This document shows, in pieces, positions 1 through 64,000 of a DNA stretch of 64,000 bases. The DNA is from Bacteroidetes bacterium HGW-Bacteroidetes-4. GTDB lineage: Bacteria; Bacteroidota; Bacteroidia; Bacteroidales; SZUA-534. Within the stretch, counting starts at the first letter, position 1, and each line of letters begins with the position of its first letter. The stretch spans positions 1 to 64,000 of the forward strand of contig PHDD01000013.1 in the NCBI GenBank assembly GCA_002840905.1, in the 5' to 3' direction. The position numbers and the translations under genes were made by a program. Below the pieces are notes generated by a model. It did no database searches. It was not told where the DNA came from and saw nothing but the letters and a program-made list of their open reading frames with translations.

Positions 1-15
1 GTTGTGCCTCGTAAT
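1..15. repeat. Left arm of a 15-bp inverted repeat bracketing one gene
   Basis: The first 15 bases (GTTGTGCCTCGTAAT) are the reverse complement, with one mismatch, of 759-773. The arm ends on the base before the stop codon of the HEPN-like gene, so the two arms enclose exactly one gene. Because the window starts here, the repeat may extend further left. What is seen is the repeat; a role as an end of a mobile cassette is inference. No transposase or integrase is visible. Confidence 0.6.
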
Positions 16-747
16 TTATTTAAATCTCACAATAGTATTATCACCATTTGGTAATTTGAAAACAAGATTACCCTTATATTCTTCTTCCAATAATTGAAAA
101 TCATCATAGTATTTTCCTTGATTATTGAATATTTTTTTTATCAATTTTCTATTTATTTCCATCAATATGTTATTGGAAAATGATTCAAAGTTCTCAATCT
201 CCTTTTTAAGATCATAAAACTCAAAAGATTTTTGATTCAAACAGAGTCTTACCTTATCCTGCTTTAATTCATACCGAGAAATTTCATACACAAAATAATC
301 ATTTTCTGCATTATCTTCCGTGTGTTTAAAATCCGAGGAATGAGCTGCAGCTTTGTGTCTTAATTCAATTATTTTAAGCTTTTGAAAACATTCAATTATT
401 TCTTTTTTATTTTGAATTTTAAATATCTCCACCAAGTTAATTATAGCTATTCGCTGTAAATTAATGGAATTAAGCAATCCATATAATCTTAAATATCTTT
501 CGCCAATATCAATATGGCGACATGGCCCCTGTAGATCAAATTCCTTAAATGATTCTTTGGCAAGTTCAGTATCCTGAATAATAAATATCGAATTTAAAAG
601 AATATTCCAGCCAAAATCTTTTTCGAACCCAAATCTCTCTTTAATTTCTGTTCTAAAATCATCAAATTTATCATTTTCCATTTCAGCAAAATGGCTAAGA
701 ATACCATGTAAGTAATTTATAATTTTTTCAGTCATTGTAGCTTTCAT
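16..747 (-). CDS. Hypothetical protein with HEPN-like Rx5H motif
   Basis: This 243-residue soluble protein has no signal peptide or membrane segment and I cannot assign it to a named family. The middle is strongly helical and carries R130-HKAAA-H136, which fits the Rx4-6H signature of HEPN-superfamily ribonucleases. These act in toxin-antitoxin and abortive-infection defence, often as dimers. That assignment rests on one short motif plus helical character, so it is a hypothesis. The gene is clearly more AT-rich than its neighbours and is bracketed by an inverted repeat (1-15 and 759-773), both consistent with horizontal acquisition. No partner antitoxin (nucleotidyltransferase or small DNA-binding protein) is visible on the right, and the left flank is outside the window. 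The start at 747 could instead be the ATG four codons in. Confidence 0.75.
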   Translation of the reverse strand: MKATMTEKIINYLHGILSHFAEMENDKFDDFRTEIKERFGFEKDFGWNILLNSIFIIQDTELAKESFKEFDLQGPCRHIDIGERYLRLYGLLNSINLQRIAIINLVEIFKIQNKKEIIECFQKLKIIELRHKAAAHSSDFKHTEDNAENDYFVYEISRYELKQDKVRLCLNQKSFEFYDLKKEIENFESFSNNILMEINRKLIKKIFNNQGKYYDDFQLLEEEYKGNLVFKLPNGDNTIVRFK

Positions 748-758
748 AGTTTGCTTTG

Positions 759-773
759 ATTATGAGGCACAAC
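759..773. repeat. Right arm of the 15-bp inverted repeat
   Basis: ATTATGAGGCACAAC matches the reverse complement of bases 1-15 at 14 of 15 positions. It lies 11 bases upstream of the HEPN-like gene's start codon. Together with the left arm it gives an element of about 773 bp containing a single gene. Confidence 0.6.
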
Positions 774-778
774 TACAA

Positions 779-847
779 GATAAACGCACCCCACTTCCTT
801 TTATCATCCCAATTTTGGGATGATAAACGCACCCTGTTGCGTTTATC
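779..847. repeat. Nested palindromes and a 13-bp direct repeat
   Basis: GATAAACGCACCC occurs at 779-791 and again at 822-834. ATCATCCC at 803-810 pairs with GGGATGAT at 817-824 around a 6-base loop. GATAAACGC (822-830, and also 779-787) pairs with GCGTTTATC at 839-847. The RNA or single-stranded DNA could therefore fold as a small hairpin or as one long interrupted hairpin. It sits directly beside the right arm of the inverted repeat. Possible readings are a terminator-like structure, a recombination site of the folded attC type, or a dispersed palindromic repeat; the sequence alone does not decide. Confidence 0.55.
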
Positions 848-1250
848 TTTACTATATGTGCTGTTTGGGTTCATGTTTTTGGTTTAGTTAACCAAAGCTA
901 TAAAATAATTTTATAAGCCGGTTACTTTGGTTGGCTTTTTAATAAAAGAAAGTACCTTACCGGCCGGCAAACATAAGCTAGTGCAGGTAAGGATGGGCTT
1001 GCCCCTTTTGCCCGGGATAGCCGTTTAAAGGTGGGTGGGTTATTGTGTCTATAGTTATGAAAACTCAAGGAATTATTTTCTAAGCTAAAATAATACCAGC
1101 ACATAAAAAAAGTGCTTTGATTCCTGCTATCCTTTTTTCATTTGTGGCCAAAAGAAACAAATGTCTTGCCCACCACACCTTGCTGATTAAAATCAGGCAG
1201 CCAGCAGGATTGCAAGGCTGAAACGTTGGTGTGAAAGGCTGCAAAACCCA
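848..1250. other. Non-coding stretch, possibly a decayed repeat
   Basis: I see no convincing gene here; reading frames are short and of low-complexity composition. Local features are a small hairpin AGCAC (1098-1102) / GTGCT (1112-1116) and a palindrome CATTTGT (1139-1145) / ACAAATG (1157-1163). The mix of GC-rich islands (around 958-1030) and AT-rich pieces differs from the flanking coding DNA and resembles dispersed intergenic repeats seen in Bacteroidota, but that is an impression that needs a genome search. Transcription from the right (recQ, minus strand) ends into this region. Confidence 0.4.
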
Positions 1251-3167
1251 TTATTCTGTTTCTGCTTTTTTCCAATGCAACAGCAAGGAATCGTCGCGGT
1301 GTAGTTTTTGGTTATCGAGTAGCCATTGAATTACTTTAATTGCTTTTTCGTTGGGTTGTTTAATGGCATCGACCAGTTGCTCCAGGTTTAAAGGTTGTTT
1401 TTGAAGCGCTGCTTTTATAGCTTCAACCACCAAATCGAATTCCATTTTGCTTAAATCGAGTTTGTTACGTTCGGTGCAAACATCGCAAACCCCGCAACGG
1501 GTGGCCTGGTTGTCGCCAAAATAATTGAGCAACTGCTGCGAGCGGCATTTTTTTCGTGTGGCATAATCAACCACGGCGAAAATTTTCTCACTGTACAGGT
1601 TTTTCCTGTCCTGATACTTTTCGCGGGTAAATAACAAAGAAACTGTAGGCAGTCGCTCTTCGATATAAAAAATCTGGGGAACTTTTTTCCGTGGAATGTA
1701 ATTGATAATCTTGTCGCGACCCAGTTTAATCAGGAAGGCAGTAATAATTTCGGGTTTTGCGTTGGTTTTGCGTGCCAAATCGCCTTCGTCGATGGGCCGG
1801 TATTCGGTAAACATTCCCGAATAACTCCGTAACAGCAGCTTAATAAAAGCATCTTCGGCCGCATTGGCTACCTGGTATTTGTACAAATCGTCGCGGGTAA
1901 CGGTAAAAATTATCCGGGAAGGATTGTCCACTTCTTCGCTCAATTCAAGGTATCCACTTTGCTGAAGCAGTTTCAGGCTATTGTAAACGGTTAAAATATT
2001 GAATTTATAGGCTTTTACAAAGGCGGATATTTCAAAATCGAAACCCAAACCTTTACCACCACCCACGGGTAATTGAAAAAAGTTGCCCAATGCTTCATAC
2101 ACCCGTTTAATTTCATCAATTTCGGGGAAGGTAGCATCGATACGGCGTTCGAGCTTATTACGGTCGCCCGGATGGTAAAGCAAAATGGCAAAGGCCTGTT
2201 TCTCATCGCGCCCTCCGCGTCCGGCTTCCTGAAAATAGGCTTCCAGGGTATCGGGCAAATCCATATGTACCACAAAACGCACGTCGGCTTTGTCGATACC
2301 CATTCCAAAGGCATTGGTTGAAACCATAATACGGATGGCTCCCTTTTTCCATTGATTTTGTTTAAAATCGCGTTCGGCCGAAGTGAGTCCGGCATGGTAA
2401 TAATCGGCTGTTATTCCCTGTTGGTTTAAAAATAAAGACAGTTCTTTGGTATGAAGCCGGTTGCGGACATAAACCACGCCTGTACCTGTAAGGCGTTGGG
2501 CTATTTTAATCAGGTGCTTCTGTTTATCTTCGACCTCACGAACCAGGTAAACCAGGTTTTTGCGTTCAAAACTTTTACGGAATACATTTTTTTGGGGAAA
2601 ACCCAGTTTCTCCTGAATATCGTCGATAACACGTGAAGTGGCCGTTGCAGTAACTGCAAGTACAGGTACATCGGGCAAGAGCTGGCGTACTTCGGCAATC
2701 TTCAGGTACGACGGGCGAAAGTCGTAGCCCCACTGCGAAATGCAATGCGCCTCATCGATGGCCAGTAAATTTACATTCATCTGCCTAACACGCGTTCGAA
2801 ACAGTTCAGTACCCAAACGTTCGGGCGAACAATACAGGAACTTCATGTTGGCATCGTGAACACAATTTTCGAGGGTTACGTCAATTTCGTGCCGGGTCAT
2901 TCCCGAATAAATGGCAACTGCTTTAATTTTGCGTGCTTTCAGGTTTTCAACCTGATCTTTCATTAATGCGATAAGCGGGGTTACGACAATGCAAATGCCT
3001 TCATTAGCCAGGGCCGGCACCTGAAAGGTGATGGATTTTCCCCCTCCGGTTGGCATCAAAGCCAAAGTGTCGTGCCCTTCGCCCACCGACCGGATGATGT
3101 CGTGTTGCAAAGGCCTGAAATGGGCATAACCCCAATATTTAGTTAATATTTTCTGATACTGATCCAC
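1251..3167 (-). CDS. recQ: ATP-dependent DNA helicase RecQ
   Basis: A 638-residue superfamily 2 3'-5' DNA helicase acting in recombination and fork repair. Visible motifs in order: motif 0 FRPLQ (18-22), Walker A TGGGKS (40-45), DEAH box followed by CISQWGYDFRPSY (about 137-153, the aromatic-rich loop typical of RecQ), motif VI with QEAGRGGRDE, and the RecQ zinc site C541/C558/C561/C564 (C-x16-C-x2-C-x2-C). A winged-helix segment lies around 350-520. The length and C-terminus suggest no HRDC domain, so it is a short RecQ of the kind common in Bacteroidota, which often have more than one paralogue. The start is GTG at 3165-3167; no in-frame ATG precedes motif 0. A good TAnnTTTG promoter sits 18 bp upstream. 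It appears monocistronic and is unrelated to the arabinan locus beside it. Confidence 0.95.
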   Translation of the reverse strand: MDQYQKILTKYWGYAHFRPLQHDIIRSVGEGHDTLALMPTGGGKSITFQVPALANEGICIVVTPLIALMKDQVENLKARKIKAVAIYSGMTRHEIDVTLENCVHDANMKFLYCSPERLGTELFRTRVRQMNVNLLAIDEAHCISQWGYDFRPSYLKIAEVRQLLPDVPVLAVTATATSRVIDDIQEKLGFPQKNVFRKSFERKNLVYLVREVEDKQKHLIKIAQRLTGTGVVYVRNRLHTKELSLFLNQQGITADYYHAGLTSAERDFKQNQWKKGAIRIMVSTNAFGMGIDKADVRFVVHMDLPDTLEAYFQEAGRGGRDEKQAFAILLYHPGDRNKLERRIDATFPEIDEIKRVYEALGNFFQLPVGGGKGLGFDFEISAFVKAYKFNILTVYNSLKLLQQSGYLELSEEVDNPSRIIFTVTRDDLYKYQVANAAEDAFIKLLLRSYSGMFTEYRPIDEGDLARKTNAKPEIITAFLIKLGRDKIINYIPRKKVPQIFYIEERLPTVSLLFTREKYQDRKNLYSEKIFAVVDYATRKKCRSQQLLNYFGDNQATRCGVCDVCTERNKLDLSKMEFDLVVEAIKAALQKQPLNLEQLVDAIKQPNEKAIKVIQWLLDNQKLHRDDSLLLHWKKAETE

Positions 3168-3185
3168 GCACTCGCTGGTTTATTG

Positions 3186-3193
3186 CAAAGGTA
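3186..3193 (-). promoter_or_regulatory. Candidate -7 element upstream of recQ
   Basis: Read on the minus strand the bases are TACCTTTG, a perfect match to the Bacteroidota -7 consensus TAnnTTTG. Transcription would start near 3179, leaving a leader of only about a dozen bases before the GTG start. No clear TTTG -33 element is visible at the usual distance. Confidence 0.45.
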
Positions 3194-3310
3194 GTTTTTT
3201 TACCCGGCTCAACCTCGTGCTTTTCTTTTAGCAAAATAAAAAAAAGGATAGCCCCCCCATTAATGGAACCATCCTTTCTTAAACTTATTAACTTAATTTG
3301 ATTTATGAAA

Positions 3311-4300
3311 TCATGGATTGGGTTGTTCAACTACAACAGGCCATCTATCGGTATCCCAATTCAACTTATGAACCACCAGCTTGGGTTTACCTTTATCGTG
3401 AATGTCGTAGCCATGACTAAACATAAAAAACTGTCCGCTAAACTCATATACTGAGTTATGACCGATGCCATAGTAATTTTCATCACCGTTAACCAAAACT
3501 GTTCCTCCGCCCTGAGTCAGGGGTACATTTTCCTTATCGAGAAAAGGCCCCTTCAATTCTTTTGAACGCCCCACCCTTACATTATAAGTACTTCGTGCCC
3601 CACGGCAACACAAATCGAAGGATACAAACAAATAATAATACCCATTGGCATTGATAATGAAAGGTGCTTCGATGGCTCCGTTTCCCGGATCAATATCGGG
3701 TAAGTGAAAATCGCGCTCCCGTGAAGCCAAAGTTGTCCAAACCTGCGGTTCGGCCACCGAAAGCAAGTCGGAATTTAATTGCACCAGTTTTAAACCTCCC
3801 CAAAATGAACCAAAGGCCAGGTAGGGGATTTTGTTTTCGTCAAAAATCAGGTTAGGGTCGATGGCGTTCCAATTGTCGCGACCGGGAACTGAACTAATTA
3901 CGGGCCCCTGATCGACCCAGGCATAATTTTCGTTTTTTGGATCGAGGGTAACATTGGTAGCTACTCCAATTACAGAGCGATTACTGGCAAACGACGAAAT
4001 GGAATAGTACAGATAGTATTTACCGTTATGAAAAGAAATATCGGGAGCCCAAATGTTTCCATCGAAATTAGGGACTTCTTGTTTACACCAGGCCGGAATT
4101 TGGGTAAAAACCTGGGCTAAAAATTTCCAGTGCACCAAATCGTCCGATTGCCAACTGGCAACACCCACTCCGGTGCTGTACATGTAATATTTTCCATCGG
4201 CCCCGATGGCTACCGGATCGTGTACCACAATCTGAGTACTTTGGGTGTATCCGCTTAAGCTAAGAATCCCCAAGAATAAAGTTACTAAGTATTTGAGCAT
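3311..4300 (-). CDS. Glycoside hydrolase family 43, probable endo-arabinanase
   Basis: A 329-residue exported enzyme, a single five-bladed propeller GH43 domain after a signal peptide (about 1-20, ending GYTQ). The catalytic triad of the family is visible: D28 in VHDP (base), D148 in AIDPN (pKa modulator) and E211 in IEAPF (acid). H281 in GIGHNSV matches the metal/histidine position at the propeller core. The pattern around FDLCCRG..STYNV is typical of endo-1,5-alpha-L-arabinanases, so cleavage of linear arabinan backbone is the likely role; exo activity cannot be excluded. It is the last gene of the PUL, 9 bp downstream of the GH51 gene. There is no lipobox, suggesting a soluble periplasmic enzyme acting on imported oligosaccharides. 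Confidence 0.9.
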   Translation of the reverse strand: MLKYLVTLFLGILSLSGYTQSTQIVVHDPVAIGADGKYYMYSTGVGVASWQSDDLVHWKFLAQVFTQIPAWCKQEVPNFDGNIWAPDISFHNGKYYLYYSISSFASNRSVIGVATNVTLDPKNENYAWVDQGPVISSVPGRDNWNAIDPNLIFDENKIPYLAFGSFWGGLKLVQLNSDLLSVAEPQVWTTLASRERDFHLPDIDPGNGAIEAPFIINANGYYYLFVSFDLCCRGARSTYNVRVGRSKELKGPFLDKENVPLTQGGGTVLVNGDENYYGIGHNSVYEFSGQFFMFSHGYDIHDKGKPKLVVHKLNWDTDRWPVVVEQPNP

Positions 4301-4309
4301 TGTTTTTAC

Positions 4310-5899
4310 TTATTTAATTTTAGCCCTCAACTGAGTAAACGAGTGAGCCGGGAAACTATAAGTTAATACATTTCCTTTGGCTTTTACCGACTGTTTTTGT
4401 TGGGTTTTTACTTCGGTTACTCCAAAATCGTTTTTGGCCTTAACCGATTTACCATTTACTTCGAGTACCTCAATTGCCCCATCGAAGGCACCTGATTGCG
4501 AAATCAGATCGGTAGTGATGGCTTTGTCGTGATGTCGATTCACTACATTTATAATCAACTCTCTGTTCTGATAAGCAACAGAAACATCGAGGTAAGGAAC
4601 GGCATTCTGCTGTGTGGTTGATTCACCCAGACCTACAAAAAACTCTTCGGTTTTGTAGGTTTCGCAATCTACAAAAACATCGAGTGATGTACCGTGTACA
4701 TTTTTGGCAAATAACTGCAAGGGATAGTAAATGGTTTGAAGAAACATATCGGTTTCGCTAGTGAAAATGGGTGCAATTACATTTACCAACTGAGCCATAT
4801 TGGCCATTTTTACTATGTCGGCATTTCGCACAAATGAATTCAGGAATCCGGCAATAACCAGCGCATCTTCGAGATTATACAATTCTTCTAAAGCACGGGT
4901 ACCCGACATGGTTTCGGCATCACGTGCACGATACCACGAGTTGTATTCGTCCCAGGCAATGTAAATAGGATCGCGTCCGTTGCGGATGGCATTGGCCATT
5001 TCGCGTTCAATCAATCCTTTTACTACGCGGGTGCGTTCGTCGAGCACCATGGGCGTTGCCATATAGTTGTAGTAATTATCGTTGGGGTTGCCCACATACA
5101 TATGCAAAGCCAGGTAATCGACCACATCACGCAATTCGTGTAAAATAGTAGCATTCCATTCATTAGGGTCAGCATCGGGGCGGTAATTTGAAGAACCTGC
5201 AGCCACCAACTTTATTTGGGGCGAGGTTAACTTCATAAGTTTTGCGGCTTCGCGTGCTTTTTTGGCATAATCTTCAGCATTCAAATGCCCCATTTGCCAG
5301 AAGCCGTCCATTTCGTTACCCAAACTCCAGTAAATTATGTTATGTGGTTCGGTATAACCGTGTTTTTTTCGTAATTCAGCATAATAAGGCCCCTCTTTAA
5401 CGTTGCAGTATTCCACCCATTGTTGTGCTTCTTCAATGGTTCCGGTACCCATATTTACTGAGAAATAGGGTTCGGTATTCATCAAACGAGCATATTCCAT
5501 AAACTCATTGGTGCCAAACCGATTGGTTTCCAACCTGTTCCAGGCTAATTCCATTCTGGGCGGACGTTCATCTTTGGATCCAACACCGTCTTTCCAATGA
5601 TAGTTGGAAACAAAATTTCCTCCCGGATAGCGGGTAATGGAAACGTTCAAATCCTGAACTGCCTTAAGCACATCTTTTCGAAAACCTTTCTCGTCGGACA
5701 AAGGAGAGCCCTCTTCGTAAATTCCGCCATAAACACAGCGTCCCAGATGTTCTACAAAATTTCCGTAAAGTTTTTTATCAATTTCACCCACTTTGCGGTC
5801 CACATCAATTTTTATGCGCGCATTTTGAGCTGATGAATAACCTACACTTAATAAAAGGGTGGTCAGAAGTACTATACCTTTATTTACCGTATTTTTCAT
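4310..5899 (-). CDS. GH51 alpha-L-arabinofuranosidase (PUL copy)
   Basis: A 529-residue retaining exo-enzyme that removes alpha-L-arabinofuranosyl groups from arabinan or arabino-oligosaccharides. The ATG at 5899 is chosen because it begins a clean signal peptide ending SSAQ; the longer TTG-initiated frame from 5935 adds 12 charged residues before it. The acid/base is E196 in LGNEMDG and the nucleophile E318 in AWDEYN. An N-terminal (beta/alpha)8 barrel is followed by the usual C-terminal beta-sandwich (about 390-529). Its GNEMDGFWQMGH signature matches the classical AbfA clade and differs from the second GH51 in this window (GNENWGCGG), so the two are not recent duplicates. It lies between GH127/146 and GH43 genes, with a 311-bp gap upstream that may hold an internal promoter. 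Confidence 0.93.
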   Translation of the reverse strand: MKNTVNKGIVLLTTLLLSVGYSSAQNARIKIDVDRKVGEIDKKLYGNFVEHLGRCVYGGIYEEGSPLSDEKGFRKDVLKAVQDLNVSITRYPGGNFVSNYHWKDGVGSKDERPPRMELAWNRLETNRFGTNEFMEYARLMNTEPYFSVNMGTGTIEEAQQWVEYCNVKEGPYYAELRKKHGYTEPHNIIYWSLGNEMDGFWQMGHLNAEDYAKKAREAAKLMKLTSPQIKLVAAGSSNYRPDADPNEWNATILHELRDVVDYLALHMYVGNPNDNYYNYMATPMVLDERTRVVKGLIEREMANAIRNGRDPIYIAWDEYNSWYRARDAETMSGTRALEELYNLEDALVIAGFLNSFVRNADIVKMANMAQLVNVIAPIFTSETDMFLQTIYYPLQLFAKNVHGTSLDVFVDCETYKTEEFFVGLGESTTQQNAVPYLDVSVAYQNRELIINVVNRHHDKAITTDLISQSGAFDGAIEVLEVNGKSVKAKNDFGVTEVKTQQKQSVKAKGNVLTYSFPAHSFTQLRAKIK

Positions 5900-6210
5900 T
5901 CTATAATTCCGTTTTAAATATTTACTTGTTTCCAAAACTACTTTATATGCCTCCTAAACAGGTGGATTTTTATGCATGGTATGTGGACGTATTCGCAATT
6001 TCCGTGGTTAAGGTTAAGCATCTAATATTCATAAATTTGTTTTTAAAAAAAATTGGCTGTCGGCCGGTTTTGTCCAGTAAAACTTTTTCACTGTATTAAA
6101 GGTTACACATTAAAGACCTGTAAAACAGTTGCATTTAACATTGCTTGAACTTCCCATTAATAGCCAATAATCTGTTAATTGGGGGAAAAAAAATAATGAC
6201 TCGCTGTATT
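5900..6210. other. 311-bp intergenic gap inside the PUL
   Basis: No gene is supported here. It is the longest gap inside the PUL transcription unit and may carry a promoter or processing site for the downstream GH51-GH43 pair. It contains TTTGTCCAGT at 6069-6078, one base different from TTTGTCCACT in the araR control region, and GTGGAC at 5983-5988. These are weak half-site resemblances only. Confidence 0.35.
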
Positions 6211-8595
6211 TCATAACTTATTAATACGTAATAATCTAATGCCATAAATGCCGCCAGCCACTGAGCCAAAATGAGCAACAAACTTCAATTCAATCGGCTT
6301 GTTTTGGCTAATCAGCTCGTTTGGAATAGCATAATTTTGTGTAAAAAATTTATCGCCATTAGTACCATCAAGGTGCACTTCAGCTATTATAACACCATTT
6401 ATAAGAATACTAAAGTCTCTTTGCTTGTCTAACCCATAATAGGTAATTTCGAGGGCGCATTTTTCATTTTTAGGGTTATTTAACTGGTAACTAAACCAGC
6501 CAGTAGCATCGCGCCAATGCCTGCTTTTATGCACTCCTGTTCTTGAATCCTTAAATTTAATAAAATGGTCGGCTTCAGGTTGCTGCTCGCCTGGCCAAAC
6601 CCAATCAATGGTCCTTCGATTCAGTTCTTGAAATTCTTTCTCCTTTTGAACTAATTCTGCTTGCATAGCATTGTACTCATTTTGCGAATAAACCGGCCAA
6701 TAAACCATATATCGGGCTTCGTGAATGCTGTAGAAAGGTTTTAAAACTTCCGTACCATTGGTAGTATTGTTTAAATGAGACAGGGTAAAATGCATGGGTA
6801 ATGAATCGATGGGTTTTACCAGAGATGATAAGTCGTTAAAATCATCGACAATAATCGTTGGTGCTTTATCTAAAGGGTATTTTGGCCCTTTAGCTACATG
6901 CCCCATCCGGCTCTCGTCAGCCCATAACCCAACCAAATCTGTAGTGTCGGTAACAGCTCCCAAAACAATGGGACCATGCAAGAAGGAAACCCAATGAGAA
7001 CTATCCGGTAAAAATTCGACGTAAGTTTTCATTGCAAAATGCATCAAAACCTTATCCCCATTGTTCCATTTTTGTTTCAGGCGGATAAATCCATCGGAAA
7101 TTTTCAAATTCTTTTCCGGCTTATCATTTACTTTAATTTCCAGTTTATCAGTATTCATCCAGGGAGCCACCCGAATATTTAGTGAAAAATGTTGGGGTTT
7201 ATTGGTATGCACCGTGAACTGAGTAGCCGATTGATTGGGAAATTTTGTTTCCTGTATCAGGCTTACCTGTTTTTCTATCCAATTTACTTCAGATGCAATA
7301 AACATATTTACAAATAGTTGATTATTGCTTTTTAGATAAATCATTTCGCTGTATTTCCCCGGATTTTCAATTCCGGAACCCACACAACACCAAAAACTGG
7401 TTTGAGGTTGGGAATATACCCTATAATGCCGGGGACGCACAGGTGTAAAATATACAAATCCACCTTTTACGGGGTGTTCCGATGATAAAATATGATTAAA
7501 CAGGGCCCGCTCGTAATAATCGAGATATTTTTGTTCGGGATGCGCTAAATAGAGCAATTTGGTTAGTTTTAACATATTGTAAGTATTGCAAGATTCAGGC
7601 CCTTGCTCCGATTCAATCATGCTCGAAAAATCATTGGCTGGATGAAAATGTTCCCGCACACTGTTTCCCCCAATGGAAATGGTCCAATCGTTAATTACGG
7701 TATTCCAAAAAAAGACAGCAGCACTATCCCAGGTTAAATTATTAGCTGCTTGGGCATAACGCTCAAATCCAATAACTTTAGGTATCTGTGTATTGGCATG
7801 AAGACCCGCTAATTCATTTTTTTGCTGAATTAAAGGCTCTAAAATAGCCTCATGAGAAAATTTTCGAGCCATTTCGAGGTACTTTTCATCACCAGTAAGT
7901 TCTGCTACATTAACAAATACTTCATTTAAACCGCCATGTTCGCTGATAAGCATTGTTTGCACCTGCTCTTTAGTTAGGTTCTTGGTAGTTTCATAAAACC
8001 AATCGGTAAGTTTAATGAGCATCTCCCTGGCATCTGAATTCCCTGTATTTACATAAACATCATACAAACCCGCAAAAAGTTTATGCATATTGTATAAAGG
8101 AACCCATCGGTTGTTTAACGAAAAAGCTCCCGCATTTATGTTACCTTCAGCTACTTCTTTCCAAATCTCCTGGCCCATAGGGATACCCCCAACGTAACCG
8201 TTTCCATTTTTATCCTGGCAACGTTTTAACCAGGTGAGCATGTATTCAATTCTATGCAACAATTCATTATTTCGGGTAGTTGCATACATAAAAGATAAAG
8301 CCGAAAGATAATGCCCTCCGATATGTCCATCGAGCCCGGTATTTTCCCAATTGCCATAATTATCCTTAATGGGTTTTAATCCGGCATCTTTTAAAAAAGG
8401 GGCCAGCAAGCGATCGGGTTCCAAAGCTTGTAAATAAGCTAAATCAGCTTGTTGTGCCTGTAAAAAGGGACCCTCATGTATCCGGACTTCTGACAATTTA
8501 AACGCATGCAATTTATCATCACGCGTATTGTTACATCCTGAAACAACTAACAGGAAAAGTAAACTGTAAAGTTGTAATCGTATCATAGCATTCAT
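6211..8595 (-). CDS. GH127/GH146 (DUF1680) beta-L-arabinofuranosidase lipoprotein
   Basis: A 794-residue lipoprotein (lipobox VVSGC, Cys21) with an (alpha/alpha)6-barrel DUF1680 domain at about 30-620. Members of GH127 and GH146 are retaining beta-L-arabinofuranosidases that use a zinc-bound cysteine as nucleophile. The key residues are present: E334-S-C336 and the pair C403-C404 in FWCCVGSG, equivalent to the Zn-binding Glu/Cys set with the first cysteine of the pair as nucleophile. The C-terminal part (about 620-794) is a beta-rich module resembling DUF6805. In arabinan loci such enzymes trim beta-linked arabinose caps. The gap to GH51 downstream is 311 bp, and the gap upstream to GH43 is 133 bp. 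GH127 versus GH146 cannot be settled by eye. Confidence 0.9.
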   Translation of the reverse strand: MNAMIRLQLYSLLFLLVVSGCNNTRDDKLHAFKLSEVRIHEGPFLQAQQADLAYLQALEPDRLLAPFLKDAGLKPIKDNYGNWENTGLDGHIGGHYLSALSFMYATTRNNELLHRIEYMLTWLKRCQDKNGNGYVGGIPMGQEIWKEVAEGNINAGAFSLNNRWVPLYNMHKLFAGLYDVYVNTGNSDAREMLIKLTDWFYETTKNLTKEQVQTMLISEHGGLNEVFVNVAELTGDEKYLEMARKFSHEAILEPLIQQKNELAGLHANTQIPKVIGFERYAQAANNLTWDSAAVFFWNTVINDWTISIGGNSVREHFHPANDFSSMIESEQGPESCNTYNMLKLTKLLYLAHPEQKYLDYYERALFNHILSSEHPVKGGFVYFTPVRPRHYRVYSQPQTSFWCCVGSGIENPGKYSEMIYLKSNNQLFVNMFIASEVNWIEKQVSLIQETKFPNQSATQFTVHTNKPQHFSLNIRVAPWMNTDKLEIKVNDKPEKNLKISDGFIRLKQKWNNGDKVLMHFAMKTYVEFLPDSSHWVSFLHGPIVLGAVTDTTDLVGLWADESRMGHVAKGPKYPLDKAPTIIVDDFNDLSSLVKPIDSLPMHFTLSHLNNTTNGTEVLKPFYSIHEARYMVYWPVYSQNEYNAMQAELVQKEKEFQELNRRTIDWVWPGEQQPEADHFIKFKDSRTGVHKSRHWRDATGWFSYQLNNPKNEKCALEITYYGLDKQRDFSILINGVIIAEVHLDGTNGDKFFTQNYAIPNELISQNKPIELKFVAHFGSVAGGIYGIRLLRINKL

Positions 8596-8728
8596 CTTTC
8601 ATTGGTAAACTTACCACGCGCTAAATTTATTATGCATGCACTGCAAGTGGCGGTTAAATTCGGGACACAATCCTTTAAAACAAATCCGTCTTTTAATAAA
8701 TATTGAACTGATTCAATTCAACCGGTTA

Positions 8729-10393
8729 TTAATTTTTCTTTTTTCCCCAATAGGTTGCATTAAGGTTTTTTTCAGTTCCTGCATAAACAAAGGTTACACA
8801 GCGTGGAGTTGCTTCCCAATCGACTTCTCGTTCAACGCAAACAATAACGTTTCCCAGCGTAAGATACTTTGTTGAGGCATCGTAACTCCAATTACCTGTA
8901 AGAGCCCCTGTAATAGTGCCGTCGGCATTAAGACTTAGAGAAGTAGCTCCATTTTGCTGGCCATAGCTGTATTTAAGGTTAATGTGCTCCCAAGTTCCAA
9001 TTAAAGAGTCTTTGGTAATGTTACCGTAATCAGGAACCGCTGCATAGCGTTCGGGTAAAGCTATTGGCCAAAGGTTGTCGGGTTCGCTTACCGATGCCGG
9101 ACACCAAACAATGCGTCGTACGTGCCCCATCATAATGGCATTGGAATAAGCGTTGCCACCAACGTTTTCAGGCAATCGACCCTGCGACATGTAAAACCAT
9201 TCATCGGTATTTTCTTTTTGAAAAACAGCACAGTGTGATATGCCAACCCATCCGTAGCTCAGGTTAAATTTGTATGGGTGGGTTACAATTGGGTAGCAGT
9301 CACCACGTCCATTGGTAAAATTGCGTCCGGTAATGTCATAGTAGGGTCCTTCGATGTTTGTACTTCGAACCACTCGAGTATTGTAAGGTACTGCAAGACC
9401 ATCGTATGCCATAAACAAATAGTAGTAACCCTCTTTGTATATTATTTCGGGCGCTTCGCTGCCTTGCCAACGCGACCCGTCGGTGCGTGTACCTATTCGC
9501 AAACCATACCGGGCTGTTAACTCACTAACACTACTTGCGTAAGGTTCCCCAAGTGTGTTTAAAGGCTTACCTGTGGTTGCATCGACCTGCAATAGGGCAA
9601 AACCGCTATGCCACGAGCCATGTATCAGGTAATGATTTCCTTCGGGTGTTACAATGTATGTTGGGTCGATGGCATTGTAGTAAAAATAGGCACTCCAATC
9701 CGATAAACTGGTACGACTGTAATCTTTACCCCTGTCTGAAGATGAACTGGTAACGAACCCTTTGTCGGTCCAGACAGCTCCGGCAGGATCGGTTGATTCG
9801 CACATACCGATAAAGGCACGTTCGGTCCAGCTTCCATCAAAGTTAACCGGAGTGTTGGCATTTCCGGTTTTGATGTAGTTATCGATAATTATACTGTAGT
9901 ACATCCGCAAAATATCTTTTCCGCCCACGTTAACCCGGCGCACTACCGGTGCCCAGTAACCGTATTTTATGTTTTCATTGGTAATGGCATTGAGCCCCAT
10001 ACGTAAACGAATGGCATTGAGCGAGTCGGCTACCCAGGAGGGGGCATCGTAAAAAGGCCCTCCTACCCAATCCCAATTAACCAAATCGGTTGAACGTTTG
10101 CCCTGAAAATGTCCATGTCCTTCGGCCTCATTACCATAGGAAGCATCAGTGCCATACATATAGTAATAGCCATTATAGTAGGCAACCGATGGATCGTGTA
10201 CATTGGCCAGGTTCCACTTGTTTCGGTTTGTCCACGAGGCTATCGGTGAATAATCGTCGGCATAGGTTGGAATGGTAAAATGTGCAAGGGTATCGGGTTC
10301 ATTCTCTTCAGGTTCCACTCCATTATCTTCACATCCTACAAAAGAAAAAGCAAATAGGGTGATGGGTAAAATCAATAAATACTTTAATCTCAT
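8729..10393 (-). CDS. GH43 lipoprotein, endo-arabinanase with C-terminal domain
   Basis: A 554-residue lipoprotein; the start at 10393 gives a signal peptide with lipobox FVGC (Cys21), whereas the frame opens three codons earlier. The five-bladed GH43 propeller spans about 45-430 with catalytic D67 (VHDP), D243 (AIDP) and E313 (SEAP). Residues about 455-554 form a small beta-barrel module starting SLIGTWEH, resembling the C-terminal lipocalin-like domain found on Bacteroidota endo-arabinanases. An acidic linker (EPEENEPD) follows the lipidated cysteine, resembling the lipoprotein export signal rich in D/E that sends proteins to the cell surface. It therefore probably cuts arabinan outside the cell and feeds SusCD. 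It follows susD by 87 bp. Confidence 0.9.
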   Translation of the reverse strand: MRLKYLLILPITLFAFSFVGCEDNGVEPEENEPDTLAHFTIPTYADDYSPIASWTNRNKWNLANVHDPSVAYYNGYYYMYGTDASYGNEAEGHGHFQGKRSTDLVNWDWVGGPFYDAPSWVADSLNAIRLRMGLNAITNENIKYGYWAPVVRRVNVGGKDILRMYYSIIIDNYIKTGNANTPVNFDGSWTERAFIGMCESTDPAGAVWTDKGFVTSSSSDRGKDYSRTSLSDWSAYFYYNAIDPTYIVTPEGNHYLIHGSWHSGFALLQVDATTGKPLNTLGEPYASSVSELTARYGLRIGTRTDGSRWQGSEAPEIIYKEGYYYLFMAYDGLAVPYNTRVVRSTNIEGPYYDITGRNFTNGRGDCYPIVTHPYKFNLSYGWVGISHCAVFQKENTDEWFYMSQGRLPENVGGNAYSNAIMMGHVRRIVWCPASVSEPDNLWPIALPERYAAVPDYGNITKDSLIGTWEHINLKYSYGQQNGATSLSLNADGTITGALTGNWSYDASTKYLTLGNVIVCVEREVDWEATPRCVTFVYAGTEKNLNATYWGKKKN

Positions 10394-10480
10394 ATCAAAC
10401 ATGTTAACTTATTGTAAAACTTCCTTATCAACCTACAAAAATAAGTTGATAAGGAAGTTACTAAATTAAGAGAATAATCG

Positions 10481-12235
10481 CTACTCAACAACAGGACGAA
10501 CAGACCATTTAGCTAAGAAAGCAGGACCATTATCTTCATTTTTGTTTGCTGAATTACCCACAAGGTTGGGGTTAGCATTCAGCGTAGATTGAAATATGGG
10601 AAAGTATTCATGCCCATTAGTATAGTATTGGAACGAAGAAGCACTAGCGGTTTCAGCAGTAAGTTCTTCGGTTGAGGCTGTGCCATCGAGCTTATAATAA
10701 CCATGTTGTACCAACTGGTTCAAACGAGCTGCATCGTAAAAGAACCCCCAACGGAGCAAGTCGATACCACGACCATTCTCACAACCAAATTCTTTTGGAC
10801 GTTCCACATTTGCAATCTGCTCAAAAAGATGATCAGCGGTCGGGAAATCTGCAAGTTGAAGGTCTGGAAGCGCAACGCGACGACGTACTTCGTTAATGTA
10901 ATCGATTGCCGTTTGTGTTGGACCATTAACTTCATTTTCACATTCAGCTGCCCGAAGTAAAACATCGCTGTATCGCATCAGGCGTAAGTTGATGCCACAG
11001 TGTAATCCGTTTGTAATAGCACTATAGATGTTATTTCTTGCATTGGTGAACTTTGCTATAGATATTCCTCCTTGTGAAGTATTTGATAATGGAGTTGCCG
11101 TTATGTCTTCCTGATAGATGGTGTTACTACGCGGATCTCCATTCGGATATGCTGCAGTATTCAGGCCGGCATAGCTGTTGTATTCAGCTTCGTAAGTAAC
11201 CAAGGTCCAATACAAGCGCGGATCAAGACGACCATCGGTACTGTTTTCTTTTTTGAACAAGTTGTACAACCAAGGTGAGCCAGCCAGGTCGCCCCAGCTA
11301 CCTAAATCCTGAGAAGCATAATTGCTTTCAACCGCATGACCCTGAGTTGCTTCCGAACTAATATTAACCGGAGTCCACTCTTCGTCGGTACCACCTGTAC
11401 CATAATCCATAAATTGAACTTCGAAAAGACTTTCTGAATTGTTTTCATATTGTGCGCCTTCCCTGAAGTTATCGCCATAATCGGCGGTAAGTTCATAATG
11501 TCCGTATTTGCCGGCAATAATGTCTTTCAAAACAATCAAGGCCGTGTCAAATTTATGGCGGAACATTAGGGAACGAGCCAAATAACCGGCAGCAGCGCCG
11601 CGTGTAGCTCGTCCTTGAGCCCACTCGCCTCCCTCATCACGTGATGGCAACATTTGCATGGCTTTTTTAAGATCAGCATCAATTTGGTCAAACACATCGT
11701 CTTGTGTATTGTTTGATGCATACATGGTGTTGATGTCTGAATAATCTGCATAGTCTGTAATCAATGGAACAGTCTGGTAATAAGTTGCCAATTCATAGTA
11801 AGCCAATGATCTGAGGAAGAGGGCTTGTCCGGCTATCTGATTGTAGGCATCTTCCGACATATCGACACCATCAACTTTCGACAATACAAAGTTGGTACGG
11901 TTTACAACGTGGTAGTTGTCGCGCCAAATCCATTCGTCACCAATTCCAATGGTACCCGGAGAATTGAGGTTATCGTATTCCAAATACCATTGTTGCGATG
12001 AGTTCCAGACTTCGTCGCCACGCACCGCATCGAGGGTGTATCCAACGCGGGCAAAGGTTCCTTCGAGGCGTATACGGTTGTAGCAGGCAATGATAGCTTC
12101 CTGAAGTTCCAATTCAGAATCACCAAAATCGTAGGTTGTCTGATTGTTCGGATTCTGAACATCGAGTTCGTCATTGCAGGCCGTAAAGCCTCCAATAAAC
12201 ACCAACATTATTAGAATTATCGTTAAACTTTTCAT
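10481..12235 (-). CDS. susD: SusD/RagB-family glycan-binding lipoprotein
   Basis: A 584-residue outer-membrane lipoprotein (lipobox GGFTAC, Cys20) that forms the lid over its SusC partner and binds incoming glycan. It has the family's TPR-rich helical fold: the N-terminal SusD-like domain (CYNRIRLE..., ALFLRSLAYYEL) and C-terminal RagB segment (LMRYSDVLLRAAECENE, ERPKEFGCENGRGIDLLRWG) are both clear. It starts 26 bp downstream of susC, the usual tight susCD arrangement. Substrate assignment to arabinan or arabino-oligosaccharides rests on the neighbouring GH51/GH43/GH127 genes and the adjoining ara operon, not on this sequence. The symbol is a family name only. Confidence 0.96.
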   Translation of the reverse strand: MKSLTIILIMLVFIGGFTACNDELDVQNPNNQTTYDFGDSELELQEAIIACYNRIRLEGTFARVGYTLDAVRGDEVWNSSQQWYLEYDNLNSPGTIGIGDEWIWRDNYHVVNRTNFVLSKVDGVDMSEDAYNQIAGQALFLRSLAYYELATYYQTVPLITDYADYSDINTMYASNNTQDDVFDQIDADLKKAMQMLPSRDEGGEWAQGRATRGAAAGYLARSLMFRHKFDTALIVLKDIIAGKYGHYELTADYGDNFREGAQYENNSESLFEVQFMDYGTGGTDEEWTPVNISSEATQGHAVESNYASQDLGSWGDLAGSPWLYNLFKKENSTDGRLDPRLYWTLVTYEAEYNSYAGLNTAAYPNGDPRSNTIYQEDITATPLSNTSQGGISIAKFTNARNNIYSAITNGLHCGINLRLMRYSDVLLRAAECENEVNGPTQTAIDYINEVRRRVALPDLQLADFPTADHLFEQIANVERPKEFGCENGRGIDLLRWGFFYDAARLNQLVQHGYYKLDGTASTEELTAETASASSFQYYTNGHEYFPIFQSTLNANPNLVGNSANKNEDNGPAFLAKWSVRPVVE

Positions 12236-12261
12236 ATCGATATTGTATTAAAATTAAATTT

Positions 12262-15200
12262 TTAGAATGAGAAGTGAGCCCCAAACATAATGGTTCGTGG
12301 AGTTGGATACGAAGCGTAGTTGTATCCCGGGGTGAACGTACCTCCGGCAAAGTCAACATTGTAGCCTTTGTATTTCGACAGGGTTGCCAAATTCTGACCC
12401 GACGCGTAAATACGAAGTCCTTTAACATAGCCGCTAAACCAGCTGTCAGGAAAATTATAACCCAATTCAACATTGGCAATTTTCAGATAAGATGCATTTT
12501 GTATAAAACGCTCGCTGAAATAATCGTTGGTAACTGCACCTTCGGGTTTGTATGATACACGAGGCACATTGGTGCTTGTGTTCTCAGGAGTCCATGCATT
12601 CAATAAATCAGCGCTCTTGTTGAGTGAACCCAGTGAGCTATGCAGCGTAAGATCAACAAAATCAACCGCTTTAAAACCTGCTGCCCCATATGTGGATATA
12701 CTCAAATCAAAACCTTTCCATTCGGCACGTATGTTCAGTCCAAAATTAACATTCGGCAAACCACTACCCAGATAGGTTTGGTCAGCAGAGTTAATTTGAC
12801 CGTCGGGCACACCCGTTAATTTACCCTCAGCATCAAAACCATTAATATCGGCATATATCACATCACCCGGTTTTGCTCCGTTTTGAGTAATGTAATTGCC
12901 TTCGGAATTCACTCGGGTATCAATCTCTCCCTGAGACTGGAAGATTCCCTGATAAACATAACCGTAGAATGAACCCACTTCACGACCTACCTCTGTGCGA
13001 GAAAAACCATCGGTGCGAGGTTCACCTGAAACACCTAACTTTGTAACCTCGTTTTTGAGGGTTGATAAGTTTGCCGAAACATCAAACTTAACAGGGTTAT
13101 TATGATTGTGATAGGCAAGCAGGAACTCAAGGCCTGAGTTTACCATAGTTGCAGCGTTCATTGTAACTGTTCCGTTGGTAGCTCCAGCATTAGTTGGGAC
13201 GGCAACTTCATAAAGAAGGTCTTCTGATGTAGATTTATACCAGTCGAAAGTAAATTCCAACTGGTTGTTTAACATAGCCAGATCGAAACCAAAATCCAAT
13301 GTTTTCTTCTTTTCCCATCGGATGGCTGTGTTTACATAGTTTGAAATGGCTGAACCGGTAACTTTATTATTTCCAAAGCTATAAGTATAGTTACCTCTCG
13401 ACATCACATCCATATATTGATATTCACCAATGTTCTCATTACCCAGTACACCATAACTACCACGTAGTTTGAATAGGTTGACCGTAGATTCAGCTACGGG
13501 GAAGAAGCTCTCGCGATCGATACGCCAGCCTGCTGATACAGAAGGAAACCAATCCCAACGATCTTCTGAAGAAAGACGGCTGGAACCATCACGACGTGCG
13601 GTTGCCGAAATAAGGTATTTCTCATCAAAATCGTAGTTAATACGACCAATATATGAGGCTAAAACGTGTTCGCTTTCATAGCTGGTTGCCGATGTTTCCT
13701 CTGCGTTGTTTACCTGCAGGTAATAGGGCTCCGGCATATTCACACCCTTACCCGTAAGTGTGTGAAAAAGTTCACGTTCAAAGGTTTGCCCAACCACCAC
13801 ATTGATGTGATTGCTCCCCATATTTCCGTCGTAGTTTATGGTGTTTTCTACCAGTGCATCGCTATAGCTACGATAGCCCTCTTCCAGGTTTTCATTGCTT
13901 TTTGACAGGTAGTTTGTTGTACTTTGTATAAAAGCAGGAACGAATGTAAAATCTTTTGCAATAGTTTTGCTGTACGACAGGTTAAGGTTGTAATTTAACT
14001 TGTGATTGCTTGATTGGAGCCCAAGCATTTCAATGAAATCAACCGTTGATGAACCGGAAGCAACCACGCGATCAACAATGGAATTTCTTTTTAGTAAACT
14101 ATTGGTAAGCAATACGTTCGTTACGCGCAAGTCTCCATGAACATCGTCATAATAAGTACCAAACCCGTACGAGTCGTAGCTGTAACCTGACGCGGCCGAA
14201 ATTTTGTCGTCAAGAACCCAGGTCGATTCATCGTATGCCTTTATGGTTGGCGGCAATAAAAGGGCTGAAGCCATTACCGGGTATTGTGCACCGTACAAAC
14301 CCTGAACATACTCATTGGCATTACTCAGGGCCATATTGTCCTGATCGCTGTGACTATAAACAATATTTGTTTTGAATTTGATGAATTTAACATCCATACT
14401 GTTATTGATACGGGCCGTATACCGATCGAAATTTGGACCGGCACCTACCATTGTTCCATTTTGACTATAATAATCAATACCAATATTATATGTATTGTTT
14501 TCGCCTCCTCCAGACATGTTAATGTTGTGATTCTGACGGATACCTGTTTTGAATGCCTCATCGAACCAATTGGTGTTTACTTTAGCTGAACCATCGGCAT
14601 TATACAAATAATTTTCGCTTGCCGGATCGTAACCGGAAGGAGCATCCATACCACTATTCGTGTAGGCCATGTTGATGTATTGTCCATATTGTTCCGAATT
14701 CATAACATCGTACACCCCATTCTGTACCCGGTCGAAACCCAGGTAGCCACTATAGTCAATCTTCATGGGCTGGTTCTTTTTACCTTGCTTTGTGGTAATG
14801 ATAACCACGCCATTAGCAGCCCGCGAACCGTAAATTGCGGCAGCAGAAGCATCCTTGAGTATTTGAAGGCTTTCAATATCGTTTGGTGAGAAATCGCGTA
14901 TGGTTGTTCCCATGGGTACACCATCGATAACATATAGCGGCGACGTATTACCAAATGAACCAATACCCCGGATACGCACCGTAGGGTCAGCTCCCGGTTG
15001 TCCGTCGCTGGTAATTTGCACCCCGGCAACTTTTCCTTCAAGCATTGTTGAAATGTTTGAGTGGGATACTTTCTTCATGTCCTCGGTATTAACAACGGCC
15101 ACTGAGCCGGTAAGGTCAACCTTGCGTTGTGTACCGTAACCTATAACTACCACTTGTTCGATTCCAATTAAATCAGAAACCAATGTGATGGTACCAAGTT

Positions 15201-15504
15201 CAGTCCGTCCTTCAATAGGTACTTCAACACTTTTAAATCCTATAAAAGAAACAATTAGTGTAGCATCTGAAGGAACTGAAAGCTGGAAGCTACCATTAGC
15301 ATCGGAAATAGTACCCATGGAAGTACCTTTTTGTATTACACTTGCGCCGGGAAGCGGTTCTCCGTTTTCATCAACGACTTTACCTTTTACAGTAATGTCG
15401 TCTGTTTGAGCTATTGTCCTCTGGTCAGCATCATTGTTGCCTTCGGCGTAGGTTGCCGGTACAAGAGCCAGCAATCCCAAAAGAATTAAATATAAATATT
15501 TCAT
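12262..15504 (-). CDS. susC: SusC/RagA TonB-linked outer-membrane transporter
   Basis: A 1080-residue TonB-dependent importer. After a signal peptide (1-20) comes a carboxypeptidase-regulatory-like domain (about 37-115, VKGKVVDENGEPLPGASV), then the plug (IEQVVVIGYGTQRKVDLTGSV onwards) and a 22-strand barrel ending in the outer-membrane signature with terminal Phe (FGAHFSF). It works with the downstream SusD to import arabinan fragments using proton motive force via TonB. It lies second in the operon, 25 bp after the surface-binding lipoprotein gene. Full length for the family, with no frameshift seen. Confidence 0.97.
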   Translation of the reverse strand: MKYLYLILLGLLALVPATYAEGNNDADQRTIAQTDDITVKGKVVDENGEPLPGASVIQKGTSMGTISDANGSFQLSVPSDATLIVSFIGFKSVEVPIEGRTELGTITLVSDLIGIEQVVVIGYGTQRKVDLTGSVAVVNTEDMKKVSHSNISTMLEGKVAGVQITSDGQPGADPTVRIRGIGSFGNTSPLYVIDGVPMGTTIRDFSPNDIESLQILKDASAAAIYGSRAANGVVIITTKQGKKNQPMKIDYSGYLGFDRVQNGVYDVMNSEQYGQYINMAYTNSGMDAPSGYDPASENYLYNADGSAKVNTNWFDEAFKTGIRQNHNINMSGGGENNTYNIGIDYYSQNGTMVGAGPNFDRYTARINNSMDVKFIKFKTNIVYSHSDQDNMALSNANEYVQGLYGAQYPVMASALLLPPTIKAYDESTWVLDDKISAASGYSYDSYGFGTYYDDVHGDLRVTNVLLTNSLLKRNSIVDRVVASGSSTVDFIEMLGLQSSNHKLNYNLNLSYSKTIAKDFTFVPAFIQSTTNYLSKSNENLEEGYRSYSDALVENTINYDGNMGSNHINVVVGQTFERELFHTLTGKGVNMPEPYYLQVNNAEETSATSYESEHVLASYIGRINYDFDEKYLISATARRDGSSRLSSEDRWDWFPSVSAGWRIDRESFFPVAESTVNLFKLRGSYGVLGNENIGEYQYMDVMSRGNYTYSFGNNKVTGSAISNYVNTAIRWEKKKTLDFGFDLAMLNNQLEFTFDWYKSTSEDLLYEVAVPTNAGATNGTVTMNAATMVNSGLEFLLAYHNHNNPVKFDVSANLSTLKNEVTKLGVSGEPRTDGFSRTEVGREVGSFYGYVYQGIFQSQGEIDTRVNSEGNYITQNGAKPGDVIYADINGFDAEGKLTGVPDGQINSADQTYLGSGLPNVNFGLNIRAEWKGFDLSISTYGAAGFKAVDFVDLTLHSSLGSLNKSADLLNAWTPENTSTNVPRVSYKPEGAVTNDYFSERFIQNASYLKIANVELGYNFPDSWFSGYVKGLRIYASGQNLATLSKYKGYNVDFAGGTFTPGYNYASYPTPRTIMFGAHFSF

Positions 15505-15529
15505 AGTCTAAATATTTTTTATCATAGTG

Positions 15530-17218
15530 TTATTCAACTGATGTTATATCGAGGTAAGCTCCCTCAATTACAAGTGCTGTAGTTAAGTCAGAACTATTTA
15601 CAGTTATCCCTTCATATTTTTGGAAATGGGTCTCGCTATTAGCGTATGTAACATTGTATAGTATATCAGCCGTATTGTCTCCGTTATTGGTAATTGTGAT
15701 TTCAATATACGAATCATTAATACTTGATGTAAACACATCCCAATTCCAGTCTGATGTTAATATAGCAGTAGCATATCCATCGCCCCATCCAAAGTTATCC
15801 ATACGGACTACAGCATACTCTGCCATGTTCGTTTTGCGAAGAATGGTACTTGGGCTATGCCAATTTGCAGCATTATCGGAGTAACATTTCATTTTAAAAG
15901 TCCTGCTTTCCCCTGAAGGGACTGGATAGTTATTTGAGAATTTTGTCCACCATGCGGTCAACAAATCAGTACCTACCTGATAGGTTCCTCCTACCACGTT
16001 GGTTATTGGGCACGTTGTTGTAACGGTGCTTGTTGCACCAACATAAGTGATAATAGCATCCTGCGCCCCATTTCCTCCCGGATTCTCAAAGCGAAGATTC
16101 TCATTTGGTAATACACCTGTTGTACCGTCAGAATAAGTAGCAGTTACAACCATGCCTGTAGGATCAAAAACTGGTGCAGCTGGTCCAGGGAAAGTATAAG
16201 TTGTTATATTGGGCAAAGTAGTAACCTCAAGAGCTGTAACCGCATTTGTTACTTCCAAAGTGTAGAAAGTTGATACGGCCTGGCTATATGCACCCTGCTT
16301 GGTTTTGCTATAAGCAACAACTATGGTCTTTTCTCCGACTGTAGTCATATCAGGAACCACATTGAATGTTATGTCTGAAGTATCAACTTCTGAAGAAGAA
16401 CCATCAGCAAAAGTAACGGTAGCAACGGCATCACCCCAAAAGTCCTCGTCGCCTAATTCAACAAAAGCAGGAGTTCCTTCCACTGCGATTGAAACAGGGG
16501 CTACATCCTCTACTGCAGTTACTTTTGAAGGTATGAGGTAGGCTTTTTTCATTTCAAAATAACTGCCATCACAAATTAAGAATGCTACGATATCAGCACT
16601 GGCAGAAACCGGCTGGTTATAGGTCATTACCAATTCTGTACCATTAGTTCCTTTAGCTTTGGCTGTTACAAACACATAGCCGGTAGCCGAGTGGTCAACG
16701 TCGATGGTAACCTGAGCACCTTGCATGGTTGTGCGAAAATCGTTCCAAATATCGCCATCTTCGTCGGTGTCGGGATAATTGTGAGCTATCAGGGCTAAGT
16801 TGAAATCAACGTTACCCCATCCATAGGCATCAGAACGGAGAACAAAGTATTCGGCATAGCCTTCGGCATCGCGTTCTGCAGTCGCAATGCAAAGGTTCCA
16901 GTTATTCCAGTTATTCACACCGGTACCATGGTTAATAAAATCCATATGCAATAATTTATTTGTAGGTACGGCAAAATAATCAGAGAAATAAGCCCACCAA
17001 CCGGCACTGTTATCTTCAGGTCCTACAATTGCGGTAGAAATGGTTAGGTAAGTTGTGTCACCTGTATTTGGTTTTGCAGCAGCAATAGAGTCAATTCTGT
17101 CTTGCAGGTCAGCGGGCGCATCAATTGAATAAATATCCAAATCATCGCACCCAACTAAGCCAAATGCTACCAAAATTGATGCGCTCAAAACGAACATCAT
17201 TAGTTTAGTTGTTTTCAT
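15530..17218 (-). CDS. Surface glycan-binding lipoprotein with duplicated binding module
   Basis: A 562-residue lipoprotein (lipobox LVGC, Cys24). Residues about 56-230 and 410-562 are copies of one beta-rich module: aligned pairs are WW 74-75/423-424, VP 84-85/433-434, NW 103-104/452-453 and EYFVLRSDAYGWG 123-135/EYAVVRMDNFGWG 467-479. The repeats are aromatic-rich, as carbohydrate-binding surfaces are. Between them lie two Ig-like domains (about 238-323 and 327-408; the ATVTFADG and VTATYSDGTTG patterns resemble bacterial Ig-like group 3). I do not recognise the module as a named CBM. As first gene of the PUL, directly before susC, it probably binds arabinan at the cell surface. SGBP genes more often follow susD. 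Its start region is tandemly duplicated. Confidence 0.88.
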   Translation of the reverse strand: MKTTKLMMFVLSASILVAFGLVGCDDLDIYSIDAPADLQDRIDSIAAAKPNTGDTTYLTISTAIVGPEDNSAGWWAYFSDYFAVPTNKLLHMDFINHGTGVNNWNNWNLCIATAERDAEGYAEYFVLRSDAYGWGNVDFNLALIAHNYPDTDEDGDIWNDFRTTMQGAQVTIDVDHSATGYVFVTAKAKGTNGTELVMTYNQPVSASADIVAFLICDGSYFEMKKAYLIPSKVTAVEDVAPVSIAVEGTPAFVELGDEDFWGDAVATVTFADGSSSEVDTSDITFNVVPDMTTVGEKTIVVAYSKTKQGAYSQAVSTFYTLEVTNAVTALEVTTLPNITTYTFPGPAAPVFDPTGMVVTATYSDGTTGVLPNENLRFENPGGNGAQDAIITYVGATSTVTTTCPITNVVGGTYQVGTDLLTAWWTKFSNNYPVPSGESRTFKMKCYSDNAANWHSPSTILRKTNMAEYAVVRMDNFGWGDGYATAILTSDWNWDVFTSSINDSYIEITITNNGDNTADILYNVTYANSETHFQKYEGITVNSSDLTTALVIEGAYLDITSVE

Positions 17219-17243
17219 AAATCCCTAGTTTAGTTGTTTTCAT
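17201..17243 (-). repeat. 25-bp-period duplication of the SGBP start, with upstream mini-frame
   Basis: TAGTTTAGTTGTTTTCATA (17201-17219) is repeated exactly at 17226-17244. On the minus strand this means the start of the SGBP gene (ATGAAAACAACTAAACTA) occurs twice, 25 bp apart. The upstream copy is out of frame: its ATG at 17243 opens a 12-codon frame, MKTTKLGIYENN, whose TAA ends at 17205, overlapping the real start at 17218. Ribosomes starting there would terminate 11 bases past the true start codon, allowing either interference or coupled reinitiation. Confidence 0.75.
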
Positions 17244-17364
17244 ATATTAAAATTAGATTTAATTCATATTATATTTTATGTTTATACATTGTATTAGTTT
17301 TTTTCAATCCGGTATAAAATTAATTTTAAGCATTCTTAACAAAGTGTACTGATAGGTATTTGAG

Positions 17365-17374
17365 GTGGACAAAT
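17365..17374 (+). promoter_or_regulatory. Candidate operator half-site GTGGACAAAT, copy 1
   Basis: GTGGACAAAT occurs here and 270 bp away at 17635, and again in inverse orientation upstream of araR (31509-31518). Recurrence in both control regions of the arabinan and arabinose operons suggests a shared regulator site. Which protein binds (HTCS, AraR or a global CRP-like regulator) is not determined. Confidence 0.4.
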
Positions 17375-17633
17375 GGATAAAAATGCAAAAACAGAACCTA
17401 TCTAAGCTGCTGTTACCCTATTAAATATTGTTATTTAGCCAAAACACGCTACTTGATTAAATTCCCCCCTTTAAGAAACTTTCAAATTATTCAAAACTAA
17501 AACTAACAACGGGTAAACTAACAAGTACGGTTATTTTTTAATATAAGGCCTATACACAAGCTTACTCAAGCACATGAACTACATGGCAAACAATTACTTA
17601 ATAAAATTTTATTCCTAATACACAGGTAAATTA

Positions 17634-17645
17634 AGTGGACAAATA
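17634..17645 (+). promoter_or_regulatory. Candidate operator half-site AGTGGACAAATA, copy 2
   Basis: These 12 bases are identical to the reverse complement of 31507-31518 in the araR upstream region. The site lies about 180 bp before the HTCS start codon and about 390 bp from the first PUL gene. Exact 12-base identity between two control regions of one pathway is unlikely by chance, but no binding evidence exists. Confidence 0.45.
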
Positions 17646-17827
17646 GTTCTATTGGAAAAAATTCCGATTTGCGTTTCGAAACAAATTCCTTTATGTGCGT
17701 GTAAAAAAACTCTTAATTTTTAACAAAATTCTTTCTCAAACATCATTAACAAACCCAAATGAAAGCAGCTTTCGGCATTAGAATAATTTGATAAGAATTT
17801 GTATTTTTAGGAGGTAAAAAAAACAAC

Positions 17828-20800
17828 ATGTCTAAAATTATCCTCCTTAGTGTTTTACTATTTCTATTACCAACTACGCGGCCTCTTCATGGCCAATCAA
17901 ATAGCTCCCGGAATTATCGTTTTCAGTATTTTATGATTGAAGATGGCCTGCCACAAAACACCATTACCTGTATTGCAAAAGACCATTATGGTTTTATGTG
18001 GTTTGGTACCAATAATGGTATTTGTCGTTACGATTCGTATAATTTTGAATTGTTTCAGGCTGATGAATCGAACATACATGCTTTGCCCGACAATTTAATC
18101 CGAACTATTAATCCCGGTACCCGGAATCTGGTATGGGTCGGCTCATCAAAAGGTTTATCTTATTTTGACCATAATAAAAAACAAATCACGCAATTTACCG
18201 ATAGCTCTGAGCTTGGAGAACCAATTCGGAAAGTAAGCTCAATTATTTCAATTAAAGACAAAGTGTGGGTAGCTACTGAAAATCAGGGTGTTTTTATATT
18301 ACAGGAACAAAAACATTCGTATAAAATTAAGGCCCAATATAGTCAGGCCAATAATAAACTGGCAAACAATCAGGTAAATGTATTGTACCAGGCAAGTGAT
18401 GGAAATATTTTTGCCGGAAGCAGTGATGGGTATTTTATTTTTGATTCAATCAACAATAAATTTATTGAACCTGAGGCCAATAGAATTTTACCTCCTCAAT
18501 CTTACGTTAACGATATATATGACGACAACCTCAACAATTTATACTTTGCTACCAACAACGGACTATTCATCTATTTTTTCGAGAATAAAATATTAAACTG
18601 GTATCCGTCGACAAATAATTCAAATGCACTGAAACACAGCACTGTAAATATGGTGCGGCAGGATATCTCGGGACAGCTGTTAGTTGCCTCGCTGGGTGGC
18701 TTACAAAGCCTGGATATTGAGACAGGTATTTTTTCAGATTTCAGTAAAGATGGTCCGGAAAACTTTTCGATAAACAACGAGTTTGTAAATGCACTATTTT
18801 GCGATTCCAGCGGTAATATATGGATTGGAACAGAAAAAGGAGGCATCAATAAATTTAATATTTTTCAAAATCCACTATCGTTTTACACCAACAATCCAAA
18901 CAACCCAAACAGCCTGAACAACAACACCATAAACTCAGTACTGCGCGAAAACAACAAGCTTTGGATAGGTACTGCCGGAGGAGGCTTAAACCTGCTCAAT
19001 ATTGAACAGAATAAATTCTCACATTTTACTTACAGTTCTACTAATCCTCAATCATTAAGCAGCGATTATGTAACATCCATTGTCAGAGGAAAAAACGGCG
19101 TATTGTATGTAGGTACCTGGGGCGGAGGTTTAAATGCGCTTACAACCCATGGCAACCGCATTACAATTGACCGTATTACTTTGTCCGATCCCAATTACAC
19201 TAACGATTTGGTTGATGGATTTGTATCTTCACTATCTGCTAATCCATTGGGTTATTTATTGATTGGAACACAAGGTGGTTTATCGATGTTAAATTACAAC
19301 AATCACAAATTTACCACATTAAAAACACCGCCTAACCACAACCCCCTGTTAACTGAAATTGGCTGTGTATTACTCGACTCAAAAGGCTATTACTGGATTG
19401 GTACCCGAAACGGACTTTTTCGTTTTCCGCAAAGCTCTTTACGCGAAACCAAAGACGACGATATAATAATCAGTCAATTGGAGTTTTACAAACATCAACC
19501 CAACAACGAATCGTCGCTGCCCGGTGATTATGTTATTTCGTTAATGGAAGATTCCAATGGAGATATTTGGATTGGAACTTATGGACATGGCCTTGCGCAT
19601 TCGTATTTCAATTTAAATGGCGAACTAATTTTTAAGACCTACACCAGCGATGATGGTATTGCCAACAATGTAGTATATGGCATTCAGGAAGACAGACACA
19701 AAAAAATCTGGATAAGTACCGACTATGGCTTAAGTGTATTAAATACCCGGAATAACGTTATTCGTAATTTTTTTAAACAAGACGGTTTACTTAATAACCA
19801 GTTTTATTGGTCGGCTTCGCATAAATCGGAAGATGGAATTTTGTATTTTGGAGGAATTCAGGGATTGAATTATTTTAATCCCGACCACTTTTACGATTAC
19901 ACTTACATTCCCACCCCTAAAATAACGCGACTAAAAATTTATAATCAGGAAGTCGATCCGGGGGTAAAATTTCACAAAAAAGTAGTTATTACTAAACCCA
20001 TTTACGATGCCGACACCATTTTTCTCACTTATAAAGACAATAACATATCGTTCGATTTTTCAGCTTTCGATTATTACCAGCCCGAAAAATCGAAGTATGA
20101 ATATAAACTGAGCGAAATAGACAAAGAATGGGTGAATGTTTCGTCGCAACGCCGGTTTGCCAGTTACAACAATCTGGAGGGCGGAACCTATACCTTTTGG
20201 CTAAGAGCTTCGAACTGCGATGGAATATGGACCGAAGAACCGACCCAAGTTACCATTATTGTTACACCACCTTTTTGGAAAACTATTTGGTTTGCCATTT
20301 CACTGTTCTTATTTGTTACGCTTTTAACCTATCTCTTTATCCGGTATCAGATGCGGCGAATTATTCTTCAGAAAAAATTACTCGAAGAAAAAGTACAGCG
20401 CAGAACCCAAAAAATTGAAGATCAGAAAGTAATTTTGGAACAACAGGCAAACGAACTTATCGAAACCAACCATCAGCTTGAGAAACGTCAAATACAAATT
20501 GAGCATCAAAAAGAAGAACTGGAATCGAAAAACTCCGAAATATCAAAACAGCGCGACGAACTCATTGTATTGAATCAAAAAGTAAACGAAATAAATCTGC
20601 TACAACTAAGGTTTTTTACCAATATTTCGCACGAATTTCAAACACCGTTAACACTTATTTTATCGCCCATTGAGCGTTTACTTAAGCAATTTAAAGACGA
20701 TAAAGAAACCCACCACCTGCTAAACATTATCAACCGAAATGCATTACGCCTGCTTATGCTTATAAGGCAACTGCTCGAAATCAGAAAAATTGAAACCGGC

Positions 20801-22171
20801 AACCAAAGCCTTCAGGTTGAATTAACCGAAACCAAACCTTTTCTTTTGGAGATTTTCTATTCATTTGAGGAGCTTGCACAAAAAAACCAGATTACCTATA
20901 CACATGACATTCAGGTGTCGCAAACCGCATGGATTGACAAAGAAAAACTTGAAAATGTTCTTTACAATTTGCTCTCGAATGCTTTTAAATTTACCCCTCA
21001 GGGCCATTCCATTCAACTAAAAGCCTCATCAAAAAAAGAGAGCCTTTACGATATGCTTACCATAAGTGTTTGCGATACAGGCGAAGGCATTGAAGCCAAT
21101 CAGATTACGAGGTTGTTCGACCGTTTTTTGCAGGTCACCGAATCGCGAAAGCATAAACGGGCCGGAACGGGCATTGGCTTATCGATGGTAAAAAGTCTGG
21201 TTGAAATAATGTACGGAACCATTTCAGTGGAAAGTGAACCCGGAAAAGGAAGCTCTTTTAAAGTTGAAATTCCGGTAAACCGAAATGTTTTTGCTAGCCA
21301 CGAGATTGACACCACCGGACAAATTTTTGAATCGAATCTGAAAGATAAAGTGGCCCTGTTAAGCGAACAAATTATTGAAACAAAAGCCGCAGAATATAAC
21401 AATCATGGCGATGTTATTGAAAAAGTTCTGGTTATTGAAGATAACACCGACATGCGTTCGTTTATTTGTTCAAACCTGGCTCCCTATTTTACAATTATTG
21501 AAGCCGAAAACGGAAGCATTGGGTATGAATTGGCTAAAAAAGAATCACCATCAATTATTATCAGCGATATTATGATGCCCGAAATGGACGGGTTGGAATT
21601 ATGCAAAAAAATAAAAAATAACTTTTACACCAGTCACATTCCAATAATTTTGCTCACCGCACGCATAACCACCGATGAGCAAATTGAAGGCATTAAACAA
21701 GGAGCCGACGATTATATGGTAAAACCCTTTAATATGGATTTACTTTTAGCCAAGATTAAAGGCTTTATTGAAAACCGAAATAAACTACGTGCCAAATTTG
21801 GCAAACTCGAAGATGTTAATCCGGATGAATTGGCTTTATCGAACCTCGATTCCCGTTTTTTCACTAAAGCAAACGAAGTGGTTCTGAAATTTTACACCGA
21901 TCCCACTTTTGATGTCGATCAGTTTGCTTCCGAAATGTTTGTAAGCCGAAGTCAGCTATACAATAAACTTAAGGCCATCACCAACCTTTCGGCTAACGAA
22001 TTTATTAATACCTGTCGCCTGAAAAAAGCTCATGAATTATTGCAGCAGGGCGAATTGCAAATTAGCGAGATTGCTTATACTACCGGTTTTAACGACCCCA
22101 AATACTTTAGCCGGATATTTAAAAAGTATTACAAACAAGCGCCATCTGATTTGGTAAAAAAAAGAAACTAA
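17828..22171 (+). CDS. Hybrid two-component system sensor-regulator (HTCS) for the arabinan PUL
   Basis: A 1447-residue one-protein signalling system. Order: signal peptide (to about 23); periplasmic beta-propellers built of Reg_prop repeats with recurring WIGT/GGG patterns (about 30-750); a Y_Y_Y domain; one membrane helix (about 820-840); a long coiled coil (845-925); HisKA with phospho-acceptor H935 in ISHEFQTP; HATPase_c (YNLLSNAFKFT, DTGEGI, GTGIGLSM); a receiver with D1247 (SDIMMPEMDG) and K1299; and a C-terminal AraC-type helix-turn-helix (about 1345-1447). The periplasmic part senses a glycan fragment and the AraC part activates the adjacent PUL; arabino-oligosaccharide is the inferred ligand from context. 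An AGGAGG sequence (17809-17814) precedes the ATG by 13 bases, unusual in a phylum that rarely uses Shine-Dalgarno pairing. It is convergent with galM, separated by a shared terminator. Confidence 0.95.
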   Translation: MSKIILLSVLLFLLPTTRPLHGQSNSSRNYRFQYFMIEDGLPQNTITCIAKDHYGFMWFGTNNGICRYDSYNFELFQADESNIHALPDNLIRTINPGTRNLVWVGSSKGLSYFDHNKKQITQFTDSSELGEPIRKVSSIISIKDKVWVATENQGVFILQEQKHSYKIKAQYSQANNKLANNQVNVLYQASDGNIFAGSSDGYFIFDSINNKFIEPEANRILPPQSYVNDIYDDNLNNLYFATNNGLFIYFFENKILNWYPSTNNSNALKHSTVNMVRQDISGQLLVASLGGLQSLDIETGIFSDFSKDGPENFSINNEFVNALFCDSSGNIWIGTEKGGINKFNIFQNPLSFYTNNPNNPNSLNNNTINSVLRENNKLWIGTAGGGLNLLNIEQNKFSHFTYSSTNPQSLSSDYVTSIVRGKNGVLYVGTWGGGLNALTTHGNRITIDRITLSDPNYTNDLVDGFVSSLSANPLGYLLIGTQGGLSMLNYNNHKFTTLKTPPNHNPLLTEIGCVLLDSKGYYWIGTRNGLFRFPQSSLRETKDDDIIISQLEFYKHQPNNESSLPGDYVISLMEDSNGDIWIGTYGHGLAHSYFNLNGELIFKTYTSDDGIANNVVYGIQEDRHKKIWISTDYGLSVLNTRNNVIRNFFKQDGLLNNQFYWSASHKSEDGILYFGGIQGLNYFNPDHFYDYTYIPTPKITRLKIYNQEVDPGVKFHKKVVITKPIYDADTIFLTYKDNNISFDFSAFDYYQPEKSKYEYKLSEIDKEWVNVSSQRRFASYNNLEGGTYTFWLRASNCDGIWTEEPTQVTIIVTPPFWKTIWFAISLFLFVTLLTYLFIRYQMRRIILQKKLLEEKVQRRTQKIEDQKVILEQQANELIETNHQLEKRQIQIEHQKEELESKNSEISKQRDELIVLNQKVNEINLLQLRFFTNISHEFQTPLTLILSPIERLLKQFKDDKETHHLLNIINRNALRLLMLIRQLLEIRKIETGNQSLQVELTETKPFLLEIFYSFEELAQKNQITYTHDIQVSQTAWIDKEKLENVLYNLLSNAFKFTPQGHSIQLKASSKKESLYDMLTISVCDTGEGIEANQITRLFDRFLQVTESRKHKRAGTGIGLSMVKSLVEIMYGTISVESEPGKGSSFKVEIPVNRNVFASHEIDTTGQIFESNLKDKVALLSEQIIETKAAEYNNHGDVIEKVLVIEDNTDMRSFICSNLAPYFTIIEAENGSIGYELAKKESPSIIISDIMMPEMDGLELCKKIKNNFYTSHIPIILLTARITTDEQIEGIKQGADDYMVKPFNMDLLLAKIKGFIENRNKLRAKFGKLEDVNPDELALSNLDSRFFTKANEVVLKFYTDPTFDVDQFASEMFVSRSQLYNKLKAITNLSANEFINTCRLKKAHELLQQGELQISEIAYTTGFNDPKYFSRIFKKYYKQAPSDLVKKRN

Positions 22172-22176
22172 AAAAA

Positions 22177-22205
22177 AGCCTCTGAACATAAATATTTCAG
22201 AGGCT
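22177..22205. terminator. Bidirectional intrinsic terminator between HTCS and galM
   Basis: A perfect 10-bp stem AGCCTCTGAA (22177-22186) / TTCAGAGGCT (22196-22205) with a 9-base loop is flanked by an A run on the left and a T run on the right. It can therefore stop transcripts from both the HTCS (plus) and galM (minus) genes, which converge here. Confidence 0.85.
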
Positions 22206-22240
22206 TTTACACTTAACCTAAATTTGTAATCAACTAATTA

Positions 22241-23392
22241 TTATTCAACAGAAAACCGGTATTCGCAAGTATGCGAATAAGTCTGATTTGGTTTTAATAC
22301 GGTGGATGGAAAATTTGCTTTATTTGGCGAATCGGGAAAATGCTGCGTTTCAAGACACACAGCACTACGATGCTTGTAAGCTTTTCCACTTTTCCCTATC
22401 AAAGTTCCGTCAATAAAATTACCGCCATAAAATTGCAGACCCGGTTGATCGGTAAGTATATCCATTTTTATTTTGCTAATGGGCGAATAAAACGAAGCAA
22501 CCAGCTCTATTCCCTTACTTTCTTTATTCAATACCCAGTTATGGTCGTAACCGGCTCCATAAGCCAATTGCTGATCTTCTTCATTCACACGCGCTCCAAT
22601 AGCAACCGGTTGGTTAAAATCAAAAGCAGTCCCGTTTACAGGAGCTATTCTTCCGGTTGGAATTAAGGTGCTATCTACCGGTGTAAAACCGTAGGCACGA
22701 ATAGTTAGTATATGATCATTAATTGTTTCACTTCCCTCTCCCGATAAATTAAAGTAAGAATGATGCGTGAGATTACAAACCGTGGTTTTGTCGGTAGTAG
22801 CTTGGTAGGTAATTTTAAACCCATTTTCAGGCGTAAGTTCATAAACCATTGTTACCGAAAGATTACCGGGATAGCCCTCTTCACCATCGACAGAAACATA
22901 GGTAAATTCAATTTCAGACGGACTCAGCTGTTGAGCATTCCAAACAACATCAAAAAAACCTTTTGGTCCTCCATGCAACTGATTGTTTCCTTCGTTTATG
23001 GTTAATTCATACACTGTTTCGTCGATACTAAACTGAGCACTACCAATGCGGTTTCCGTAGCGTCCAATAGCTGCTCCCAAAAAATTCTCAGGTTGATTCA
23101 CATATTCATCCAGGGTATTATAGCCCAATACCACATCAACTGGTTTTCCATCAGAATCAGGAACACAAAGTGCTACAACCCTGGCACCAAAGTTTGTAAC
23201 TTTCATTCCCATCCCGTTTTTATTGGTCAAGGTATAAAGGGTCACTGGTTTTCCATCGATGGTTTGGTTAAACGCAGCCTCATTAATAGCTGCAACCGTT
23301 TCGGTAAATACACTTTTATTTAGGGTATTACAAGCAAAAAGCAGTAAACCCAGGCCAATAACAGCAGTCCATTTTATCCATTGTTTTTTCAT
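22241..23392 (-). CDS. galM: Aldose 1-epimerase (mutarotase), lipoprotein
   Basis: A 383-residue GalM-family enzyme interconverting alpha and beta anomers of aldoses. The lipobox LLFAC (Cys21) indicates an outer-membrane-anchored or periplasmic protein, not the usual cytosolic form. Family motifs are present: NFGARVVAL, GRYGNRI, LHGG, the catalytic histidine in LTHHSYFNL and the catalytic glutamate in LETQHFPDSPN. In this setting it probably speeds anomer exchange of released L-arabinose before uptake; galactose-type sugars remain possible. It is downstream of the second GH51 gene, but a hairpin with a T-rich tail lies between them, so its expression may be reduced or separate. Confidence 0.93.
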   Translation of the reverse strand: MKKQWIKWTAVIGLGLLLFACNTLNKSVFTETVAAINEAAFNQTIDGKPVTLYTLTNKNGMGMKVTNFGARVVALCVPDSDGKPVDVVLGYNTLDEYVNQPENFLGAAIGRYGNRIGSAQFSIDETVYELTINEGNNQLHGGPKGFFDVVWNAQQLSPSEIEFTYVSVDGEEGYPGNLSVTMVYELTPENGFKITYQATTDKTTVCNLTHHSYFNLSGEGSETINDHILTIRAYGFTPVDSTLIPTGRIAPVNGTAFDFNQPVAIGARVNEEDQQLAYGAGYDHNWVLNKESKGIELVASFYSPISKIKMDILTDQPGLQFYGGNFIDGTLIGKSGKAYKHRSAVCLETQHFPDSPNKANFPSTVLKPNQTYSHTCEYRFSVE

Positions 23393-23423
23393 TGAATGTG
23401 TGTTTTAGTAATACAAATAAAAC

Positions 23424-23446
23424 CCCCGCCACAATAAGTGGCGGGG
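23424..23446 (-). terminator. Hairpin terminator between GH51 and galM
   Basis: CCCCGCCAC (23424-23432) pairs perfectly with GTGGCGGGG (23438-23446) around a 5-base loop. Read on the minus strand it is followed by a T-rich tract (GTTTTATTTGTATT). It fits an intrinsic terminator or attenuator at the end of the ara-GH51 operon, placed 14 bp after the GH51 stop codon. Confidence 0.75.
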
Positions 23447-23460
23447 ACCTAAACCTAAAC

Positions 23461-24990
23461 CTATTTTAATTGCACCAACACAACCGAATGAGCCGGTATG
23501 GCAACACTTAATTTACCATTTTTGGGTGCTGGTACCTTAAAATCCTTTAATGTAACTTTCTCTTCCTGACCAAAATCGTTAAAATCATTAATGTTTTGAG
23601 CAGTAATAATTTGCCCGGTTCCCGATTTTAAATCCTGGCCAGTAATGGTAAGCTCAACTTTTATTTCTTTATTGGGATTGGCATTGCTCAGCGAAATACT
23701 TACCACCCCGTCTTTTATCGATGCCGAAGAACTAAGGGCCGGAATTTGTTGACCTTCAAATTCATAAGCTTCGCTTTTTAAATTCGATGGAATCAGGGTT
23801 GCATCCTGATGTACACGATACATTTTAAACAGGTAATAAGTAGGTGTTTTCACCATTTTCTCATCATTAGTTAAAATTACTGCCTGCAAAACATTTACCA
23901 TCTGAGCAATATTAGCCATTTTAACCCGATGCGCATTATTGTTGAAGGTATTCATGGTAATACTACCCGAAACTGCATCACGCAAGGTATTTTGCTGAAA
24001 CAAAAAGCCCGGATTGGTTCCCTTTTCCACATTAAACCAATTACCCCATTCGTCAACAATCAGCCCCACACGATTATTGGGATCGTATTGATCCATAATG
24101 GCTGTATGGCGTTTAATCAGTACTTCCATCCGTCTTACATCGTTCATGTTTGAGAACCATTCCGCTTCATCAAATCCGGTGGCATTACCTTTAACTTCCC
24201 AACTGTGGGCAAAGGAATAGTTGTGTAACGAAACGCCTTGAACCAGCCAGGGATAACGCATGGTTTTTTCCATTACCACTTTCATCCAGTTGTAATCGGC
24301 CACATTGGGGCCGCCTACAATTTTGTATTTAGCTCCTCCGCAATACGTAGCAAAACGGTTGTATAAATCGGCATAATATTCAGGTGTCATGTGTCCGCCA
24401 CAACCCCAGTTCTCGTTACCAATACCCCAATACTTAACTTCCCAGGGGTCTTCGCGGCCATTCTTTTTCCGCCAATCAGTCATCGGGCTTTCATTGCTAC
24501 TGGTTACGTATTCAACCCATTCCGCAGCTTCCTGAACGGTTCCCGAGCCTACATTAATGTTAATGTAAGGCATAGCATCAATTAATTCACAAAAATCGAG
24601 AAATTCGTGAGTACCAAAACTATTGTCTTCGGTAACACCTCCCCAGTGCGTGTTTACAATCGAAGGTCTGTTTTCACGCGGTCCCACGCCATCTTTCCAA
24701 TGGTAGGTATCGGCAAAACAGCCCCCGGGCCAACGCAACAAAGGAATTTGCATTTCTTTTAAAGCATCAATCACATCGTTGCGGAACCCTCTGGTGTTGG
24801 GTATCGGTGAATCTTCCCCAACAAATATTCCTCCGTAAATACAACGCCCCAAATGTTCGGCAAAATGGCCGTAAACTTCTTTGTTGATTTTGGTTTCTGC
24901 CTGATCAACATGCAGTGTCAACGTGTTCTGAGCTGTTACCGATAGCATTAAAAACACCAGTGTAAACAAACTCCAGGTAAATTTCTTCAT
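23461..24990 (-). CDS. GH51 alpha-L-arabinofuranosidase (ara operon copy)
   Basis: A 509-residue exported enzyme with a signal peptide ending SVTAQ. The acid/base is E193 in GIGNENWGCGG and the nucleophile E314 in IVDEWGNW. The (beta/alpha)8 barrel is followed by a C-terminal beta-sandwich (about 380-509) ending HSVVLVQLK. It releases alpha-L-arabinofuranose from oligosaccharides. It belongs to a different GH51 clade from the PUL copy at 4310-5899, suggesting different linkage or substrate preference. It lies 82 bp downstream of araB, so release of arabinose is co-regulated with its catabolism, presumably under AraR. Confidence 0.93.
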   Translation of the reverse strand: MKKFTWSLFTLVFLMLSVTAQNTLTLHVDQAETKINKEVYGHFAEHLGRCIYGGIFVGEDSPIPNTRGFRNDVIDALKEMQIPLLRWPGGCFADTYHWKDGVGPRENRPSIVNTHWGGVTEDNSFGTHEFLDFCELIDAMPYININVGSGTVQEAAEWVEYVTSSNESPMTDWRKKNGREDPWEVKYWGIGNENWGCGGHMTPEYYADLYNRFATYCGGAKYKIVGGPNVADYNWMKVVMEKTMRYPWLVQGVSLHNYSFAHSWEVKGNATGFDEAEWFSNMNDVRRMEVLIKRHTAIMDQYDPNNRVGLIVDEWGNWFNVEKGTNPGFLFQQNTLRDAVSGSITMNTFNNNAHRVKMANIAQMVNVLQAVILTNDEKMVKTPTYYLFKMYRVHQDATLIPSNLKSEAYEFEGQQIPALSSSASIKDGVVSISLSNANPNKEIKVELTITGQDLKSGTGQIITAQNINDFNDFGQEEKVTLKDFKVPAPKNGKLSVAIPAHSVVLVQLK

Positions 24991-25072
24991 CGCTCTTCAG
25001 TTTTATAAGTTCAATAATAATATTCTAAAAATGGAAAGCATACTTTAAAAGTGTGTTCCCTTGCAAAAACCT

Positions 25073-26695
25073 TTATTGGTACCCCAATTTCAGGTATTTT
25101 TTATATAACTGCTCATACGTTTTTACATTATCCGGAATGGGCAGGTATTCTTTTTCAAAACCTTGTCCCATGGCATTTTGTGCATCTTCAATTGTTGCAT
25201 ACACTCCTGCTGCCACAGCGGCAAACATAGCTGCTCCCAATGCTACCGTTTGTTCTGCACGGGCTACTTTTATAGGCATATTCATAACATCGGCCATGGT
25301 TTGCATTACAAAAGGCGATTTTTTTGCTACTCCTCCAATTGCCACTACGGATTTTATTTTAATGCCATTTTCATTAAAGCGGTCGGCAATAGCTTTTGAA
25401 CCATAAGCAGTGGCTTCAACCAAAGCCCTAAAAATTAAAGGGGCCGTAGAACCCAGGTTTAATCCCGAAATGGTTGCAGTAACATTTTGATCGGCATCGG
25501 GTGTACGCCGGCCATTCAACCAATCGGTTGCAATCAATGTTGATTCTTCAACCGGAACTTTCATTGCCTCATCAGCAAGCGCTGGTATAATTTTATCTTC
25601 AATAGCTTTTCTTTGGTTCTCATTATCCAAAAACTGTAAAGGCCAACTCAACAAGTTTTTAAACCAGGCATATACATCCCCAAATGCTGATTGTCCGGCT
25701 TCCAAACCAACCATGCCGGGAATCACCGAACCGTCAACCTGGCCACAAATTCCGGGAATTAACCGGCCTTCCATAGCTTCGTAGGGCGACACAATAATAT
25801 CGCAGGTTGAAGTACCCATTACCCGAACCAGCATGTTGGGTTCTATTTGTGCGCCTACAGCACCCATGTGGCAATCGAAAGCACTTACTCCCACTACAAC
25901 ATTGGTTTTCAAACCTAGTTTACCGGCCCACTCAGGAGTAAGAGTTCCCATCGACTGATCGCTGGTATGGGTTTCAACAAACAGGTTATCACGCATTCCC
26001 GCTAATTCAGGTCCTAACTGGTTTAAAAAAGCTTGGGGTGGTAACCCATTCCAATCAGGATGCCAAAGGGCTTTATGTCCGGCGGCACAGCGGCTGCGTT
26101 TGATCGATTTTAATCCGGTTTTTCCGGTTAAAACAGCTGGTAACCAATCACAGTATTCTACCCACGAAACTGCTTTTTTATGTAGCGATTTATCGTTGCG
26201 AAGCACATGCAAAACTTTGGCCCAAACCCATTCCGATGAGTAAATTCCACCTTCGTATTTGGTATAATCGACCCCCCATTTTCGAGCCAGTTCGTTAATC
26301 TCATCGGCTTCCTTTACAGCAGTATGATCTTTCCAAAGAATGAACATTGCATTCGGATTTTCAGAAAACTCAGGTAACAGCGCAAGCGGAGTTCCCTGCG
26401 CATCGGTTAATGCCGGTGTGCTGCCGGTAGTGTCGAACGATATTCCTGCAATGTTGTCTTTAATTTCAGCATCGCAAAGTTGTAAGGCTTCTTTTATCGA
26501 TGATTCCATTACCTCGAGGTAGTCGAGAGGATGTTGCCTGTATTGGTTTTTTGCAGGATTACAATACCGGCCTTCCATCCATCGGGGATAATATTTTACC
26601 GATGTGGCCATTTCCTTACCGTTGGATGTATCGACCACCAATGCACGACACGAGTCGCTGCCAAAATCGATTCCAATTACATATTTTTTCATCAT
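25073..26695 (-). CDS. araB: Ribulokinase
   Basis: A 540-residue FGGY-family kinase phosphorylating L-ribulose to L-ribulose 5-phosphate with ATP, the second step of L-arabinose catabolism. The N-terminal nucleotide-binding fold begins YVIGIDFGSDSCRALVVD. The second actin-like domain contains DWLNGRRTPDADQN and the conserved VVAIGGVAKKSPFVMQTMADV segment. Its size matches AraB, and the immediate neighbours araD (21 bp away) and araA make the assignment firm. Cytosolic. Confidence 0.97.
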   Translation of the reverse strand: MMKKYVIGIDFGSDSCRALVVDTSNGKEMATSVKYYPRWMEGRYCNPAKNQYRQHPLDYLEVMESSIKEALQLCDAEIKDNIAGISFDTTGSTPALTDAQGTPLALLPEFSENPNAMFILWKDHTAVKEADEINELARKWGVDYTKYEGGIYSSEWVWAKVLHVLRNDKSLHKKAVSWVEYCDWLPAVLTGKTGLKSIKRSRCAAGHKALWHPDWNGLPPQAFLNQLGPELAGMRDNLFVETHTSDQSMGTLTPEWAGKLGLKTNVVVGVSAFDCHMGAVGAQIEPNMLVRVMGTSTCDIIVSPYEAMEGRLIPGICGQVDGSVIPGMVGLEAGQSAFGDVYAWFKNLLSWPLQFLDNENQRKAIEDKIIPALADEAMKVPVEESTLIATDWLNGRRTPDADQNVTATISGLNLGSTAPLIFRALVEATAYGSKAIADRFNENGIKIKSVVAIGGVAKKSPFVMQTMADVMNMPIKVARAEQTVALGAAMFAAVAAGVYATIEDAQNAMGQGFEKEYLPIPDNVKTYEQLYKKYLKLGYQ

Positions 26696-26716
26696 TTTTA
26701 TATCTTAATTCATAAA

Positions 26717-27400
26717 CTACTGACCATAATAAGCATTGGGTCCATGTTTGCGCAAGTAATGTTTTTTTACCAGATGAGGATTCATTATTAAGTCGGGATT
26801 TAGGGCAAATGAAAGAGCTGCCATTTTAGCCACCTCTTCCATTACCACGGCATTGTGAACCGCCTGGTCAACATTTTTTCCCCACGAAAACGGTCCGTGG
26901 TTTTGCACCAGTGCACCGGGAGTTTCGTTGGGATTCAATTGTTTAAAACGTTCTACGATAACTTTCCCGGTTTCTTTTTCATATGCACCAAATACTTCCT
27001 GCTCAGTCATTTGACGGGTACAGGGAATTTCTCCAAAAAAATAGTCGGCATGGGTTGTGCCAATAACCGGAATTCCCTTACCCGCCTGAGCCCATGCGGT
27101 TGCATGGGTTGAATGCGTGTGCACAATACCGCCAATTGTTTCAAAATGCTTATAAAGGTACAAGTGCGTAGGCATATCGGATGAAGGTTTTAACCTACCT
27201 TCCACAACCTTACCTTCCATATCAACCACAACCATATCGTTGGCTTTCATGTTTTGATAATCAACCCCACTGGGTTTTATTACCACTAATGATTGTTTGC
27301 GATCGATGGCGCTTGCATTTCCCCAGGTAAAAACTACCAGACCATGCTTCACCAAATCAAGATTTGCCCGATAGACCTGTTCTTTTAATTCTTCCAACAT
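26717..27400 (-). CDS. araD: L-ribulose-5-phosphate 4-epimerase
   Basis: A 227-residue class II aldolase-fold, zinc-dependent enzyme producing D-xylulose 5-phosphate, which enters the pentose phosphate pathway. Characteristic elements: [11 protein letters not shown] near the N-terminus, KPSGVDY, the metal-binding [12 protein letters not shown], and a distal histidine in [10 protein letters not shown]. Length is as expected for AraD. It sits between araA and araB with short gaps (31 and 21 bp), in one transcription unit. Confidence 0.97.
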
Positions 27401-27431
27401 GATAGCTGTTTTTTGAATTTCGTCTCTGTAA

Positions 27432-28943
27432 TTATGCTTTTAGTCCGTTGGCCAGCATGTAATAAATCTCATTCCAGCGCAATTCTTTTTTCAATTCCGT
27501 CACTTGAGTGTTTTTATCGATCAGCACAAACTCCACATCGGACATTTCAGCAAAAATTTCGATAAAATCAGGAGTAAGAGCCAATGTAAATGCAGAATGA
27601 TGCGTACCTCCGGCATAAATCCAGGCAGCTGCTCCATCGGCTAAATTGGGATGCGTTTTCCAAAAAGCCGAAGCAACAGGCAAAAGGGGTAGTTTGCCCA
27701 AAGGTTCAATTACATCGAGCGTGTTTACAATAAACCGGAATCGGTTACCCATATCAATTAAGGTTACATTCATGGCAGGTCCGGTAGTACTTTCAAAAAC
27801 AAGGCGTGCCGGAGCATCTTTACCTCCAATTCCCAAAGGATGTACTTCGAGTCGAGGCTTAGCTGACGCTATGGATGGGCAAATTTCGAGCATATGTGAA
27901 CCCAGCACCCCTTCGTTGGCCGGATCGAGATGATAAGTATAATCTTCCATAAAAGAACTACCTCCCGATAAACCTTGCGACATGGTTTTTATTATGCGCA
28001 ACATGGCAGCCTGTTTCCAGTCGCCCTCGGCTCCAAAGCCGTATCCGGCAGCCATTAAGCGCTGCGATGCCAGTCCCGGCAACTGACTTAATCCGGTCAG
28101 GTTTTCGAAATTGGTGGTATAGGCTTTAAAGTTACCCGCTTCCATAAATCGTTTTAGCGCAATTTCATATCGTGCCTGTACTCTTACATTTTCGTGATAC
28201 TTTTGGCCGGGTTTACAATTATTGGCCACCTGATAAAGTTTTTCGTATTCCTGATAAAGTGCATCTACTTCGTTGTCGGTTACTTTATCTACATAAGCAA
28301 TTAAATCGCCCACACCAAAAGCTGAAATCTGCCAGCCAAACTTAATTTGTGCTTCCACTTTATCGCCTTCGGTGACAGCCACTTCACGCATATTGTCGCC
28401 AAAACGGGCTACTTTTAATCCCTGAGAATCGTCCCAACCAATGGCTGTTCGACACCAGGCTCCCACTTGTTCCTGCACAGCCTTATCCTGCCAATAGCCC
28501 ACCACCACTTTACGATTTTTCCGCATGCGCGAATTTATGAAACCATACTCCCGGTCGCCGTGAGCGCTCTGATGCAGGTTCATGTAATCCATATCAATTT
28601 TATCCCAGGGTAAATCGCGGTTAAACTGGGTGTGCAGATGCATGAAAGGTTTATTCAACACTTTAAGACCAGCAATCCACATTTTAGCGGGCGAAAAGGT
28701 GTGCATCCAGGTAATGATTCCAATGCAGTTTTTATCGGAATTGGCTTCGATGCAAATTTCGAGAATCTCGTCCGGAGTTTTAACTACCGGCTTAAATACA
28801 ATTTTTACAGGAACTTTTCCACTTTTATTCAATCCATCTACTATGGTTGAAGAATCGACATCAACCTGTTTTAAGGTTTCAGTTCCGTATAGGTGTTGAC
28901 TTCCTGTTATAAACCAAACAGTTTTATTTGATAAATTACTCAT
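27432..28943 (-). CDS. araA: L-arabinose isomerase
   Basis: A 503-residue manganese-dependent isomerase converting L-arabinose to L-ribulose, the first cytosolic step. The conserved N-terminal [12 protein letters not shown] is present, as are the metal and catalytic positions in [25 protein letters not shown] and GGTHHS. Full length. It is 26 bp downstream of the sugar symporter gene and 31 bp upstream of araD. Confidence 0.98.
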
Positions 28944-28969
28944 AGCAATAATTTTAATTAATTATTTTT

Positions 28970-30688
28970 TTACCAGAAATAGATATAAAAGGCAACCGTA
29001 ATGCTGATAATAATCGCCGAATGAATAACATCCCACTTATCCCAGCTGGCACGTGTTTCTGCTTTTTGTTCAGGGGTAGCCGACCCAAAAGTAAGCCCCA
29101 CAATTTGAACAGCCGGTGCGGCTAAGGTAAAACGACTTACAACCATAATAACCAACATGCTAAACACCAACATACCACCACTAAAAAACAACCAGTTTAC
29201 GTCGTAAAAAAGCACATAAAATGGATTGTTTACGCCCATATCGGCTGCCCATGCTTTAACATCGGTATATCCGGCATTACCGGCAACTGTGCTATAAAAT
29301 ACTTTTGCACCCAGACGCATGATTCCAACAATAAACCCGGCAATCATACCCCACATGCCCCCTTTAGGTGTTGGCCGCGTTGAAAGAACCCCTAACAAAA
29401 AGGCTGCTGCAATTCCCGGTGCCAAAACTGATTGTACATCCTGTAAATACGTATACAAAACACTGCCAATGCTACGCATAACAGGAATCCACAAGATTCC
29501 GAGCGCAACAACTACCACCGTAGCGGTACGGCCAACGTTCAACAATTTTTTCTCTGTGGCCTGAGGACGGTATTTTTTATAAAAGTCAATGGTAAACAAC
29601 ATCGATGAGGAATTAAATAACGAAGCCAATGAACTCATAAGGGCAGCTAAAATTCCTGCTACTACAAGGCCTTTTACTCCTGCCGGCAATAATTTTGCTA
29701 CCAGTGTCGGGAATGCGGCATCGGCCGAAGTTAAAGTAAATACTTCACCGTTAATTACCACGCCTTTTTGTGCCATGGCAAATGCAATCATTCCCGGAAT
29801 CATAAATAAAAATACAGGGGTTAATTTAAGGTAAGCACCAAAAATGGTTCCACGGCGCGATTCTTTTTGGTTTTTTCCTGAAAGCACCCGTTGAACAATA
29901 AATTGGTCGGTACACCAATACCAGAAACCAATTACAGCGGAACCAATAAAGACACCCAACCATGGAAAATCAGCATCACGATTGCTTCTTATCAAATTCA
30001 CCATACTGTCGCCGTATTCGTTCACCTGAACAGCGCTGGTAATTGCGAGCACTTCGTCCCAGCCGCCCACAGCACGCAAACCAAGAACTACTATTATTAA
30101 AGAGCCTAATAACAAAATGGGTGTTTGTAAAACCGAAGTATACAATACCGATTTCATTCCGCCAATTACGGTATAAACAGCCGTAAGTAAAACCAGCCCT
30201 ATGGCTGAAATCCAAAAGAAATCGATGCCCCAAACACTTTCGATACCAAACACTTCTTTAAAAACCAATCCGCCGGCATAAACGGTAACAGCTACTTTGG
30301 TTAACACATAACTAACCAGCGATATTAATGAAAGAATGGTTCGCGATTCGGAATTGTACCGTTTTTCGAGAAATTCGGGCATGGTAAAAACCATGCTTCG
30401 GGAATAAAAAGGCACGAAAACCCAACCCAGTATCAGAATCATCCACCCCTGAATCTCCCAATGAGCCATAGCCATACCACTTGATGCTCCGGCTCCTGCT
30501 AAACCAATCAGGTGTTCGGAACCAATGTTAGATGCGAAAATTGAAGCTCCAATAGCAATCCAGCTGGCATCGCGCCCAGCCAAAAAGTAGTCGCCGGAAC
30601 TATCCTGCTTTTGCTTAAACACCCAAACAATTATTCCAACTAGTGCAAGACCAAAAAGGCCTATTACAATCCAATCTAATGCTGCCAT
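28970..30688 (-). CDS. Sodium:solute symporter, probable L-arabinose transporter
   Basis: A 572-residue SSS-family (SGLT-like) inner-membrane protein with about 14 hydrophobic helices. Family patterns are evident: DYFLAGRDASWIAIGAS near the N-terminus, NIGSEHLIGLAG, the GGMKSVLYTSVLQ segment, and WYWCTDQFIVQRVL, which is typical of SGLT-type sugar carriers. It would import free L-arabinose with Na+ from the periplasm. Specificity is inferred from its place between araR and araA; the equivalent Bacteroides gene is called araT. Na+ coupling fits the presence of an Rnf complex in the same organism. Confidence 0.92.
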   Translation of the reverse strand: MAALDWIVIGLFGLALVGIIVWVFKQKQDSSGDYFLAGRDASWIAIGASIFASNIGSEHLIGLAGAGASSGMAMAHWEIQGWMILILGWVFVPFYSRSMVFTMPEFLEKRYNSESRTILSLISLVSYVLTKVAVTVYAGGLVFKEVFGIESVWGIDFFWISAIGLVLLTAVYTVIGGMKSVLYTSVLQTPILLLGSLIIVVLGLRAVGGWDEVLAITSAVQVNEYGDSMVNLIRSNRDADFPWLGVFIGSAVIGFWYWCTDQFIVQRVLSGKNQKESRRGTIFGAYLKLTPVFLFMIPGMIAFAMAQKGVVINGEVFTLTSADAAFPTLVAKLLPAGVKGLVVAGILAALMSSLASLFNSSSMLFTIDFYKKYRPQATEKKLLNVGRTATVVVVALGILWIPVMRSIGSVLYTYLQDVQSVLAPGIAAAFLLGVLSTRPTPKGGMWGMIAGFIVGIMRLGAKVFYSTVAGNAGYTDVKAWAADMGVNNPFYVLFYDVNWLFFSGGMLVFSMLVIMVVSRFTLAAPAVQIVGLTFGSATPEQKAETRASWDKWDVIHSAIIISITVAFYIYFW

Positions 30689-30731
30689 AAATTATAAGTT
30701 TTGCGTTTCTATTATGGTTAATAATTATTGA

Positions 30732-31424
30732 TTAAATACCAGTCACATCAAAGGCAAAACCTTTGGCTGATAGGTCTTCATATTTTTCGCGATTAAAAGC
30801 ATACAAATAAGCACCCTTTCGCGAACTTGTCTTGTCTTTAGCTTCGAGCCTATCCAATAACTTCATCGATAAAAACTTGCGTCGAAAATTAGCCGGATCG
30901 ACCGACCGTTGATAAATTGCCTCGTAAAGGTTTCGCAATTGTATTATGGTAAACTGTGTCGGCAAAAGCTCAAAGCCAATAGGTTGTGTTTTAGCTTTTC
31001 GCTTTAAGCGTCGTAAGGCTTTTTCAAGTATTTCGGTATGATCGAAAATTAAAGGTGGTAATTGATCGAGTGCAAACCATCGGGCACTGTATTGATCTAA
31101 TAATTTTTTATCGTAATCAGCAATATTTATTAAAGCATAATAACCAATGCTGATAACCCGAGCTGCCGGATCGCGATTTACCTCTGAAAAAGCACTTAAT
31201 TGTTCGAGATAAACATCTTTTAAACCGGATATACGTGCTAAAACGCGATTGGCTGCCTGATCTAAGTTCTCCCCTTTTTTCAAAAAGCCACCCATTAAAG
31301 ACCAACTACCCTGCTCGGGCATAAAGTCGCGCTGATAAACCAGGAGCTTTAGTTGCGCCCCATCGAATCCAAAAATTACGCAATCGACAGCTAAATAGAA
31401 GGTATCTTTATCGGTATAAGTCAC
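30732..31424 (-). CDS. araR: Nudix-related transcriptional regulator of arabinose use
   Basis: A 230-residue regulator: an N-terminal Nudix fold (about 8-135) and a C-terminal winged helix (about 145-225, FTIIQLRNLYEAIYQRSVDPANFRRKF). The Nudix box keeps G46, E52, R60 and G67 but the three catalytic glutamates of REUxEE are V61, R64 and I65, so it should bind a ligand, not hydrolyse one. This architecture matches the Bacteroides AraR type, whose known effector is L-arabinose and which represses ara genes (family knowledge). It is the first gene of the ara operon, so autoregulation is expected. A palindrome TGTCCA-N6-TGGACA lies 87-104 bp upstream of its start. Confidence 0.92.
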   Translation of the reverse strand: MTYTDKDTFYLAVDCVIFGFDGAQLKLLVYQRDFMPEQGSWSLMGGFLKKGENLDQAANRVLARISGLKDVYLEQLSAFSEVNRDPAARVISIGYYALINIADYDKKLLDQYSARWFALDQLPPLIFDHTEILEKALRRLKRKAKTQPIGFELLPTQFTIIQLRNLYEAIYQRSVDPANFRRKFLSMKLLDRLEAKDKTSSRKGAYLYAFNREKYEDLSAKGFAFDVTGI

Positions 31425-31506
31425 GATAATTATTTGTTTATTGTTATTTGTATTTACAAAAGTCGTTAATACCTTTATCTTTTACAATAGCTTTTAATGA
31501 AATAAT

Positions 31507-31528
31507 TATTTGTCCACTGTTTTGGACA
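31507..31528. promoter_or_regulatory. Candidate ara operator palindrome
   Basis: TGTCCA (31511-31516) and TGGACA (31523-31528) form a perfect 6-base inverted repeat with a 6-base spacer. The left half extended outward (31507-31518) is the reverse complement of the 12-base motif at 17634-17645 in the PUL control region. The site is 87 bp upstream of araR, well placed for an AraR operator. Binding is not shown. Confidence 0.5.
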
Positions 31529-31712
31529 TTTATCCTCCCTAATAAAAAAATAAATACCTAATAATCGGGGCAAAAAAAAATCTGAAAATTACTTTGCTTT
31601 TAGGTAAGCGGTTTGTATTAGGTGCATAATGAGAAATTATCACGCCTATATAATAATTTACGATTCATAAACTTTTCAGGAATTTTGATATTGTTATTTT
31701 GCAGGTTCAATG

Positions 31713-31741
31713 TTTATCTTTCCTTTTGAAGGAAAGATAAA
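31713..31741. repeat. 11-bp perfect hairpin, possible terminator
   Basis: TTTATCTTTCC (31713-31723) pairs with GGAAAGATAAA (31731-31741) around a 7-base loop. It lies about 93 bp after the aminotransferase stop codon on the minus strand. The stem is AT-rich and is not followed by a T run, so a terminator role is weak; a processing site or transcript-stabilising structure is also possible. Confidence 0.45.
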
Positions 31742-31833
31742 AGCGACAAAAAGGTAAAAAAGGGTTTAGTTCAAAAAGTCACCAGGTTTGCACTGTGTTC
31801 AAACTAAATCTTTATCAACTTCAGCGGATAATC

Positions 31834-32652
31834 CTATTTAGCTGATGCGTTGCGATAGGCAAAAAAATGTTTAATTAATCGGGTGGTGAAAATTCCCGAC
31901 ACCCCGGTTCCAACGGGCTTTCCATTAATAGAAACAATGGGCATTACTCTTTTTGTGGTACTGGTTATAAAAACTTCCTGAGCATCGGAAAGCATAGCCA
32001 CAGAAACATCGGTTATTTTCAAAAGCAACTTTAATTCGTAAATCAATTCAATTACAACACTGCGTGTGATGCCAGACAATATCAACGAAGCGGGTGTAAA
32101 AACAACGCCATCGATTACCAAAAAAACATTTCCCCGTGAGGTTTCGCGCAATAGATTGCCGGAATAATAAAGCACATCAACGGCTCCAATTTCGACCATT
32201 TCTTTTTTATAATACTCCGATGCCAGGTAGTCGGTTGATTTGGCTTCGGGTAAAAAGCGCTGGTATTCTTTCATTAAAAGAGGTATTCCCTGTGTGTAAG
32301 CTGATTCGGGAAAAGCCGTAAAATTAACCGGGAAAATAAACAAGTCGGACTGGATTTCACTGCCGGTAGATTGTTGAGGTAAAGCCAATATTTTAATGAA
32401 GGCGTTTTTTATTTGATTCTTTGCCAACAATTCCTGAATAATATCTTCGAGTTGGTCGGTGAACGCAGTAGTAAGTCGCATTAGCTGAAGTGTGTTTCGA
32501 AAACGTGCCAGATGCCTTTCGATAAACAAAGGCTTGCCCGACAAGACCTCAAAAAACTCATAGGCAGCATACCCGCGATTAACTGCCAGACTATGAACCG
32601 GGAAATTCAAGTGTGAATCGTAGTCAAAAATTCCGTTAATAAATGCAAGCAT
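31834..32652 (-). CDS. Class IV pyridoxal-phosphate aminotransferase
   Basis: A 272-residue fold-type IV PLP enzyme. The Schiff-base lysine is K138 in EAKSTDYL. E170 in LRETSRGNVF and the phosphate-binding LSGITR (193-198) are also in place. Relatives are branched-chain aminotransferase, D-amino-acid aminotransferase and 4-amino-4-deoxychorismate lyase (PabC); the short length and sequence fit the last two as well as the first, and I cannot choose between them. It lies 93 bp downstream of the Hdr-like cluster on the same strand and may share its transcript, though no functional link is evident. Confidence 0.85.
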   Translation of the reverse strand: MLAFINGIFDYDSHLNFPVHSLAVNRGYAAYEFFEVLSGKPLFIERHLARFRNTLQLMRLTTAFTDQLEDIIQELLAKNQIKNAFIKILALPQQSTGSEIQSDLFIFPVNFTAFPESAYTQGIPLLMKEYQRFLPEAKSTDYLASEYYKKEMVEIGAVDVLYYSGNLLRETSRGNVFLVIDGVVFTPASLILSGITRSVVIELIYELKLLLKITDVSVAMLSDAQEVFITSTTKRVMPIVSINGKPVGTGVSGIFTTRLIKHFFAYRNASAK

Positions 32653-32745
32653 ACAATTCTCGAAAAACTGAATAATATTTATTTAAAAAATTAACCAGAA
32701 GTAAAAATATAGTATAATTACTCAAATGAAGCCTTACAAAAAATA

Positions 32746-34566
32746 TTATGCGAATTCAGCTACAGAAACTGCTTTTTGCTTTTGGTGTACAGGCTTCACT
32801 ATCATTTGTTTTGCAACAAGTTCAGCAATATCGACTACTTTCACTGCTGAAACGGCTCCCAATGTTTTTTTGCACATGGGACAGGCAGTAGCAATTAGTT
32901 CTGGATTGTTATCAGTTAGCTTATGAACCGTAGTATGGGCTATATTTTGCTTATTATTTTCAGACAAGGATTGATTTGCCAAACTTCCTCCGCAACACAG
33001 GGAATTTTGCCCTGAGCTACCATTTTCAATTACATTTGATGCAAACTGAAGTGCATTTCTTGGTGCCTGATAAACGGCAGCCCCACGTCCCAACTCGCAG
33101 GGATCGTGGTAAACCACCGAAATCGTAGATTTTTTTACTTGAATTTTTTTAGACACCAACAACTCATTAATGTATTCGCTATGATGCAATACGCGCAAAG
33201 GCAGGCGGTAATCTTCTTTAAATATTTTATAGCAAATGGGACAAGAGGTAACTAAAGTATGGGCTCCGCTCTGCAAAATCATGTTCCGGTTCAGCGAAAC
33301 CAATTCTGAAGCTGCCTGAAACTGACCGGCCAGTTTCAATGGGCGACCACAGCAAGCCCCTTGTTCTTTATCCATAAACCAATAATTTTCGCCAGCCTGT
33401 TTAAAAATCTGCTCCATGGAATTTTTTATGGTTGGGGTTAAATGGGTCATGCAACCGGCAAAATAAATTACATCGGCGGTATTGGTTCGTTCGGACACAA
33501 AAGCAAATTGATCTTTTTTGTTTTCAGAAAAATCGGTTTTATGCATTAAGCGCAGTGCGGTTAAATCGATTCCAACCGGACAAACCGATTCGCAGCGCCC
33601 ACACAGCAAGCAATTCTCAGCCAATTCCCGGTAATTTTCGGCATTACGCACGCGCTGAATAAAATATACCGATTGACTTTTTGTAGTATTTTGCAGTTCG
33701 TTAAGTTGGCAGGTGTCGATACAAATACCACATTTAGGGCAAGAATAAATTTCAACTGCTTTTAAAACCGGATTATTCACTTTTAGCTTTAATCCCCAGT
33801 TTCGAAAAAAAATGAGCACCATTTCGGTTGGAATATGCATGTAGCGGGTAAAAGGCAATCCCACAAAAAACACTCCCAATGAAAGTGAATAAGCCCACCA
33901 AGCCGGGTAAATAAAGGGTTCTGTTGGAAACAAGTACTGAAAAACTGCACCAAGCGAACCAGTTAAAAAGCCACCCGAATTATGGTATCCCGAAGTTAAA
34001 CTCTCGGCCAATAATCGCAAGGGAAAAATGAGCCATAAAGCAGTAAGTACAAACTTATCGACCACTTTGAGTTTTGTTGTCTTTTTAAGCCCCACAGTTT
34101 TTGCATTGAAACGCTTAGCAAAAGCCATAAACAAACCCGATAACACAAATAACAAAAGTAAATCCATTAATTGTGCAAAACCCCAAGAGAAAAAGAAGTG
34201 GTGTTGATCAGGTACAAAGTAGCGAAAGAAAATTGGAAAATATAAGGGCGCTGATCCTTTTACAAAAATATGGGCCTCAATAGCTCCGACCACAATAAGT
34301 AAAAACCAGCCAAAAGCAAGGCTCATATGCATGTATCCCAGGCGGGGATTCACTTTAAAAATTTTTCGGTGGATTAATCCTTCTGCAACTATTTCACGAA
34401 GCGCAATAAGTGTTCGTCGGGTTAAGAGTCGATACCTAATCTTTTTTTTGTCTTGTGCATCTAACTGCCAAAACCAGGTTCCATACTTAACCAGTAAGTA
34501 ACCCAATAGCAAAAGCAATCCCAGGGTAAACGGAAGGACAAAAGGATCATAATACATGGCATTCAT
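32746..34566 (-). CDS. Membrane cytochrome b/FeS/double-CCG fusion (HdrE-HdrD/DsrMK-like)
   Basis: A 606-residue fusion. The N-terminal part (about 1-260) has five or more membrane helices with histidines (H80, H99, H122-123, H244) and resembles the HdrE/NarI/DsrM heme b subunit. Next is a double 4Fe-4S ferredoxin domain: C276-C279-C282-C286 and C319-C322-C325-C329. Two complete CCG domains follow: C372, C405-C406-G, C442xxC445 and C490, C524-C525-G, C562xxC565, as in HdrD/DsrK, whose CCG domains ligate noncubane 4Fe-4S clusters. It probably connects the membrane quinone pool to the cytosolic Hdr-like subunits encoded upstream. Its start overlaps the preceding gene by 20 bp. Substrate and direction of electron flow are unknown. 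Confidence 0.88.
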   Translation of the reverse strand: MNAMYYDPFVLPFTLGLLLLLGYLLVKYGTWFWQLDAQDKKKIRYRLLTRRTLIALREIVAEGLIHRKIFKVNPRLGYMHMSLAFGWFLLIVVGAIEAHIFVKGSAPLYFPIFFRYFVPDQHHFFFSWGFAQLMDLLLLFVLSGLFMAFAKRFNAKTVGLKKTTKLKVVDKFVLTALWLIFPLRLLAESLTSGYHNSGGFLTGSLGAVFQYLFPTEPFIYPAWWAYSLSLGVFFVGLPFTRYMHIPTEMVLIFFRNWGLKLKVNNPVLKAVEIYSCPKCGICIDTCQLNELQNTTKSQSVYFIQRVRNAENYRELAENCLLCGRCESVCPVGIDLTALRLMHKTDFSENKKDQFAFVSERTNTADVIYFAGCMTHLTPTIKNSMEQIFKQAGENYWFMDKEQGACCGRPLKLAGQFQAASELVSLNRNMILQSGAHTLVTSCPICYKIFKEDYRLPLRVLHHSEYINELLVSKKIQVKKSTISVVYHDPCELGRGAAVYQAPRNALQFASNVIENGSSGQNSLCCGGSLANQSLSENNKQNIAHTTVHKLTDNNPELIATACPMCKKTLGAVSAVKVVDIAELVAKQMIVKPVHQKQKAVSVAEFA

Positions 34567-34885
34567 CGTTTAATAAGGTTTCACGTGTTTTGAGTATCAA
34601 ATTTCTCAGATTCACCCCCCTGGGGCAAACCAGTGTGCATTTTCCACATAACATGCATTTTCCCAATTCCGATTTTAAATCGTCGTATTCGCCTCGTTGA
34701 AGCAATACATTCATACGCCTGATGTTAAATGGAGTAAGATTGCCTGCAGTGCAGGTTGCCGTGCAGGCTCCACAGGCGATACAGATACGAAGCGAGGGTT
34801 CGAGCGCTAAAATTTTATTCCTAATGGCCCGATTGTTTTTATCGTAATCTATTTGATTGGTTGTTATAATTTTATAACCCCACAT
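34547..34885 (-). CDS. HdrC-like double 4Fe-4S protein, short form
   Basis: A 112-residue cytosolic iron-sulfur protein with two cluster motifs, C35-C38-C41-C45 and C77-C80-C83-C87, the second ending CPRGV as in HdrC. It probably relays electrons between the HdrA-like flavoprotein (5 bp upstream) and the membrane fusion (overlapping by 20 bp downstream). Overlap and spacing indicate translational coupling. It is the second HdrC-type protein in this cluster. Confidence 0.88.
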   Translation of the reverse strand: MWGYKIITTNQIDYDKNNRAIRNKILALEPSLRICIACGACTATCTAGNLTPFNIRRMNVLLQRGEYDDLKSELGKCMLCGKCTLVCPRGVNLRNLILKTRETLLNDECHVL

Positions 34886-34890
34886 ACTAC

Positions 34891-35913
34891 TTAATTTGTT
34901 AAATACTCATGAATGCGTAATGCAGCTGCCCTTGCCTGCGAAATGGTGTCGGTAATATTCATTGGAGCCAAACAGGCTCCGGCCAAAAACACTCCGGGTG
35001 TATCGCTCAGCTGATTGTCGAAGTGATTGTCCTTGCTTTTAAAAAACCGGTTATCGCCTATTGCGAGTTTAAATTGCCGGGAAATGTGTTCGTTTCCCTC
35101 AGCCGGAACCATTCCTGCCATTAACACCAACAAATCGGTATTCATACGCAAAGGTTTCGATGCCAGGGTATCTTCCGCCTTAATTTGAAGCGATCCGTCC
35201 CTGGTTTGTGAAGCCTCAGATATTTTTCCCCGAATAAACACGATCCCCCATTTTTCCTGGGCCTCGCGGTACAGTTCTTCATAGTAAGGGCCAAACATGC
35301 GCATGTCCATATAAAAACAGAAAACTTCTGTTTCTGGCATGCGCTCTTTAAATTCAATGGATTGTTTTACAGCCGTTACACAACAAACTTTTGAACAGTA
35401 ATGATTATTGACCTTAGCATCGCGCGAACCCACACAATGCACAAAGGCAACGCGTTTAACGGGTTTTTTGAATTGAGCCGCCAAATTATCAGCCTGAAAT
35501 AGTTGCTCTAAATCACTATTCGTTATTACCTGATTGTAAATACCATAACCATATTCTTCTTTTTTGGCTGCATCAAACAATTCAAATCCAGTTGTAATGA
35601 GCACTGCATTGGCATTAATGACATTTTTTTCACTCAATACCAGTTCGTACCGGTAATCATTTTGTTTTACCTCGTGAACAGCGGTATTTACCATGACTTC
35701 AATGTTCGAATGATTTACTTCCTGTTTGAGTTTTTGCAATAATTCCTTGGCCGGACGCCGGTCGGGGAATAAATGGTGCCAGTTGTTTAAATGCCCTCCA
35801 GTCGATGCTTTTTTTTCGATAAGAACTACTTGGTGCCCCAGTTTTGCCAGACTGGCCGATGCTTCCATACCAGCAGGCCCTGCTCCTATTATTGCTATTG
35901 TTTTTGTTTGCAT
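34891..35913 (-). CDS. HdrA-like FAD/FeS oxidoreductase, minimal form
   Basis: A 340-residue flavoprotein. The Rossmann GAGPAG (10-15) binds FAD. The cysteines C160 (HCVGSRD), C173, C177 and C178 form the conserved HdrA/QmoA-type cluster site next to the flavin. Compared with full HdrA (about 650 residues or more) it lacks the N-terminal FeS insertion and the C-terminal ferredoxin domains, so it is a core-only form similar in size to QmoA or sHdrA. HdrA proteins can bifurcate electrons; whether this one does is unknown. It lies between hdrB- and hdrC-like genes with 4-5 bp gaps. Confidence 0.88.
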   Translation of the reverse strand: MQTKTIAIIGAGPAGMEASASLAKLGHQVVLIEKKASTGGHLNNWHHLFPDRRPAKELLQKLKQEVNHSNIEVMVNTAVHEVKQNDYRYELVLSEKNVINANAVLITTGFELFDAAKKEEYGYGIYNQVITNSDLEQLFQADNLAAQFKKPVKRVAFVHCVGSRDAKVNNHYCSKVCCVTAVKQSIEFKERMPETEVFCFYMDMRMFGPYYEELYREAQEKWGIVFIRGKISEASQTRDGSLQIKAEDTLASKPLRMNTDLLVLMAGMVPAEGNEHISRQFKLAIGDNRFFKSKDNHFDNQLSDTPGVFLAGACLAPMNITDTISQARAAALRIHEYLTN

Positions 35914-35917
35914 ATTT

Positions 35918-36979
35918 TTAAACCATCAGTTTTAAAGGTTTTTTGGGAAAAGAATTCGGCTGTTGTGTCTTGTATTTGTTGGGTTTGCTGTAATCGATTC
36001 CCATTTTGTCGAGTAAAGGTTCTACTGATACCTGATGCATTTGAAGACCCAGGTCCCAGGGATCATAACCCAGAACCAATCCGGCCATTTCTTCATAAGT
36101 TAAAACCGGAATTCCATAACCACCCTTCCCATAGGTTGTTCCCTCCATTTCGGCAATGGTATATTGCCATTTATCCATAAACATGCTACATCCCGGGCAA
36201 TTTGATACAATAAAATCGGGTTCGTAAGGTGCCATAGAATCAAATTTCTTTTTTGAGTTTGAAACCGAATAGCCTCGGTTAGCCATAACCAAATATTGCC
36301 GGAAACCAAAACCGCAACAATGGCGACGTTCCGGATAATCGATCACCTGGCCTCCCCAGGATTCAACCATACCGGTTAATACATAAGGAAATTCTGCTCC
36401 TCCAATACCTTTCTCGGGAAACAATTTGGCATAATGACAACCAATATGATCAACTACCTTTAATGGTTGTCCGGTTTTTGCATTTACCAATCTCCTTTTC
36501 GATTTATTGTTTATCTCTTCCCGGTTATGAAAGATAATATCGGAACTATGCGCCAGATTTTTGGGAATTGAAAACTCCCTGCGGGTTGCTTTCCAAAGCA
36601 GTTCGCGTATTTTTGCTTCCTCTTCAGGAAAATGTTTCCAGGTTTCCAACAATTCCGTATAAAGCCCAAACGAAGTAACGCAAGAAATTGCCAGATTCTC
36701 GTACCCCAATTCAGTCATTAATGCAAAATGACGGGCAATAACCGTTGCCGTAGTTTCCTGCGGTATAATGTCGGAATGATAAGCTATACCAGTGCAGGTA
36801 GTGTGGTGTGGATCGTCGTAAATATCTTTTTGCAATTCCTCTTGCAGAATTTTTAAAAATACTTTTTCCGATGCAGGAAAGAAATTTTGCCGTATGCAAC
36901 TGCGTGCGTAATAATAGTGATCATCGGCAATTTCTTTTTGATAGCTTTTCCAAAGTCTGGTGCTGTTCTTTGTTTCCAA
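35918..36979 (-). CDS. HdrB-like CCG protein with degenerate first site
   Basis: A 353-residue cytosolic protein with two CCG-type domains. The C-terminal one is complete: C181, C221-C222-G and C261xxC264, expected to hold a noncubane 4Fe-4S cluster. The N-terminal one is degraded: C28 is kept, but the CCG is T61-C62-T-G and the final CxxC is C100-VTS, so half the usual ligands are missing. In methanogen HdrB both domains carry a cluster and act on the disulfide; here one probably does not, implying a different substrate or asymmetry. It starts 5 bp after the upstream HdrC-like gene. Confidence 0.87.
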   Translation of the reverse strand: METKNSTRLWKSYQKEIADDHYYYARSCIRQNFFPASEKVFLKILQEELQKDIYDDPHHTTCTGIAYHSDIIPQETTATVIARHFALMTELGYENLAISCVTSFGLYTELLETWKHFPEEEAKIRELLWKATRREFSIPKNLAHSSDIIFHNREEINNKSKRRLVNAKTGQPLKVVDHIGCHYAKLFPEKGIGGAEFPYVLTGMVESWGGQVIDYPERRHCCGFGFRQYLVMANRGYSVSNSKKKFDSMAPYEPDFIVSNCPGCSMFMDKWQYTIAEMEGTTYGKGGYGIPVLTYEEMAGLVLGYDPWDLGLQMHQVSVEPLLDKMGIDYSKPNKYKTQQPNSFPKKPLKLMV

Positions 36980-36984
36980 AATAG

Positions 36985-37698
36985 TTAGTTGTTTTTATTG
37001 TGTTGATTAGAATTCTCACTATAAACTACATTGAAATATTCATTCGGTGTATCGTCGTTGAAATCCAGATTCATCAGTTTAGCCTTTTCCCTGGAAAAAT
37101 TTTCAATGGATTCATACATGGCAGTTCCTCCGGTAACATCAAAAATAGCTTGAAGTTCGTCTAAATCTTCCTGGGCAATTTTTCTTAAAGTTCCGGCACC
37201 GGGTTTATTGTAATTGGCTCCCAATCGGTCCATAATGCCCTCAGCATTGTCGACCACCCAGCGCCAAACCGGTCCCTGCTCAGGATGCAAATCCGGTGCA
37301 ACTCCCTGTGGATGGACGCAATACCCAAATTTCAGAATATTGTCGCCCACTGTACGTTTAATGGCAAATTGCTGGCGACCTTTTTCCGATTCCACAAAAT
37401 ACCCCAGATTAACCGACAGCTTACGTAAAGCCTGAATTACAAATCCGGGTGTATTTCCCCTTGGGCAGCGAGTTTTACACGACATACACTGACCACAATA
37501 CCATATGGTTTCTGATTTTAACAATTCAATTATGGATTCATCAGATTTTTGTTGCAATTGATTCAATAATTTTCGCGGATCGTAATCATAAAACTCGGCT
37601 GCCGGACAAATTGCCGTGCAAACACCGCAATTCATGCAGGTATGGTATCCTTCAACAAAACGAACATCACTTAACAGCAATTCAAATAGCGGCTTCAT
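36985..37698 (-). CDS. HdrC-like 4Fe-4S protein, first gene of the Hdr-like cluster
   Basis: A 237-residue cytosolic protein with two 4Fe-4S motifs, C21-C24-C27-C31 and C68-C71-C74-C78 (CPRGN), followed by about 150 residues of mostly helical sequence longer than in typical HdrC. It would pass electrons to the adjacent HdrB-like subunit. It heads a minus-strand operon HdrC-HdrB-HdrA-HdrC-membrane fusion with gaps of 4-5 bp. The downstream tail (WRWVVDNAEGIMDRLG) is not something I can assign. Confidence 0.88.
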   Translation of the reverse strand: MKPLFELLLSDVRFVEGYHTCMNCGVCTAICPAAEFYDYDPRKLLNQLQQKSDESIIELLKSETIWYCGQCMSCKTRCPRGNTPGFVIQALRKLSVNLGYFVESEKGRQQFAIKRTVGDNILKFGYCVHPQGVAPDLHPEQGPVWRWVVDNAEGIMDRLGANYNKPGAGTLRKIAQEDLDELQAIFDVTGGTAMYESIENFSREKAKLMNLDFNDDTPNEYFNVVYSENSNQHNKNN

Positions 37699-38071
37699 TG
37701 GTAATATAATATTGGTGGTATATATTAGCTAAAATACAAGTAAACGAACAGCTGTATTTCAGTACGATTACTTAAATAATAAGCGTGTTTATACATATTT
37801 AAAGGTGGTATTTATACGATGAATTGTTGTATGGTGCGGGTTTCTGTTTATTTCGGTTCGTTGGGGATTTTTATTAATCCAGGTTTGCTTACTGTTGATT
37901 TGAACTTTGACCATAGTCACTAAAGACGAAAAACACAAGACTGAAGATTATGCAAATCCTATGTGGTAACCGATAATTTATGTTAAAAAAAAAGAACTGG
38001 TAAAAAAACAATTTATGGAGTAATCATTGAGTTTTAATTTTAAGAATCCTTATCATTGCCAAAAAAAAACA
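37699..38071. other. Divergent intergenic region between the Hdr-like cluster and a methyltransferase
   Basis: This 373-bp AT-rich stretch must contain the promoter of the Hdr-like operon (leftward) and probably that of the methyltransferase (rightward). I see no consensus promoter, gene or strong hairpin. Confidence 0.4.
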
Positions 38072-38863
38072 ATGCACCGGAAAAAAACCGTTTCAGCCTA
38101 CATAAAATTCTGGTTTACTGCAAAAAACCGCAAAGGATTTGGCATTCATTCGCCTTTTGTATTTAAGCTGGTTACCCAGGTAATTCATGATTACACTCCG
38201 TATTATTGTTATGCCGAAATTGAAAAAGTACGCGAATTGCTGCTTAAAAATAACACCACCATTCAAGTAAACGATTTAGGCACCGGTACTATTAACAACA
38301 AAACTAAGGAACGTTGTATTTCGACCATAGCCAAAAACTCATTAAAACCGGCTAAACAGGCGCAACTTCTTTTCAGGCTAATAAATTATTTCGCTTACAG
38401 GAACCTGCTCGAAATAGGCACCTCGCTAGGAATTACCAGCAGTTACCTGGCAAAAACCGATAGTCGGGCAAAACTCATTACACTTGAAGGTTGTGCTAAC
38501 ATTGCCGGACTTGCTCAAGAAACTTTTGAAAAACTGAATATCAACAATACAGAACTAATGGTTGGTAATTTTAGCCAAACCCTGCCCAAGGCTCTTGACA
38601 AATTCAACCAACTCGATTTTGTTTTTTTCGATGGCAATCACACCCAATCAGCAACGCTTGAATATTTTGAGCGCTGCCTCGAAAAGATTCATAACGAAAC
38701 CTTGTTTGTTTTTGACGATATTTATTTGAATAAAGACATGGTGGCCGCCTGGGAAGCAATAAAAAAGTATCCTCAAGTTAGGGTAAGCCTAAATTTATTT
38801 CACCTGGGACTTGTGTTTTTCAGAAAAGAGCTTACCAAACAACATTTTAACCTAAGGTTTTAA
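38072..38863 (+). CDS. Class I SAM-dependent methyltransferase
   Basis: A protein of 263 residues from the ATG at 38072; the frame is open from a TTG at 38027, but the added 15 residues look non-native. The SAM-binding segment LLEIGTSLGITSSYLA is followed by an acidic beta-2 end (ITLEG) and DFVFFDGNHT, a pattern shared with O-methyltransferase/Methyltransf_24 proteins. No membrane segment. The substrate is unknown. It is followed by an apparent separate promoter for the ABC gene, so it is probably monocistronic. Confidence 0.82.
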   Translation: MHRKKTVSAYIKFWFTAKNRKGFGIHSPFVFKLVTQVIHDYTPYYCYAEIEKVRELLLKNNTTIQVNDLGTGTINNKTKERCISTIAKNSLKPAKQAQLLFRLINYFAYRNLLEIGTSLGITSSYLAKTDSRAKLITLEGCANIAGLAQETFEKLNINNTELMVGNFSQTLPKALDKFNQLDFVFFDGNHTQSATLEYFERCLEKIHNETLFVFDDIYLNKDMVAAWEAIKKYPQVRVSLNLFHLGLVFFRKELTKQHFNLRF

Positions 38864-38872
38864 CTAAAAAAC

Positions 38873-38902
38873 TTTAAAGAGGGAATTAAACCCGTACTTT
38901 TG
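38873..38902 (+). promoter_or_regulatory. Bacteroidota-type promoter before the ABC ATPase gene
   Basis: TACTTTTG at 38895-38902 is a perfect TAnnTTTG -7 element, with TTTA at 38873-38876 (one mismatch to TTTG) about 18 bases upstream as the -33 element. Transcription would begin near 38909, about 30 bases before the ATG at 38940. Confidence 0.55.
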
Positions 38903-38939
38903 CGTTAATCAAAATAAAAAATACTAAAGCCCTACCAAG

Positions 38940-39653
38940 ATGGAGCAGGTAATTATCATAAAGGATGTGAAAAAAATTTATCAGGTTGGTTTTCAGGAAG
39001 TAAATGCCCTGGCAGGATTAAATCTTACGATAAATAAAAACGAATTTGTGGCCATTATGGGGCCTTCAGGATCCGGAAAATCAACCTTAATGAATATTAT
39101 TGGCTGCCTCGACACTCCGTCGCATGGTGAATACTGGCTAAACGGAAACGATGTAAGCCAGTTGCAGGACGAAGCACTGGCTGCCATCCGAAATAAAGAG
39201 ATTGGCTTTATTTTTCAAACCTTTAATTTACTTTCACGATACAATGCTATTGAAAATGTAGCTGTTCCGCTTATTTACGCTGGAATAAACCGCCCAGAGC
39301 GGATTGAAATGGCCAAAGCTGCGCTCACACAAGTAGGCTTGCACGACCGGATGGATCACAAACCCAACGAAATGTCGGGTGGACAACGCCAAAGAGTAGC
39401 CATTGCCAGAGCTTTGGTTAATACGCCATCGATTATTTTAGCCGATGAACCCACAGGAAATTTAGATTCCAAAACATCGGTAGAGATTATGCGTTTATTG
39501 GGTGATTTGCACCGAAAAGGCAATACCATTGTTTTGGTTACCCACGAAGAGGAAATTGCCCTGAATGCAAAACGAATTGTGCGCTTACGCGATGGAATAA
39601 TAGAAATAGACGAAGTGGTTGACCGGTACAATAAAGTAAAAAATTTAACATAA
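38940..39653 (+). CDS. LolD/MacB-type ABC transporter ATP-binding protein
   Basis: A 237-residue ATPase subunit with Walker [10 protein letters not shown] (41-49), Q-loop FQTFNLL, signature MSGGQRQR (145-152), Walker B ILADE (166-170) and the H-loop in VTHEEE. The sequence fits the LolD/MacB/FtsE group that drives lipoprotein release, efflux or cell-division permeases. No FtsX/MacB-type permease gene is adjacent in this window, so the partner is encoded elsewhere and the exact role is open. Confidence 0.9.
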
Positions 39654-39697
39654 TAGCATATATAAAAATCAGTAACGAAAATATTAACTAAGCATTT

Positions 39698-40249
39698 ATG
39701 AAAATATATACCAAAACAGGCGATAAGGGAACAACTGCTTTAATAAGCGGCAAGCGGGTTTCAAAATACCATTTGCGAATTGAAGCTTACGGAACGGTTG
39801 ACGAACTGATGGCTTTTACAGCCGTGCTTTACGACAGTATTCAAAACCCCCGGCACAAAACTTTTTTACTTAAAGTGCAGGACCGGCTAATGACTTTAGC
39901 CACCATACTGGCAGCCGATTGTGAGAACTGCGATTTTAAACTTCCTGAAATTACTGATGCCGATATTGAAGCCATTGAAAAAGAAATTGATGATTTGGAT
40001 ACCGACTTGCCCCGTTTAAGCAATTTTATTTTGCCCGGGGGACATCCGGCGATATCGAATGCCCATGTGGCCCGAACCGTTTGCCGTCGTTGCGAACGAC
40101 TGGTACTGAAAGTTCACGATAGGGAAGCTCCCTGTTTGGATGTGGTAAAATATTTGAACCGCCTTTCCGATTATTTCTTTGTTTTATCAAGAAAACTCAC
40201 AAAAGAGTTAACTATTGATGAAATAAGTTGGATTCCGCGATCCAAGTAA
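39698..40249 (+). CDS. ATP:cob(I)alamin adenosyltransferase, PduO type
   Basis: A 183-residue cytosolic enzyme of the trimeric PduO/MMAB family, which transfers adenosyl from ATP to cob(I)alamin to make coenzyme B12. Diagnostic motifs: N-terminal IYTKTGDKGTTALISG (ATP binding), VDELMAF, and C-terminal ARTVCRRCER and YLNRLSDYFFVLSR. Adenosylcobalamin would serve methylmalonyl-CoA mutase, fitting the acyl-CoA carboxylase at 54803-58432; the mutase itself is not in this window. It is 44 bp downstream of the ABC gene and may share its transcript. Confidence 0.94.
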   Translation: MKIYTKTGDKGTTALISGKRVSKYHLRIEAYGTVDELMAFTAVLYDSIQNPRHKTFLLKVQDRLMTLATILAADCENCDFKLPEITDADIEAIEKEIDDLDTDLPRLSNFILPGGHPAISNAHVARTVCRRCERLVLKVHDREAPCLDVVKYLNRLSDYFFVLSRKLTKELTIDEISWIPRSK

Positions 40250-40263
40250 GGATTTTTTTTGTA

Positions 40264-40271
40264 TATATTTG
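40264..40271 (+). promoter_or_regulatory. Candidate -7 element before the DUF2795 gene
   Basis: TATATTTG matches TAnnTTTG perfectly and lies 37 bases before the ATG at 40309. No TTTG is found at the proper -33 spacing. Confidence 0.4.
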
Positions 40272-40308
40272 CAACTTTTAAAAAAAACGGTAATTAAATT
40301 AAATAACT

Positions 40309-40530
40309 ATGTATTGGACACTTGAATTAGCCTCAAAATTAGAAGATGCTCCATGGCCTGCCACCAAAGAAGAATTGATTGATTTCGCAATCCGTTCAGG
40401 TGCACCGCTAGAGGTTATCGAGAACCTTCAGGAGATTGAGGATGAAGGCGACATTTACGAAAGTATTGACGACATCTGGCCTGATTATCCAAGCAAAGAT
40501 GATTTCTTCTTTAATGAAGATGAATACTAA
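40309..40530 (+). CDS. DUF2795 small acidic protein
   Basis: A 73-residue, strongly acidic protein of the DUF2795 type (WPATKEELIDFAIRSGAP pattern), small and widely conserved in Bacteroidota, function unknown. It has no signal peptide or cysteines, and the C-terminus is rich in D, E and F. A promoter-like element upstream and an intrinsic terminator just downstream suggest an individually transcribed, probably well-expressed gene. Confidence 0.88.
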   Translation: MYWTLELASKLEDAPWPATKEELIDFAIRSGAPLEVIENLQEIEDEGDIYESIDDIWPDYPSKDDFFFNEDEY

Positions 40531-40544
40531 AAAAATAAGTTAAG

Positions 40545-40569
40545 AGCCACTCGAATAAAGTGGCTTTTT
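40545..40569 (+). terminator. Intrinsic terminator after the DUF2795 gene
   Basis: AGCCACT (40545-40551) pairs with AGTGGCT (40559-40565) around a 7-base loop and is followed by a run of T. It lies 15 bp after the stop codon. Confidence 0.8.
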
Positions 40570-40653
40570 CTGTTTATATTTTAATTGTCAGATGCCTGTC
40601 TGTTGTTCAACAGGTGTGATTAATGATAATTATAATCCAGCTGGTTTTTTGGT

Positions 40654-42180
40654 TTAAGGCCAAACAAATACTTCAATAGGCTTTTTAGGTCTGAATAGTA
40701 AATGCCACTCAAAGCCCTTCACTTTTAATTCAGCGGGTGGCAAATCTTCTAATGGATACATTGCCCCCTCGTAATTCTTCCGATAAGTAAGCCGGTTCAA
40801 CTTATTATTTTTTAGTGTAATAGTAATATTACTGCTTGTACTTTTATTAACCCCCATAATTCCATATTCATCGACCGGAAAGTAAATGGTTTCGCTCTTT
40901 TTAAACACATCAATCTTCGACAATTGATTATTTTTCAGGTAACCAATCATTTCAACGCCCTTTACCTGATTAAAATGCAGCGAATCTTCTTTTGAGATAA
41001 TCAATCCGCCATTGTAGAGCTTAAAATGATCCAGTTTTTCATCCACTACAAAACCTTCTATATAGGCGGCTGTAATCTGATTTTCTTCGGCCCACAAAAT
41101 GGGCGAACCATAAAATCTGACAATGGAGTCGGCCATGGAAAAAACCAAACTGTCGGTTTTAGCCTGAAAATTCGATTTATAAATTTTTGTGTGATAATAT
41201 CCCCTGAAAATACGGTGTTCACCCGAAGTATCCATTTCGGCATAAAGGGTATCGGCATGCATAAAAAGGCTGTCGCCCTGCATTATATGAATAAGCAAAG
41301 CACTATCGGTAACAAAAAATCGATCTTCGTTTTTTAACACTTCAAGGTAATTTCCTTTTACTATAAGGTCTTGAGCTGTATCGGTGGCCACAACATTCGA
41401 ATACGCCCTTCCAATTTCCTTGTCGCGATCGTAATAAATACTATCGGCCTGAATGTTTTGTTCTGAATTTGAAAAGTAGGCTTTCTTTTTAAAAAATGCC
41501 ACATTGTTTGTGGTGTTGTACCACCCAAATTCAGCATACATGTAATTTGAATCGTTGTAAAATTCGGTGGGGCCATAAAAATAAGCAACCTCCGATTTGG
41601 TATTGTATTGCATGCTGTCGGAATAAATCTGAAACTCGCCCTGATTATGATTTACAGTAACTTTATCGGTAAAATAAACGATGCTATTGTTCTGGTAATA
41701 ATGACCAATAGTACTGGTTAAGGTAGTGGCGCTATCAACAATCTGAGCTCCGTTCAGGTAATAACCAATGTCGCGCCGGGTGTCGTAATCGAGTGAATCG
41801 GTGTATAAAACCACCTGAGTATCGCGCATAACCACATTGTTGCGGAAATGTGCCATTTTTTTATTTCCGTCGTAAAAAAGATACTTGCTTTTAACATCGA
41901 TGGTTGCATCGCCTTCTTTAAAAAGATGCACGTTACCGTAGGCTTCAAATTTATTTTTGTCGCCCATAAAATAGGCACTGTCGCAGGTCATAACCGTACT
42001 GTCCTGCCAAAAACGCACATTGCCAATCAAACGCCGGGCACCGTCGCGAATATTTTTATCGGACCGGAAATAATCGGCTTTTCGGATTTCAATTTTTGAT
42101 GTTTTTTGAGAAAAACCTTTACCCAACGTTAGCAAAGTAAGAAAAAATACAACGACTATTTTCAATACAATTGGTTTCAT
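40654..42180 (-). CDS. OstA/LptA-like periplasmic protein
   Basis: A 508-residue exported protein with signal peptide 1-25 (ending GFSQ). The body consists of repeated beta-strand units with recurring patterns such as DSxxYxxD and xxGNVxxxxxD, as in the OstA-like beta-jellyroll family (LptA/LptD N-terminal), here tandemly extended. In LPS export such proteins form the periplasmic bridge that carries lipopolysaccharide to the outer membrane. It is the last gene of a run containing MoxR, the PPIases and guaB, 60 bp after the MoxR gene. No barrel domain is visible, so it is not LptD. Confidence 0.85.
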   Translation of the reverse strand: MKPIVLKIVVVFFLTLLTLGKGFSQKTSKIEIRKADYFRSDKNIRDGARRLIGNVRFWQDSTVMTCDSAYFMGDKNKFEAYGNVHLFKEGDATIDVKSKYLFYDGNKKMAHFRNNVVMRDTQVVLYTDSLDYDTRRDIGYYLNGAQIVDSATTLTSTIGHYYQNNSIVYFTDKVTVNHNQGEFQIYSDSMQYNTKSEVAYFYGPTEFYNDSNYMYAEFGWYNTTNNVAFFKKKAYFSNSEQNIQADSIYYDRDKEIGRAYSNVVATDTAQDLIVKGNYLEVLKNEDRFFVTDSALLIHIMQGDSLFMHADTLYAEMDTSGEHRIFRGYYHTKIYKSNFQAKTDSLVFSMADSIVRFYGSPILWAEENQITAAYIEGFVVDEKLDHFKLYNGGLIISKEDSLHFNQVKGVEMIGYLKNNQLSKIDVFKKSETIYFPVDEYGIMGVNKSTSSNITITLKNNKLNRLTYRKNYEGAMYPLEDLPPAELKVKGFEWHLLFRPKKPIEVFVWP

Positions 42181-42240
42181 TCAAATATGATAAAGCTCAC
42201 AGTGCATAACAAATGCTGTTCCACAAAACACAAATGTCTA

Positions 42241-43224
42241 TTAATTAAAATCTTTTTGGCTGTCGATAAGTTTTTGCACAATATTGTCGACAGTTACGCC
42301 CTCAGCCTCAGCCTTGTAGTTTCGCACAATACGATGGCGTAAAATTGGGAAGGCAACGGCATTAACATCTTCTACATCGGGTGAATATTTTCCAGAAACC
42401 GCTGCATGAACTTTAGCTCCAAGAATCAGGAACTGTGATGCGCGGGGACCGGCACCCCAATTTACATACTGATTGGTAATAGCCAGGGCATGTTCGGTTT
42501 TTGGACGTGATTTGGCTGCCAAATACACCGCATATTTCAACACATGCTCGTTTACCGGAATCCTCCTTACCAAATGCTGAAAATAAAGTATTTCTTCGGC
42601 ACTCATTACTTTTTCAACCGTTTTTACTGCATCGGAGGTTGTTTCAGAAACAATAGCAATCTCATCGTGCAATTTTGGGTAGTCGAGTAAAATATTAAAC
42701 ATAAAACGGTCGAGTTGTGCTTCGGGCAAAGGATAGGTACCTTCCTGTTCAATAGGGTTTTGTGTAGCCAAAACAAAAAAAGGTTCCTGCAGTTTGTAAG
42801 TGTTTCCAGCTGCCGTAACTGATTTCTCCTGCATGGCTTCGAGTAAAGCCGACTGGGTTTTGGGAGGTGTCCGGTTTATTTCGTCGGCCAAAACAATATT
42901 GGCAAAAAGCGGCCCTTTAACAAATTTAAAGTTACGGCTTTCGGTTAAAATTTCGGCACCAATAATATCGGAAGGCATTAAATCGGGAGTAAACTGAATA
43001 CGTTTGTAATTTAAGCCCAACGCTCCGGCAATGGTATTTACCAACAGCGTTTTTGCCAAACCGGGAACACCAACCAACATGCAGTGTCCGCCACTAAAAA
43101 TTGAAAGCAGGGTGTTTTTAACTATTTCATCCTGCCCAATAATAACCTTTTGGACTTCGGACAATAGCTTTTCAAACGATGCTTTTAAAGCATCTACGGC
43201 TTCCACGTCGCTTTTATAATTCAT
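42241..43224 (-). CDS. MoxR-family AAA+ ATPase
   Basis: A 327-residue cytosolic AAA+ ATPase with Walker A GVPGLAKT (52-59), Walker B VLADEINR (111-118), sensor 1 ATQNPIEQEGTYPLPEAQLDRFMF and the C-terminal lid domain. MoxR proteins act as chaperones that load metal or mature complexes, usually with a downstream VWA-domain/DUF58 partner. No VWA or DUF58 gene is adjacent here. Its start lies 3 bp after the SurA-like gene stop, suggesting cotranscription with the periplasmic folding genes. Confidence 0.93.
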   Translation of the reverse strand: MNYKSDVEAVDALKASFEKLLSEVQKVIIGQDEIVKNTLLSIFSGGHCMLVGVPGLAKTLLVNTIAGALGLNYKRIQFTPDLMPSDIIGAEILTESRNFKFVKGPLFANIVLADEINRTPPKTQSALLEAMQEKSVTAAGNTYKLQEPFFVLATQNPIEQEGTYPLPEAQLDRFMFNILLDYPKLHDEIAIVSETTSDAVKTVEKVMSAEEILYFQHLVRRIPVNEHVLKYAVYLAAKSRPKTEHALAITNQYVNWGAGPRASQFLILGAKVHAAVSGKYSPDVEDVNAVAFPILRHRIVRNYKAEAEGVTVDNIVQKLIDSQKDFN

Positions 43225-43227
43225 ACG

Positions 43228-44577
43228 CTACCTGTTTTTCCAAATTTCGTTCTGGAATTTACAGTTTTTATATTCCTCGTCAATCTTAATATAGGTTCCT
43301 TTCGACTTCTTTTTAATCCACTCTTCCATAAATTCTCCACTTTTTTTATTCAGCGCCATATCCTGAATACGCTGATAATCGTCTTTTAAGTTTGCCGGAT
43401 GAGGTTCTGATTTACTTTTTAGCAAAACTATTTTATATACGGTTTGTCCATTTTCGTCTTGATCTTCGAAGGGTAAGGAAATATCACCTACTTTCATGTC
43501 TTTAATGGCAAACGCAATTTTAGGCGTTAAATGACCTGCTTCCCAGCGGGAGTTTCCGGTGGCCGGATTAACCATTACGCCACCATTTAAACGGGTATTG
43601 TCGTCTTCTGAGAATTTCCAACAGGCTTCTTTAAAAGTTAATTCCTTATTTAGAATAGCAGTACGAACGCTATCGAGCCGGTTTTTAGCCTTGGTTTTTT
43701 CGTCGATACTGATTTTTGGTTTCATTAAAATATGCCGGCAATTGATGCGTTCCCCTTTTTTCTCAACTAACTGAATAATGTGGTAACCGTAATCGGTTTT
43801 TACAATTTTTGAGATTTCTCCCACTTTAAGATTAAATGCAACGGCCGAAAACTCGGGAACCAAATCGCCACGACTCACAAATCCCAATTCACCACCACGG
43901 GCAGCAGAACCCGGATCTTCAGAATACAAAACGGCTAAAGTTGCAAAACTTTCGCCATTGGTAATGCGTTCTTTGAACTCACGTAGACGGTCTTTAATCC
44001 GAAGAATTTCAACTTCCAGAACTTTTGGATTAACAATAATCTGCTCCATTTCGAATTCGGTGTTGATAATGGGTAAACTGTCGGTAGGAATGCTTTTGTA
44101 AAAGGCTTTTACTTCCTGGGGAGTTACTTTTAAATCGGTGGTAACTTGTTGCTGCATGCGTTGACTTAAAAGTTGTTCGCGAATAACATCAGTGAATTCC
44201 TCTTTTATCTCAGGGATTGATTTTTTATAGTATTCTTCCAGTTTTTCCTCGCTTCCAATCTGATTGATGAAATAATTCAGCCGACGCTCCATTTCAGACT
44301 TCACTTCAGCTTCACTAACTTCAACGCTGTCGAGAATTGCCTGATTAACCAGCAATTTAGCGTAAAGCATTTCCTCAAAAACTTCGCATGTAATATCGCC
44401 CGTAGTATAATAACCCTGAGCCCTAAGCTGCAAAGCCTGATTTTCGATGTCGCTCTGGAGTATAACTTGTTTCCCAACAATGGCCACCACCTGGTCAATA
44501 ATCTGCTTATTCTGGGCCCATGTTGGATTGATGAATAGAATGGTTAAAACGATTAAAATACTGTTTCTTAATAACAT
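43228..44577 (-). CDS. SurA-like periplasmic peptidylprolyl isomerase
   Basis: A 449-residue protein from the ATG at 44577, chosen because it starts a good signal peptide (MLLRNSILIV... ending TWAQ) and avoids overlap with the upstream gene; the frame opens 17 codons earlier. A SurA N-terminal chaperone domain (DQVVAIVGKQVILQSDIE) precedes two parvulin domains (around 160-265, with GGELGFVSRGDLVPEF and YGYHIIQL, and around 275-380). It folds outer-membrane proteins in the periplasm. It is the third in a row of folding genes downstream of guaB, an arrangement common in Bacteroidota. Confidence 0.9.
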   Translation of the reverse strand: MLLRNSILIVLTILFINPTWAQNKQIIDQVVAIVGKQVILQSDIENQALQLRAQGYYTTGDITCEVFEEMLYAKLLVNQAILDSVEVSEAEVKSEMERRLNYFINQIGSEEKLEEYYKKSIPEIKEEFTDVIREQLLSQRMQQQVTTDLKVTPQEVKAFYKSIPTDSLPIINTEFEMEQIIVNPKVLEVEILRIKDRLREFKERITNGESFATLAVLYSEDPGSAARGGELGFVSRGDLVPEFSAVAFNLKVGEISKIVKTDYGYHIIQLVEKKGERINCRHILMKPKISIDEKTKAKNRLDSVRTAILNKELTFKEACWKFSEDDNTRLNGGVMVNPATGNSRWEAGHLTPKIAFAIKDMKVGDISLPFEDQDENGQTVYKIVLLKSKSEPHPANLKDDYQRIQDMALNKKSGEFMEEWIKKKSKGTYIKIDEEYKNCKFQNEIWKNR

Positions 44578-44587
44578 AAATAAGGTT

Positions 44588-45445
44588 TTAATTGGTATGA
44601 ATGGTAAATTTTTGCTGGTTAACCGCATCGTTATAAATATTTATCTCGAGGTCTTTTATAAGCTTTACCTTACGGTGATTAATCAGAATGTCGTTTATTT
44701 GTGGCTTAACAAAAACAAGCGGTGTGGTATCGGTTTTCAGCTTATAATCGGTAATGGCCAGATAATAGCGATACAATGAATCGGTGGCCTCGAGGTAACG
44801 GTTGTATTTTAAAAATTGTTCCTGATCGCTCACCTTGCGGGGAATGTATTCCAAAATAGTATTAAAATACTGCCACTCTTCGCCCATATAAAAGTTTCGT
44901 GCATTCTGATAGCAATAATCTTCGAGCGAAATCATATTCTCTTCGGTTTGTTTTTTTATCCAGTTACTAACCTGGTAGCCGTCATGAACCGATTTTGGAA
45001 TTTGTACAAAAATAGCTTTTACCACATTGCTGTCGAGCCGGAAATTACCGGCATGATCTTTATAGTACTCCTCAATCTGAGCTTCAGTAACTATTGTATC
45101 AAGTTTTTCCTGAATCAGCATTTGCTGATACTTAAATAAAAACAACGACGTACGATAATTCTCGATCATGATATCAATACTTTGCTGGGTTTCTTTATCC
45201 AGATTCAATTCGGCTTTTTCAAGCAGTAATTGGTTACGAACCCATTTTTCGATGTAATTCTGAGCAAAAGAGATACTGTCGATTTCTTTCATGTCGGCAG
45301 GAACAGCCATTTTTATCTCAGAATAGGTAAGCTTTTTACTGCCTACCACTGCAATAATTTTATCGTGATGATTCCCGTTAAAAAGCTGGGAACATCCGGT
45401 AATAAAAACTACCAACAGTATAAGTACACTAAATTTTATATTCAT
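44588..45445 (-). CDS. Lipoprotein resembling a SurA chaperone domain without a PPIase domain
   Basis: A 285-residue lipoprotein (lipobox FITGC, Cys18). The start of the mature protein (IIAVVGSKKLTYSEIKMAVP) and the helical YIEKWVRNQLLLEKAEL segment resemble the SurA/PpiD N-terminal chaperone domain. No parvulin-type SxHIL or GGELG motif is present. It therefore looks like a membrane-anchored chaperone helper lacking isomerase activity. It is flanked by two parvulin-containing genes (gaps of 10 and 32 bp), so it probably works with them on outer-membrane protein folding. Confidence 0.8.
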   Translation of the reverse strand: MNIKFSVLILLVVFITGCSQLFNGNHHDKIIAVVGSKKLTYSEIKMAVPADMKEIDSISFAQNYIEKWVRNQLLLEKAELNLDKETQQSIDIMIENYRTSLFLFKYQQMLIQEKLDTIVTEAQIEEYYKDHAGNFRLDSNVVKAIFVQIPKSVHDGYQVSNWIKKQTEENMISLEDYCYQNARNFYMGEEWQYFNTILEYIPRKVSDQEQFLKYNRYLEATDSLYRYYLAITDYKLKTDTTPLVFVKPQINDILINHRKVKLIKDLEINIYNDAVNQQKFTIHTN

Positions 45446-45477
45446 TTTTGTAAAAAATCGGCAATTGCTTGCCTGGT

Positions 45478-47460
45478 TTATGGTTTTACCATGGCATTAA
45501 ATACTTCCTGATGAATGGTCACCGGATATTTATCCTGAAGTTCCTTTAGCCACTCTTTTTCCAGAAAGTTTTGATAATCGGCTGTAATAAGACCCCGGGC
45601 CTCGTTCAGTTTTTTAGGTTCCGGTGCAACTACCCTGTTAATATAAACCAATATGTATTTATTATCAGCCTTCATCACTGTTTTTATGCCGGGTTCCCAC
45701 GAAACCGCATCGACCCATTCATTGGCTCCTTTCTCATACAAATCGCTGGTTATATCCAGATTAAAAGTGGAATCTTTGGCCAATGCACTGGAATTAAAAT
45801 CGACTTTAAGCTGATTCAGATTCGTGTTTTTCTTGCCGGCTTTTTTAGCCAGCTTGATAATCTTTTTCTCAAAAGCTTTATTATTAAAGGTGTAAATGGT
45901 TGCATCAACACGTTCGCCCCAAAGGTAGTTTTGCTTGTTGAATTCATAAAATTTTTCAAGTCCGGCTGTATCTTCAACGGCTTTCGACCAAACCATTTTA
46001 TCGGTTAAGTTAAAAAGTAAGATTCCATCGTGATATTCCTGCAACAAATGTTTAAATTCGGGATGCTTTGCCGGCAGTAAGTTCGTTTCATAATCGCGTA
46101 ATTTGGTTTCAACCATGCGCTCCAACTCGGCATCGATTAACACTGGAATAGGTTTTTTAACCCTTCGAGATTTGGTTTCAGCCAGGAATTCAGCAAAATC
46201 GGCCTGGGTATAAACCAGGGTATCGGCAATAGTAAAAACCGGCTCGTTCAAATTTTTGGCCTTTTCGCTGTTCCAATTTCCTTCGTAAATTGAAGAATCG
46301 ACCAATGAATAAAACACTTCCACCGCTTTTTTATTCCATACTAAACGATGTTCATTTTTTAAACGATTAATTACCATTTGCTGGGCTCTTTGTGCTCTAA
46401 CATCTTTCGAGACTTTACTTTTAATTGAAGGCTTCAATACTTCGTAGGCATCCAAAGGTTTTTTGTCGATAAGCTTTACAATATGCCAACCGTAAGCCGT
46501 TTGAACCGGCTCGGCCAATCCTCCAATCTCAGCAATTGAAAAAGCTGCTTTTTCAAATTCCGGAATCATTCGTCCGGCCTGAAAATAGGGTAATTCGCCC
46601 CCCCGGGCGCTGGTTCCCCTATCATCGGAATAAATACGCGCCATATCTTCAAAGTTTGCTCCAGCCTGCAGGGAATCGTAGATCTGATAAATTTTTTCAC
46701 GTTCCTTGGTTATAATTTCAGCACTGCTTCCCTGCGGAACGGCTCGCATAATATGAGCCACTTTAACCTGACCTTTATCGGGACGCTTATCGGCAACTTT
46801 AATTATGTGATAACCAAAACGTGTACGCACAATTTCAGAAATCTTACCAACTTCGGTGTTGTATGCACCGCTTTCAAAAGGATATACCATGTTGAAAGCA
46901 GTAAAGTAACCCAAATCGCCTTTGTTATTTGCTACTGAAGGATCTTCAGAGTATTGAACTGCCAATTCAGCAAAATCCTCACCTTTAATTGCGCGGTTAC
47001 GTATGTTTTTAATTTTATTATAAGCTTTCAATGTGTCGGCGGGTAATGCATCTTCGTTGCAAGTTATTAGAATATGACTGGCGCGAATATTCCATTTCAT
47101 TCGCTCATAGGCTTCTCGAATCAAAGCCTCGTCGGTATCTTCATCGGTAAAATAAGGTTTTTCCAACTGCTTACGGTACCCTTTCAGTTCCGAAATAAAT
47201 GCAGGCAGTGTGTCCATTCCCAAGGCTTCGGCTTCCATTACCTTCAACTTAAAATTCACAAACAGCTCCATATATTCTTCAAGTGAAGCTTTATCGTAAG
47301 CCGGCTCCTGATTATTTTTGGTATAAATTCGTTCAAATTCATCCAGCGTAACATCTTTATTACCAATAGTCAGCAATACATCGTAAGAATTGGTTTGAGC
47401 CATTAAAAATGAAAAAGAATTAACAAAAAATAACAAGGTAATAAGTGATTTATGCATCAT
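45478..47460 (-). CDS. Periplasmic peptidylprolyl isomerase with two parvulin domains
   Basis: A 660-residue exported protein with signal peptide 1-21 (ending LMAQ). Two parvulin (PpiC) domains are clear: ASHILITC...GDLGYFTAFNMVYPFE...YGYHIIK (around 125-225) and VAHIMRAV...GGELPYFQAGRMIPEFE...YGWHIVKL (around 235-335). The C-terminal half (about 340-660) is helical and then beta-rich without an assignable domain, resembling the extended chaperone region of PpiD-type proteins. It is first of the three folding genes, 38 bp downstream of guaB. Confidence 0.9.
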   Translation of the reverse strand: MMHKSLITLLFFVNSFSFLMAQTNSYDVLLTIGNKDVTLDEFERIYTKNNQEPAYDKASLEEYMELFVNFKLKVMEAEALGMDTLPAFISELKGYRKQLEKPYFTDEDTDEALIREAYERMKWNIRASHILITCNEDALPADTLKAYNKIKNIRNRAIKGEDFAELAVQYSEDPSVANNKGDLGYFTAFNMVYPFESGAYNTEVGKISEIVRTRFGYHIIKVADKRPDKGQVKVAHIMRAVPQGSSAEIITKEREKIYQIYDSLQAGANFEDMARIYSDDRGTSARGGELPYFQAGRMIPEFEKAAFSIAEIGGLAEPVQTAYGWHIVKLIDKKPLDAYEVLKPSIKSKVSKDVRAQRAQQMVINRLKNEHRLVWNKKAVEVFYSLVDSSIYEGNWNSEKAKNLNEPVFTIADTLVYTQADFAEFLAETKSRRVKKPIPVLIDAELERMVETKLRDYETNLLPAKHPEFKHLLQEYHDGILLFNLTDKMVWSKAVEDTAGLEKFYEFNKQNYLWGERVDATIYTFNNKAFEKKIIKLAKKAGKKNTNLNQLKVDFNSSALAKDSTFNLDITSDLYEKGANEWVDAVSWEPGIKTVMKADNKYILVYINRVVAPEPKKLNEARGLITADYQNFLEKEWLKELQDKYPVTIHQEVFNAMVKP

Positions 47461-47498
47461 TGTTTGCTTTTTTAGTTGAGTTATTACAATAGGTTTAT

Positions 47499-48965
47499 TT
47501 AACGAGAATAATTGGGAGCTTCGCTGGTAATAGTTACATCGTGAGGGTGACCTTCAGCCATACCGGCATTGGTAATTCGTACGAATTGCGCTTTTTTCAA
47601 TGCTTCGATATTAACTGCCCCGCAATAGCCCATTCCGGCACGCAAACCACCAACCATTTGGTAAATAACTTCCTGCAGAGTTCCTTTAAAGGGAACACGG
47701 GCTGAGATTCCTTCGGGAACCAGTTTTTTGATATCGTCTTCAGTATCCTGGAAATAACGGTCTTTTGAACCTTGCTGCATGGCCTCAACCGAACCCATTC
47801 CACGGTACGATTTGAATTTTCGTCCCTGATAAATAATGGTTTCGCCAGGCGACTCGTCGGTACCGGCTAAAAGAGAACCAATCATAATGGAATCGGCACC
47901 TGCTGCCAGGCCTTTTACCACATCGCCCGAATAGCGGATACCCCCGTCACCAATAATGGGAACTCCGGTTCCACTTAATGCTTCAGAAATCCAGCTTATG
48001 GCTGATAATTGCGGAACACCCACTCCGGCTACAATTCGGGTAGTACAAATGGAACCTGGACCAATTCCGACCTTTACCGCATCGGCTCCGGCCTCAACTA
48101 AAGCCAAAGCCGCTTCGGCGGTGGCAATATTTCCTACAACAAAATCGACTTGTGAAAACTTCTTTTTAGCCATCTTCAAGGTTTCAATTACGCCTTTTGA
48201 ATGACCATGAGCAGTGTCAATTACAATAGCATCGACTCCAGCTTCGACCAAAGCGGCAATGCGATCCATGGTGTCGAAAGTAACGCCAACCCCGGCAGCT
48301 ACGCGCAAACGACCTTTGCTGTCTTTACAGGCATTGGGGCGATCTTTGGCTTTTGTAATGTCTTTATAAGTAATCAGGCCAATTAATTTATTGTCGTCGT
48401 CAACCACGGGCAGTTTTTCAATTTTGTGTTTCATCAGAATTTTAGCTGCCTGCTCCAAATCGATGGTTTGCTTGGTGGTGACAATGTTTTCGGCTGTCAT
48501 TACATCGGCAATTGACTTTTCGATGGTTTCAAAACGCAAATCGCGGTTGGTAACAATGCCAATTAAGGTATTGTAATTGTCAACCACGGGAATTCCACCA
48601 ATTTTAAATTCTTTCATTAACTGAAGGGCATCAGAAACGCTTTTATCTTTGGTAATGGTAACCGGGTCGATAATCATTCCGTTTTCAGCACGCTTTACCA
48701 TTTTAACCTTGCGTGCCTGCTCCTCGATACTCATGTTTTTGTGGATAACACCTATTCCTCCTTCACGTGCAATGGCAATAGCCATGGTTGATTCGGTAAC
48801 GGTATCCATTGCTGCAGAAACAATGGGAGTATTTAAGCGTATGTTTCTCGAAAACTGTGTAGTAATATCCACGTTTCGTGGCAACACATCAGAATAGGCC
48901 GGTACCAGATACACATCATCAAAAGTAAGCCCTTCGCCAATAATTTTATCATTAATAAATGCCAT
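47499..48965 (-). CDS. guaB: Inosine-5'-monophosphate dehydrogenase
   Basis: A 488-residue NAD-dependent enzyme converting IMP to XMP, the committed step to GMP. The start at 48965 (MAFINDKI) is preferred to an opening 15 codons upstream. Two CBS domains (about 95-205) are inserted in the barrel. The catalytic cysteine is C307 in GPGSICTTR and the flap [11 protein letters not shown] is present. It heads the run leading to the PPIase genes; functional coupling between them is not obvious, but this neighbourhood is common in Bacteroidota. Confidence 0.97.
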
Positions 48966-49208
48966 AGTTTTTAAGCGTTCTGTAGTTTTTAAAATTGTGC
49001 CAAAATACAAAAAAATTGGGTACGGAAGCCTTAAAAATTTGATTTTTAAAATTGTTTGCCTGTCAAGGCAAAGTTAAAAACAGTTTACTTTTAAGCAGCA
49101 GAATACCCATTAATTTTGATAGTGACCCTGGGTATTACAAATCATTACCCATGTGATTTGAAACATTCCCAGGGTGATTAACGCTTTTTTAGCGAATATA
49201 GTATAAAA
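48966..49208. other. Leader region upstream of guaB with an inverted repeat
   Basis: No gene is supported. ACCCTGGG (49125-49132) is repeated inverted as CCCAGGGT (49168-49175), and GGGTA/TACCC pairs lie inside that interval. This could be an operator or an RNA structure in a long leader about 160 bp before guaB. TATTTTGG on the minus strand (49000-49007) is a near match to the -7 element. I do not recognise a known purine riboswitch. Confidence 0.4.
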
Positions 49209-49230
49209 AAAGGCCGCTATAGCGACCTTT
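49209..49230 (-). terminator. Intrinsic terminator after the M3 peptidase gene
   Basis: On the minus strand AAAGGTCGC pairs with GCGGCCTTT around a 4-base loop (one G-U pair) and continues into a T run. It lies 36 bp after the peptidase stop codon and separates it from guaB. Confidence 0.8.
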
Positions 49231-49265
49231 CTCGTTGAATAAACTATAGAATTATTTTACCGGTG

Positions 49266-51155
49266 TTACTTTATCTTTCCTGCTTTACGCAATTCCATTT
49301 CCAACTGATTTACCAACTGGTTCATTTGATTTACCACCGCTTCGAAAGGTTCGGCGGTTGTTAAATCGACTCCTGCATCTTTTAAAATTTCTATTGGAAA
49401 ATTACTTCCTCCGGCGCTTATAAAATCGATATACCGTTTTATGGCAGCTTGTTTATCTTTTTTACTGCCAGTTAACACATCGTGCGATAATTTTGCTGAG
49501 GCCGAATAACTTGTTGCATATTGATAAACGTAATAGTACAATTCATAAAAGTGCATAACACGGGCCCAATTGTATTTTCCGTATTCGGTATTTTCTACGG
49601 CATTGCCATAGTATTTCTGATTTAGTGATTCCCATATATCAGACAGTATTTTTTCATTTATGGGTTGGCCTTTTTCAACCAGGGTATGCACCTGCAATTC
49701 GTAGTCGGCAAACATGGCCTGGGTATAAAAAGTACCACTGATATTCTCAATCTGTTGCACCAATAAAGCAATACGTTGATTGGCATCTTTGGTGGTTTTC
49801 AGCAAATAATCCATCAACAAATGTTCGTTAAATGTAGAGGCAACTTCAGCAACAAAGCGGCTGTACTGAGCTGTGGCAAAGGGTTGTTTCTCGTTCGAGA
49901 ACATGCTGTGCATGCTGTGTCCCAGTTCGTGAGCTAAAGTAAAACTATCGTCGAGGGTACCGGCATAATTAAGCATTATAAAGGGATGAATTCCATACAA
50001 TCCCAAGCTGTAGGCACCGGGTTCTTTACCGGGAGTTTCGTATACATCGATCCAACGATTTTTTAGCATAAAATCAACCCTGTTTTTGTAGGTTTCGCCC
50101 AAAGGCTCAATGGCTTCGAGAACCAGTTTCTTTGATTCAGGATAAGTTAGTTTGGTTTCGGCTTTTACCAATTCAACCATACCATCGCTGCCATAATATT
50201 TTTCAAGACCCAGCGCTTGTTTTCTTAGTTGTAAATATTTTTGCAAGGGCTGGGTATTTTTACCTGCGGTAGTTATTAACGAAGTGTACACTGTGGTGGG
50301 AATGCTGTCGCCCGATAAAGCGGATTCTAAACAGGAACCAAAACCCCGTGCATTGGCACTGGCCCAGCGTGCTTCAAGAATTCCGGAATAAATGCTGGCG
50401 TAAGTATTTTTGTTTTTTGCATATTCTTTACGGTGCAATTCACTTACCAACAAGCGTTCGTCCTGGTTTGGGTTTTCAGCCATTACCTGACGCACACCCA
50501 CCGGACTGGCCACAACTATAGAACTATCTTTTAGTGTAACTGTGGGAAATTCCATATCGGAGTTGGCCAAAGCCCCATAAGTTTCCGAAAGCGAACCCAA
50601 AGCCTTTGAATAATAGGCCAGTACTTCATTTTTCTCAGCACTTAAAACAAAATCCTGCAAGCGGTATTGATCCATAAGGGCAAAACGGCTTTTATTCAGG
50701 TACTCCGATTGACTAATCCATTTACCCATGGTTTCTTTGGGAATAGCGATCATTTCTGATTCAACCCACGATGTGGCCATGCCGTACTGTGAAAATAAGG
50801 TGGAAACCAACTGCATTTTGCTCATCAAATCGGTGTTTTTTGAATCGATAGAGCGTTGCAGGCTAACGTAAGGATACAAACGCATAATAATTTTATACAT
50901 GGTTTCCTGTTTCTTGAAAAACAACTCCAGGTTTTCGGCACTTTCTTTAAGTTTACCCTGAAACTGGGTTAATTCGGGAATTAAAGTCAACACCTTATCG
51001 TAATCGGCCTGCCAGGCATCCCAACCGGAATACAAATCGTTAAAATTCCAGGTGTATTCAACGGGAACCTCTTCTCTGCTTTTATAATTCACACTTTGCG
51101 CAAAAAGGCCAAAAGAAAAAACTGTGGTAAGTAAAAGGGTAAATAATTTTCTCAT
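49266..51155 (-). CDS. pepF: Oligoendopeptidase F-type M3 metallopeptidase, exported
   Basis: A 629-residue zinc peptidase with signal peptide 1-19 (ending LFAQ), so periplasmic or secreted, unlike classical cytosolic PepF. The zinc motif is H409-E410-LG-H413 in TLAHELGHSMHSMF, and the M3B family features FCDY-like and YYYVYQYATSYSAS segments are present. It probably degrades short peptides. It is single, with its own terminator and a 180-bp gap to the next gene upstream. Confidence 0.93.
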   Translation of the reverse strand: MRKLFTLLLTTVFSFGLFAQSVNYKSREEVPVEYTWNFNDLYSGWDAWQADYDKVLTLIPELTQFQGKLKESAENLELFFKKQETMYKIIMRLYPYVSLQRSIDSKNTDLMSKMQLVSTLFSQYGMATSWVESEMIAIPKETMGKWISQSEYLNKSRFALMDQYRLQDFVLSAEKNEVLAYYSKALGSLSETYGALANSDMEFPTVTLKDSSIVVASPVGVRQVMAENPNQDERLLVSELHRKEYAKNKNTYASIYSGILEARWASANARGFGSCLESALSGDSIPTTVYTSLITTAGKNTQPLQKYLQLRKQALGLEKYYGSDGMVELVKAETKLTYPESKKLVLEAIEPLGETYKNRVDFMLKNRWIDVYETPGKEPGAYSLGLYGIHPFIMLNYAGTLDDSFTLAHELGHSMHSMFSNEKQPFATAQYSRFVAEVASTFNEHLLMDYLLKTTKDANQRIALLVQQIENISGTFYTQAMFADYELQVHTLVEKGQPINEKILSDIWESLNQKYYGNAVENTEYGKYNWARVMHFYELYYYVYQYATSYSASAKLSHDVLTGSKKDKQAAIKRYIDFISAGGSNFPIEILKDAGVDLTTAEPFEAVVNQMNQLVNQLEMELRKAGKIK

Positions 51156-51335
51156 ATAATATTATTTAGTTGATTTTTTAATACAAGCATAAAACGCTAA
51201 AAAAACGGTTCGGTTACACAATATCTTTCAGGTTTTTCAACATAAGTGTTGAAATGAGCCTGAAGAAGCTGCTTTTCAGTATGCTTATAAGTTTGGCTAA
51301 AGTTATTTTAATTTGAATAAGGAAACCTTGGTACT

Positions 51336-52259
51336 TTATCGAAACAAATCCGGATTGTAGTTGCTATTATACAGCGAATCGACTGAAGCTGCTGAGGAAC
51401 CAATTATTCCCAAACCATTTTCAATGTTATTGTAAACCAACACGGCTTCCATAAAGAATTTCATCTCTTCGGCATCGAAATGAGCCGGGATAGCCACCGA
51501 GTAGCGATAAAAATCGTAGGAAAGGTTTTCGAGCAAAACGTAAAAATAATCGTTATTATAATCAAAATCATAGGTATTCATCAGCAAATCAAAACTGTAT
51601 TCTTTTCCATTAAACAACACATCGGAAAAGTATAAATAGTTGTCGTAGTCGGCATCCAGACCCGGATCGTTTGATTCTATCCATTGCCTAAGGAAGTATA
51701 TTTGCTGACGCATTTCAGGGTTTTCCGGATCGTAATAACTATGAGTCTCATTCGCAGCCACCGAAACCCTATAGTAGTTTTTTGTGTTGCCATCATCCTT
51801 AAATTTAACCTGCAGCAAGACTTTTTCACCATTTATTCCATCGCGTACTATGCCAATTGAATCGAAAGCCATTATGGGAACCGGATATAATACGCTAACA
51901 CTTCCTTCGGCGTTTTGCCCGGTTGGTGAATTCACCTTCAAGGCATAAGTTTCACCCGCTTTGGCTTTGGTAACCTGCGATTGGTAGGTTCCATCAGCTA
52001 AAAAAGTTAAGTTTTCGACCAATTCGTTATTCTGAAACAAGGCAACCGTTGCATTATTTACATACAAATCATCAGTAAAATTATCGGTAACTAAGCTGCT
52101 TCTGTATACGTGTGCATTTATTAAGCTATCGTTGGTAATTAACGAATTTAACACCAGATTACGTTCACTGACAGGAATGTCGAATGGAATTTCTTCTTTG
52201 CAACTACTTGAAAATAATAGTACCAGTAGGGAGGTTATGTAGCATTTACTTTTTCTCAT
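51336..52259 (-). CDS. DUF4249 lipoprotein
   Basis: A 307-residue lipoprotein (lipobox SSSC, Cys20) of the DUF4249 type: RNLVLNSLITNDS at the start, an Ig-like beta-rich middle (VALFQNNELVENLTF, GETYALKV), and an alternating acidic/aromatic C-terminal half. Function is unknown. It forms a pair with the TonB-dependent receptor 12 bp upstream, an arrangement that recurs in Bacteroidota, and is probably a surface accessory of that receptor. Confidence 0.88.
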   Translation of the reverse strand: MRKSKCYITSLLVLLFSSSCKEEIPFDIPVSERNLVLNSLITNDSLINAHVYRSSLVTDNFTDDLYVNNATVALFQNNELVENLTFLADGTYQSQVTKAKAGETYALKVNSPTGQNAEGSVSVLYPVPIMAFDSIGIVRDGINGEKVLLQVKFKDDGNTKNYYRVSVAANETHSYYDPENPEMRQQIYFLRQWIESNDPGLDADYDNYLYFSDVLFNGKEYSFDLLMNTYDFDYNNDYFYVLLENLSYDFYRYSVAIPAHFDAEEMKFFMEAVLVYNNIENGLGIIGSSAASVDSLYNSNYNPDLFR

Positions 52260-52271
52260 TTCATTAATCTG

Positions 52272-54677
52272 TTAAAATTCAAAACTATATGAAAACGAAG
52301 GCATTATCTGAAAAATACTGTATTTATACAGTTTTGTTTGTTTGGTATTGTTGTCGTAGCCCCAGTCGAGATAAAACGGGTTTTTCCGGTTATAGGCATT
52401 GTAAACTGAAAAATTCCAGGTTCGTTTTCCCCATTTTTTTTCTTTGTGAAAGTTTATTCCCACATCGAGCCTATGGTACGACGGCATTCTATAATTATTC
52501 CGGCCTTTGTAATTAATTACCTGACCTCTCCACATGTCGTAATAATAATCGTTACTATTGGCATTGTATTCCGGATAGGATTCAAAACCCAGCGTGGTGG
52601 CGTTACCGGTTCCAAAAACCCAGGTAAGGCCTATATCCATGCGCTTGTTTATTTTTTGCGATAAAACAAAACTGATGTCGTGCCTGCGATCGTAGGTATA
52701 GGGGAATTTTTCACCAAAGCTGATTTCCTGGCCGGATTTATCGAAAAGCCGATCGGATTTTGAAAGGGTGTATCCAATCCAACCCGTGGTATTTCCCAGC
52801 TGTTTCATAACCAAAAACTCCAAACCATAACTCCATCCTTTACCCAGAGCCACGTTATTTTCCCAGTCGTTTTCGAGTGAAAAAATACTGGCTCCTTCTT
52901 TGTATTCAACCAGATTATCCATGGTTTTATAAAAACCCTCGACACTTATTTCGTATTCGTTTTTCAGCTTATACATGGAACCCAGAGCTACTTGCCGGGC
53001 TTTTTGTGGTTTTAGAATATCAGTTGCCGGAACCCACAAATCGGTAGGTAAACCAATTTTTGAAGTGGTAAGCAAATTAATGTATTGGCTCATTTGTGCA
53101 TAGGAACCTTTTACTGACCAGTTCTCGGACAAAAGAAAACGTGCCGACAATCGGGGTTCCAAACCATTAAAAAACTCATTACGAACCTTAAAACCCGACC
53201 ATCGCAATCCTGCATTTACCTTTAACAAATCGCCAATACGAATATCGTCTTCGACATAAGCCGCCAATTCGTGGGTAAATATTTTATTATTGCCAAACTC
53301 GGCTTCTTCAACTTCTCCGCTTCCACTGTCGTACGATACGGCCAGTGCTCCCGGATTATAAGTGTGGTAGGTTTCCGAAACACCAAATTTAAAATAATGA
53401 TTGGGTACCGGGTAGTAATCAAAATCCACTTTAGCTCCCCAATCAAGAATTCCGCTCATATACTCAGCCCTGTTTGGTCTTTGATTATTGTAGACCATTT
53501 CGGCCAGAGTAACCATCTTATAGCTGCTAAAAGTGCCTGTGGTACTTAAAAACAATTTATCGCTTAGTGCATACGACCAGCGCAAAGCAGTAGTAAGATT
53601 CCCCCACCAGAATCCGGCTTCGTTCCGGTAGTATCTTTTTTCGGTATCGTACGAATCGGTTTCCGGATTATAATACTCGTCGGTATAAGTACTGGCTTCT
53701 TTTAAATAAAACTTATCTTTTCCGGTGTATGCACTTAAATACAAACGACTTTTATCAGAAAATTTATGGTTGATTTTGGCATTTAAATCATAAAAAAAGT
53801 AACCCGCCTTTAATTCATCCATTCCATTTTGTTTTGCCGCCGCCTGAATGATTGGATAGGTTAACACATCAATATAAGTGCGTCGTCCGGAAATTATATA
53901 TGATGTTTTATCGCCAATAGGCCCTTCGAGTGCCAATTTTGAAGAAATAATTCCAACCGAACCGGTACCATGAAATTCCTTAGCGTTTCCCTCCTTCATG
54001 CTGATATCGAGAACCGACGACAACCGGCCTCCATAATGTGCCGGAAAACCTCCTTTTATTAATTTTACGTTTTGTATGGCATCGGCATTAAAAACCGAGA
54101 AAAAACCAAACAAATGGTTCACATTATAAACCGGAACTCCGTCGAGTAAAATTAAATTCTGGTCGGGTCCTCCACCGCGCACATACATACCACTCATTCC
54201 TTCAGAACCCGATTGAACTCCCGGTAACAACTGAATGGATTTAATTATGTCGGTTTCGCCCAGTAAGGAAGGCAGTTTGCTGATGGTTTTCAAGGGAATT
54301 TCAATTAAACTCATCTGGCTGCTGGTTACTCCCCCTTCGCTACGGGTTCCCTCAACCACAACTTCCTCAATTTCAATGGTGGGTTTTAATTCAACTGATA
54401 TAGTTTTGTTTTCGGTAAGTTGAATTTCCTGCTGAAAGGTGGAATACCCTACAAACGAAATGGTTAATTTTATCGTTCCTTGCGGAAGGGTTAAGGAGTA
54501 GAATCCATAGTTGTTGGTGATGGTTCCCAGGTAATCGTTGGCATTATATACGTTGGCACCAATTAGCACCTCGCCATTCTCAGCATCGCTAATATATCCA
54601 CTAATGGTATATTTTTGTGCATACAAAACATTGTACCATCCACACAAAAAGGAAATGAGCAGTAATCTTTTTATCAT
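52272..54677 (-). CDS. TonB-dependent receptor with CarboxypepD_reg-like N-terminus
   Basis: An 801-residue outer-membrane receptor. The start at 54677 begins the signal peptide (MIKRLLLISFLCG... ending LYAQ); the frame opens 13 codons earlier. A carboxypeptidase-regulatory-like domain (about 22-105) is followed by the plug (SSQMSLIEIPLKTISKLPSLLGE, GVQSGSEGMSGMYVRGGGPDQN) and a barrel ending FSYSFEF. Lacking a SusD partner but paired with DUF4249, it belongs to the group of receptors whose ligands (metal chelates, peptides or others) are unknown. Confidence 0.94.
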   Translation of the reverse strand: MIKRLLLISFLCGWYNVLYAQKYTISGYISDAENGEVLIGANVYNANDYLGTITNNYGFYSLTLPQGTIKLTISFVGYSTFQQEIQLTENKTISVELKPTIEIEEVVVEGTRSEGGVTSSQMSLIEIPLKTISKLPSLLGETDIIKSIQLLPGVQSGSEGMSGMYVRGGGPDQNLILLDGVPVYNVNHLFGFFSVFNADAIQNVKLIKGGFPAHYGGRLSSVLDISMKEGNAKEFHGTGSVGIISSKLALEGPIGDKTSYIISGRRTYIDVLTYPIIQAAAKQNGMDELKAGYFFYDLNAKINHKFSDKSRLYLSAYTGKDKFYLKEASTYTDEYYNPETDSYDTEKRYYRNEAGFWWGNLTTALRWSYALSDKLFLSTTGTFSSYKMVTLAEMVYNNQRPNRAEYMSGILDWGAKVDFDYYPVPNHYFKFGVSETYHTYNPGALAVSYDSGSGEVEEAEFGNNKIFTHELAAYVEDDIRIGDLLKVNAGLRWSGFKVRNEFFNGLEPRLSARFLLSENWSVKGSYAQMSQYINLLTTSKIGLPTDLWVPATDILKPQKARQVALGSMYKLKNEYEISVEGFYKTMDNLVEYKEGASIFSLENDWENNVALGKGWSYGLEFLVMKQLGNTTGWIGYTLSKSDRLFDKSGQEISFGEKFPYTYDRRHDISFVLSQKINKRMDIGLTWVFGTGNATTLGFESYPEYNANSNDYYYDMWRGQVINYKGRNNYRMPSYHRLDVGINFHKEKKWGKRTWNFSVYNAYNRKNPFYLDWGYDNNTKQTKLYKYSIFQIMPSFSYSFEF

Positions 54678-54802
54678 AAAGGTTAATTTTGACTGCTCCA
54701 AGAAACGAAAATACAATTACATTATTGTTAACAAAAACTTAAAGTTTCCGCTAATTGATAATTTTTGCCTTAAAAACTACACTGTATCATGGAATACCTT
54801 AT

Positions 54803-56338
54803 TTATAAAGGGATATTACCGTGTTTTTTAGGTGGATTGCTTTCATTCTTATTCCGGCACATTTCCAAGGCCTGAAATAACTTAAACCGCGTTTCGCGGG
54901 GCTTTATAATTTCATCGATATAACCTAACTCGGCAGCTTTGTATGGATTGGCAAACTTTATCCGGTAATCCTCAATGGCTTCAGTTCGTTCTGCCTCGGA
55001 TAAGCCCCGCTGAAGAATATTCACTGCCCCTTCGGCTCCCATTACAGCAATTTCGGCTGTTGGATAGGCCATATTTATATCGGCTCCAATATGCTTGCTG
55101 GCCATTACATCATAAGCACCACCATAAGCTTTTCGGGTAATTAAGGTAATTTTGGGAACGGTGGCTTCGGCAAACGCATACAAAAGTTTGGCTCCGTGTT
55201 TAATAATTCCTCCAAATTCCTGACTGGTACCGGGCAAAAAGCCGGGGACATCGACCAGAGTAATTAAAGGAATGTTAAATGCATCGCAAAAGCGCACAAA
55301 CCGGGCGGCTTTTACAGAACTGTTAATGTCGAGCACTCCGGCCATGTATTCAGGATTGTTAGCAACAATACCCACGGAAAATCCGCCCAGGCGTGCAAAG
55401 CCAATGGTAATGTTTTGCGCATACAGCGGCATCACTTCAAAAAAGTTGTGATCGTCAATAACAGATTCTATAATGTCTTTAATATTGTAGGGTTTGTTCG
55501 GATCGGCAGGCACCAGGGTTTGCAGTTTTTCATCTTCGCGATAAATATTATCGTTGCAGGGACGAACCGGTGCATCATCCAAATTATTTGAAGGAATAAA
55601 ACCAATTAACTCGCGAAGCATCATCATGGCCTGCTCGTCGTTGTCGGCGGTAAAGTGAGCCACACCGCTTTTGCTGTTATGCGTAAGTGCACCGCCCAGT
55701 TGTTCTTTGGTAACTTCTTCGTGAGTAACTGTTTTTATCACATCGGGGCCGGTCACAAACATGTAGCTGGTATCTTTTACCATCATAATAAAATCGGTGA
55801 GTGCTGGAGAATAAACAGCACCCCCGGCACATGGCCCCATGATTACCGAAATCTGGGGAATTACTCCCGAAGCTTTTACATTCAGATTAAAAATATCGGC
55901 GTATCCGGCCAGGCTTTCCACCCCTTCCTGTATGCGTGCACCACCCGAATCGTTTAAACCGATCAGGGGGGCTCCCATTTTCATAGCGAGTTTGGTAATT
56001 TTTACAATTTTATCGGCATTGGCCCGGCTGAGTGAGCCTCCGAATACGGTAAAATCCTGGGCAAAAACATAAATCAAACGACCATCGACTTTTCCATAGC
56101 CACAAACCAGGCCATCGCCCAGGATACGATTTTTCTCCATGCCAAAATCGTACGAACGATGGGTAACCAGTTTATCTACTTCAACAAAAGTATCGGGGTC
56201 GAGCAAATCGGCAATACGCTCACGGGCACTTTTTTTGCCTGAGGCATGCTGTTTTTCAATCCGGTCAGTTCCTCCGCCCAACTCAGCGGCTTTGTTTTTC
56301 TCATCAAAAATCCGGTATTTATCGTCGAGTGTTTGCAT
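54803..56338 (-). CDS. Acyl-CoA carboxylase carboxyltransferase subunit, propionyl-CoA type
   Basis: A 511-residue crotonase-fold carboxyltransferase of the PCC-beta/MmdA family, moving CO2 between carboxybiotin and an acyl-CoA. Conserved elements: [60 protein letters not shown] and [19 protein letters not shown]. Presence of a biotin carboxylase and a carrier gene just upstream makes an ATP-driven propionyl-CoA (or acetyl/propionyl) carboxylase more likely than the Na+-pumping decarboxylase, whose membrane beta subunit is absent here. It is 24 bp downstream of the carrier gene. Confidence 0.92.
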
Positions 56339-56362
56339 AGGTGTATCTTTTACTTTTGTAGC

Positions 56363-56872
56363 TTATTCAATTTTAATTAGCGGTTGATTTCCATCAATGA
56401 TTTGTTCTTCTTTTACATAGATATCAACTACTACTCCGTCTTTCATGGCTTTATATTCGCTTTCCATTTTCATGGCTGCAATAATAATTACGGTGTCGCC
56501 TTTCTGTACTTTGTCGCCGGGTTTTACAGGAATCTTAACCACTTTTCCGGGCATGGGCGATACCAGGGTGCTCTCAGCTTCAAATTCATTTCCTGCATTC
56601 CGGGCCCTCTGATACCGCGTTTCGGCATCGATAATCTCGGCCTGATAGGAATGGTAAAAAGTATTTATTGCATATTTTTTGGGACTTTCGGTAGCAATTA
56701 ATTCCACATTGTATGATAATCCATGATATAAAACCGAATAGACCCCATGTTCTACCTGAATCAGGTCTAATTGATAAACTTTATCATCGACCTTAATGGT
56801 GATCATATTTCCATCTTCGGCCAATAATTCCACTTTTGCCAGGCGTTCATCCAATTGTACTTCCATAGCCAT
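56363..56872 (-). CDS. Biotin carboxyl carrier protein
   Basis: A 169-residue carrier. The C-terminal biotinyl domain (about 98-168) contains AMKM with the biotinylated lysine K135 and the usual SPMPGKVVKIPVKPGD half. The N-terminal 95 residues form a beta-rich domain resembling the BT domain that docks the carrier in propionyl-CoA-type carboxylases. It sits between the biotin carboxylase and carboxyltransferase genes with gaps of 39 and 24 bp, so this is a three-gene, free-standing subunit system. Confidence 0.92.
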   Translation of the reverse strand: MAMEVQLDERLAKVELLAEDGNMITIKVDDKVYQLDLIQVEHGVYSVLYHGLSYNVELIATESPKKYAINTFYHSYQAEIIDAETRYQRARNAGNEFEAESTLVSPMPGKVVKIPVKPGDKVQKGDTVIIIAAMKMESEYKAMKDGVVVDIYVKEEQIIDGNQPLIKIE

Positions 56873-56911
56873 ACCTGAATATTTTTAGTTGTGAATGGTT
56901 TAAATTTACTG

Positions 56912-58432
56912 TTAATTGATGCGTTTTACATTTTGACTCCGGTGAAAGTCTTTCCAGCGGCTGGGTTTTCCTGTTTGATTGAACCCATTCCGGCACTTTT
57001 TAGTCTTATGATGATAATCCATAAAAGCGGTAACAATAGCCAAATCTTCAAATTGAATTTTGGCTTCGTCGCTGGCCAGTAAAAAGGTCTCGTTGTTCTT
57101 AATAAAATGGGTATTGTAATTTCCTTCTTTAAAGTCCGGGCAGTCCATAATACGTTCCAGAAATTTAATGTTTGTTTTTACACCAGTAATTTTGTACTCG
57201 TACAAAGCTCTTCGCATGCGCTCAATGGCCTCATTACGTGTAGGTGCCGAAACTATCAGCTTCGATATCATGGGATCGTAATCCATAGGGATTCTGTATC
57301 CTTCGAAAACATAACCATCGGTACGAACACCCAAACCCAAGGGCTCGGTAATGTGAGTTACCAAACCCGGACTGGGCATAAAATTGTTATCGGTATCTTC
57401 GGCATAAATACGCGCCTCAATGGCGTGGCCAAACTGAATTACCTGCTCTTGTTTTATTTCTAAAGGACTCCCTTCGGCGATCAGAATCTGCTGCTTTACA
57501 ATGTCGTAGCCGGTTACACGTTCTGTTATTGGATGTTCCACCTGCAATCGGGTATTCATTTCGAGAAAATAAAAATTTAATTGATCGTCGACCAAAAACT
57601 CAATGGTACCTGCCCCGTAGTAATTAACCGCTTTTGCAGCGGCAATAGCATGTTGTCCCATTTTCTCGCGTAATTCAGCATTCATAATGGGTGAAGGAGT
57701 TTCCTCAACCACTTTTTGATGCCTTCGCTGAACCGAACACTCACGTTCACACAGATGAATCACGTTTCCGTATTGATCGCCCAATATCTGAAATTCGATA
57801 TGATGTGGTGAGGCAATGTATTTTTCAATATAAACAGTGTCGTCGCCAAAAGCCGTTTTGGCTTCGGAACGGGCACCACGAAGCGAGCTCAGTATTTCTG
57901 ATTTTTTTTCGACCAAGCGCATGCCCTTTCCCCCTCCTCCGGCCGATGCTTTTATCATTACCGGAAGTCCAATTTTATTTATTATATCAACAACTTTTTC
58001 ATCATCAGTAAGTTTTGTGTTTGTACCTGGAACTACGGGAACACCGCTTTTAAGCATGGTTGATCGTGCCGTAATTTTATCGCCCATGGTACGAATCACT
58101 TCGGGTGAAGGTCCAATAAAAATGATCCCTTCCTGTTGACACCGCTGACAAAAAGTGGCATTTTCACTTAAAAAACCGTATCCGGGATGAATGGCATCTA
58201 CTTTTGAAAGTTTGGCTACCTCAATAATTTTTTCTATATTCAAGTAACTTTCGTTCGATGGGGCTGGTCCAATAGAATAAGCCCTGTCCGCATAGCGAAC
58301 ATGCATTGATGTTCTATCTACTTCAGAGTATACAGCCACAGTTTTAATGCCCATTTCGCGACACGATCGCATAATTCTAAGTGCTATTTCGCCCCGATTG
58401 GCAACCAATACTTTTGAAATTTTTATCACCAT
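56912..58432 (-). CDS. accC: Biotin carboxylase subunit
   Basis: A 506-residue ATP-grasp enzyme carboxylating biotin with bicarbonate. The start at 58432 (MVIKISKVLVANRGEIA) is chosen over an opening 15 codons upstream. Motifs: VANRGEIALRI, ASAGGGGKGMRLV, the ATP-grasp YYGAGTIEFL and FLEMNTRLQVEHPITE. It is slightly longer than AccC (about 450) because of a C-terminal extension (roughly 450-506), as in PCC-alpha-type biotin carboxylases. First gene of the carboxylase operon. Confidence 0.93.
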   Translation of the reverse strand: MVIKISKVLVANRGEIALRIMRSCREMGIKTVAVYSEVDRTSMHVRYADRAYSIGPAPSNESYLNIEKIIEVAKLSKVDAIHPGYGFLSENATFCQRCQQEGIIFIGPSPEVIRTMGDKITARSTMLKSGVPVVPGTNTKLTDDEKVVDIINKIGLPVMIKASAGGGGKGMRLVEKKSEILSSLRGARSEAKTAFGDDTVYIEKYIASPHHIEFQILGDQYGNVIHLCERECSVQRRHQKVVEETPSPIMNAELREKMGQHAIAAAKAVNYYGAGTIEFLVDDQLNFYFLEMNTRLQVEHPITERVTGYDIVKQQILIAEGSPLEIKQEQVIQFGHAIEARIYAEDTDNNFMPSPGLVTHITEPLGLGVRTDGYVFEGYRIPMDYDPMISKLIVSAPTRNEAIERMRRALYEYKITGVKTNIKFLERIMDCPDFKEGNYNTHFIKNNETFLLASDEAKIQFEDLAIVTAFMDYHHKTKKCRNGFNQTGKPSRWKDFHRSQNVKRIN

Positions 58433-58509
58433 AAAGCGGAAGGTATTTATTAATAGAACACAAGATACTATAAACAAGCGGTTTTTTATAATGTTGTATA
58501 AAACAGAAA

Positions 58510-58533
58510 AGGCTGCTCCAAGTGGAACAGCCT
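58510..58533 (-). terminator. Intrinsic terminator at the end of the rnf operon
   Basis: On the minus strand AGGCTGTTCC pairs with GGAGCAGCCT (one G-U pair) around a 4-base loop, followed by TTTTCTGTTTT. It lies 26 bp after the rnfA stop codon, before the biotin carboxylase gene. Confidence 0.82.
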
Positions 58534-58558
58534 CTTTAAGTATATTTAGAGAATAAAA

Positions 58559-59131
58559 TTAAACCAAACCACTAAAGCCCATAAAAGCCATGGCTAAAAT
58601 ACCAGCAACAACCAATGCAATGGGCATACCTTTCATTCCTTTGGGCACATTCATTAAATCAACATGCTCACGAAGGCCGGCAAATATAATAAGTGCTAAT
58701 CCAAAACCCAGTGCTGAGGAAATGGCAAATACCACCCCTTCCATCAAATTGTAATCTTTTTGGATAGTCATTATGGCCACTCCCAGAATGGCACAGTTGG
58801 TAGTAATTAAAGGTAAAAAAACACCCAAGGCCTGATATAAAGCAGGACTAACTTTTTTAAGAATAATCTCGACCAATTGAACCAACGATGCAATCACCAA
58901 AATAAAGGTGATGGTTTGCATAAAACCAATGCCAAATTTATCGAGTACTGTTTTTTGTATCAGGTAAGTAACAATGGTGGCAATAACCATTACAAAAGTT
59001 ACGGCTCCAGCCATACCTGCCGCCGTTGAAATTTTCTTAGAAACCCCTAAAAACGGGCAAATACCCAAAAACTGACTAAGAACAATATTGTTAACAAAAA
59101 TAGCGGCGATTACTATAAACACATATTCCAT
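58559..59131 (-). CDS. rnfA: Rnf complex subunit RnfA
   Basis: A 190-residue integral membrane protein with six predicted helices, of the RnfA/NqrE family. Signature segments include [18 protein letters not shown] (with the conserved cysteine) and [12 protein letters not shown] (second conserved cysteine); in Rnf and Nqr the RnfA/RnfE pair holds an iron-sulfur centre between such cysteines within the membrane. It is the last gene of the operon. Confidence 0.96.
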
Positions 59132-59142
59132 ATTTCTTCCTC

Positions 59143-59727
59143 CTAAACTTTATTCAGTTTGTTAACCAGTAAAATAAGGTATCCCAAGGCAATAAAAGCT
59201 CCGGGAGCCAGAATAAATACCAGCATGCCATAATTAGAATCGAATAGCTGAAATCCGAAAACCATGCCTGAGCCAAAAAATTCACGAACAGCTCCCAATA
59301 TGGTTAAGGCCAGTGTAAAACCAAGGCCCATTCCCAGGCCATCAATTGCCGACGATAGCACATTGTTTTTTGAGGCAAATGCTTCGGCTCTTCCCAATAC
59401 AATACAGTTTACCACAATAAGCGGAATGAATAATCCCAGACTTTCAAACAGTGAAGGAAGATAGGCTTGCATGGTAAGTTCTACCACGGTAACAAACGAG
59501 GCTATGATTACAATAAAAGCAGGAATTCGCACCTTATCGGGAATTCCGTTTTTAACCAGTGAAACCACAATGTTGGCCATGACCAGCACAAAAGTAGTAG
59601 CTAAACCCATGCCCATTCCATTAACGGCAGTTGTAGTTACCCCAAGAGTTGGACACATCCCTAATAAAAGTACAAATACCGGATTCTCTTTTAATAATCC
59701 TTTGGTAAAATTCTTTATCTGATTCAT
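59143..59727 (-). CDS. rnfE: Rnf complex subunit RnfE
   Basis: A 194-residue membrane protein homologous to RnfA (NqrD type), with about six helices and the matching cysteine segments [12 protein letters not shown] and [14 protein letters not shown]. It pairs with RnfA in the ion-pumping core. The gene overlaps the rnfG stop codon by one base (translational coupling) and precedes rnfA by 11 bp. Confidence 0.96.
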
Positions 59728-60470
59728 TAGTTACCTCCTTTGTTTTGAGCCATTTCCTTAATTTCAGTATTAACAGCTGACGAGTCGGCTGGGTTGGCCT
59801 TATTTTCTATGGCTTCATTTTTTTTCATGTATCCATTGTAGGCGCGGCTTACTGCATCTAAGAATGCACGAGAACTAATTGTTGCAGCGGTAATAGCATC
59901 CACATCGCCACCGTCTTTACTAACGGTTAAATTCATTTGACTTGGATTTTTCCCTACAATAACTTTTCCATCGCCTCCTGAACCGGGTTTAATACCAAAC
60001 AGCCAATCAAAAAACGAGGCTTCTTTTGGTAGCGAATCGGTTACAAGTGCGGGTTTAAACCAGTCTGCCATTTTTGTTCCCAATCCAGGTGTTTCTTTGT
60101 GTTCCAGTACCTGATAATTGTAAATGGTTCCATCGGGGGTAAAACCGACCATAACCCGTATTAATCCGGAAAAACCCAAATTGGTATATGTTTTAACAGC
60201 AGCACCCACGAGTTGTCCGTTCATTTTTGCCGGATAAACTTCCAATGCTTCACCTCCTTCAACCTCAATTAAAAACATTTCGGCATTCGGATCATTGTCA
60301 AATGCAGGAACAACTTCTTTTATTGCACTTATTTTCTTATTCACCTGAGCGTCTTCAATCGGTTTTTTTGTCGACTCATAAACAAATCCCAGGGTGGCCG
60401 ATGCTACCAGCGATACAATAAGTAATGCCAGTACCATATTTATAAATGTTGATTCTTTTTTACTTGCCAT
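59727..60470 (-). CDS. rnfG: Rnf complex flavoprotein subunit RnfG
   Basis: A 247-residue protein with one N-terminal membrane helix (about 10-30) and a periplasmic FMN-binding domain. The HKETPGLGTK motif and the flavinylation site DAITAATISS (191-200, FMN expected on T197) are present. The latter has TAAT in place of the more usual SGAT. The C-terminal tail (MKKNEAIENKAN...) is charged and long. It overlaps rnfD by 11 bp and rnfE by 1 bp. Confidence 0.95.
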   Translation of the reverse strand: MASKKESTFINMVLALLIVSLVASATLGFVYESTKKPIEDAQVNKKISAIKEVVPAFDNDPNAEMFLIEVEGGEALEVYPAKMNGQLVGAAVKTYTNLGFSGLIRVMVGFTPDGTIYNYQVLEHKETPGLGTKMADWFKPALVTDSLPKEASFFDWLFGIKPGSGGDGKVIVGKNPSQMNLTVSKDGGDVDAITAATISSRAFLDAVSRAYNGYMKKNEAIENKANPADSSAVNTEIKEMAQNKGGN

Positions 60471-61461
60471 TTTTTACCTCCTCTCCAAAGCGTTTAGGTT
60501 TTATGTAGCGGTTAATAATGGGAACAAATGCATTCATTATCAGAATAGCAAAGGAGATACCCTCGGGATAAGCACCAAAAATCCGGATTAATACGGTTAT
60601 TATTCCTATTCCAATAGCAAAAACAGCCATCCCTTTCGGGTTCATGGGCGAAGTAACCATATCGGTAGCCATAAAAATAGCTCCCAGCATTACACCCCCC
60701 GTAAGAATATGGAAAAGGGGATCAGCAAATTTTTCAGGGTTTGTCAGGTTTAAAATTCCTGTAAAAGCAAATATGGTTCCAATTAAAAAAACGGGTATAT
60801 GCCAGGTAATTATTTTTCGGTAAAGCATAAAGGCAAAACCCAGTAGCAAGGCTATTGCACTAACTTCACCCATACTTCCGCCCATGTGACCGTAAAACAG
60901 TTCCATGTGCTGCGGTATTCCAATCATTTCGCTTATTTTTTCACCATTTCCAACGCCTTCTTTTACCAAAGCCAGGGGAGTAGCACCGGTAATTGCATCG
61001 GCATATCCGGTAGCGAATCCCTTAGGTACAGGCCAACTGGTCATCTGAACCGGGAATGAAATCAATAAAAAAACACGTCCAACCAAAGCCGGGTTAAATG
61101 GGTTCTGTCCCAAACCACCAAACGATAATTTACCAATGCCAATAGATACCAAGGCTCCAATAATGATAATACCTATCGGCAAATTACTGGGAACGTTAAA
61201 AGCCAACAACAATCCGGTTAAGATGGCTGAACCGTCGCTTATTTTTGGCGTGGTTTTTAAAATAAACTTCTGAATCAGGTATTCAAAAGCTACACAACTT
61301 ATAATGGCTGTAAGGGTAACAATTAGGGCTCCCATTCCAAAATAGTAAATGGAAGTAGCAAAAGCGGGCAATAAGGCCAGGATTACCCCAAACATTATTT
61401 TTTTTACAGAATACTCGCCGGCTATATGGGGCGAGGGTGCTACATGTAGTAATCTATCCAT
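60460..61461 (-). CDS. rnfD: Rnf complex flavoprotein subunit RnfD
   Basis: A 333-residue inner-membrane protein with about 8-10 helices (RnfD/NqrB family). The covalent FMN site is T161 in DAITGATPLALVK. GLGQNPFNPALVGRVF and DMVTSPMNPKG are family signatures. It conducts electrons and, with RnfA/E, couples to Na+ or H+ export. Gap to rnfC is 16 bp. Confidence 0.96.
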   Translation of the reverse strand: MDRLLHVAPSPHIAGEYSVKKIMFGVILALLPAFATSIYYFGMGALIVTLTAIISCVAFEYLIQKFILKTTPKISDGSAILTGLLLAFNVPSNLPIGIIIIGALVSIGIGKLSFGGLGQNPFNPALVGRVFLLISFPVQMTSWPVPKGFATGYADAITGATPLALVKEGVGNGEKISEMIGIPQHMELFYGHMGGSMGEVSAIALLLGFAFMLYRKIITWHIPVFLIGTIFAFTGILNLTNPEKFADPLFHILTGGVMLGAIFMATDMVTSPMNPKGMAVFAIGIGIITVLIRIFGAYPEGISFAILIMNAFVPIINRYIKPKRFGEEVKNGK

Positions 61462-61477
61462 GTTAATGCTATTATGG

Positions 61478-62809
61478 TTATTGTTTACGAGTTCTGATGA
61501 TGTTACCCACAGTCGATTTTCCTAAACGGATGTAATCGAGCAGCGGACGGTCGGCCGGACAGGTGTACATGCACGAACCACATTCGATGCAATCCATGGT
61601 ACGTTCGTGTTCGGCCTCTTCCCACATTTTTTTATCGGAATAAGTCATAAGCAGGTAGGGTTCTAAACCCATGGGACAAACCGATACACATTTTCCACAG
61701 CGTATGCAGGGTTCAACAGGTCGCCTGCCGGCTTCGGCATCCTGAAAAAGCAAAACGCCTGACGATCCTTTTGCAATGGGAACATCTAACGATTTTAAGG
61801 CTTTTCCCATCATGGGACCACCACTTACTATTTTACCGGTATCTTCGGGAACACCGCCGGCAGCTTCAATCAACTGGCTGGTTGGGGTTCCGATGCGTAC
61901 TAAAAAATTAGAAGGATTTTTTACTGATTTTCCGGTAACGGTTACCACGCGCTCAAACAAAGGTTTGTTTTTTTGCACCGCTTCGTAAACGGCAAAAGCA
62001 GTTCCCACATTATGCACAACGGCACCTACATCAATGGGTAAAGCTCCCGAGGGAACCTCGCGGTTAATAACTGCTTTAATCAGTTGTTTTTCACCACCCT
62101 GTGGGTATTTCACTTTTAAAGGAACAATGTCAATTCCATCATAAGCCGCTGCGATATCTCTTAAATGGCCGATTGCATCGGGTTTGTTATTTTCGATGCC
62201 CACATAAGCTTTGGTAACGCCCAAAGCCATCATCAGCAATTTGGTTCCAATAAGCACTTCTTCACCTTTTTCAAGCATTAAGCGGTGGTCGGCGGTAAGG
62301 TAAGGCTCACACTCAACCCCGTTAATTAAAAGTACTTCGGCCTTTTTCCCCGGAGGGACAGAAAGTTTGATGTGCGAGGGAAAAGTTGCTCCACCAAGCC
62401 CAACAATTCCTGCTTCCTGAACTTTTTTAATTATCTCTTCAGGAGTTGCTTTTATTTCTTTAACAATTTCCGGTGAACGATCAATGATATCAATCCATTC
62501 GTCGCCATCGACTGTAATATGAACCGCCTGACGCGAAAAACCGCTGGCATCCATAGCATTATCAATCTTTAGTACTTTTCCGGAAACGGAAGCGTGAATA
62601 TTTGCCGAAACAAACCCACTGCTTTGTGCAATCAGTTGCCCTACTTTAACCTCGTCGCCTTTTTGTACCAATGGGCTTGCAGGTGCTCCAATATGCTGTC
62701 CCATAGGAATAATGGCCACTTTAGGTAATTCGGCGGTAACAATAGGAGCATGGGCCGATAACTTATTCTCAGCCGGATGAACACCACCTTTTTTAAATGT
62801 TTTTAACAT
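61478..62809 (-). CDS. rnfC: Rnf complex NADH-site subunit RnfC
   Basis: A 443-residue peripheral membrane protein. It has the RnfC N-terminal barrel-sandwich (HIGAPASPLVQKGDEVKVGQ), an NAD/FMN-binding region (GLGGATFPSHIKLS..., INGVECEPYLTADHRLM) and two 4Fe-4S motifs near the C-terminus (CIRCGKCVSVCP and CIECGSCMYTCP). It is the site of NADH/NAD+ chemistry. Length is compact, as in Bacteroidota and Clostridia, without the long repeat tail of proteobacterial RnfC. Confidence 0.96.
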   Translation of the reverse strand: MLKTFKKGGVHPAENKLSAHAPIVTAELPKVAIIPMGQHIGAPASPLVQKGDEVKVGQLIAQSSGFVSANIHASVSGKVLKIDNAMDASGFSRQAVHITVDGDEWIDIIDRSPEIVKEIKATPEEIIKKVQEAGIVGLGGATFPSHIKLSVPPGKKAEVLLINGVECEPYLTADHRLMLEKGEEVLIGTKLLMMALGVTKAYVGIENNKPDAIGHLRDIAAAYDGIDIVPLKVKYPQGGEKQLIKAVINREVPSGALPIDVGAVVHNVGTAFAVYEAVQKNKPLFERVVTVTGKSVKNPSNFLVRIGTPTSQLIEAAGGVPEDTGKIVSGGPMMGKALKSLDVPIAKGSSGVLLFQDAEAGRRPVEPCIRCGKCVSVCPMGLEPYLLMTYSDKKMWEEAEHERTMDCIECGSCMYTCPADRPLLDYIRLGKSTVGNIIRTRKQ

Positions 62810-62828
62810 AGAATCTCCTATTTATAGA

Positions 62829-63710
62829 TTATGCATTCTTTTCTTCAGCTTTTGCTCCACCGGTAATGTCTGCAACATTTGCCGGCTTACGTGGAGGAAA
62901 ATTAATCTCATGAATGGCATTGGTCGGACAAACCTCAACACATTTGCGACACAATTTACACTTATTGTAATCGATATATGCCAGGTTGTTTGCCATGGTA
63001 ATGGCTTCGAACGGACAAACATTAAAACATTTGCTGCATCCAATGCAAGCCACTTCGCACGATTTTTTTGCCACTCCCCCTTTGTCTTTATTCACACACG
63101 AGACAAAAATACGCCTGCTCTTTTTCCCAACGTTTCTAAGTTCAATAATGTCTTTTGGACAGGCTTTAACACAAGCACCACAGGCTACGCAATTCTCCTC
63201 AATAATTACAGGCAAGCCGGTAACCGGATCCATATACATGGCGTCGAATTTACAGACAGCCACACAATCGCCTTCACCCAGGCAACCATAACTGCAACCG
63301 GTATCGCCCGAGTACAAAGCTGCTGAAATAGCGCACGAACCGGCTCCATCGTAGTGATTTACTTTGGGGCGAAACTCACAGGTTCCGTTACAGCGAACAA
63401 CCGCTACCTGAGGTTCGGTAATATTTGCTGTATGTCCAAGGTAAGTAGCAATTGCTGTCATGCCGGTAGCATCAGAAACAGGACAATTCAGGTTTGAAAT
63501 ATCGTCGGCTTTAACCATGGCTTCAGCAAAACCCCGGCAACCCGGAAATCCACAACCACCGCAGTTTGCCCCCGGAAGCATGCCTTCCACTTCGTCGATG
63601 CGGGGATCTTCAATTACTTTGAATTTTTGCGCCACAAAATAAAGAATAATAGCGGCAGCTACTCCCAAAGCACTTAATGAAAGAATGGTATAAATAACTG
63701 TAATGCTCAT
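62829..63710 (-). CDS. rnfB: Rnf complex ferredoxin-site subunit RnfB
   Basis: A 293-residue protein with an N-terminal membrane anchor (about 5-27), the RnfB 4Fe-4S domain C50-C53-C58-C76 (GANCGGCGFPGCRGFAEA) and several ferredoxin-type motifs (CVACGACVKACP, CIGCSKCFNVCP, CKLCRKCVEVCP). It accepts electrons from reduced ferredoxin. It is the second gene of the operon as visible here, 12 bp after the RseC-family gene. Confidence 0.96.
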   Translation of the reverse strand: MSITVIYTILSLSALGVAAAIILYFVAQKFKVIEDPRIDEVEGMLPGANCGGCGFPGCRGFAEAMVKADDISNLNCPVSDATGMTAIATYLGHTANITEPQVAVVRCNGTCEFRPKVNHYDGAGSCAISAALYSGDTGCSYGCLGEGDCVAVCKFDAMYMDPVTGLPVIIEENCVACGACVKACPKDIIELRNVGKKSRRIFVSCVNKDKGGVAKKSCEVACIGCSKCFNVCPFEAITMANNLAYIDYNKCKLCRKCVEVCPTNAIHEINFPPRKPANVADITGGAKAEEKNA

Positions 63711-63722
63711 ATAACCAAATAT

Positions 63723-64000
63723 TTATTGTTTGATTTCGAAAATAAACGATCTTTTTACGGTATCTCGGGTAATATACAATACCGCATAATAAGGAATCAA
63801 AACAGCCAGCGAAAATAGTCCGGCTTTTAGTTCAGATAAATTAAGTGAAGTACAAATTATTAATGTAGTAAGAACCAGGAGAAAAGGTAACAGATATCCT
63901 AAAAATAAGGCTTTGAAACCCATCGATTCTCTGGCCCAAACAGTTACCCAATCACCAACTTTTAAGGTTTTTCCGTTGGGCAGGGCATCAATAATTTTTT
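63723..64000 (-). CDS. RseC/MucC-family protein, truncated by the window edge
   Basis: Only the C-terminal about 92 residues are in the window. The frame is open up to base 64000; an internal ATG at 63923 is not the start, because upstream codons continue in frame with the typical KTLKVGDWVTVWARES segment. Two membrane helices follow (about LFLGYLLPFLLVLTTLIICT and GLFSLAVLIPYYAVLYIT). RseC-family proteins are part of the SoxR-reducing/Rnf-Rsx system and in Bacteroidota frequently precede rnfB. It is the first visible gene of the rnf operon and its cytosolic N-terminal, probably cysteine-containing part is missing. Confidence 0.85.
   Translation of the reverse strand, partial: KIIDALPNGKTLKVGDWVTVWARESMGFKALFLGYLLPFLLVLTTLIICTSLNLSELKAGLFSLAVLIPYYAVLYITRDTVKRSFIFEIKQ

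Follow-up and report, generated by a model that had tools for sequence, protein, structure and literature searches.

A five-gene operon encoding heterodisulfide reductase (Hdr)-like proteins and a membrane fusion protein retains its gene order and its cluster-ligand residues in related Bacteroidota, co-occurs with the sulfonolipid gene SulA, lies beside sulfonolipid genes in some lineages, and, among genomes with SulA and a cysteate synthase, partially excludes the sulfate-activation gene cysD. A link between the operon and sulfonolipids is fairly well supported. We propose, with confidence and reservation in roughly equal measure, that its products are a membrane-anchored relative of the sHdr complex that oxidises sulfane sulfur to sulfite for cysteate and sulfonolipid synthesis and delivers the electrons to menaquinone.

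A conserved operon joins an Hdr-like core to a membrane fusion protein

An ORF check of the window (the whole 64-kb stretch of DNA analysed here) places five minus-strand ORFs at 32746-37698, in the order HdrC1-HdrB-HdrA-HdrC2-M:

36985..37698, minus strand: C1, HdrC-like, 237 aa, operon gene 1, two 4Fe-4S sites, Fer4_8 match
35918..36979, minus strand: B, HdrB-like, 353 aa, TTG start, CCG match
34891..35913, minus strand: A, short HdrA-like flavoprotein, 340 aa, FAD/NAD Rossmann fold, without ferredoxin domains
34547..34885, minus strand: C2, second HdrC-like protein, 112 aa, two 4Fe-4S sites, Fer4_9 match
32746..34566, minus strand: M, membrane fusion, 606 aa, two CCG matches and a Fer4 match

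The intergenic gaps measure 5 bp (C1-B), 4 bp (B-A) and 5 bp (A-C2), and C2 and M overlap by 20 bp, so that the ORF coordinates bear out the initial annotation's description of five tightly coupled genes with one overlap. An aminotransferase gene and an arabinose operon flank the cluster on one side, and a methyltransferase gene and an ABC ATPase gene (the latter named by eye) on the other.

Of 105 related loci in Bacteroidota, 93 keep the same gene order; the set includes four repeats, and some of the 12 loci lacking the full order are truncated at contig ends. The synteny analysis covers 70 of the 77 sample genomes with M, the window's own genome and six with fragmentary M being left out. 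Conservation, calculated after exclusion of the four repeat loci and of sequences with stops or odd lengths, is 1.00 for C21, C24, C27, C31, C68, C71, C74 and C78 of C1 (86 relatives), for C160, C173, C177 and C178 of A (97 relatives), for all eight cluster cysteines of C2 (98 relatives), and for H66, H80, H244 and all 18 cluster cysteines of M (94 relatives). Together, the shared order and the invariance of the cluster ligands across these 86-98 relatives show that the arrangement is not a product of chance.

Inspection of the individual proteins agrees with the domain assignments made at the outset and refines one of them. The 4Fe-4S pairs of C1 and C2, the Rossmann fold of A, and the 4Fe-4S pair and two CCG domains of M all stand; in B, the CCG assignment extends to a single complete motif (C181, C221, C222, C261, C264), the N-terminal one being degenerate (C28, C62, C100, Ser103) both here and in 93 of 93 relatives, so B has one complete noncubane-cluster motif rather than two. 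This N-terminal signature also occurs in two plasmid homologues. B is the most conserved of the five proteins (E 2.6e-28 against solved HdrB relatives; pLDDT 82.7 for the predicted model), and C1 scores 95 bits against HdrC models, below cut-off. A matches 6tjr, which we take to be the Hyphomicrobium sHdr subunit, over residues 4-333 (E 6.1e-59); methanogen HdrA equals it in bits, but matches best over 98-333.

In M, a NarI-like cytochrome b is fused to a pair of 4Fe-4S sites and to two CCG motifs, both complete. Its cytochrome part has no Pfam match and is called NarI-like from the predicted structure (AlphaFold2; pLDDT 90.6); for the structure alignments, 37 of the 79 non-redundant M sequences and 37 of the 43 B sequences were taken. 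A fold search with the M model returned EtfD as closest (Z 24.5; rmsd 5.3 over 563 aligned residues against 9ojn), with NarI at Z 9.2. Given that its closest model is the menaquinone-reducing EtfD and its cytochrome part NarI-like, M looks quinone-linked, in agreement with the quinone connection first suggested for it.

Sulfonolipid genes recur beside the operon and co-occur with M

Clustering of 867 neighbouring ORFs from 103 loci yielded no family common to most loci; the largest group spans 22 loci and comprises mixed regulators and sensors, as judged by eye. A rubrerythrin gene lies near the operon in five loci (L070, L072, L074, L092 and L127) and an OsmC gene in one (L139). Sulfonolipid genes (SulA, cysteate synthases and a VOC gene) are found near it in 10 of 105 loci, in arrangements such as SulA-T-C1-B-A-C2-M (L158) and VOC-SulA-SDR-operon-cysteate synthase (L090), and linked loci in several families have their cysteate synthase, SulA or VOC genes at operon-like distances. 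SulA stands no more than five ORFs from the operon in 6 loci, where a rough model of 3,000 genes, which takes no account of kinship, predicts about 0.3. The operon's relatives thus do not consistently adjoin a known partner set: the sulfonolipid neighbourhood is recurring, not universal.

Examination of 247 Bacteroidales genomes extends this association beyond the linked loci. SulA is present in 72 of 77 genomes with M versus 102 of 170 without it (odds ratio 9.6, p=1.2e-8), and SulA or either type of cysteate synthase in 75 of 77 versus 110 of 170 (p=1.3e-9), although the genomes are related and the tests therefore not independent. M is accordingly almost restricted to genomes that have sulfonolipid genes. 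Presence was called at E<=1e-60 for M and CysD, 1e-110 for SulA, 1e-50 for TIGR03844, 1e-90 for T and 1e-12 for EtfA. These figures and the linked loci, from profiles that covered sulfur genes and EtfA, speak against the description of the complex, as originally worded, as "partnerless" with an unknown thiol/disulfide or ferredoxin partner.

The TIGR03844 cysteate synthase, taken by itself, falls short of a significant association with M (p=0.06). A threonine-synthase-like type, T, scores below both curated cut-offs and never shares a genome with TIGR03844 (0 of 247, about 12.6 expected); T is probably a second type of cysteate synthase. Neither recognised type occurs in 34 of the 72 genomes that carry both M and SulA. 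Among the five M-containing genomes scored as SulA-negative, re-examination found SulA split over two contigs in one (G448), a partial copy in another (G520), and distant SulA homologues only in the remaining three (G317, G450, G458); the count of 75 of 77 precedes this step, and as no SulA-negative genome without M was re-examined, a rescued 77 of 77 would be biased.

The window's own genome carries SulA (contig C17:79457-80722), and this copy retains Lys281, as located by counting from the PLP lysine; excerpts of PMC9304779 give this residue as a SulA marker. The genome has no TIGR03844 match, and its T falls below both curated cut-offs. The operon is also carried on Odoribacter contigs, and pure cultures of Odoribacter splanchnicus produce sulfonolipids, according to passages of PMC5591296.

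M and cysD tend to exclude one another in genomes with SulA and a cysteate synthase

Within the 102 genomes that have SulA and a cysteate synthase, cysD is present or absent in 19 and 19 genomes with M versus 54 and 10 without (odds ratio 0.19, p=5e-4), and restriction to the 95 genomes at least 90% complete gives an odds ratio of 0.14 (p=1.2e-4). The exclusion depends on restricting the set to SulA genomes: there is no association across all 247 genomes (odds ratio 1.04) and a weak one across all SulA genomes (p=0.013; 0.0028 when filtered for completeness). With one genome per family, the median p is 0.084 for SulA genomes and 0.033 when a cysteate synthase is also required; discordant pairs within families number 5 in the opposite and 3 in the same direction. 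cysD is absent from 8 of 9 genomes with a sulfonolipid-linked operon versus 18 of the 63 other genomes with M and SulA.

Of the 72 genomes with M and SulA, 46 have cysD, the window's included, and 26 have neither CysD nor Sat; Sat, considered as a hidden route of sulfate activation, occurs in none of 46 genomes that lack CysD. SulA also occurs in 102 genomes without M, 19 of them without cysD as well, which indicates that other sources of sulfite must exist. A CysH-CysD-CysN set lies inside the SulA cluster of other genomes (G356, G460, G398) and is found in the window's genome too (CysH of L215 and of the window's genome were named by NCBIfam, and CysN, CysQ and CysH of L216 and L217 by eye). 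The lower-scoring type of cysD is weakly over-represented in genomes with M (odds ratio 1.84, p=0.04), the two types having been separated by eye at a gap between 441 and 485 bits.

A proposed anaerobic source of sulfite

Relatives and gene context are what suggest an oxidation of sulfane sulfur to sulfite: among characterised systems sHdr is the closest relative, and it is a sulfite-releasing complex, as stated in parts of PMC12423496. B, together with A and C1, would oxidise sulfane sulfur from a carrier to sulfite, with oxygen drawn from water, and the electrons would travel from A (FAD, 4Fe-4S) through C1 and C2 to the clusters of M, its heme b and menaquinone. Cysteate synthase, which adds sulfite to a phosphoserine skeleton (excerpts of PMC12713407), would then combine sulfite and phosphoserine into cysteate, and SulA would open sulfonolipid (capnine) synthesis by condensing a fatty acid with the cysteate. 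In such a scheme the complex would be an anaerobic sulfite source that replaces or supplements the CysDN/CysH route from sulfate. We infer that the proteins form a complex, and likewise its substrate, its direction and menaquinone as its acceptor. With slightly more doubt than conviction, we further picture a dedicated, LbpA-free, menaquinone-reducing sulfite synthase that works anaerobically and permits gut and sediment Bacteroidales to make sulfonolipids without oxygen and without sulfate assimilation, a biosynthetic step feeding electrons into respiration.

A requirement for either of two sulfur carriers is not supported. At E<=1e-5, GCV_H has no match in two genomes with M (G313 and G522), which argues against a need for LbpA; 12 of the 14 M-containing genomes tested do have such a match, which does not distinguish LbpA from GcvH. 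TusA is absent from 10 of the 14.

Gut-bacterial sulfonolipids have been connected with inflammation and with immune signalling (passages of PMC11211663), and in one Marinifilaceae strain, a facultative anaerobe, capnine lipids account for 24-33% of the lipids (relative abundance from peak areas; passages of PMC12927429). Their synthesis depends on sulfite; the consulted passages of sulfonolipid papers, PMC11211663, PMC12927429 and PMC5591296 among them, do not mention sulfite. Within the open-licence literature, as far as its accessible text goes, sulfonolipids or capnine and heterodisulfide reductase are covered together by one study alone, of Black Sea anaerobes, which describes a "heterodisulfide reductase system", proposes that it relieves sulfide toxicity, and reports capnine lipids in some strains (excerpts of PMC11129491). 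We found no report of an Hdr gene cluster in Bacteroidales in open-licence literature, which does not prove absence, and no mention of Hdr among the matches listed for Odoribacter and Butyricimonas. If the proposal is correct, sulfonolipid synthesis would have an anaerobic source of sulfite, a complex of the sHdr type, known elsewhere from sulfur oxidisers, would take on an assimilatory task, and sulfonolipid production could be addressed genetically; the Black Sea system may also acquire a possible function.

Alternative explanations

The operon and SulA might have been co-inherited by descent, with no functional link and only incidental adjacency, as the small number of linked loci, their origin from few families and the weak family-level tests would allow. 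We regard this as unlikely, given the excess of loci with SulA close by (over an expectation that is rough and ignores kinship), the operon-like spacing in several families, and the lack of any comparable association between M and cysD in the same genomes. A little less probable still is a function removed from sulfonolipids, with M offering EtfAB or another dehydrogenase an EMR/EtfD-like path to menaquinone, or the operon encoding a general thiol or peroxide defence complex. EtfD is indeed the closest fold of M, and etfAB belongs to type II sHdr clusters (passages of PMC11582611); however, EtfA is missing from at least 4 genomes with M, two of which (G324 and G471) are 99-100% complete, and its presence in 223 of 247 genomes anyway makes it no positive marker. 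The catalytic cysteines that EtfD has lost (parts of PMC13083937) are kept in M, and the rubrerythrin and OsmC neighbours that would suit a defence complex are confined to few loci.

The remaining readings retain sulfite as the product. HdrDE reduces disulfides with a membrane hydroquinone, and an HdrDE-like reaction in which menaquinol reductively splits thiosulfate, S-sulfocysteine or another S-sulfonate to sulfite would run the same pathway in reverse. All of the sulfonolipid linkage fits this direction equally well, and M, with both of its CCG motifs complete, is composed like HdrE/HdrD, but the A-B-C1 part resembles the oxidative sHdr, and menaquinol, judging by the potentials, reduces thiosulfate poorly, so that a proton gradient would be needed; we consider the reversal quite improbable. 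Least plausible, to the point of being very improbable, is a Qmo-like donor that passes menaquinol electrons to a CysH-type APS reductase making sulfite from sulfate. The CysH-CysD-CysN genes in sulfonolipid clusters and in the window's genome favour it, as does the weak enrichment of M with lower-scoring cysD, yet the 26 genomes without CysD and Sat would have no APS, and sulfonolipid-linked operons sit mostly in genomes of this kind (8 of 9).

Comparison with known systems

In QmoABC and DsrMKJOP, modules of the Hdr type are coupled to a cytochrome b that reacts with quinone. Scores place the operon outside both: QmoC models give C1 46 and C2 29 of the 300 bits required and no AprAB adjoins in the window, and M reaches 55 of 400 bits for DsrK with no further Dsr subunits adjacent. 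Methanogen HdrABC differs in having an HdrA of 643-671 aa, against 340 aa for A, and an intact N-terminal motif where that of B is degenerate. M resembles HdrDE and EtfD/EMR in uniting cytochrome b, a 4Fe-4S pair and two CCG domains, and shares the EtfD/EMR fold; unlike EtfD, for which ETF is the obligate donor, it keeps all CCG cysteines and occurs in genomes without EtfA (G324, G471), and its sequence matches EtfD over the CCG part alone. Unlike both EtfD and HdrDE, it shares an operon with an HdrABC-like core.

The closest correspondence is with sHdr. The operon shares its C1-B1-A order followed by a second C/B-type module, its short HdrA (FAD fold, one 4Fe-4S motif, no ferredoxin domains, full-length match to 6tjr), and a B motif of the type found in an Acidithiobacillus plasmid homologue. 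Passages of PMC11582611 define type I by shdrC1-B1-A-H-C2-B2 and type II by shdrC1-B1-A-H-B3 with etfAB, each in one syntenic cluster. Here, there is no H gene in the 5 bp between A and C2, the second B is replaced by M, etfAB is absent beside the window's operon, and some genomes with M have no EtfA. Excerpts of PMC6067878 tie the lipoate-binding protein LbpA to the complex, whereas the operon occurs in genomes without a GCV_H match (G313, G522). It is found, moreover, in anaerobic Bacteroidales and beside biosynthetic rather than dissimilatory sulfur genes. A plasmid cluster of Picosynechococcus sp. PCC 7003 has the same gene order (C1-B1-A-C2-B2 plus an FAD oxidoreductase), with identities of 49% for C1, 40% for B and 43% for A, but carries a soluble, separate B2 and a flavoprotein (weakly similar to SQR, at 83 bits against a cut-off of 525) in place of the cytochrome fusion. 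As first noted from the gene content, the operon thus fits no named Hdr context exactly.

The operon and its proteins

The tightly coupled five-gene cluster described in the initial annotation is borne out, with gaps of 5, 4 and 5 bp followed by a 20-bp overlap. It encodes two HdrC-like proteins (C1 and C2), an HdrB-like protein (B), an HdrA-like flavoprotein (A) and a membrane fusion (M) of cytochrome b, 4Fe-4S and CCG parts.

32746-37698, minus strand: Hdr-like operon, C1-B-A-C2-M
58559-63710, minus strand: Rnf-type operon sharing the window, read by eye from ORFs

Pfam and NCBIfam return HdrC-, HdrB-, HdrA- and HdrD-like matches, and the proteins score far below the curated NCBIfam cut-offs for methanogen Hdr, QmoC and DsrK. 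Neither an Rfam family at gathering score nor a tRNA gene was found across the window.

In 86-98 relatives, C1, C2, A and M conserve their cluster cysteines at 1.00. In M, H66, H80 and H244 are accompanied by two complete CCG motifs and eight 4Fe-4S cysteines. The structure predicted for M (pLDDT 90.6) superposes on EtfD with Z 24.5 (rmsd 5.3 over 563 residues), and the leading portion of the model on NarI with Z 9.2 (rmsd 5.3 over 173 residues). The catalytic CCG ligands are kept in M, whereas those of EtfD are replaced (PMC13083937). Of the CCG motifs in B, one is complete; the N-terminal one retains C28, C62 and C100, with Ser103 at HdrB's bridging-cysteine position. This signature recurs in a Picosynechococcus plasmid cluster, C1-B1-A-C2-B2 (identities of 49% for C1, 40% for B and 43% for A), and in a gene on an Acidithiobacillus ferrooxidans plasmid, ~2 kb from one annotated as glycine cleavage H protein. 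The Picosynechococcus cluster (L235, strain PCC 7003) also has an FAD gene with weak similarity to SQR; within the 25 kb shown, no lipoate-binding protein is annotated. For A, the match to 6tjr spans the full protein (203 bits), and that to methanogen HdrA lies mainly within residues 98-333 (202 bits).

Distribution and neighboring genes

Among 296 Bacteroidota genomes, full-length M is present in the window's genome alone, the best match elsewhere being 109 bits to the CCG part. Among 247 Bacteroidales genomes, M occurs in 77 (63 of 174 genera), including Salinivirgaceae, Butyricimonas, Odoribacter, Sanguibacteroides and rumen Bacteroidales MAGs. Gene order is C1-B-A-C2-M in 93 of 105 loci and C1-C2-M-B-A in two; the sole B copy and M lie on separate contigs in three genomes of one family (G511, G414, G296) and in G384. 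In three rumen Salinivirgaceae loci (L063, L064, L067), A and C2 are separated by an inserted gene for a lipoprotein-like product of roughly 410-425 aa.

No conserved gene family adjoining the operon was found across the loci compared; sulfonolipid-type genes lie within five ORFs in 10 of 105.

Genes within five ORFs of the operon, and gene orders, by locus
SulA (sulfonolipid enzyme): L090, L139, L140, L142, L146, L158
Cysteate synthase (TIGR03844, above cut-off): L090, L145, L159
T (threonine-synthase-like, putative cysteate synthase): L139, L142, L146, L158
VOC family: L090, L142, L151, L154
L158 order: SulA-T-operon
L090 order: AMP-ligase, VOC, SulA, SDR, operon, cysteate synthase
L145 order: operon, cysteate synthase, SulP-type permease

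Operon-adjoining SulA scores 614 bits against 7u7h (by its deposited title a 7-keto-8-aminopelargonate synthetase-like enzyme, taken here to be A. finegoldii SulA) and 535 bits against the cysteate-C-fatty acyltransferase 28eh. Lys281, which distinguishes SulA from serine palmitoyltransferase (PMC9304779), is present in 11 of 11 aligned copies, including that of the window's genome. The SulA cluster of three genomes (G356, G460, G398) contains VOC, CysH, CysD, CysN, a transporter and T.

Other neighbors vary. The L145 genome, with its SulP-family permease following cysteate synthase, is without the sulfate-activation gene CysD, and a PHO4-family transporter adjoins the operon in L118 (by similarity, L117). 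A sensor-kinase/response-regulator pair, read by eye, lies directly upstream in seven loci (L080, L100, L108, L116, L131, L138, L155) and upstream on the opposite strand in L118; it may regulate the complex. Butyricimonas-type loci have a rubrerythrin-family gene nearby (L070, L072, L074 and L092 upstream on the other strand, L127 downstream), with Pfam support for L074.

Co-occurrence with sulfonolipid genes

Across the 247 genomes, SulA occurs in 174, TIGR03844 in 66, T in 47, CysD in 162 and EtfA in 223. SulA is present in 72 of 77 genomes with M and 102 of 170 lacking it (odds ratio 9.6, p=1.2e-8), an association that is correlational and drawn from phylogenetically non-independent genomes. 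Counting SulA, TIGR03844 or T, the figures are 75/77 and 110/170 (p=1.3e-9); in both exceptions SulA is split or partial. T and TIGR03844 never share a genome (0/247, ~12.6 expected). Neither accompanies SulA in 72 genomes, a hint that cysteate may also be reached by a third route.

M shows no association with CysD over all 247 genomes (odds ratio 1.04). Split by CysD type, the association is negative for the higher-scoring one (5/40; odds ratio 0.27, p=0.005); for the lower-scoring one it is weakly positive (1.84, p=0.04).

M against CysD by genome set
SulA genomes, CysD present/absent: 46/26 with M, 83/19 without; odds ratio 0.41, p=0.013
SulA plus cysteate synthase: 19/19 with M, 54/10 without; 0.19, p=5e-4
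SulA, completeness ≥90% and contamination ≤5% (n=155): 0.31, p=0.0028
SulA plus cysteate synthase, same filter (n=95): 0.14, p=1.2e-4
SulA, one genome per family (94 families): median p 0.084
SulA plus cysteate synthase, one per family (57 families): median p 0.033

CysD is absent from 8 of 9 genomes with a linked operon versus 18 of 63 others with M and SulA, the 63 being partly unscreened for linkage. Sat was found in none of 45 SulA genomes lacking CysD, nor in the window's genome. In some lineages the operon occupies the place held in others by sulfate-to-sulfite genes.

The window's genome has SulA 42 kb from the operon, beyond the window (C17:79457-80722), T on contig C7 and CysH-CysD-CysN on contig C1; here the complex would act as a second source of sulfite rather than the sole one. 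Elsewhere in it (C26:29652-32861; L255, L257), two unusual proteins contain GcvH domains, one with a PBP-like domain, amid an apparent FeS/NrfD pair and a sensor kinase; a similar arrangement occurs in another genome (G505:C49).

Proposed function and relation to sHdr

The simplest account is that the operon encodes a membrane-anchored complex resembling sHdr, the sulfur-oxidising heterodisulfide-reductase-like complex, for anaerobic sulfite supply. As sHdr does (PMC12423496), it would release sulfite, here without oxygen, and electrons would pass to menaquinone, the association data being compatible with either direction of flow. Sulfite would then enter cysteate through cysteate synthase, described in PMC12713407 as eliminating phosphate from phosphoserine before adding sulfite, and cysteate would be condensed with acyl-ACP by SulA, the reaction given in PMC9304779. 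The complex departs from sHdr in the H gene, in etfAB linkage and in the tie to a lipoate-binding protein (LbpA); we therefore place it outside sHdr and apply the term sHdr-like on the grounds of its architecture and the chemistry proposed.
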